A stretch of DNA of 22,053 bases, taken from a virus. Position numbers and translations under genes: made by a program. Each line of letters begins with the position of its first letter. Within the stretch, counting starts at the first letter, position 1. The notes under the pieces are model-generated. The model saw only the letters and a program-made list of their open reading frames with translations, made no database searches and had not been told where the DNA came from. The stretch lies in IMG/VR virus record IMGVR_UViG_3300025132_000351, positions 1-22,053 of that record; one strand, written 5' to 3'. Of the stretch, positions 1 to 22,053 are shown piece by piece.

Positions 1-168
1 ACCTGCTTTTAAAGCAATTCCAGAAACAGTTGTCGTTCCGTTTTTAGTGACGTTTGTAGAAACCAAAGTAACTGTTGAATCTGTTAAGCAAGTGATCTTC
101 GCAAATCTGCCAGTATGAGCAGCAGTGTCGGTGATGATATTCGCTCCTTTAAAGCTAGAAATTCCCAT
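1..168 (-). CDS. Small beta-rich hypothetical protein, truncated by window edge
   Basis: The first 56 codons of a leftward gene run off the left edge. Translation starts MGISSFKGANII and continues with alternating Thr/Ser/Val stretches (STVTLVSTNV, NGTTTVSG), which suggests a small all-beta protein. A GGAG Shine-Dalgarno lies about 9 bases before the ATG. There is no signal peptide or membrane segment. The overall look resembles small glycine/threonine-rich proteins found near structural genes of marine phages, but this is from memory and no function can be assigned. It is the last gene seen in the leftward direction, so it may be virion-associated. The start is well supported; the rest is outside the window. 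Confidence 0.7.
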   Translation of the reverse strand, partial: MGISSFKGANIITDTAAHTGRFAKITCLTDSTVTLVSTNVTKNGTTTVSGIALKAG

Positions 169-242
169 TGGTTTGACTCCGTTTGATTACTACGTTACAT
201 GACTCACTTATTCTAAGACCTGTCATCAATCTTTCATATATT

Positions 243-323
243 TCACTTCTTTTTCTCCCAGTGCTTTACTAAAGCCTCTAGTTCTTTAATTCTGGCTTTA
301 GCTCTAGCTATCTGTTCCTCCAT
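243..323 (-). CDS. 26-residue coiled-coil peptide
   Basis: A very short ORF starts at an ATG inside the last codons of the upstream 62-residue gene, overlapping it by 16 bases, and ends TGA. The peptide begins MEEQIARAKARIKELEAL and ends in a lysine run. Its heptad pattern (I5, A9, I12, L15, L18) fits an amphipathic helix or coiled coil. There is no strong Shine-Dalgarno, so translation would depend on coupling to the gene before it. The clean heptads argue for a real product, but at this length chance cannot be excluded. A role as partner of the preceding membrane protein is only a guess. Confidence 0.4.
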   Translation of the reverse strand: MEEQIARAKARIKELEALVKHWEKKK

Positions 324-496
324 CCGTTTGGGTCTCTCTTAGATACTTCTAATTTAGCAATATCTTTTTCTATAGCATTTAAACGATGAAATATTTCACG
401 AATGTCACCCTGCCTTCTACTGGAGCGATTAGCTAGAACCATTAACGCTCCAGAGATAGCTGCCCCAATCAAGGCTGCAAGTAGTTCTTGAGGCAT
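308..496 (-). CDS. Small single-pass membrane protein with coiled-coil tail (holin-accessory-like)
   Basis: This 62-residue protein has one membrane helix near its N-terminus (about residues 5-22, LLAALIGAAISGALMVLA). A basic stop-transfer patch (NRSSRR) follows, then an amphipathic heptad segment (about 32-52, EIFHRLNAIEKDIAKLE). An AAGGA Shine-Dalgarno at 502-506 supports the ATG. The layout recalls small phage membrane proteins of lysis modules such as XhlA-type holin accessories, although XhlA has the helices in the opposite order. No endolysin is visible nearby, so a lysis role is unproven. It is transcribed away from the rightward cassette that begins 45 bases away. Confidence 0.65.
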   Translation of the reverse strand: MPQELLAALIGAAISGALMVLANRSSRRQGDIREIFHRLNAIEKDIAKLEVSKRDPNGWRNR

Positions 497-541
497 TTTT
501 ATCCTTTTGCAGTAATCTTAGAATATTGTTGTTATTTTTTC
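497..541. promoter_or_regulatory. Divergent intergenic gap between leftward and rightward genes
   Basis: These 45 AT-rich bases separate the starts of two divergent genes. On the minus strand they hold the AAGGA ribosome site of the 62-residue gene. On the plus strand a TAGAAT hexamer (519-524) could act as a -10 box, but there is no acceptable -35 at 16-18 bases and no Shine-Dalgarno before the ATG at 542. Position alone says that at least one promoter should be here or just inside a flanking gene; I cannot point to a convincing one. Confidence 0.3.
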
Positions 542-997
542 ATGCCTGAGAAGCAAAACCCTGAATCGAAGCCTACCAACAAGAATCCTTTACAGAAATT
601 AAAAGAAGGCTTAGAGGATAAAGAAGAACAGCTTCAAGTCTTGTCTACATTCGTAAGACTGGGAGTTGTTGTTTGGAGTGGATTTATTCTGACTTTGAAT
701 TATGTGACTATCCCAGGATTAGGAGAACAAGAACGCATAGATCCGACTTTTATTGCATCTGTTTTCACTGGTGCGCTGGCGAGTTTTGGACTTGAGACAG
801 CAAAAAAGAGAGGTGATGGAACATATAAAGCTGACGAGGAAAAAAAGAAAGCAGAGGCAGCAACAGGAGAATTTGCTAACGGAGTACCTTACACAATCGT
901 CAGGGTTGAAACTCCTATTAAACTGGTTGCACAAGAACCTAAAATTGACCCCATCACAGGGAAAAAAGTCGATCCACAATCAGGCAAACTCACATGA
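542..997 (+). CDS. Two-helix membrane protein, first gene of rightward cassette (holin candidate)
   Basis: This 151-residue protein starts MPEKQNPESK. A longer reading from a TTG at 488 is possible, but it would overlap the divergent gene and adds a poor N-terminus, so the ATG is preferred. A charged coiled-coil-like segment (about 19-33) precedes two hydrophobic stretches: VRLGVVVWSGFILTLNYVTI (about 39-58) and PTFIASVFTGALASFGLE (about 68-85). A lysine/alanine-rich, soluble tail of about 65 residues follows. Two closely spaced helices and charged ends are compatible with a class II-type holin, but no family signature is recognised. Its stop overlaps the next gene's start by four bases (ATGA), so the two are translationally coupled. 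Confidence 0.7.
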   Translation: MPEKQNPESKPTNKNPLQKLKEGLEDKEEQLQVLSTFVRLGVVVWSGFILTLNYVTIPGLGEQERIDPTFIASVFTGALASFGLETAKKRGDGTYKADEEKKKAEAATGEFANGVPYTIVRVETPIKLVAQEPKIDPITGKKVDPQSGKLT

Positions 998-1491
998 AGA
1001 AACTTCTCCTATTGCTCCTCTTAGCGGCTCCTGCTAGCGCAGATATGACGCATAACATTACAACTTCAACTCAGTTGACAGTTAATGGAGCTTACACCGA
1101 CTCAAATCGTATAGGTAGTACTTATGCAGTCTCAGGTTCCAATATTAAAGTTGCAACTGATGCTCACTTCGGAAAATTAACTGCTGGTACTGCTACAACA
1201 GCAGCAACATTAGATGTTGGAGCGTATGACATAAACACCACAGGTGCAGCGTATTCGTTCTCGGAAAGCTGGACTCAAGGGGACGCCACAAATCCCATAG
1301 GATCAGGGGTTGATGTAACTTCAGGTGTGGTAGCAGACATGCCAGCTTACGGTGAAGTTTTAACGATGTCTGGTGGAGTTGCAGGAACCCTTGCTGGAAC
1401 AATTACTTCGGCTGGGGTTGTAACTTTAACCGCTGGAGGGGCAAATACTTCGGCAGTGGGTTCAGTGGTTACAAGTCTGACCGTGAAGTGA
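994..1491 (+). CDS. Secreted Thr/Gly/Ser-rich protein, cassette paralogue 1
   Basis: This 165-residue protein has a textbook signal peptide: MKK, a run of leucines, then APASA with cleavage expected near residue 17. The mature part is rich in Thr, Gly, Ser and Ala, has no cysteine, and looks like an all-beta extracellular protein. It contains a GSTYAVSGSNI motif and later YSFSESWTQGD. Related motifs (GHTYSITGTNI, FQYAESYIGPG) occur in the same order in the protein encoded at 1586-2020, so the two are probably paralogues. It overlaps the upstream stop by four bases, and its TGA overlaps the ATG of the 31-residue gene (TGATG). Function is unknown. As an exported product of a phage it could act in the host periplasm or on the cell surface. 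Confidence 0.75.
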   Translation: MKKLLLLLLLAAPASADMTHNITTSTQLTVNGAYTDSNRIGSTYAVSGSNIKVATDAHFGKLTAGTATTAATLDVGAYDINTTGAAYSFSESWTQGDATNPIGSGVDVTSGVVADMPAYGEVLTMSGGVAGTLAGTITSAGVVTLTAGGANTSAVGSVVTSLTVK

Positions 1492-1586
1492 TGCACTTAC
1501 CAATAATTCTTGTGATCTTAGGAGTTGTTTTTGTAGGCGCATTTAATTATTACATGTGGCAATATTACACCAATAAATATAAATAA
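1491..1586 (+). CDS. 31-residue single-pass membrane microprotein
   Basis: The ORF sits exactly between two secreted-protein genes. Its ATG overlaps the previous TGA (TGATG) and its TAA overlaps the next ATG (TAATG), so all three are in one coupled unit. The product starts MHLPIILVILGVVFVGAFNY, one membrane helix covering most of the protein, and ends in an aromatic/basic tail (YYMWQYYTNKYK). The exact one-base overlaps at both ends, plus the clean helix, make this a real gene rather than a chance ORF. Aromatic residues at the helix end fit an interfacial anchor. Possible roles include helping membrane passage of the flanking exported proteins or acting as a pinholin-like peptide; both are guesses. 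Confidence 0.65.
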   Translation: MHLPIILVILGVVFVGAFNYYMWQYYTNKYK

Positions 1587-2020
1587 TGAAACGCTATCTG
1601 CTGCTGTTTTTATTATTAAATAGCTGGCAAAAGCCAGTCATAGCAGTGCCAGTTGTGCCAAATTTTTCTAGTGGTACAATGTCCGCCGTTACACGCACCA
1701 CACAAAATGTTACTGAAACTATTGTCTCTAACGATTTCAACACTGGGCATACTTATTCGATCACTGGAACGAATATTGCTATTGATGGTGCGACCCTTGC
1801 ACCGCCGCCATCTGAAACAGTCGAAACGATTAACGGAGTAAGTTATACATGGACAGGCGCGGATTTAACAAACAAGCCCAACGTCACGATTGCAAATCCA
1901 GGCCAAGCGTTCCAGTACGCAGAAAGTTACATTGGTCCTGGTCTATCGAATATGACAACAATCAATCGAACAACAGTCTTAGAAAGCGTTACCGAAACAA
2001 CTTCAGTCTTCTCGCAATAA
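1586..2020 (+). CDS. Secreted protein, cassette paralogue 2
   Basis: This 144-residue protein begins with a signal peptide (MKR, then YLLLFLLLN, cleavage likely after KPVIA near residue 20). The mature part is Thr/Asn/Ser-rich and lacks cysteine. It carries GHTYSITGTNI and FQYAESYIGPG, which match in order and spacing style the GSTYAVSGSNI and YSFSESW motifs of the protein at 994-1491. I take them as diverged duplicates. The start is fixed by coupling to the 31-residue gene (TAATG). Its last 172 bases overlap, in another frame, the open frame of the next cassette gene. Function is unknown; the signal peptide predicts export through Sec. Confidence 0.75.
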   Translation: MKRYLLLFLLLNSWQKPVIAVPVVPNFSSGTMSAVTRTTQNVTETIVSNDFNTGHTYSITGTNIAIDGATLAPPPSETVETINGVSYTWTGADLTNKPNVTIANPGQAFQYAESYIGPGLSNMTTINRTTVLESVTETTSVFSQ

Positions 2021-2637
2021 TATTATTTAGTGGACAAAGTGCGTTAGCAAATGTAAGCCAAACTGCTGCTCCCGTAGCGAATACGTCAGCCAGTCTGACC
2101 AATATGGCAATACAGACATTGAATGGAAATCTCGTTCAAAATCAGTACGGAGGAGGAGTAGTTTGTCAAGGACCAATGCTTACTTTTTCGCCCTTTATAA
2201 CTGATTCACATAGCTTCTCTAAACCAAGAGAATACTGGTACGAATCTCCAGTCTATAGCGATGAAGGCGATCTTTTGTTTTACCAAAGCACACGCACAGG
2301 GCAGAAGGATAATTTCTCACTTAATGTTGGTGCTAGTTTAACTTTTTCAATGCCACTTGATCGGAGATTTCAAGAGCGTTGCTTGAAAAATGCAAAGTTA
2401 CAAGGAGATCATCAACAGCAACTAATTGATAATAAAAAGTTAGATTGGCACATCGCAAGACTTCGTGAGTGCGGAAAATTAAAGTTAAGCGGAATTGAGT
2501 TTGCTCCAGATTCTCCTTACTTCCATCTCTGTGAAGATGTTGTCGTTAAACCTAAAATGGGTCAAGTCTTACCACATAGGCACGTTATTTCTTCTCCTTT
2601 AAAGGTGGAAGACCCCTCTTCTCCCGATAAGAAGTAG
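1849..2637 (+). CDS. Secreted four-cysteine protein with anomalous start, cassette gene 5
   Basis: The frame is open from an ATG at 1849, but the first ~44 codons lie in the shadow of the upstream gene and look non-coding. A full signal peptide then appears internally (RKRYRNN, hydrophobic SLLAIILF, SGQSALA then N68), about residues 45-67. Between 1849 and that peptide there is no ATG, GTG or TTG in frame. The mature part (about 195 residues) has Cys106, 178, 208 and 228, a GGGVVCQGP motif, and a charged helical segment (about 171-206). I recall similar unnamed exported proteins in marine cyanophages. Its end overlaps the convergent gene by 53 bases. The true start is unresolved: the ATG at 1849 has a GGAG ten bases upstream, a -1 frameshift from the previous gene is possible, and so is a one-base sequence error. 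Confidence 0.65.
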   Translation: MDRRGFNKQAQRHDCKSRPSVPVRRKLHWSWSIEYDNNQSNNSLRKRYRNNFSLLAIILFSGQSALANVSQTAAPVANTSASLTNMAIQTLNGNLVQNQYGGGVVCQGPMLTFSPFITDSHSFSKPREYWYESPVYSDEGDLLFYQSTRTGQKDNFSLNVGASLTFSMPLDRRFQERCLKNAKLQGDHQQQLIDNKKLDWHIARLRECGKLKLSGIEFAPDSPYFHLCEDVVVKPKMGQVLPHRHVISSPLKVEDPSSPDKK

Positions 2638-3298
2638 TTCTTCTTTCTGATAAGTTTGGGCGTTTTATTTTCTTGCCTAATATCTTTTTAACTTTATTGA
2701 CTATCTGTTTAATAATCGGTTTAACAGCCTTCAATAATATTGGTGTAGATAATGCAGCAGTAGTAGCCACAAGGGTTATCGACCCAGTTTTTACTACTTG
2801 AGGCACTGTGGGTATCGCATCAATTATCTGTTGTTGAACATTTAGTTTTTTATATCTAGTTACACAACGGTTCCCTACCAATTCATACCTAATAATTTGT
2901 TTAGTATTTTCTTCAACCTTTGTCCCAACTTCAGGCGCACCATCGGGAGGACACTCTTCTGCTTTTTGCTTTGGCACTTCTGGGGCTGGAGGTATCTCTG
3001 GCTCTTGGTGTCTTTGCGGCTCTTCTTCTTTGATAGGCACAACCCTTAACGGTTCAAAATTTATAGGCTCATAGCTTGGTGTCGGAGCAGTACACAAAAT
3101 CAAGTTATGTTCTGGATCGTTATTTATCAACGCATCATTCTCACCACTTCTCCTTGCCTTTACACAAGGCATTTCAATGACTGGAAAGCCTATAGGGACA
3201 TTGATTGGTACGTTGGGAGGATTAACGATAGGAACATTAATCACATAACTATTAATAGGTGTAACCCTTATCGGATCTACACCAATCTCAGGAATCAA
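2585..3298 (-). CDS. Proline-rich protein with VPI repeats and membrane segment
   Basis: This 237-residue protein uses a TTG start whose TTGA overlaps the stop of the upstream gene. Residues 12-44 are a low-complexity Pro/Ile/Val/Asn tract with repeated NVPI/PINVPI units ending GFPVIEMP. Residues 75-125 are another Pro/Glu-rich stretch. Four cysteines (45, 69, 116, 145) could form disulfides. A hydrophobic stretch (about 171-195, GSITLVATTAALSTPILLKAV) is followed by a very basic tail (196-237). I have a memory of such NPPNVPINVPIGFP tracts in cyanophage proteins near fibre genes but know no function. The cysteines and membrane segment suggest an envelope-associated or virion protein. Its 3' end overlaps the rightward cassette. 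Confidence 0.65.
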   Translation of the reverse strand: MIPEIGVDPIRVTPINSYVINVPIVNPPNVPINVPIGFPVIEMPCVKARRSGENDALINNDPEHNLILCTAPTPSYEPINFEPLRVVPIKEEEPQRHQEPEIPPAPEVPKQKAEECPPDGAPEVGTKVEENTKQIIRYELVGNRCVTRYKKLNVQQQIIDAIPTVPQVVKTGSITLVATTAALSTPILLKAVKPIIKQIVNKVKKILGKKIKRPNLSERRTTSYREKRGLPPLKEKK

Positions 3299-3549
3299 AA
3301 CTTAGGCAAATTAAATGCTTTCTTTTCTTCATTCTTTTGCTGTGAAGGACTTAACGCTCCAGTGGGCAAGGCAGGTCCAGATAATCCAGGCATTTTCATA
3401 GCCCCCATAACTTTTTCCATTGCTTTATCTTGAAGCATCTTCTGATTATCTTCATTTGTAATCCATAGATAACCAAATACCCCGCCACCAGTGATTGCTG
3501 CTACAAGCACAAAGGAAAGTACACTGATGATGTTGAGAATTTTTTGCAT
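3295..3549 (-). CDS. Small membrane protein
   Basis: This 84-residue protein starts MQKILNIISVLSFVLVAAIT, giving one N-terminal membrane helix (about 5-30, ending GYLWI) without an obvious signal-peptidase site. A short soluble tail contains two Met-rich turns (MEKVMGAMKMPGL) and Pro/Ser residues, and ends basic. There is no Shine-Dalgarno in the 44-base upstream gap. The TGA overlaps the TTG start of the proline-rich gene, implying coupled expression and possibly joint membrane localisation. Homology is not recognised. Confidence 0.65.
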   Translation of the reverse strand: MQKILNIISVLSFVLVAAITGGGVFGYLWITNEDNQKMLQDKAMEKVMGAMKMPGLSGPALPTGALSPSQQKNEEKKAFNLPKF

Positions 3550-3593
3550 GGTAAAAGAAGCTATTTTAAAAGCTATTACTCACACTAGCTTAA

Positions 3594-3833
3594 TTATGAC
3601 TCTTGGACTTCTGCCTCTGTTACCTCTTCCTCTACTATTGAAGCTGGCTGCTCAACGGCAGGAATCGGTATCTTTTCCGCAAAAGTTAATCCACCAGTAA
3701 TCAGTAGGATTTGCTGATCGATATTTTCTAATTCTTTTTGATGTTCGGTAATAATTTGTATTTCATTCTGCTTCTTTTGTTTTTGATCTGCTAAGGCAGC
3801 CTTCCACTGATCGATTTGCTCTTCTATACTCAT
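3594..3833 (-). CDS. Coiled-coil small protein
   Basis: The chosen start (ATG at 3833) gives 79 residues, MSIEEQIDQWKAALAD onward. A longer reading to 3998 would run 122 bases into the upstream gene and add an implausible basic/leucine N-terminus, so it is rejected. Residues 4-50 are a Glu/Gln/Lys-rich helix with heptads, followed by LLITGGLTFAEKI and an acidic Glu/Val-rich end. Similar short 'EEQI..W...L..' coiled-coil proteins with an ITGGLxF motif are familiar to me from marine phage genomes, always unnamed. It lies just after the fibre genes, so a virion or assembly role is possible. Confidence 0.6.
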   Translation of the reverse strand: MSIEEQIDQWKAALADQKQKKQNEIQIITEHQKELENIDQQILLITGGLTFAEKIPIPAVEQPASIVEEEVTEAEVQES

Positions 3834-3876
3834 TTGATTTTGTAAACTAAATAGAATATAGCGTATCAGAAGAAAA

Positions 3877-4197
3877 CTACCAAGGAGTACCAACAGCCGT
3901 TGTAGATGGAGCAAGATTCGCGTCCATAGCAGCTTCTTTTTCCTCAACACCGTCTGTCCCGATTGCCGCTTTAATCCATCCAATGCAAGTAGCCGCATCT
4001 AAAGAATCATAAGATTTAAAATCGGAAGGAAGACTAGACGGTTTAGAAAAATTAAGTTCACCCGTTATTCTTGTTTCTTCTACTTCCTTATTGTCGGCAT
4101 CATCAATTGCTTGTAAGTAATAAATTATTTTCCTAACATAACCATCCGACAAATCACGCTCCAGTTCGCTTATTCCCCAGACTTTGTTGATCGCCAT
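3877..4197 (-). CDS. Conserved cyanophage-type small protein (DUF7936-like)
   Basis: This 106-residue protein begins MAINKVWGISELERDLSDGYV and ends GVEEKEAAMDANL...VGTPW. The pattern (an initial K-VW-I segment, L-DGYV-K, then TCIGWIKAAIGTDGVEEKE and a terminal TPW) matches a small family I remember from T4-like cyanophages, possibly named DUF7936; that label is unchecked. The fold looks mixed alpha/beta and soluble. No Shine-Dalgarno is visible. It sits 26 bases after the large fibre gene in the same direction, consistent with a late virion-associated gene. Its presence is one reason for proposing a cyanophage. Confidence 0.65.
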   Translation of the reverse strand: MAINKVWGISELERDLSDGYVRKIIYYLQAIDDADNKEVEETRITGELNFSKPSSLPSDFKSYDSLDAATCIGWIKAAIGTDGVEEKEAAMDANLAPSTTAVGTPW

Positions 4198-4223
4198 TTT
4201 GTGAAATTATAAATAAAGATATT

Positions 4224-6914
4224 CTAACTTGATTCAAGCGCGGCGACTTTAGTTTCTAATATCTCTATCTTATTTATTGCTTCTTGTAGTGCGGCTGTTA
4301 GTAAAGGAACTATTTTTGATTGATCGATACATTGATATAAAGGAGCGTTTGCCTCTTTTACATCACCGACTTCTTTGCCTTCAGGAATATCATCTGATTC
4401 GACATAAGTTAAATCATGTGTCTCGTCTTTTGTTCCAGTGATTGCTTCAGGAACAGCCGTTACTTCATGGGCAAAAAAACCATCTACTGTTACATCAGGA
4501 TCGGATTTAAAATTAAATCGATACGGCTTGAGAGTTTTTAATCTTGTTATTCCATCAGAAATTGCGACTGCATTTTCTTTTAATCGATAATCGGAGCTAG
4601 TGTGATAGCCAGTTGAAGTCCCACTTGTACCAATATAACCGACTCTTCCATTCGGGTTGAAGAAACTAACAGCCGTTTGTCCTCCTGTACCATTTGCCCG
4701 AACAGCTAAAGAAGCAACTCCAGAACTTACAATTTGAACCGCAGCATAACTAACATTATCAAAGGCATAACCGTCGTTATAACCACCGAAACAAACTTTG
4801 CCGCCATCTTGACTTCCTATTTTAAAATAGCCCGTTCCTCGGTGGAGGATAACCGATGTTCCATTGGCACCATCATTTCCTCTAAGAAGTCTTAATCCAT
4901 AATCGGCGTAAGTTGTATCTCCTATTAAATCGATATATGCATTTTGATTTGAATTAGCAGTACTACCAATCTCCATGTGACAATCGCCACCTTGATTCTT
5001 TATGAAGAAAGTTGAGCCATTTAAGGTGCTTGTTATATAACCTGCACCGTTTGTTAATTGATTATTATTAGTAACATTTGTTGCCCCTGACGCGATTCCA
5101 TCAAGTTTGTTTTTGAGAGTCGTAGTGAAATTGTTATCTGTCTGAGATGCGACTGCAAAATCTAATGTTCCATCCGAATCTTGATATGTAACTGTAATAC
5201 CTGTTTCGGTATTGCCTGTGACCATACCTCCGACATAATCTTCAACCTGTTCTTCGGTCAAAGTTGCTGTTATATATCCAGCACCGTTTGTTAGTTGATT
5301 ATTATTGGTGACATTTGTCGCGCTAGAGGCAATACCATCTAATTTTGACTTAAGAGTATTTGTAAAATTATTCTGAGTTAATCCTCCATCACCTACTGAT
5401 AATTTGTTAGTTAAATCCGTATAAGAAATATCAATATTAGCCGATCCATTGAAAGAAGTTCCTGCAATAGTTCTTGATGTTGAAAGAACGTCAGCTTGAG
5501 CAGCAGTGCCCGTTGTGTTTTGACTTCCTGTTGCATTAACACCTGGAAGATTAATATTCGCAGAACCGTCAAAACTGACTCCTCCTATTGTTCTGGCAGT
5601 AGCAAGTGTTGTCGCTGTTGCTGCATTTCCCGAACAAGCCGCAGAAGTTCCAGAACTTGTTATATAACCCGCGCCATTTGTTAGCTGATTGTTATTAGTA
5701 ACATTTGTCGCGCTTGATGCTATGCCGTCTAATTTATTTTTTAAAGTCGTTGTAAAATTATTATCGGTTTGAGAGGCAACAGCAAAGTCTAAAGTGCCGT
5801 CTGAATCTTGATAAGTAACAGTAATTCCAGTCTCGGTGTTACCTGTGACCATTCCACCGACATAATCTTCAACTTGTTCCTCTGTTAATGTCGCGGTTAT
5901 ATATCCAGCACCGTTTGTTAATTGATTATTATTAGTTACATTTGTCGCGCTTGATGCAATACCATCTAACTTCGATTTAAGAGTATTTGTGAAATTGTTC
6001 TGAGTTAATCCTCCATCACCGACTGATAATTTATTTGTTAAATCAGCATAAGAAATATTAACATTAGCAGAGCCGTCAAAGCTGGCTCCAGCTATTGTCC
6101 GAGCCGTTGCTAATGTTGAGGCTGTAGAAGCCGCAATACCAAGTGCATCTATATCTGATTTCGTTTGGTCGGCAGTTGCTCCACTCTCAATTCCATCTAG
6201 TTTGGAACCATCACTTGCAATGTCTCTACCATCAACCGTTCCTGATACTCCTATATTCCCTGTTACATCAAGACCAGCACCTACGTCTAGGTTGCCAGGT
6301 ATAGTTGCTTGTCCACTTTCTTCAAGCTTGAATAACTCAGTTCCAGTTCCACTTGCTCCGTTATAAAGAAATTTGAAAGTTCTATTAGTATCGTCATTAT
6401 CAGTATCAATATTAAACGTCATATTTTCGTATGCGTTTAAATGACCTGACGATGTATTTGCTGTTCCTAGCCTTAAGACACCTCCTGTTATATCTGCCTC
6501 TCCACTAATAGTGGCACCAACTGAACTTGTTGCGAATTTTTTTGAATTATTAAAATAGAGGTCTACTGAGCTACTAACATTAGCGTCTAGAAAAGTATGT
6601 CCAGCAGCAGTATTTGTTAGTTTTACTCTTTGCGAAGAAAGATGCAAAGTACCAGTATTATTCTTGAGCGCACTGTGGGTTGAATCATGAAATATTTCTA
6701 GGTCATGTCCTGTCCCGAAACGAACTTTTACATCATCATTAAAATCTATACCTGTCGAACCACCAATAGTTCCTGCTCCTCCAATCTCCTTAACCGTCCC
6801 AGAATCATTGATATAAAGTTTCTTGGCAGAGGTATCAATCGCAACCTCACCACTGGAAATATCACTCGTTGATGGAGTGCTAGTTCCTCTTTTTAACTTA
6901 ATTGTGTTAGTCAT
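4224..6914 (-). CDS. Long tail fibre with C-terminal peptidase S74 intramolecular chaperone
   Basis: This 896-residue fibre has three parts. The N-terminus (MTNTIKLKRGTSTPS, then GEVAIDTSAKKLYINDSG) is the attachment module common to phage fibres and is shared in style with the fibre at 6944-8578. The shaft (about 210-630) is made of fibre repeats (ARTIAGASFDGSAN, KLDGIASSATNVTNNNQ) including one long near-perfect duplication. Residues 630-765 form a probable head domain. The end (about 770-896) is the endosialidase-type chaperone: SSDYRLKEN with the Ser774/Lys779 pair, RLKTLKPYRFN, DGFFAHEV and a terminal coiled coil. By analogy it should trimerise the fibre and cleave itself before Ser774. 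TAGGAGGT precedes the ATG. Its likely role is binding the host surface. Confidence 0.92.
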   Translation of the reverse strand: MTNTIKLKRGTSTPSTSDISSGEVAIDTSAKKLYINDSGTVKEIGGAGTIGGSTGIDFNDDVKVRFGTGHDLEIFHDSTHSALKNNTGTLHLSSQRVKLTNTAAGHTFLDANVSSSVDLYFNNSKKFATSSVGATISGEADITGGVLRLGTANTSSGHLNAYENMTFNIDTDNDDTNRTFKFLYNGASGTGTELFKLEESGQATIPGNLDVGAGLDVTGNIGVSGTVDGRDIASDGSKLDGIESGATADQTKSDIDALGIAASTASTLATARTIAGASFDGSANVNISYADLTNKLSVGDGGLTQNNFTNTLKSKLDGIASSATNVTNNNQLTNGAGYITATLTEEQVEDYVGGMVTGNTETGITVTYQDSDGTLDFAVASQTDNNFTTTLKNKLDGIASSATNVTNNNQLTNGAGYITSSGTSAACSGNAATATTLATARTIGGVSFDGSANINLPGVNATGSQNTTGTAAQADVLSTSRTIAGTSFNGSANIDISYTDLTNKLSVGDGGLTQNNFTNTLKSKLDGIASSATNVTNNNQLTNGAGYITATLTEEQVEDYVGGMVTGNTETGITVTYQDSDGTLDFAVASQTDNNFTTTLKNKLDGIASGATNVTNNNQLTNGAGYITSTLNGSTFFIKNQGGDCHMEIGSTANSNQNAYIDLIGDTTYADYGLRLLRGNDGANGTSVILHRGTGYFKIGSQDGGKVCFGGYNDGYAFDNVSYAAVQIVSSGVASLAVRANGTGGQTAVSFFNPNGRVGYIGTSGTSTGYHTSSDYRLKENAVAISDGITRLKTLKPYRFNFKSDPDVTVDGFFAHEVTAVPEAITGTKDETHDLTYVESDDIPEGKEVGDVKEANAPLYQCIDQSKIVPLLTAALQEAINKIEILETKVAALESS
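5028..5474 (-). repeat. Fibre shaft repeat, second copy (residues 481-629)
   Basis: This is copy B of a 149-residue duplicated block in the fibre gene, offset 209 codons (627 bases) from copy A at 5655-6101. Residues 500-629 differ from 291-420 at only one position (Gly610 for Ser401); the flank 481-499 differs at five. Each copy itself holds two shorter units sharing the KLDGIAS-ATNVTNNNQ and LTNGAGYIT motifs. Confidence 0.9.
5655..6101 (-). repeat. Fibre shaft repeat, first copy (residues 272-420)
   Basis: This is copy A of the duplicated block. Aligning 5041-5417 with 5668-6044 by hand I count about 60 base differences in 377, yet the encoded residues are almost all identical. The duplication is therefore old at the DNA level and strongly constrained at the protein level, or each copy was taken from a different phage. 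Confidence 0.9.
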
Positions 6915-6943
6915 TTGACCTACCTCCTATGTAGTAATTGTAG

Positions 6944-8578
6944 TTAGTAGGTTCCTCCGTCAATGTCAAAACCTGAAACAGAACCATTCTCAAGGAACGT
7001 AACCAGATCAGATAAAGCAACCTGAACCATTGTACCGTTATCATTTATTACCATTCGATCAGCAGTAGCCAAAGTCGTTGAAGTGGCTGACGTTCCACCA
7101 TCAATAATATTTAACTCAGCAGTCGTTACGGTTGCACCATCAAGAATTTCTATTTCCGTTGAAGTGAGTGCTGCTAATGCTGCTGCACCACCAGATTGAC
7201 AACTAGATAAAGCTGTTAAATCTGCGTCTAACGCTTGCTTTGCGTCTAGTTGTGTCTGGATCGCAGAGGTGACACCATCTACATAGTTGAGTTCTGTAGT
7301 ACTTAAAGTCGCTCCATCGAGAATTTCAATCTCTGTTGAAGTTAACGCAGCTAAAGCCGCAGCTCCTCCAGATTGACAACCTGACAAAGTATCAAGATCA
7401 GCATCATAGGCTTGTACGTTTGTGCCTATTGCTAGTCCTAAAGAAGTCCTGACTGTAGCTCCATTCTCTATAACGAAATTAGATCCATTTCCAACAATAA
7501 ATCCACTATCAGAAGGTGTAAGACCAGCTATATCTGCTAATTGTGCATCATAAGCTTGAACATCCGAACCAATGGCAACTCCAAGTGCTGTTCTTGCTGC
7601 ACTTGCTGATGTCGCACCTGTGCCTCCATCTCCAATTGCAAGCGTTCCAGTGATTGAACTAGCGTCTAATTTAACCGCCAATTCTCCTGACTCAATAACA
7701 ACACCACCATTGCTCTTCAAATCAGCAGACATTGTATTGCCTGACTTCTGAAGACCATCACCTGCTGTTATCTGACCTGCACCTGAGAACTGAGCAAATG
7801 TAAGGTTATTTGTTCCTACAACTGCTGAACCTTTATCAGACGTACAAACAAAACCATTCTCTGCGTTAGCTGTTCCTTCTTCTATAAATGTAAACGCACC
7901 AGCCGCATCTACTCCTGTAGCAAGATCATCTGTTCTCGTCCAACTTCCACCACTTACAACCTTGTAAATACCATTCTGACTTGCTGTTGATTGACCTGCT
8001 GCAAGAACACGGTCATTAGCTACAACAGAAACACCGTCTATCGTTTGAACTCCACTGAGAGTTATGTTCGAGGTGGCAACAACAACACAAGAATCTTTTA
8101 TATCAAGACCCTGTGCAACCCCATCCACGTATCCCTTGTTTGCTGCGTCATTATCGGAAACGCAATCTGCAAGGTTTGTGATCTTTTGGCTATTGGCAGA
8201 AACAGCAGCCGTTGGAGCTGCCATCTGATCTAACCTATTTACCCTAACTCCTGCATCAAAATCAGATATTTTTGTATGAGCTATTGATGGAATATCAGCA
8301 GCAACTAATGCTCTAAATGTTGGAGCTGCTGCACTTCCTGTCGTTGGTCCACTAAGAATCGTATTAGCTGTTCTTGTGTCTGTCTTATTAAAAAACGCTC
8401 CAGATCCACCAACTGTGATAATCGAAGTTGCCTCTGGTGGCGTACTTCCGTCATCTCCAAAACCGTAATACAGTTTTAAATCATTTTCATTAAAAGCTAA
8501 TTCTGAAGGCAGAAGGCTTGATGGTGCGCCCGCCGAACCACTAGCAGCTCTTTTCTTTATCCTTATCGTGTTAGCCAC
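6944..8578 (-). CDS. Tail fibre protein without chaperone domain
   Basis: This 544-residue fibre starts at a GTG (read as M, ANTIRIKKRAASGS) whose first base overlaps the previous TAG; GGAGGTAA lies upstream. The N-terminal 60 residues (LPSELAFNENDLKLYYGFGD) form the attachment module. Residues 60-160 contain PTFRALVAADIPSIAHTKI and KITNLADCVSDNDAANKGYV, typical fibre shaft motifs. Residues 160-265 are a globular-looking region with SQNGIYKVVSGG. The C-terminal half has GGTGATSASAARTALG and duplicated ALTSTEIEILDGAT units. It ends VSGFDIDGGTY with no S74 or collar domain, so it may be a proximal fibre segment joined to another fibre. T4-like cyanophage fibres look much like this. Confidence 0.88.
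   Translation of the reverse strand: MANTIRIKKRAASGSAGAPSSLLPSELAFNENDLKLYYGFGDDGSTPPEATSIITVGGSGAFFNKTDTRTANTILSGPTTGSAAAPTFRALVAADIPSIAHTKISDFDAGVRVNRLDQMAAPTAAVSANSQKITNLADCVSDNDAANKGYVDGVAQGLDIKDSCVVVATSNITLSGVQTIDGVSVVANDRVLAAGQSTASQNGIYKVVSGGSWTRTDDLATGVDAAGAFTFIEEGTANAENGFVCTSDKGSAVVGTNNLTFAQFSGAGQITAGDGLQKSGNTMSADLKSNGGVVIESGELAVKLDASSITGTLAIGDGGTGATSASAARTALGVAIGSDVQAYDAQLADIAGLTPSDSGFIVGNGSNFVIENGATVRTSLGLAIGTNVQAYDADLDTLSGCQSGGAAALAALTSTEIEILDGATLSTTELNYVDGVTSAIQTQLDAKQALDADLTALSSCQSGGAAALAALTSTEIEILDGATVTTAELNIIDGGTSATSTTLATADRMVINDNGTMVQVALSDLVTFLENGSVSGFDIDGGTY
7130..7201 (-). repeat. 24-residue fibre repeat, copy 2
   Basis: Encodes residues 460-483 of the 544-residue fibre, identical in protein to residues 401-424 (7307-7378): CQSGGAAALAALTSTEIEIL then DGAT. 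The DNA of the two copies differs at many third positions, so the repeat is conserved at protein level rather than freshly copied. Confidence 0.85.
7307..7378 (-). repeat. 24-residue fibre repeat, copy 1
   Basis: Encodes residues 401-424, partner of the copy at 7130-7201. Both are preceded by a similar acidic lead (YDADLDTLSG here, ALDADLTALSS there), so the real repeat unit is about 59 residues with a variable linker. Confidence 0.85.
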
Positions 8579-8808
8579 TAGAAGTTACCTCCGTTGGTGA
8601 GTGAGCTTGTTGTCCAAGTTGCGTCAGCTTTAAGACTTGACGATGTACTGTCATAATAGACTATAGATTTGTTAACAACACTATCCAGATTAATCGTGTC
8701 TTGAGGACTGGCTCCTTGAGGTCCAACCGTGGCAACCGTTATGACTGAACTATTGCTTTCGTCAACAGTTACAGTGTTTTTGTTGCTCGTGATATTAACT
8801 GTGGTCAT
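8578..8808 (-). CDS. Small fibre-associated protein with GPQG motif
   Basis: This 76-residue protein starts MTTVNITSNKNTVTVDESNS, continues VITVATVGPQGASPQD and ends SLKADATWTTSSLTNGGNF. The GPQGA turn followed by D-INLDSV and a YYDSTSS-LKAD-TW segment is a familiar arrangement in cyanophage fibre modules, where a short collagen-like hinge joins an attachment strand to a shaft. It overlaps the upstream stop by four bases (ATGA), and its TAG abuts the GTG of the 544-residue fibre, so the three genes are coupled. It may be an adaptor between tail tip and fibre, or a fibre N-terminus split off as its own gene. Confidence 0.7.
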   Translation of the reverse strand: MTTVNITSNKNTVTVDESNSSVITVATVGPQGASPQDTINLDSVVNKSIVYYDSTSSSLKADATWTTSSLTNGGNF

Positions 8809-9146
8809 GCGGTATATCCTTGATCCATATAAATAGTACCTTCTATCCAGTATTCTTTCAGCCCTGAACCGTTAGTTAATAACACATCATATTTATATTC
8901 ATCTAAAGTAAGCAATGCTGTTTGAGTATCTGTCAACTTCCAATCAAAAGCTCCTCCTGTCGCACTTGTAACAGTACAAGTTACGTCTGCTGCTTTAGTC
9001 GTTCTTGAAGGATTCCAAACTTGAGAAGCAACAGTGTAGCCTGTCAGGTTCACGGCTGCATTACTTGAATCTTTTAGCGTCACAGAAACATTATGATCCG
9101 ATCTCCTCTGGATCGTCATATCATACGTGCCAGGTGCTATTGCCAA
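8805..9146 (-). CDS. Ig-like tail/baseplate accessory protein
   Basis: This 113-residue protein uses a TTG start placed about 8 bases after a perfect AAGGAGGTGA ribosome site. It begins AIAPGTYDMTIQRRSDHNVS and has alternating beta strands with NLTGYTVASQVW, GAFDWKLTDTQTALL and EYKYDVLLTN, ending YWIEGTIYMDQGYTA. The pattern suggests one immunoglobulin-like beta sandwich, similar in style to the N-terminal domain of baseplate upper proteins (BppU/DUF2479-type), but I cannot confirm the family. It opens the small coupled block leading to the 544-residue fibre. A role joining fibres to the tail tip is inferred from position. Confidence 0.65.
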   Translation of the reverse strand: MAIAPGTYDMTIQRRSDHNVSVTLKDSSNAAVNLTGYTVASQVWNPSRTTKAADVTCTVTSATGGAFDWKLTDTQTALLTLDEYKYDVLLTNGSGLKEYWIEGTIYMDQGYTA

Positions 9147-9150
9147 AATG

Positions 9151-9160
9151 TCACCTCCTT
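9151..9160 (-). promoter_or_regulatory. Perfect Shine-Dalgarno driving a TTG start
   Basis: On the minus strand this reads AAGGAGGTGA, complementary to the 16S rRNA 3' end over all ten bases. It decides the start of the 113-residue gene: the TTG at 9146 is correctly spaced and no better-placed ATG exists. It is the strongest ribosome site I saw in the window. Confidence 0.8.
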
Positions 9161-9188
9161 AGCTAAGTCGATTGATATAAGTCTAACC

Positions 9189-10397
9189 CTAAACCGCTTT
9201 TATTATAAACATTAGAGCTACGTTTCTAGGTCTAATTTCATCATTCATCCATTTTAAACTCATAACAGCCGAATCATTAGCTTCCCAATGTCCAGTAAAT
9301 AATCGGTTGCCGCCAGTCGGTGAATAGTTGGATGTATCTTTCCCCATATAAGCCTCATGGAGATAACCACCTCCAACAACCGCCTCGGTCTTCAAATTAA
9401 AACTCTTCCAGTCTTGGGCTTGAGAGTGACCCAAACCCCGACCCGAATCAACACCTCTTCCGTGATCGTATCCTCTTGGAAATTCACCCCTCATATCGGG
9501 AAGATTGAAATGGTTTGAGTCGGCTGCACCAAAAGTAGTACCAATGACTGCAAATAAAGCGGCATAAGTTCCAACGCGAGCAAGGCTTGACCCCGAACAT
9601 TCCCTCCATCCACTTGGGACACTTGCAGTGCACCACATCATCACCGCACCAATAGGAACAAAGTTCAAAGTGGTGAAAGATAATGCACCACTGCCATTTG
9701 TAGTCAGAGCCGCACCATCTGTCCCATCAGCCGAAGGAAGAGTGAACTGTTGATTACCCGAAAGAGCTGCTGGAGCTTTAAAAGCGAGAAAGCTAGAACC
9801 GTTTGATGTTGCTTCATAAAGCCGAAGTTCTTTCTCATTATCTAATTCGGCATGAACTTTGAATACGCATAAGGTGTCTTCCACCCGAACTCTTTCCACT
9901 CCGTTTGTTGCAGCACCTATTTTATTAGCTGAGGATTTATAAAATCCTGTGTCGGTGTCCGATCCAAAAGTAATAGAAGGTAAACTAGCATTAGCGTCAG
10001 GAAATAAAATCGGCTCGGTAGTTGTTATTGCAGTTGTGCTGACAGTTAATCTTGCCGTTCCTCCACAGCTAATCGCTAATTGATCTGCACCCGCAGAAAA
10101 AAGACCAGTATTAGTGTCAGAGGTTGGATGTATTGAAGGATTTGCTGCCGAGCCATCAGGAGTTAAAACGGTTCCATCATGTTCTCGATATGAAACCCAA
10201 CCATTGTCAGCTAAATTTCTTCTCTTAAAAATATTGTTACTTGTATCAGCCCAAGAGGTAAAAACAGCTAGTCGAGCAGTAGGTTCCGATGAACCTGCAT
10301 TTTCTGACTGTAAAGACTGCAATGCGGCCTGAATATCTGTTCTAACGGATGAACCCGAACTATTCTCAATCGTGTAATCATGTTGTGTGTCGCTCAT
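9189..10397 (-). CDS. Tail fibre/tail tip protein with phage tail collar domain
   Basis: This 402-residue protein begins MSDTQHDYTIENSSGSSVRT. Residues 20-75 (AALQSLQSENAG, then NLADNGWVSYREHDG) are an N-terminal module I associate with marine phage fibres. Residues 85-235 are beta-rich repeats (PSIHPTSDTNTGLFSAGADQ, SITFGSDTDTGFYKS), a GSD/TSDTDTGF motif used twice. Residues 248-310 are the phage tail collar domain (VPIGAVMMWC, PSGWRECSG, FGAADSNHFNLPDMRGEFPR). The end (EIRPRNVALMFIIKA) is the usual collar-family C-terminus. It is the first gene after J, so it is probably a short fibre or tip protein in host recognition. The ribosome site is weak. Confidence 0.88.
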   Translation of the reverse strand: MSDTQHDYTIENSSGSSVRTDIQAALQSLQSENAGSSEPTARLAVFTSWADTSNNIFKRRNLADNGWVSYREHDGTVLTPDGSAANPSIHPTSDTNTGLFSAGADQLAISCGGTARLTVSTTAITTTEPILFPDANASLPSITFGSDTDTGFYKSSANKIGAATNGVERVRVEDTLCVFKVHAELDNEKELRLYEATSNGSSFLAFKAPAALSGNQQFTLPSADGTDGAALTTNGSGALSFTTLNFVPIGAVMMWCTASVPSGWRECSGSSLARVGTYAALFAVIGTTFGAADSNHFNLPDMRGEFPRGYDHGRGVDSGRGLGHSQAQDWKSFNLKTEAVVGGGYLHEAYMGKDTSNYSPTGGNRLFTGHWEANDSAVMSLKWMNDEIRPRNVALMFIIKAV

Positions 10398-10425
10398 CTC
10401 AATAAGTTCTTACTTTTTCTACAGT

Positions 10426-13400
10426 TTAACCCCTCTTGCCATATCCAACTGCTGTCCAATAAAAATTCCGATTAACGGTTGAACTTCCATTTTTAAAAAT
10501 AACAGTAAACCCAGTAGCTGAAACGGCTGTAACATTATAAAAATCACCTGACTGCATATTTGCTGCAACTATTCCGACACTCGGTAATTTTGTATTAGAT
10601 CCACCTGTATTTGCATTACCTGTAAAGAAAGCATGGCCGAAAGTAATTGATTTTCCATTTGCATCGGTTCCACTGGCTACATATCCATCACTATGTTCGA
10701 GCCTTTCGTCCAATGTTGCGTTATACCCTAGTCCGTCAACAAGAATATTTTCTTCAACCGATCCGCTTGTTAAATCTAATTTAAACTTAAATGCTCTTGC
10801 TTTAAAAACTCCACTAGCTAATGGTTGAAAAGCACTCCAAGTTGGTGAACTTGCAGGATCATCATTTGTTGTAGCTATGGAAAGAATACCATTAACCGTT
10901 TGAGGAGTGTACCCATCCCAATCGGTTCTTGCATTTACATCAGGCCAACTATCCATCAAATCGGTTAATGTTGCACCCCGACTTACAATATATCTTTCAA
11001 TATCTATCGGGTAAACATGTCCTAAATCTAAATAACTGTCGAAATTATAAGTACCGCTACTTGCAACTTGATTATTAGAAACCGATAATTCCAAGACATC
11101 ACTTGATGCGTTATAAGTAACATTTGTTTTGCTAGAAACTCCACCACTAAAAGGAGTTGGACTTAGTAAATCTTGCCGATCATTTTTTACTATTAAATCT
11201 CCTTTTCTTTGCGTTTTAGTAACTATTACACTTGCTTCGCCAAGACTTAATTTTCCAGAAGAATCGCCAAATTTTACTATTATCTCACCTGAAATATTTG
11301 GGACAATAGCTTCGGTTGCATTACCAGCTTTTGCATCAATTAAATCAACTGAATTACTCCATGTGCCTGTTCCGTCTAGTTTTCCTGAATGTCTTACAAA
11401 TACTTTTCCTCCAACTTTTACGTCTAAATCTGTAGACTGATCCCACCTAAGACGACCTGAGTTTTCACTAATTGGCTCAAAGGTTAAATTCTGAACATTA
11501 GCAGGATTAGCTTCTTTTCCGTCTATATCAAAATCTTCAACATTACCCTCACTTCGCTTCTGGGTATAACTTATCGCCGTAACCTTTACATATAATTTAC
11601 CTGTTCTTAATTGCTCTAAGGTTAGATTTGGAGATGTGGTCGTGATTGTTTGCCAATTTTCAGTATTCATTCGATAATCAACTTGGAAGGCATTTGTATT
11701 TCCAGCTCCAGAAGTCCAACTTAAATTGAACCCAACAAATACACTTTGACCTCTTTGGTATAAAAATTCATCACCATCAACATTTTCAACAGCAGGAGGA
11801 GCTTCATTTAAATTAGTAACATCTCTTACTTGGACTTTTAAATTATTTTCTACTGCATCATAAATAGTCGCATTATATTTTAAAGCTGTAACACCATAGA
11901 TCTCTCCATCTGCTTCAGTTATACCTATAACCCTATATTGTTGGGTCAAAATGTCATCAGTTAAGATAACAAATTGAGCTTGAGAATTAGGAGCCTCACT
12001 AAAAGCAGGACTTACTGTAATCTCCTTAGCATTAACTTGTTCGACATGAGTAATAACTCTTTCTTCAGGTATTCCAGTCGGCATCATTACTATAATTTTA
12101 GGATTTTCATTTTGATCAATTTCCCCAAAGTCTGTCCGACTATCAACTGTTAAAACTGTTGTTGTAGAGGAAGACACTAAACCTGCTCTTCGATATCGAG
12201 CTTTTGTTGGGTCTGCTATATCTATCACCATCCCTGGTTTTAGAATCATTCCTGATTCAACGGAAACAGAAAAACTAACTGTTTCGGTTAAATATTGTTC
12301 AGCTAGAATTGTCCACTTTGCGATTCTGTGTGCTTGCCCTTGTGAATAACAACCTATTGCCCTGATTTCTTTTTTTATTATTCCAAACTTTGAAACAAGG
12401 TCAGCATCTTCAACATTCTCATATTCAATCTCACCTAAAGCGTTATAACTTTGATAAGCAACTGAAACGGATGTATGTCTTGTTGTTTGCGCTGTTCCTG
12501 AATAAATAAATAAACCATCTATGACATTTGATGGTCCTAAAACATATTGAGAGTCGGTAACTTTATCTTGCAACATAACCAGACTTCCTGAAGCGTAATA
12601 ACTTATCCCCCGAAAGATTGAAGCCATTGTTGAAATTACATTATAAATTTCGGCCTTTTCATTAAGTACAAGATTACAAGAGAACCTTGGTTCTTCTCCT
12701 CCTCTTCCATCAGGAACAAGCTCATTGCAATATTGACTAATTGAGTAAAAATCCCACTTATCTAAATTGCTTGCAGGTATGCCAGCCCCATATCTCTCGT
12801 TTGTCATCAAATCCCATAAGCACCAAGCAGGATCATTACACCAAGTAGCTGCACCAAAAGAACCGTTCCAAACGCCTGAATAAGTAACTCGACCAATATG
12901 AGTTGTAGTATCGACAGAGGCATTGCTTGGAAGTTGTACTTTTATCCCTCGAATTTTGTATTTACGCTGAGGAATACTTCCAAAACTTCTAGAATCAAAC
13001 CTTAAAAAAGCCAATGCAGAGAATGGATATTTGAATTTCTCCTCGACAATTGTTATGTATTTGTCAAATCTTAAATTATTGATATTTTTATTCTGAGAAG
13101 ACGAATCTTTAGTAACTCGACTTACTCTTATTACACAAGATGAAGAAAAACTTGAAAGAGCAAAACGATAATCACGTTTATAAATACTACTACATTTCCC
13201 TGTAATCTCTCTTCCTGTCGAAGCAGACCCATCTTCATTATTTGGGAAAACAGTTGCAAAGTTACCACTGTCATATTTAACTTCAATCTGAAACTTAACT
13301 GAATTTCCTCTTATATCACCATCATCTTCTACAAGTTGAATACCTCTAGGAAGACTTATTGTTACTCGAACAGCATCAATATTAGGATCGTTAATTGTTG

Positions 13401-13755
13401 CAAGACCTGCTCCAGCAATTCTTTCAGCATCATTTCCTGTTGTATTTCCTATATCAATTTCTGGCGTATAAGTTGTAGGCGTCCCCTTCATCATCTCTAT
13501 CGGTGTTTGATTAAGAACACCTGGCCTGAAAGCAGTCGAATAATTCTGAAAGTTTGCAACACCATTATCATTTAGTATCGGTGTCCCGTCTAAGAAAATA
13601 CTTTTTTCATCGCCTGTATCTAATCCCTGAATTTCACCTTCACTTATAAGGTCTAAAACTTGAGCAAATTCTACCGATTGCAGAGTGTCATTTTCTTCTG
13701 TAGGCGTTCTGCCTCCGCCTCCTTTGCCACCTTTTGATCCTCGAATAATTGTCAT
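10426..13755 (-). CDS. J: Tail tip / host specificity protein J
   Basis: At 1109 residues this is close to lambda J (about 1130). The Gly/Lys-rich N-terminus (RGSKGGKGGGGRTPTEENDT) followed by EFAQVLDLISEGEIQGL is the classical J opening. Residues 240-500 hold the conserved core (AFLRFDSRSFGSIPQRKYKI, WCLWDLMTNERYGAGIP, then a run ending VAYQSYNALGEIE). MILKPGMVIDIADP (503-516) belongs to the central barrel. Fibronectin-like segments lie near 655-745 and 750-845. The last 200 residues (KSITFGHAFF, GFTVIFKNGS, WTAVGYGKRG) look like an H-type-lectin-like domain and are probably the receptor-facing part. The ATG overlaps the stop of I (ATGA). J forms the central tip and determines host range. 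Confidence 0.92.
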   Translation of the reverse strand: MTIIRGSKGGKGGGGRTPTEENDTLQSVEFAQVLDLISEGEIQGLDTGDEKSIFLDGTPILNDNGVANFQNYSTAFRPGVLNQTPIEMMKGTPTTYTPEIDIGNTTGNDAERIAGAGLATINDPNIDAVRVTISLPRGIQLVEDDGDIRGNSVKFQIEVKYDSGNFATVFPNNEDGSASTGREITGKCSSIYKRDYRFALSSFSSSCVIRVSRVTKDSSSQNKNINNLRFDKYITIVEEKFKYPFSALAFLRFDSRSFGSIPQRKYKIRGIKVQLPSNASVDTTTHIGRVTYSGVWNGSFGAATWCNDPAWCLWDLMTNERYGAGIPASNLDKWDFYSISQYCNELVPDGRGGEEPRFSCNLVLNEKAEIYNVISTMASIFRGISYYASGSLVMLQDKVTDSQYVLGPSNVIDGLFIYSGTAQTTRHTSVSVAYQSYNALGEIEYENVEDADLVSKFGIIKKEIRAIGCYSQGQAHRIAKWTILAEQYLTETVSFSVSVESGMILKPGMVIDIADPTKARYRRAGLVSSSTTTVLTVDSRTDFGEIDQNENPKIIVMMPTGIPEERVITHVEQVNAKEITVSPAFSEAPNSQAQFVILTDDILTQQYRVIGITEADGEIYGVTALKYNATIYDAVENNLKVQVRDVTNLNEAPPAVENVDGDEFLYQRGQSVFVGFNLSWTSGAGNTNAFQVDYRMNTENWQTITTTSPNLTLEQLRTGKLYVKVTAISYTQKRSEGNVEDFDIDGKEANPANVQNLTFEPISENSGRLRWDQSTDLDVKVGGKVFVRHSGKLDGTGTWSNSVDLIDAKAGNATEAIVPNISGEIIVKFGDSSGKLSLGEASVIVTKTQRKGDLIVKNDRQDLLSPTPFSGGVSSKTNVTYNASSDVLELSVSNNQVASSGTYNFDSYLDLGHVYPIDIERYIVSRGATLTDLMDSWPDVNARTDWDGYTPQTVNGILSIATTNDDPASSPTWSAFQPLASGVFKARAFKFKLDLTSGSVEENILVDGLGYNATLDERLEHSDGYVASGTDANGKSITFGHAFFTGNANTGGSNTKLPSVGIVAANMQSGDFYNVTAVSATGFTVIFKNGSSTVNRNFYWTAVGYGKRG

Positions 13756-14414
13756 AATAATTGATCCACATCTAAGTCAGCACTGATAACGGCACTTCCA
13801 CAAAACACACGTCCATAAACTATTGGAACGGGAACGCCAGCTTGTGCCGTATTAGTTAGGCCACTAAAAGTATAGGCGGTGCTCCGTTGAACTTCTTTTA
13901 AATCAAAAGATTGAGTTGGTGAAATTATTTCGGCAATACCACTCAAAACCATCGAAGCTCCTATCGAGCTAATCATCGTTCCAAGTGCTGTTCCTACCGC
14001 CGAACCAGCAGTGAATCCAGTCATTGTCGTTCCAGCAGCTATTTTCCCAGACATTGAAACAGTTCCAAACATCCCTGCACCAGGGAACATGAAGGAAGCA
14101 CCTATTAATGCGGCTCCAATCAAAAGCTGAGTAAAACCTCTTCCTGAACCTGTGATAATTGGAGTGATTTCAAATATTTCACGATCACTATATGGAAGTC
14201 CTAAATCAAGAAGGTTATCTTCATGAATAATCGTTTCACCAACTAATACTTTATAAGCAATCCCGTCTTTAGCACTATCTACAAGCCATTTATCAAGTCC
14301 TTTAAAATTTGACGTTAAAGCTCTAATTGCTTCCGCAGGAGTATTAACATCAAACTGAAAAGTATTCCCCCCAACTTGTTCAGCTAACGCTCCATGAAGT
14401 TTAATGGTTTTCAT
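13752..14414 (-). CDS. I: Tail assembly protein I
   Basis: At 220 residues this matches lambda I (about 223). The N-terminal half (MKTIKLHGALAEQVGGNTF, then TPAEAIRALTSNF and EIFEITPIITGSGRG) is a ubiquitin-like fold typical of this family. Two glycine/alanine-rich hydrophobic stretches follow (about 94-117 and 140-162). The C-terminus TAQAGVPVPIVYGRVFCGSAVISADL is the most conserved family signature. It overlaps K by 14 bases and J by four. I is needed for tail tip assembly, possibly as a chaperone for K or J; in lambda it is not part of the finished tail. Confidence 0.9.
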   Translation of the reverse strand: MKTIKLHGALAEQVGGNTFQFDVNTPAEAIRALTSNFKGLDKWLVDSAKDGIAYKVLVGETIIHEDNLLDLGLPYSDREIFEITPIITGSGRGFTQLLIGAALIGASFMFPGAGMFGTVSMSGKIAAGTTMTGFTAGSAVGTALGTMISSIGASMVLSGIAEIISPTQSFDLKEVQRSTAYTFSGLTNTAQAGVPVPIVYGRVFCGSAVISADLDVDQLL

Positions 14415-15111
14415 GCCTTAATATCTTTGCAGTTACCTTTTGATAATAGCTTCCATAAACATCACGAGAAGAGAGTCTTCCTTGAACGTGATGAAGAATT
14501 TTATTATCACCAATATAAATAGCAACATGATTAGGGACTGGAGAGATTAGGTGCATGAAAATAATGTCTCCATAAATAATTTCATCAACCGTAATCTCAT
14601 AGAAATTTTCTTTTTTATAGTTATCTAAATATAAATTCTCACCCTTATCCCACCAATTATCTCGCCTATCATAATCCCCTAATTTTATATTTAATTCTCG
14701 CTCATACCAATCTTGAAGCAAGGTATAACAATCGACAATTCCATGAGAAAAGACTCTGCCGATATAAGGTAATTTAAAACCTGACGGCTTGCTTTCATTT
14801 ATCTCTCCTGTGATCGGATTAACAACATACCAAGGTAATTTTGATTTTTCACAAGCAACTTTATCGGCTTCCGACAAAACTGCTTCGGTTGTCGGGTGGC
14901 TATGAACTACCCCGACAATTTCCCCTTTCTTTGAAACAGTTAAATAATCTTTTGGATCGATTATAAAATGTTCAGAAGGTGTTTCAGCAATATTATTACA
15001 GCTTTCATAGAATAATCGACCTTTAATAACAATTAAAAGGCCACAGCTTTCTTTTGGATACTGTTCTTTCGCATGTAATATTATTTTATTTTTTACGTCA
15101 GTTGAAAGCAT
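14401..15111 (-). CDS. K: Tail tip protein K: JAMM metalloprotease plus NlpC/P60 domain
   Basis: This 236-residue protein has two domains. The first (about 1-105) is a JAB/MPN domain with a complete JAMM set: Glu21, His70-x-His72, Ser80 and Asp83 in VHSHPTTEAVLSEAD. The second (about 115-236) is NlpC/P60, with Asp127-Cys128 in GIVDCYTLLQDWY, His195 in PVPNHVAIYIG and His207/208. Both active sites look intact. By analogy with lambda K it acts at the tail tip, with the papain-like domain cutting peptidoglycan during DNA entry and the JAMM domain possibly processing a tail protein. It starts at a TAATG overlap with L. Confidence 0.93.
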   Translation of the reverse strand: MLSTDVKNKIILHAKEQYPKESCGLLIVIKGRLFYESCNNIAETPSEHFIIDPKDYLTVSKKGEIVGVVHSHPTTEAVLSEADKVACEKSKLPWYVVNPITGEINESKPSGFKLPYIGRVFSHGIVDCYTLLQDWYERELNIKLGDYDRRDNWWDKGENLYLDNYKKENFYEITVDEIIYGDIIFMHLISPVPNHVAIYIGDNKILHHVQGRLSSRDVYGSYYQKVTAKILRHENH

Positions 15112-16010
15112 TATCTTACCGTCCCCGCACCTGGAAAACTACCAAAAGGTAATTCTTTCCCAAATCTTAAAGCACAAGAGGAAAGTCTTTTACCACATTT
15201 GTCTTCAGATGAGCTTGTCACAGAATTATCGTTTACATCAAAATAATTAGAGCCACTGTATCCACAACCTTCTCCTTTATAAGCCCATTGGCATACATTG
15301 CTTAGGACTTGACGCTTAGGTAGTTTTTGATTGGGAAGATCAAACTTAGAAGCAAGTTCAAAAGTAACAGAAAATCTATCTTCATTAGCTTTTCTATTTA
15401 CATACCACTTTTCTTCTGGGAATTGAACATTAGGATCAGCAGCAGATTCACCATCTAAATATTTTTTAATAGTTTTTTTTCTTTTAACAACAGCACCACA
15501 AAGGTCGTTTCCAGGTGATATGTCATTAACAGTGGCTAATAACTGACTGATATTAAGAGTTATATTTGAGATGGTAAGAGTTGGTTGAGGTAATGTCCCT
15601 TGCCCTGAACGAAACTCAAATCCTGCTGCTTGTACTGGAGCACTTTCGTACACTTCACCTGCCCACGTAATATTTGCAGTTGTATTCTCATTATGCCACC
15701 TGTAAGGAGTATTAGATCCATGAATTGCCGCAACTAAATGTAGCTCAAAAAATTGAATAATTGCATTAGGAGCAAGAACAGATAAATCTTCATAAAGGCT
15801 GCTAATTGCTGTCCAAGTTATCTTCTCGTTATCTACAACCGTCGACCCAATATCCGTAGGCCAAGCAGGTTCCGTTGAGGCACTTGTGTAAGGAGCACTC
15901 CCCGAAACAGCAGTAACCTTGAACAGTAAACCTGTTACCTGAGCAGTCGTTGCCCTTTTAATGTCACCTACTGAATAAGAGGCTCCTGCCGCCCATGCTG
16001 CAACTGCCAT
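15111..16010 (-). CDS. L: Minor tail protein L with Fe-S cysteines and extra N-terminal module
   Basis: The body (about residue 85 to the end) matches lambda L: ELHLVAAIHG, AAGFEFRSGQGTLPQPTLTI, VVKRKKTIKKYLDG and the C-terminal CQWAYKGEGCGYSG. Cysteines 240, 249, 272 and 279 have the C-x8-C...C-x6-C spacing of the lambda L [4Fe-4S] site. The protein is 299 residues against about 232 in lambda. The surplus is N-terminal (1-70: WAAGASYSVGDIKRA, TEPAWPTDIGSTVVDNEKIT), a small beta module seen in many phage surface proteins and often thought to bind carbohydrate. L sits at the tail tip between M and K. Start and stop are one-base TAATG overlaps. Confidence 0.92.
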   Translation of the reverse strand: MAVAAWAAGASYSVGDIKRATTAQVTGLLFKVTAVSGSAPYTSASTEPAWPTDIGSTVVDNEKITWTAISSLYEDLSVLAPNAIIQFFELHLVAAIHGSNTPYRWHNENTTANITWAGEVYESAPVQAAGFEFRSGQGTLPQPTLTISNITLNISQLLATVNDISPGNDLCGAVVKRKKTIKKYLDGESAADPNVQFPEEKWYVNRKANEDRFSVTFELASKFDLPNQKLPKRQVLSNVCQWAYKGEGCGYSGSNYFDVNDNSVTSSSEDKCGKRLSSCALRFGKELPFGSFPGAGTVR

Positions 16011-16375
16011 TAGGGTTCAAAAACCTCAGAGAATGTTGCTTGAATTGTAGCTCGACTTAAGTAAGGAATTGATTTTGACCAATTAGGACAAATCCATTTA
16101 GAAGAAGAACCCGAAGGAGGTGTCCAAGTAAAAGCTTCCTGTCCTTTTCTTGCTTCTAAAAAACTTTCAATAGCATCAGCATCTGTTTCAGAAATATTGC
16201 TCCAATTTAGATTCCATACTTTTGCGTCTTGATTTTCGCCAAACACAAGCCTTTTGGTGTAACCGTCACCAAATTGGACAGTCTGAACGTTTGGACGGCT
16301 TGTTTTTTTTGCTCCATAACTAGGATGTGGAGCTGAAGGATTGGAACTAGGGATGGGAAATGCTGGAGTTGTCAT
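16010..16375 (-). CDS. M: Minor tail protein M
   Basis: This 121-residue protein matches the lambda M family (109 residues) along its length: RPNVQTVQFGDGYTKRLVFG, NLNWSNIS, ADAIESFLEARKGQEAFTW, and WICPNWSKS. The first ~25 residues (Pro/Ser-rich, TTPAFPIPSSNPSAPHPSYG) are a modest extension. M joins the tube-proximal ring to the tip after H, by analogy with lambda. It shares one-base TAATG overlaps with the tape measure upstream and L downstream. Confidence 0.9.
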   Translation of the reverse strand: MTTPAFPIPSSNPSAPHPSYGAKKTSRPNVQTVQFGDGYTKRLVFGENQDAKVWNLNWSNISETDADAIESFLEARKGQEAFTWTPPSGSSSKWICPNWSKSIPYLSRATIQATFSEVFEP

Positions 16376-19300
16376 TATGAAGATAAAAGTCCCCCAGGAC
16401 GTTTTTGACGAATTAATTCAGACTGAACTGCCACTGCTAGCATAGTTCCAAGTTGTTCAGCTTGCCCTCCATCTCCTTCTACTGACGAACCAGAAGCATC
16501 TACATTAACCACGATGTTTGCACTAGAACTTCCTAATTCGTGATTTGGAACGATATTACCGCTAGAACCTGGAATAAATAATTCTGGTCCTTTTTCTCCT
16601 ACAATATAAGATTTATTACCTGAAACTGGTCCACCAGCAGCCATTCCTCCACCAAAGAATTTTTGCCAACTTTTGCTATTAGGGAACATACTTCCCAAAC
16701 CAGTCGAAAGACCATAGTTAAGAAGCATTTTTGAAAGACTTCTAAAGACGCTACCTGCTACTTCTCCTAAAGTTTTAGTGCCATCTATAGCAGCATTTAT
16801 TCCTTCGACCAATCCATTTTTAATCGTTGATCCTATCTGATTATAAAGAGCGTTTAGCTGTTGCTCTTGTTGTATGATCTCGTCATTTGCATCTCTAAGG
16901 TCAAATAGTGTATTTAATCTATCTCTAACTTGCTTAAGATTATCTCCTTCCAGACCTGCTGTCTTCTCTGCTAGTACAGCTTTTCTTTCTCTAATTTCAT
17001 AACTTCCATGTTCCATATTCATTAATTCTTTTTGACCAGCTATTTCTCTATCTAAATCAGCTAATGTCTTCGCATGATCTTGTGCTGATTTGTTTTTATC
17101 TTGGAATTCTTTATATTTATCGTCTGCTTCATAGTAGGCCGTAATTGCTTTTGTCATTGATTCAAGTTGTTCTTTGTATTCTGTTGAACCAACTTTTGCT
17201 TTAGATTGCTTCATAACTTGATTTATTTCATTGTTAATCTTTGCTTGACGTTCACCTATATTTGGATCCATCTTTTCCTTCAAAAACTTAGTCTTAGATT
17301 GATAACCAGCAATAGTACTTGCACCGGGACCTAATAAATTTTGCGTTCTTTCTGATGCTAATTCTTGAATCATTGTATCGTCTATTTCATTATCAAGTCC
17401 TGAAATCATTTCTCTTTGACGGTCAGACAGTTTCCAGAAATTATCTGTTCCAGGGAAAATACTACCTCCAATAAAACCTGAAACATCTTTTACTTTTTTC
17501 TTCCAAGGAGTACCACCTACGTCATTAAGTGCTGCTTGTCTTTCTGTATATAAATCTACCAGTTTATTTTCAGAATCAGTCCGCTGACTAAAGTTTGGTT
17601 TGTTTTTAATAATGTCCTGAACTCTTCTTTCAAACATTGCATATCTATTTGCCCTTGATATTGCATTTGTCAAAGTAAGTAAAATTCCACTACTATTTAT
17701 CAACTCAGCAACAGAAGCCTTCATTAAGGTGAAAGCTTTAGCCATTTCATTACCAAAATCTTGAGCATCATTACCAAACTGCTTCAAACTTTTTACTCCT
17801 TGTTGACCTATTAATTGAGTTAATTTTTTAGTAGCTTCTGCCATTGCAACAGCTTCGCCTTCTATAGCCTTCAACATTTCTATATGGCGTCCGTAAGCAG
17901 TATTCGTTACTCCTAAAGAATCAACAACAGCGTCTACGTTTGGATTTATATCATTAAATGCCTTTCCAAGCTCAGCAGTTTTAGCAACAAAAGCATCTAT
18001 CTGTTGACCTATTGCACTAAAGAATATTTGCGCTCCAAAGCCTTGAGACTTAGTTGCATATTGTAAACCTGCACCAAGTAATCCTCCTCCTACAGAACCA
18101 GCTCCTCCTCCAAACAACAGAGGGAAACCAGCCCCTAACATTAAGTTTTCTCCAAGTCTTTGATTTGCTAGTTGTCTTGCTTGCTTTCTCTTTTGTACTT
18201 TTTCAATTCTCTGGTCTATATCCAACATTCGTCCATTTTGTTTAACTAATCTCTTATTTATTTGTTCATTCTTTTTCTTTACTTTGGTCTTTCTTTCTTC
18301 TAGTTCGGCTCCTTTCTTCTGCATTTCTAATGATTTTTTTGCAGCCTCTTGTACTTCCGTAGATTCAATACCACTAAGCTCACGTGTTGCTTTGGATGCT
18401 GCCTGAATCTCTTTTGTTATCTTCTGTCTCATTTGATAGACTTCACGCAGCCTTCTTGCATAACTCCTGTCTTCAGGATCAGTAGCAGCTAAATTTGTTT
18501 CTTTAACAGCAAGTCTTGCTTCTAAAGATTGTCTACGACTAGGTTTTCTTCTGGTTATCAATTCATCTGCTGCTGCTCCGTAACGATCTGGTCCATGACC
18601 AGGAGCGAAATAAGACTTTGCATCTTCAGCAGACATGCCTCTACCTCCCATCCACTCAGGCATCATCATCATTGCTGCGGAAGCCATCATCGGTAGCTCA
18701 CGCACCATTTTGCCCATTGCAGAAAAAGCGTTTCTATAATTTCTCTCTACACTCCAAATAATATTTGCTGCGGCATCTTCAAACGCCATAAATCCTTTAA
18801 TTGCCTTACCTACCCAATCAGCAGCACTTAAAACTTTCTGTAATCCAATAGCAGCACCTTTTACTCCAGCCACTCCTAAAATCATATTTTGGAGATGAGA
18901 AGATGCTATCTTTTCTGTCTTTCCCCAAGCAGGATTTAAAGCGTTAACTGCTCGTGCAAGCTCATGCACTAACTTTGTTATACCAAGTAGTGCTGCAGTC
19001 TGACCAACCCATCCTAGTGGACCTTTTCCTATCAAAGTCTTACCTGCTGCTTTAGCAACTTTCCATGCAAGTTTTAGGTTTTTTATGTTTAACTCATTTT
19101 GTTTTTTTGCTGCTTTTGCTAAATCGTTCTCTAGTTTTAATCTGTTTTTTCCAAATCGCAGCATTTCTTTCTGTACTTTCTTTTCTTCATCATTTGCTAT
19201 CTTTCTATCCTTAGCAGCTTCTCTTTCTAGAGCATTTCCGTTATCTAAAATATTATTTACCTTTTGAATAGCTTCTTCTACTTTTTTATACTCTTTCCCT

Positions 19301-20070
19301 TGTAACTCGACTAAAGATAACGCTTTTTGAAGCTCGGCCTTATAAACATTTAATGATGCAATATTTTTAGCAATTCCCTTCTCTGTACCTATTGTGTCCG
19401 TCATCGCTGCCAAACTCAATGCGTTTGAATAACCTTGACCTGTTTGAGTTTTGTGTTGCCCAGAATAAAATCTACTTTGAACTTTTATCCTTGCTAATTG
19501 TTTAAACGCTAAGTCTTGTTCTGCTTTGGCAGCAGCTTTTATAGATAGTGAATATAAAGTCTGTTCGCTAGTAGCAACTTGTGTCTGTCTTGATATTTCC
19601 TGTAACGCTTTAGCCTGACGCATTAAACCTGCTTCACTTTTATTAAATACACCTCCAGCTTCAGCAAGCGTTTTAACAGTTCCTTTAAGAGTATCTAACT
19701 GTTTTATCCATTTGGCATCCGTTACTCCAGACCCAGAAAGTAACGGTCCTTCCTTTGCTATCTGTTTATTAAGATTCTTTATCTTAGTTAAAGTTACGAC
19801 ACCTTTATTTAATGCTTTTTGATTTAAAGGACTTTTCTTTGAGCCTTTATTTATGTTGTCTAGACTTTTAGAAAGTTTTACAAATTCCGTCCCTACTATT
19901 TTTAAAGATTTAGAAATAGCTGCGAAACTTTTATTTATATTGTCAGCTTTTTTATTTACATCAGTAAGACCAACACCTAAATCTTTAATCGCCTTTCTTA
20001 CCTGCCCATCCTTGGCAGTAAACTCAACAGGAACGTTATAACCTCCAGCCACTCCTTTCGTACCAAACAA
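16375..20070 (-). CDS. H: Tail tape measure protein (lambda H type)
   Basis: This 1231-residue protein is the longest in the window. Residues 30-340 are Lys/Ala-rich coiled coil, 340-460 are hydrophobic helices, then comes a Met-rich stretch (461-480), more coiled coil (505-640), a glycine-rich membrane-like segment (643-672, LMLGAGFPLLFGGGAGSVGG) and helices to 1100. The C-terminus (MAAGGPVSGNKSYIVGEKGP, NIVPNHELG, then AVQSELIRQKRPGG) is the lambda-H-family end. The start is a TTG; a GTG at codon 7 is an alternative. At roughly 1.5 A per residue the tail would be about 185 nm, less if processed. It sets tail length and probably enters the host membrane during injection. Confidence 0.93.
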   Translation of the reverse strand: MFGTKGVAGGYNVPVEFTAKDGQVRKAIKDLGVGLTDVNKKADNINKSFAAISKSLKIVGTEFVKLSKSLDNINKGSKKSPLNQKALNKGVVTLTKIKNLNKQIAKEGPLLSGSGVTDAKWIKQLDTLKGTVKTLAEAGGVFNKSEAGLMRQAKALQEISRQTQVATSEQTLYSLSIKAAAKAEQDLAFKQLARIKVQSRFYSGQHKTQTGQGYSNALSLAAMTDTIGTEKGIAKNIASLNVYKAELQKALSLVELQGKEYKKVEEAIQKVNNILDNGNALEREAAKDRKIANDEEKKVQKEMLRFGKNRLKLENDLAKAAKKQNELNIKNLKLAWKVAKAAGKTLIGKGPLGWVGQTAALLGITKLVHELARAVNALNPAWGKTEKIASSHLQNMILGVAGVKGAAIGLQKVLSAADWVGKAIKGFMAFEDAAANIIWSVERNYRNAFSAMGKMVRELPMMASAAMMMMPEWMGGRGMSAEDAKSYFAPGHGPDRYGAAADELITRRKPSRRQSLEARLAVKETNLAATDPEDRSYARRLREVYQMRQKITKEIQAASKATRELSGIESTEVQEAAKKSLEMQKKGAELEERKTKVKKKNEQINKRLVKQNGRMLDIDQRIEKVQKRKQARQLANQRLGENLMLGAGFPLLFGGGAGSVGGGLLGAGLQYATKSQGFGAQIFFSAIGQQIDAFVAKTAELGKAFNDINPNVDAVVDSLGVTNTAYGRHIEMLKAIEGEAVAMAEATKKLTQLIGQQGVKSLKQFGNDAQDFGNEMAKAFTLMKASVAELINSSGILLTLTNAISRANRYAMFERRVQDIIKNKPNFSQRTDSENKLVDLYTERQAALNDVGGTPWKKKVKDVSGFIGGSIFPGTDNFWKLSDRQREMISGLDNEIDDTMIQELASERTQNLLGPGASTIAGYQSKTKFLKEKMDPNIGERQAKINNEINQVMKQSKAKVGSTEYKEQLESMTKAITAYYEADDKYKEFQDKNKSAQDHAKTLADLDREIAGQKELMNMEHGSYEIRERKAVLAEKTAGLEGDNLKQVRDRLNTLFDLRDANDEIIQQEQQLNALYNQIGSTIKNGLVEGINAAIDGTKTLGEVAGSVFRSLSKMLLNYGLSTGLGSMFPNSKSWQKFFGGGMAAGGPVSGNKSYIVGEKGPELFIPGSSGNIVPNHELGSSSANIVVNVDASGSSVEGDGGQAEQLGTMLAVAVQSELIRQKRPGGLLSS

Positions 20071-20081
20071 TATCTTCTATC

Positions 20082-20273
20082 TTACCCTTTTTGAGATCTA
20101 ATAGCACGACCTGTTTGCCTTGCTTCTTGACTTCTTTCCATTTCATCATTCTGGATCTTAAAAAAAGCAGCCCAACCTATCATTTCCTCTCTTGTCAAAT
20201 CCCTTGTCAGTTCTTTAACAGTTTTACCTAATTCTTTCGCTAACGAGAATAAAAAAATCCACTCCTTATTCGC
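20082..20273 (-). CDS. T: T domain of tail assembly chaperone, expressed by frameshift from G
   Basis: This 63-codon open frame follows G and lies in the +1 frame relative to it. The product reads ANKEWIFLFSLAKELGKTVK, continues with ELTRDLTREEMIGWAAFFKI and ends SQKG. That is the recognisable T signature: W-x6-A-x-x-LGKT, then E-x-x-x-W-x-A-F/Y. It has no ATG, GTG or TTG until 20189, so it cannot start independently with its conserved part intact. The G-T fusion would be 179 residues. In lambda, G-T recruits the tape measure and tube subunits and is absent from the virion. It ends 11 bases before the tape measure start. Confidence 0.85.
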   Translation of the reverse strand, partial: ANKEWIFLFSLAKELGKTVKELTRDLTREEMIGWAAFFKIQNDEMERSQEARQTGRAIRSQKG

Positions 20274-20312
20274 TTTTCAAATCAGCTTCAGCTTCGTCTA
20301 CCTCCTTATTCG
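20262..20312 (-). repeat. 11-base direct repeat around the G stop codon
   Basis: CGAATAAGGAG occurs at 20302-20312 and again at 20262-20272 on the minus strand, 40 bases apart. In the first copy G reads it as Asn-Lys-Glu; in the second the T frame reads Asn-Lys-Glu while G terminates on the TAA inside it. Forty is one more than a multiple of three, so loss of one unit would fuse G to T in frame. Confidence 0.8.
20266..20280 (-). promoter_or_regulatory. Candidate +1 programmed frameshift site joining G and T
   Basis: On the minus strand the codons are TTG AAA AGC GAA TAA. The T frame is closed by a TGA just upstream (20277-20279), so the shift must occur within these few codons. A tRNA-Lys on AAA can slip one base forward onto the identical AAA of the AAAA run, after which GCG AAT AAG continues in the T frame. 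The slow TAA close by could help. An AAGGAGG sequence (20301-20307) lies about 23 bases upstream, probably too far to act as a prfB-type stimulator. The same frame could in principle be reached by a -2 shift, but re-pairing would be poor. Confidence 0.65.
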
Positions 20313-20622
20313 ATCCAGATTCAAGCATTGCTAATTGTATCTCTTGTAAAACAGCAGCCTCTACTTCTCTACGAAGAGTTGCTCTATCTGCATCAGCAAA
20401 AAGTCTTTTACCTTTCTCATCTAATGCTTTTTCAATCATCAAAGATAAAGCAAAATTATTTGCATCTTCTGTATTGCCAGATTTCTTTTGAATAGATTCT
20501 CTTTCAGCAATTGTTAATGGATGCCAAAAAATAGTAAGAACAACTTCACCATCTTTCTTTACATCATGTTGATATAATTGACTGACTCCAAATTTATTGG
20601 ATAAGAGTTCAACGGCTCTCAT
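20266..20622 (-). CDS. G: Tail assembly chaperone G
   Basis: This 118-residue acidic protein starts MRAVELLSNKFGVSQLYQHD, with AAGGAA seven bases upstream. The middle (EVVLTIFWHPLTIAERESIQ, then NNFALSLMIEKALDEKGKRL) has the look of phage tail assembly chaperones placed just before the tape measure: a beta start, then helices. The Asp/Glu-rich end (EVDEAEADLKSE) is where ribosomes are expected to shift to make G-T. In lambda, G and G-T are made at a fixed ratio. There is no tail tube gene between it and the terminator candidate. Confidence 0.85.
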   Translation of the reverse strand: MRAVELLSNKFGVSQLYQHDVKKDGEVVLTIFWHPLTIAERESIQKKSGNTEDANNFALSLMIEKALDEKGKRLFADADRATLRREVEAAVLQEIQLAMLESGSNKEVDEAEADLKSE

Positions 20623-20659
20623 AAAAAATTCCTTACTTTAATAGGATAATAATACTATA

Positions 20660-21091
20660 TTAGGCGATTGCTGAGAACTGACAAGTGATGACACCCAGGC
20701 AATGTGACTCGTCCTGATCATCAACTACAATCCCAGGACCAGATATTTCACTTACTCTTGGTGAGCAAGAATAAGTATCAACATAATCAGAAGCATTAAT
20801 AGACGTTAAACCTGTAATAACTGACTCACTCACAGCAGCTAAAACAGAAGTGCCTTTATTCTTTGGAACGTAAACTCTGCATTGAACGAATCCTGCGTAA
20901 AAAGCACTTGCAGCACCTTGAGCTTGCTGAGTAGCTTGCCCGAAATTAACTGTCATTACTATATATTTCACCGTTTTTCCTGGTCTTGTATAACCAACAT
21001 TGTCATAAACCATCTTTACAGTTGGATCGACATCCTTTACTGCATCTGTAACTGCTTTTTCAAAAGCTGCCCTTGTTTTTACAAGTGTCAT
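20660..21091 (-). CDS. Tail terminator candidate (DUF4128-like)
   Basis: This 143-residue protein starts MTLVKTRAAFEKAVTDAVKD, has PTVKMVYDNVGYTRPG, then a strand-rich half (YIVMTVNFGQATQ, AGFVQCRVYVPKNKGT) and ends HCLGVITCQFSAIA. The arrangement of an N-terminal helix, a YDN-x-x-x-x-P segment and beta strands around QCRVYVPKNKG fits phage tail terminators of the DUF4128/lambda U group. It lies after the gpZ-like gene, overlapping it by four bases, exactly where U lies in lambda. It would cap the tail tube. The family name is from memory and not searched. Confidence 0.72.
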   Translation of the reverse strand: MTLVKTRAAFEKAVTDAVKDVDPTVKMVYDNVGYTRPGKTVKYIVMTVNFGQATQQAQGAASAFYAGFVQCRVYVPKNKGTSVLAAVSESVITGLTSINASDYVDTYSCSPRVSEISGPGIVVDDQDESHCLGVITCQFSAIA

Positions 21092-21591
21092 ACGTCTGTC
21101 CCTAATATATCTATATTAGGACGTTTATCAGTAAAGATTCTATCTACTTTTTGCCTTAACCCTTCTGTGAATGTACCCGATCCATTCAAAATGTAAGCAC
21201 CAATTTGAGAGTTCTTAGACTGTAAAGCTCTTTCTGTATATTCAGCCCTGTTCCCAATATAAATAGGTTGATTAAATTTGTATTTTGTCGGAACTTTAAA
21301 TCTTGGAGCAATGTAAGATGGAGCACCCTCTCCCCCACTTCTTTTTGCTGCCCTTCTTGATTCTTTGATTTTTTTCCACGGGTCTTTAATGAATTGATTA
21401 TCTGGTGGCATCCTTGTTTTAGAAACTTGCCAACTAGAAGCAAAAAATCCACTATCAACAGGACTTACATCGACTAAATCACTAGCAACAGAATTAATAA
21501 ATTGACTTAAATGAGCCTCAGATTGATCTTCCCAATCTTTCAGCATTGCTTTTTGTAAATCTTTATTGTTCTTAAATTCTTTTTTAGCCAT
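21088..21591 (-). CDS. Minor tail component, gpZ / HK97 gp10-like
   Basis: This 167-residue protein contains LVDVSPVDSGFFASSWQVS (about 40-58) and YIGNRAEYTERALQSKNSQ (about 116-134), the two landmarks of the HK97 gp10/lambda Z group: P-V-D-S/T-G-x-x-R/S-x-S-W and N-x-x-x-Y-x-x-x-L. Basic residues are frequent in the middle (KKIKESRRAAKR). The role by analogy is joining tail to head at the tail completion step. A one-base TAATG overlap links it to the gene upstream and an ATGA overlap to the terminator. Confidence 0.78.
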   Translation of the reverse strand: MAKKEFKNNKDLQKAMLKDWEDQSEAHLSQFINSVASDLVDVSPVDSGFFASSWQVSKTRMPPDNQFIKDPWKKIKESRRAAKRSGGEGAPSYIAPRFKVPTKYKFNQPIYIGNRAEYTERALQSKNSQIGAYILNGSGTFTEGLRQKVDRIFTDKRPNIDILGTDV

Positions 21592-21977
21592 TAGAACCTC
21601 ACTAACAAAGTAAATAAATAAACTTGACCACCTCTTTTTGTATCTATTTCAAGAATTTGAGCTACATGAGTTGATCCCGCATAACTTAATGTCACCTCAT
21701 CTCTAAAAGTAGGCTGGTGATCTCCTATTAAATCAGGCGTGACATATAACTTTGCTTCTCTTAATTCTCTTCCTTCGTCCTGCTCTGATTTAATAAATTC
21801 AATAGGAACCTTTATATCAGAATAAGTTGTTGTAACTTCTATTTGTTTCCCTGCCGCTACGTTATAACTTCCTTCTGTCTTTACAGAATAAGTAATCGTA
21901 GTATCTAAAGCCGATCCAAGGTCAGCAACTACGCTTTTAGCTAGAGATTTAAAAGCTGTGTCTAATGCTCCTGCCAT
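21591..21977 (-). CDS. Neck / head-tail connector candidate
   Basis: This 128-residue protein begins MAGALDTAFKSLAKSVVADL, then beta strands (TTITYSVKTEGSY, TTTYSDIKVPIEFI), an acidic helix (KSEQDEGRELREAKLYVTPD) and TFRDEVTLSYAGSTHVAQIL to VYLFTLLVRF. Size, beta-barrel look and position just before the gpZ-like gene suggest a head-closure or connector protein of the SPP1 gp16/lambda FII kind. No residue-level signature is certain. GAGGTT precedes the ATG. Confidence 0.6.
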   Translation of the reverse strand: MAGALDTAFKSLAKSVVADLGSALDTTITYSVKTEGSYNVAAGKQIEVTTTYSDIKVPIEFIKSEQDEGRELREAKLYVTPDLIGDHQPTFRDEVTLSYAGSTHVAQILEIDTKRGGQVYLFTLLVRF

Positions 21978-21979
21978 AA

Positions 21980-22053
21980 TTAACCTCTAACTACCCGAAC
22001 TTGATAGCTGCCACTTCCACCAAGACAATAAGCACCAAGATAGGACTGCAACC
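21980..22053 (-). CDS. C-terminal end of an upstream gene, truncated by window edge
   Basis: Of the three minus-strand frames at the right edge, the one ending TAA at 21980-21982 gives the most protein-like tail (YLGAYCLGGSGSYQVRVVRG) and stops two bases before the next ATG, the spacing seen across this operon. Only 23 residues are visible, so family and function cannot be stated. Position suggests another head or neck gene. Confidence 0.5.
   Translation of the reverse strand, partial: LQSYLGAYCLGGSGSYQVRVVRG

Follow-up and report, generated by a model that had tools for sequence, protein, structure and literature searches.

The window analyzed here is the whole 22,053-nt stretch of a viral sequence (IMG/VR record IMGVR_UViG_3300025132_000351, positions 1 to 22,053). 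On its minus strand it carries a tail assembly chaperone gene, referred to as G, of 118 aa in the zero frame (20266..20622; ATG at 20622, TAA at 20268-20266). G overlaps a second open frame, T, which lies +1 relative to G, has no start codon, and comprises 64 codons (20085..20276, minus strand; stop at 20084-20082). The T frame begins KANKEWIFLFSLAKELGKTV..., out of frame with G, and the overlap sits just upstream of the gene for the tape measure protein (16375..20070, minus strand), which matches phrog_10574, phrog_1538, and phrog_5062 (tail length tape measure). A tape measure gene directly downstream is the expected neighbor of a G/T pair. On the other side of G is a terminator-like ORF (20660-21091, minus strand), and no recognizable major tail protein gene was found between the two (window 20622-21091). 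Cyanophage MED4-184, unlike the window, has a major tail protein gene at this place; that of the window may lie elsewhere. No tRNA or Rfam match was detected in the window.

The overlap of G and T consists of four codons: TTG (20280-20278), AAA (20277-20275), AGC (20274-20272), and GAA (20271-20269). Any shift from G into T is limited upstream by a TGA in the T frame (20277..20279, minus strand), directly 5' of the slip codon, and downstream by the TAA of G (20266..20268, minus strand). The predicted slip site, AAA_AGC (20272..20277, minus strand), would place the Lys codon AAA in the P site and the Ser codon AGC in the A site, and contains an AAAA run at 20277-20274 of the minus strand. Farther upstream is a putative Shine-Dalgarno-like (SD-like) element, AAGGAGGT (20300..20307, minus strand), with 23 nt between its AGGAGG and the slip codon. 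A preliminary description, made from the letters of the window, had placed T in the +1 frame of G and found it without a usable start, and both statements hold to the base. The coordinates it gave for the TGA and the G stop, which confine the shift to TTG AAA AGC GAA, also proved correct. Before the T core, recognizable by the signature W-x6-A-x-x-LGKT, the window has no ATG, GTG, or TTG in the T frame.

Comparison with PHROG matched G to phrog_20784 (5e-23) and to phrog_344, "tail assembly chaperone" (2e-7), and matched T to phrog_337, "tail protein" (3e-7). Pfam gave nothing above cut-off for either protein. An AlphaFold2 model of G (pLDDT 81) has as its top PDB match the HK97 tail assembly chaperone gp13 (2OB9; probability 0.99, E 0.009), and as its second YqbN (3KLU). 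The predicted match to the HK97 chaperone fold is of moderate strength and is consistent with the sequence evidence, and BFVD matches of G include annotated tail assembly chaperones. One BFVD entry, D6PII1, is a 179-residue viral protein, the length predicted for a G-T fusion, and is 69% identical over the G part; it may represent an annotated shift or an in-frame version.

Selection on T was assessed in 93 members of the window's clade. The ratio pN/pS is 0.43 in the T frame, versus 1.05 and 1.53 in the other two frames, and falls at 0.26 over T codons 4 to 20; T is under purifying selection. As far as selection shows, T appears to be expressed as protein, though not from a start of its own. 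It might instead be made alone, by re-initiation after G at a nonstandard or weak start. A possible start (ATG, TTG, or GTG) does precede the core in the T frame of about half of the +1 members, and in the window an AAGGAG overlaps the G stop. A conserved start for T, which would have spoken against a frameshift, was looked for and did not emerge: in 87 of the 177 +1 members tested, none of the codons ATG, GTG, and TTG precedes the T core, the positions of the remaining candidates are not conserved, and an SD-like 4-mer accompanies only 15 of 159 candidate starts. Independent initiation would also leave unexplained both the invariant AAA_AGC and the -1 heptamers of related phages described below, and we regard it as highly unlikely. 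From their homology, their overlap, and the selected but startless T, G and T, as judged from sequence and structure prediction, together form a tail assembly chaperone of the lambda type.

Relatives were identified by scans of IMG/VR and of isolate phages, giving 267 distinct G-T regions. Frame assignment required that T be recognized by tblastn, and four loci without a T match were excluded (one truncated T and three contig ends). T is in the +1 frame of G in 220 regions and in the -1 frame in 47. All 220 distinct +1 regions (the window and 219 relatives) have an in-frame AAA inside the overlap, and the next codon is AGC in 214 and AGT in 6; the frame offset and the AAAA run, which the preliminary description had proposed following through related phages, are thus both kept. 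These phages come from sea and fresh water and range from AT-rich marine to GC-balanced freshwater genomes. A second +1 clade, at 52% GC, has AAA kept in every member. The +1 members are metagenomic contigs save one, AG-345-A17, whose source plate was sorted as extracellular particles. A search of 84,980 bacterial and archaeal genomes with short peptide patterns, whose reach is limited to close relatives, returned no close relative of G. In one contig (L150, IMGVR_UViG_3300030118_000855) G and AAA AGC are intact and T stops after ~20 codons, its core having been deleted or misassembled.

In principle, the frame offset could stem from an indel introduced by assembly or sequencing, or T could be a decayed gene. 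Homopolymer runs are error-prone, the T of L150 is truncated, and D6PII1 may be an in-frame version. This explanation is refuted by the occurrence of the same offset in 220 distinct sequences from many metagenomes and by the purifying selection on T; regions in which one base more or fewer restores the frame were looked for, and T is in frame with G in 0 of 267. We consider an artifact or decay negligible as an explanation.

Among the -1 regions, 46 of 47 match the slip-heptamer pattern X XXY YYZ. The heptamer is A AAA AAC in 30, A AAA AAA in 7, and C CCA AAA in 6, with C CCA AAG, A AAA AAG, and G GGA AAG found once each. The heptamer of cyanophage S-2L is counted in the 46 but was not used as evidence, because its T frame runs open far upstream and the match may be chance. 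The sole -1 region without a heptamer is that of cyanophage MED4-184 (L295), where the overlap before 1340 reads GCA AAG GAA TCC TAA, an unusual -1 site. With AAA_AGY in all +1 regions and heptamers in 46 of 47 -1 regions, the kind of slip site tracks the direction of the shift.

We consider it very likely, from the sequence evidence, that the G-T fusion is produced by a programmed +1 frameshift in which tRNA-Lys slips from AAA to AAA before the rare codon AGC. The majority of ribosomes would terminate at the G stop and release the 118-aa G. A minority would shift +1 at TTG AAA AGC, while peptidyl-tRNA-Lys occupies AAA and the A site holds the still undecoded AGC, a rare Ser codon. The tRNA-Lys would re-pair with AAA at 20276-20274, making GCG (20273-20271) the next codon, and T would then be translated. 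Given the 63 T codons that follow the slip codon, the predicted product is a fusion of 116 + 63 = 179 residues with the junction ...ADLK-ANKEW.... The fusion would serve as a chaperone in tail assembly, bridging the tape measure and the major tail protein.

For the P-site step, the codon that would slip re-pairs perfectly in the +1 frame (AAA_A) in 220 of 220 regions. In the tightest overlaps the candidate P-site codons are TTG, AAA, and AGC, and AAA alone re-pairs one base forward; forward movement of tRNA-Lys on AAAA had been singled out at the outset as the only good slip, and TTG and AGC indeed cannot re-pair in +1. A T-frame stop lies directly 5' of the slip in 216 of the 220 +1 regions, so that the frame opens one base past the first slip base. 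A -2 shift leads to the same frame as a +1 shift, and phage Mu uses the former for this gene pair (PMC5009743); T could be entered in that way, with one extra residue at the junction. On a -2 shift, AAA would come to lie on TGA or TAA in almost every member, and AGC on AAA, so neither re-pairs, and the re-pairing two bases back that defines the Mu-type class is not found here. The +1 re-pairing, by comparison, is perfect, and the AAAA run is invariant while the base preceding it varies among relatives. We judge a -2 shift very unlikely.

Alternatively, transcriptional slippage on the A run could make a second mRNA. The site is A-rich, and the protein products would be identical. The A run here is four to five bases long, however, and the poly-A/T runs implicated in such slippage exceed seven (PMC3711429). 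Slippage of the polymerase would also leave the constraint on AGC unexplained, and its probability is vanishingly small.

A four-base A run alone is a modest slip site. In the window's clade (64 thinned sequences), AGC ranks first and AAA second of 79 G columns for codon identity above expectation, and across all +1 members AGC is again first and AAA second of 39 codon columns for codon-level constraint. The slip site is, on this sequence comparison, conserved as codons, beyond the amino acids they encode, although the site columns are not fully independent across related phages. Elsewhere in G, about a third of Lys codons are AAG. In the window's genes AGC accounts for 40 of 489 Ser codons (~8%; 7 per 1000 codons), and is rare by the phage's own codon usage. 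Of the 5713 codon pairs in the window's genes, 9 are AAA AGY, yet the pair is present in every one of the 220 distinct +1 overlaps, which is more than chance. Because its C also determines the first Ala codon of T, AGC may owe part of its conservation to T.

A role for the A-site codon, with slow decoding of AGC driving the shift, is suggested by this constraint together with the known +1 sites Ty1, Ty3, and EST3. In +1 shifts a slowly decoded A-site codon is known to matter; that of EST3 and Ty3 is AGU (PMC5009743). The yeast sites Ty3 (GCG_AGU_U) and EST3 (CUU_AGU_U) resemble that proposed for the window in having an AGY codon in the A site, which in the window may be slow to decode, an event in the P site, and a +1 direction; they differ in being eukaryotic, in their P-site codons, and in lacking AAA re-pairing. 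It could be asked whether the shift proceeds without P-site re-pairing, by Ty3-like occlusion of the A of AGC, or by slippage at AGC beside the stop. That the constraint on AGC equals that on AAA, and that Ty3 works on GCG_AGU_U (PMC5009743), would fit. Nevertheless, AAA is invariant in 220 of 220 regions and re-pairs perfectly, AGC cannot re-pair with GCN, and the second +1 clade, referred to as L198, has no stop beside AGC. These alternatives to tRNA-Lys slippage thus seem most improbable. The preliminary description had further pointed to a nearby stop. The G stop is indeed close in the window, and follows AAA by 1 to 3 codons throughout its clade, but it is not essential: in the L198 clade it lies 4 to 8 codons from AAA, and a stop in the A site is therefore not part of the signal.

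Beyond what had been read from the letters, the comparisons brought out the constraint on AGC, as strong as that on AAA, the close relatives with -1 heptamers, and the SD-like element upstream. AAGGAGGT is exact and at a fixed position in 100 of 114 members of the window's clade, and GGAGG or GAGGT occurs nearby in 108 of 114. Its codons GAG and AAG rank third and fourth for codon constraint, against codon bias. In other +1 clades we found only loose GAGG matches, within an acidic stretch. In SD-stimulated shifts the spacing is 3 nt for +1 and 9-14 nt for -1 (PMC5009743, a review by Atkins and colleagues), and AAGGAGGT fits neither rule because its spacer is 23 nt. In 27 of 45 -1 relatives, GAGG lies 11 nt before the heptamer, near the spacing of the classic -1 SD stimulator. 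A function of AAGGAGGT as an initiation site was ruled out, as no start codon follows it at a workable distance. Consensus folding, in two clades, of five stretches within the range -60 to +90 likewise yielded no RNA structure better than shuffles. We suggest that AAGGAGGT probably tunes the efficiency of the shift in the window's clade.

In a G tree built without the slip-site columns, well-supported branches force at least three changes of shift direction, and in a second, wider G tree the hypothesis of just one +1 clade fails (AU p = 0.007). Most clearly, the L198 clade (+1, ATG AAA AGC) is nested with full support among -1 phages like KBS-S-2A, and the G proteins of L198 and KBS-S-2A are 66% identical. 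These phylogenies suggest that the shift direction changed at least three times within the tail chaperone family; the trees are limited by small numbers of columns (113 to 115) and by long branches, are unrooted, and do not separate gain of a direction from its loss. A fourth change, in a G tree with Pelagibacter phages, arises through a very long branch and was not counted.

Programmed shifts in the G/T pair are classical. The G/GT genes of lambda and gp13/14 of HK97 share with this locus the order terminator-G-T-tape measure, a short overlap, a startless T, and, as proposed here, a frameshift into T. Lambda and HK97 shift -1 on a heptamer, whereas the window would shift +1 on AAA_AGC and so falls outside the -1 heptamer class. 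Cyanophage KBS-S-2A and Synechococcus phage S-H1 have homologous G and T in the same order, but their T lies in frame -1, and the stop is preceded by A AAA AAC. The bacterial prfB (RF2) shift is similar to the proposed one in its +1 direction, its slippery P-site codon, and, for the window's clade, an upstream SD-like sequence. It requires that the A site hold a stop codon and that the spacer be 3 nt, whereas here the A-site codon is AGC or AGT in all 220 regions and the spacer is 23 nt, which sets these sites apart from the prfB type.

Shifts of +1 in tail chaperones are already reported (PMC5009743, PMC8211752, PMC10885494). One has been described in this kind of gene in the haloarchaeal myovirus HSTV-2, and the PRFect training set, from SEA-PHAGES genomes, contains 350 annotated forward sites, mostly in tail assembly chaperone genes. 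These sites are comparable to that of the window in the kind of gene and the +1 direction. AAA_AGC as a +1 site was not found in the open-access literature. As far as that literature shows, the AAA_AGC site, its breadth, its repeated interchange with -1 sites, and an SD-like element at such a distance are new. More generally, AAA_AGC could represent a bacterial +1 signal in its own right, with more than one origin in a single tail chaperone family and with interconversion between it and -1 heptamers; in the marine clade it would be aided at 23 nt by an SD-like element. We offer this tentatively and consider it possible but doubtful.

Overall, these loci constitute a large natural data set on phages that appear to change frameshift direction without losing the product. 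Between homologous G and T, some lineages have a -1 heptamer and their sister lineages +1 AAA_AGC, with direction and site agreeing in nearly all cases. We know of no general motif for bacterial +1 sites, which are hard to recognize for that reason; the AAA_AGC motif, kept over 220 distinct sequences, could be used by annotation tools. AAGGAGGT, in turn, is an SD-like element conserved at the codon level at a spacing beyond what present models explain.

Elsewhere in the window, a tail fiber-like ORF (4224-6914, minus strand) contains a long internal duplication, in which SYADLTNKLSVGDGG...NNQLTNGAGYIT occurs twice. By eye, the C-terminus of the same ORF (SSDYRLKENAV...) resembles a self-cleaving chaperone of the S74 type.
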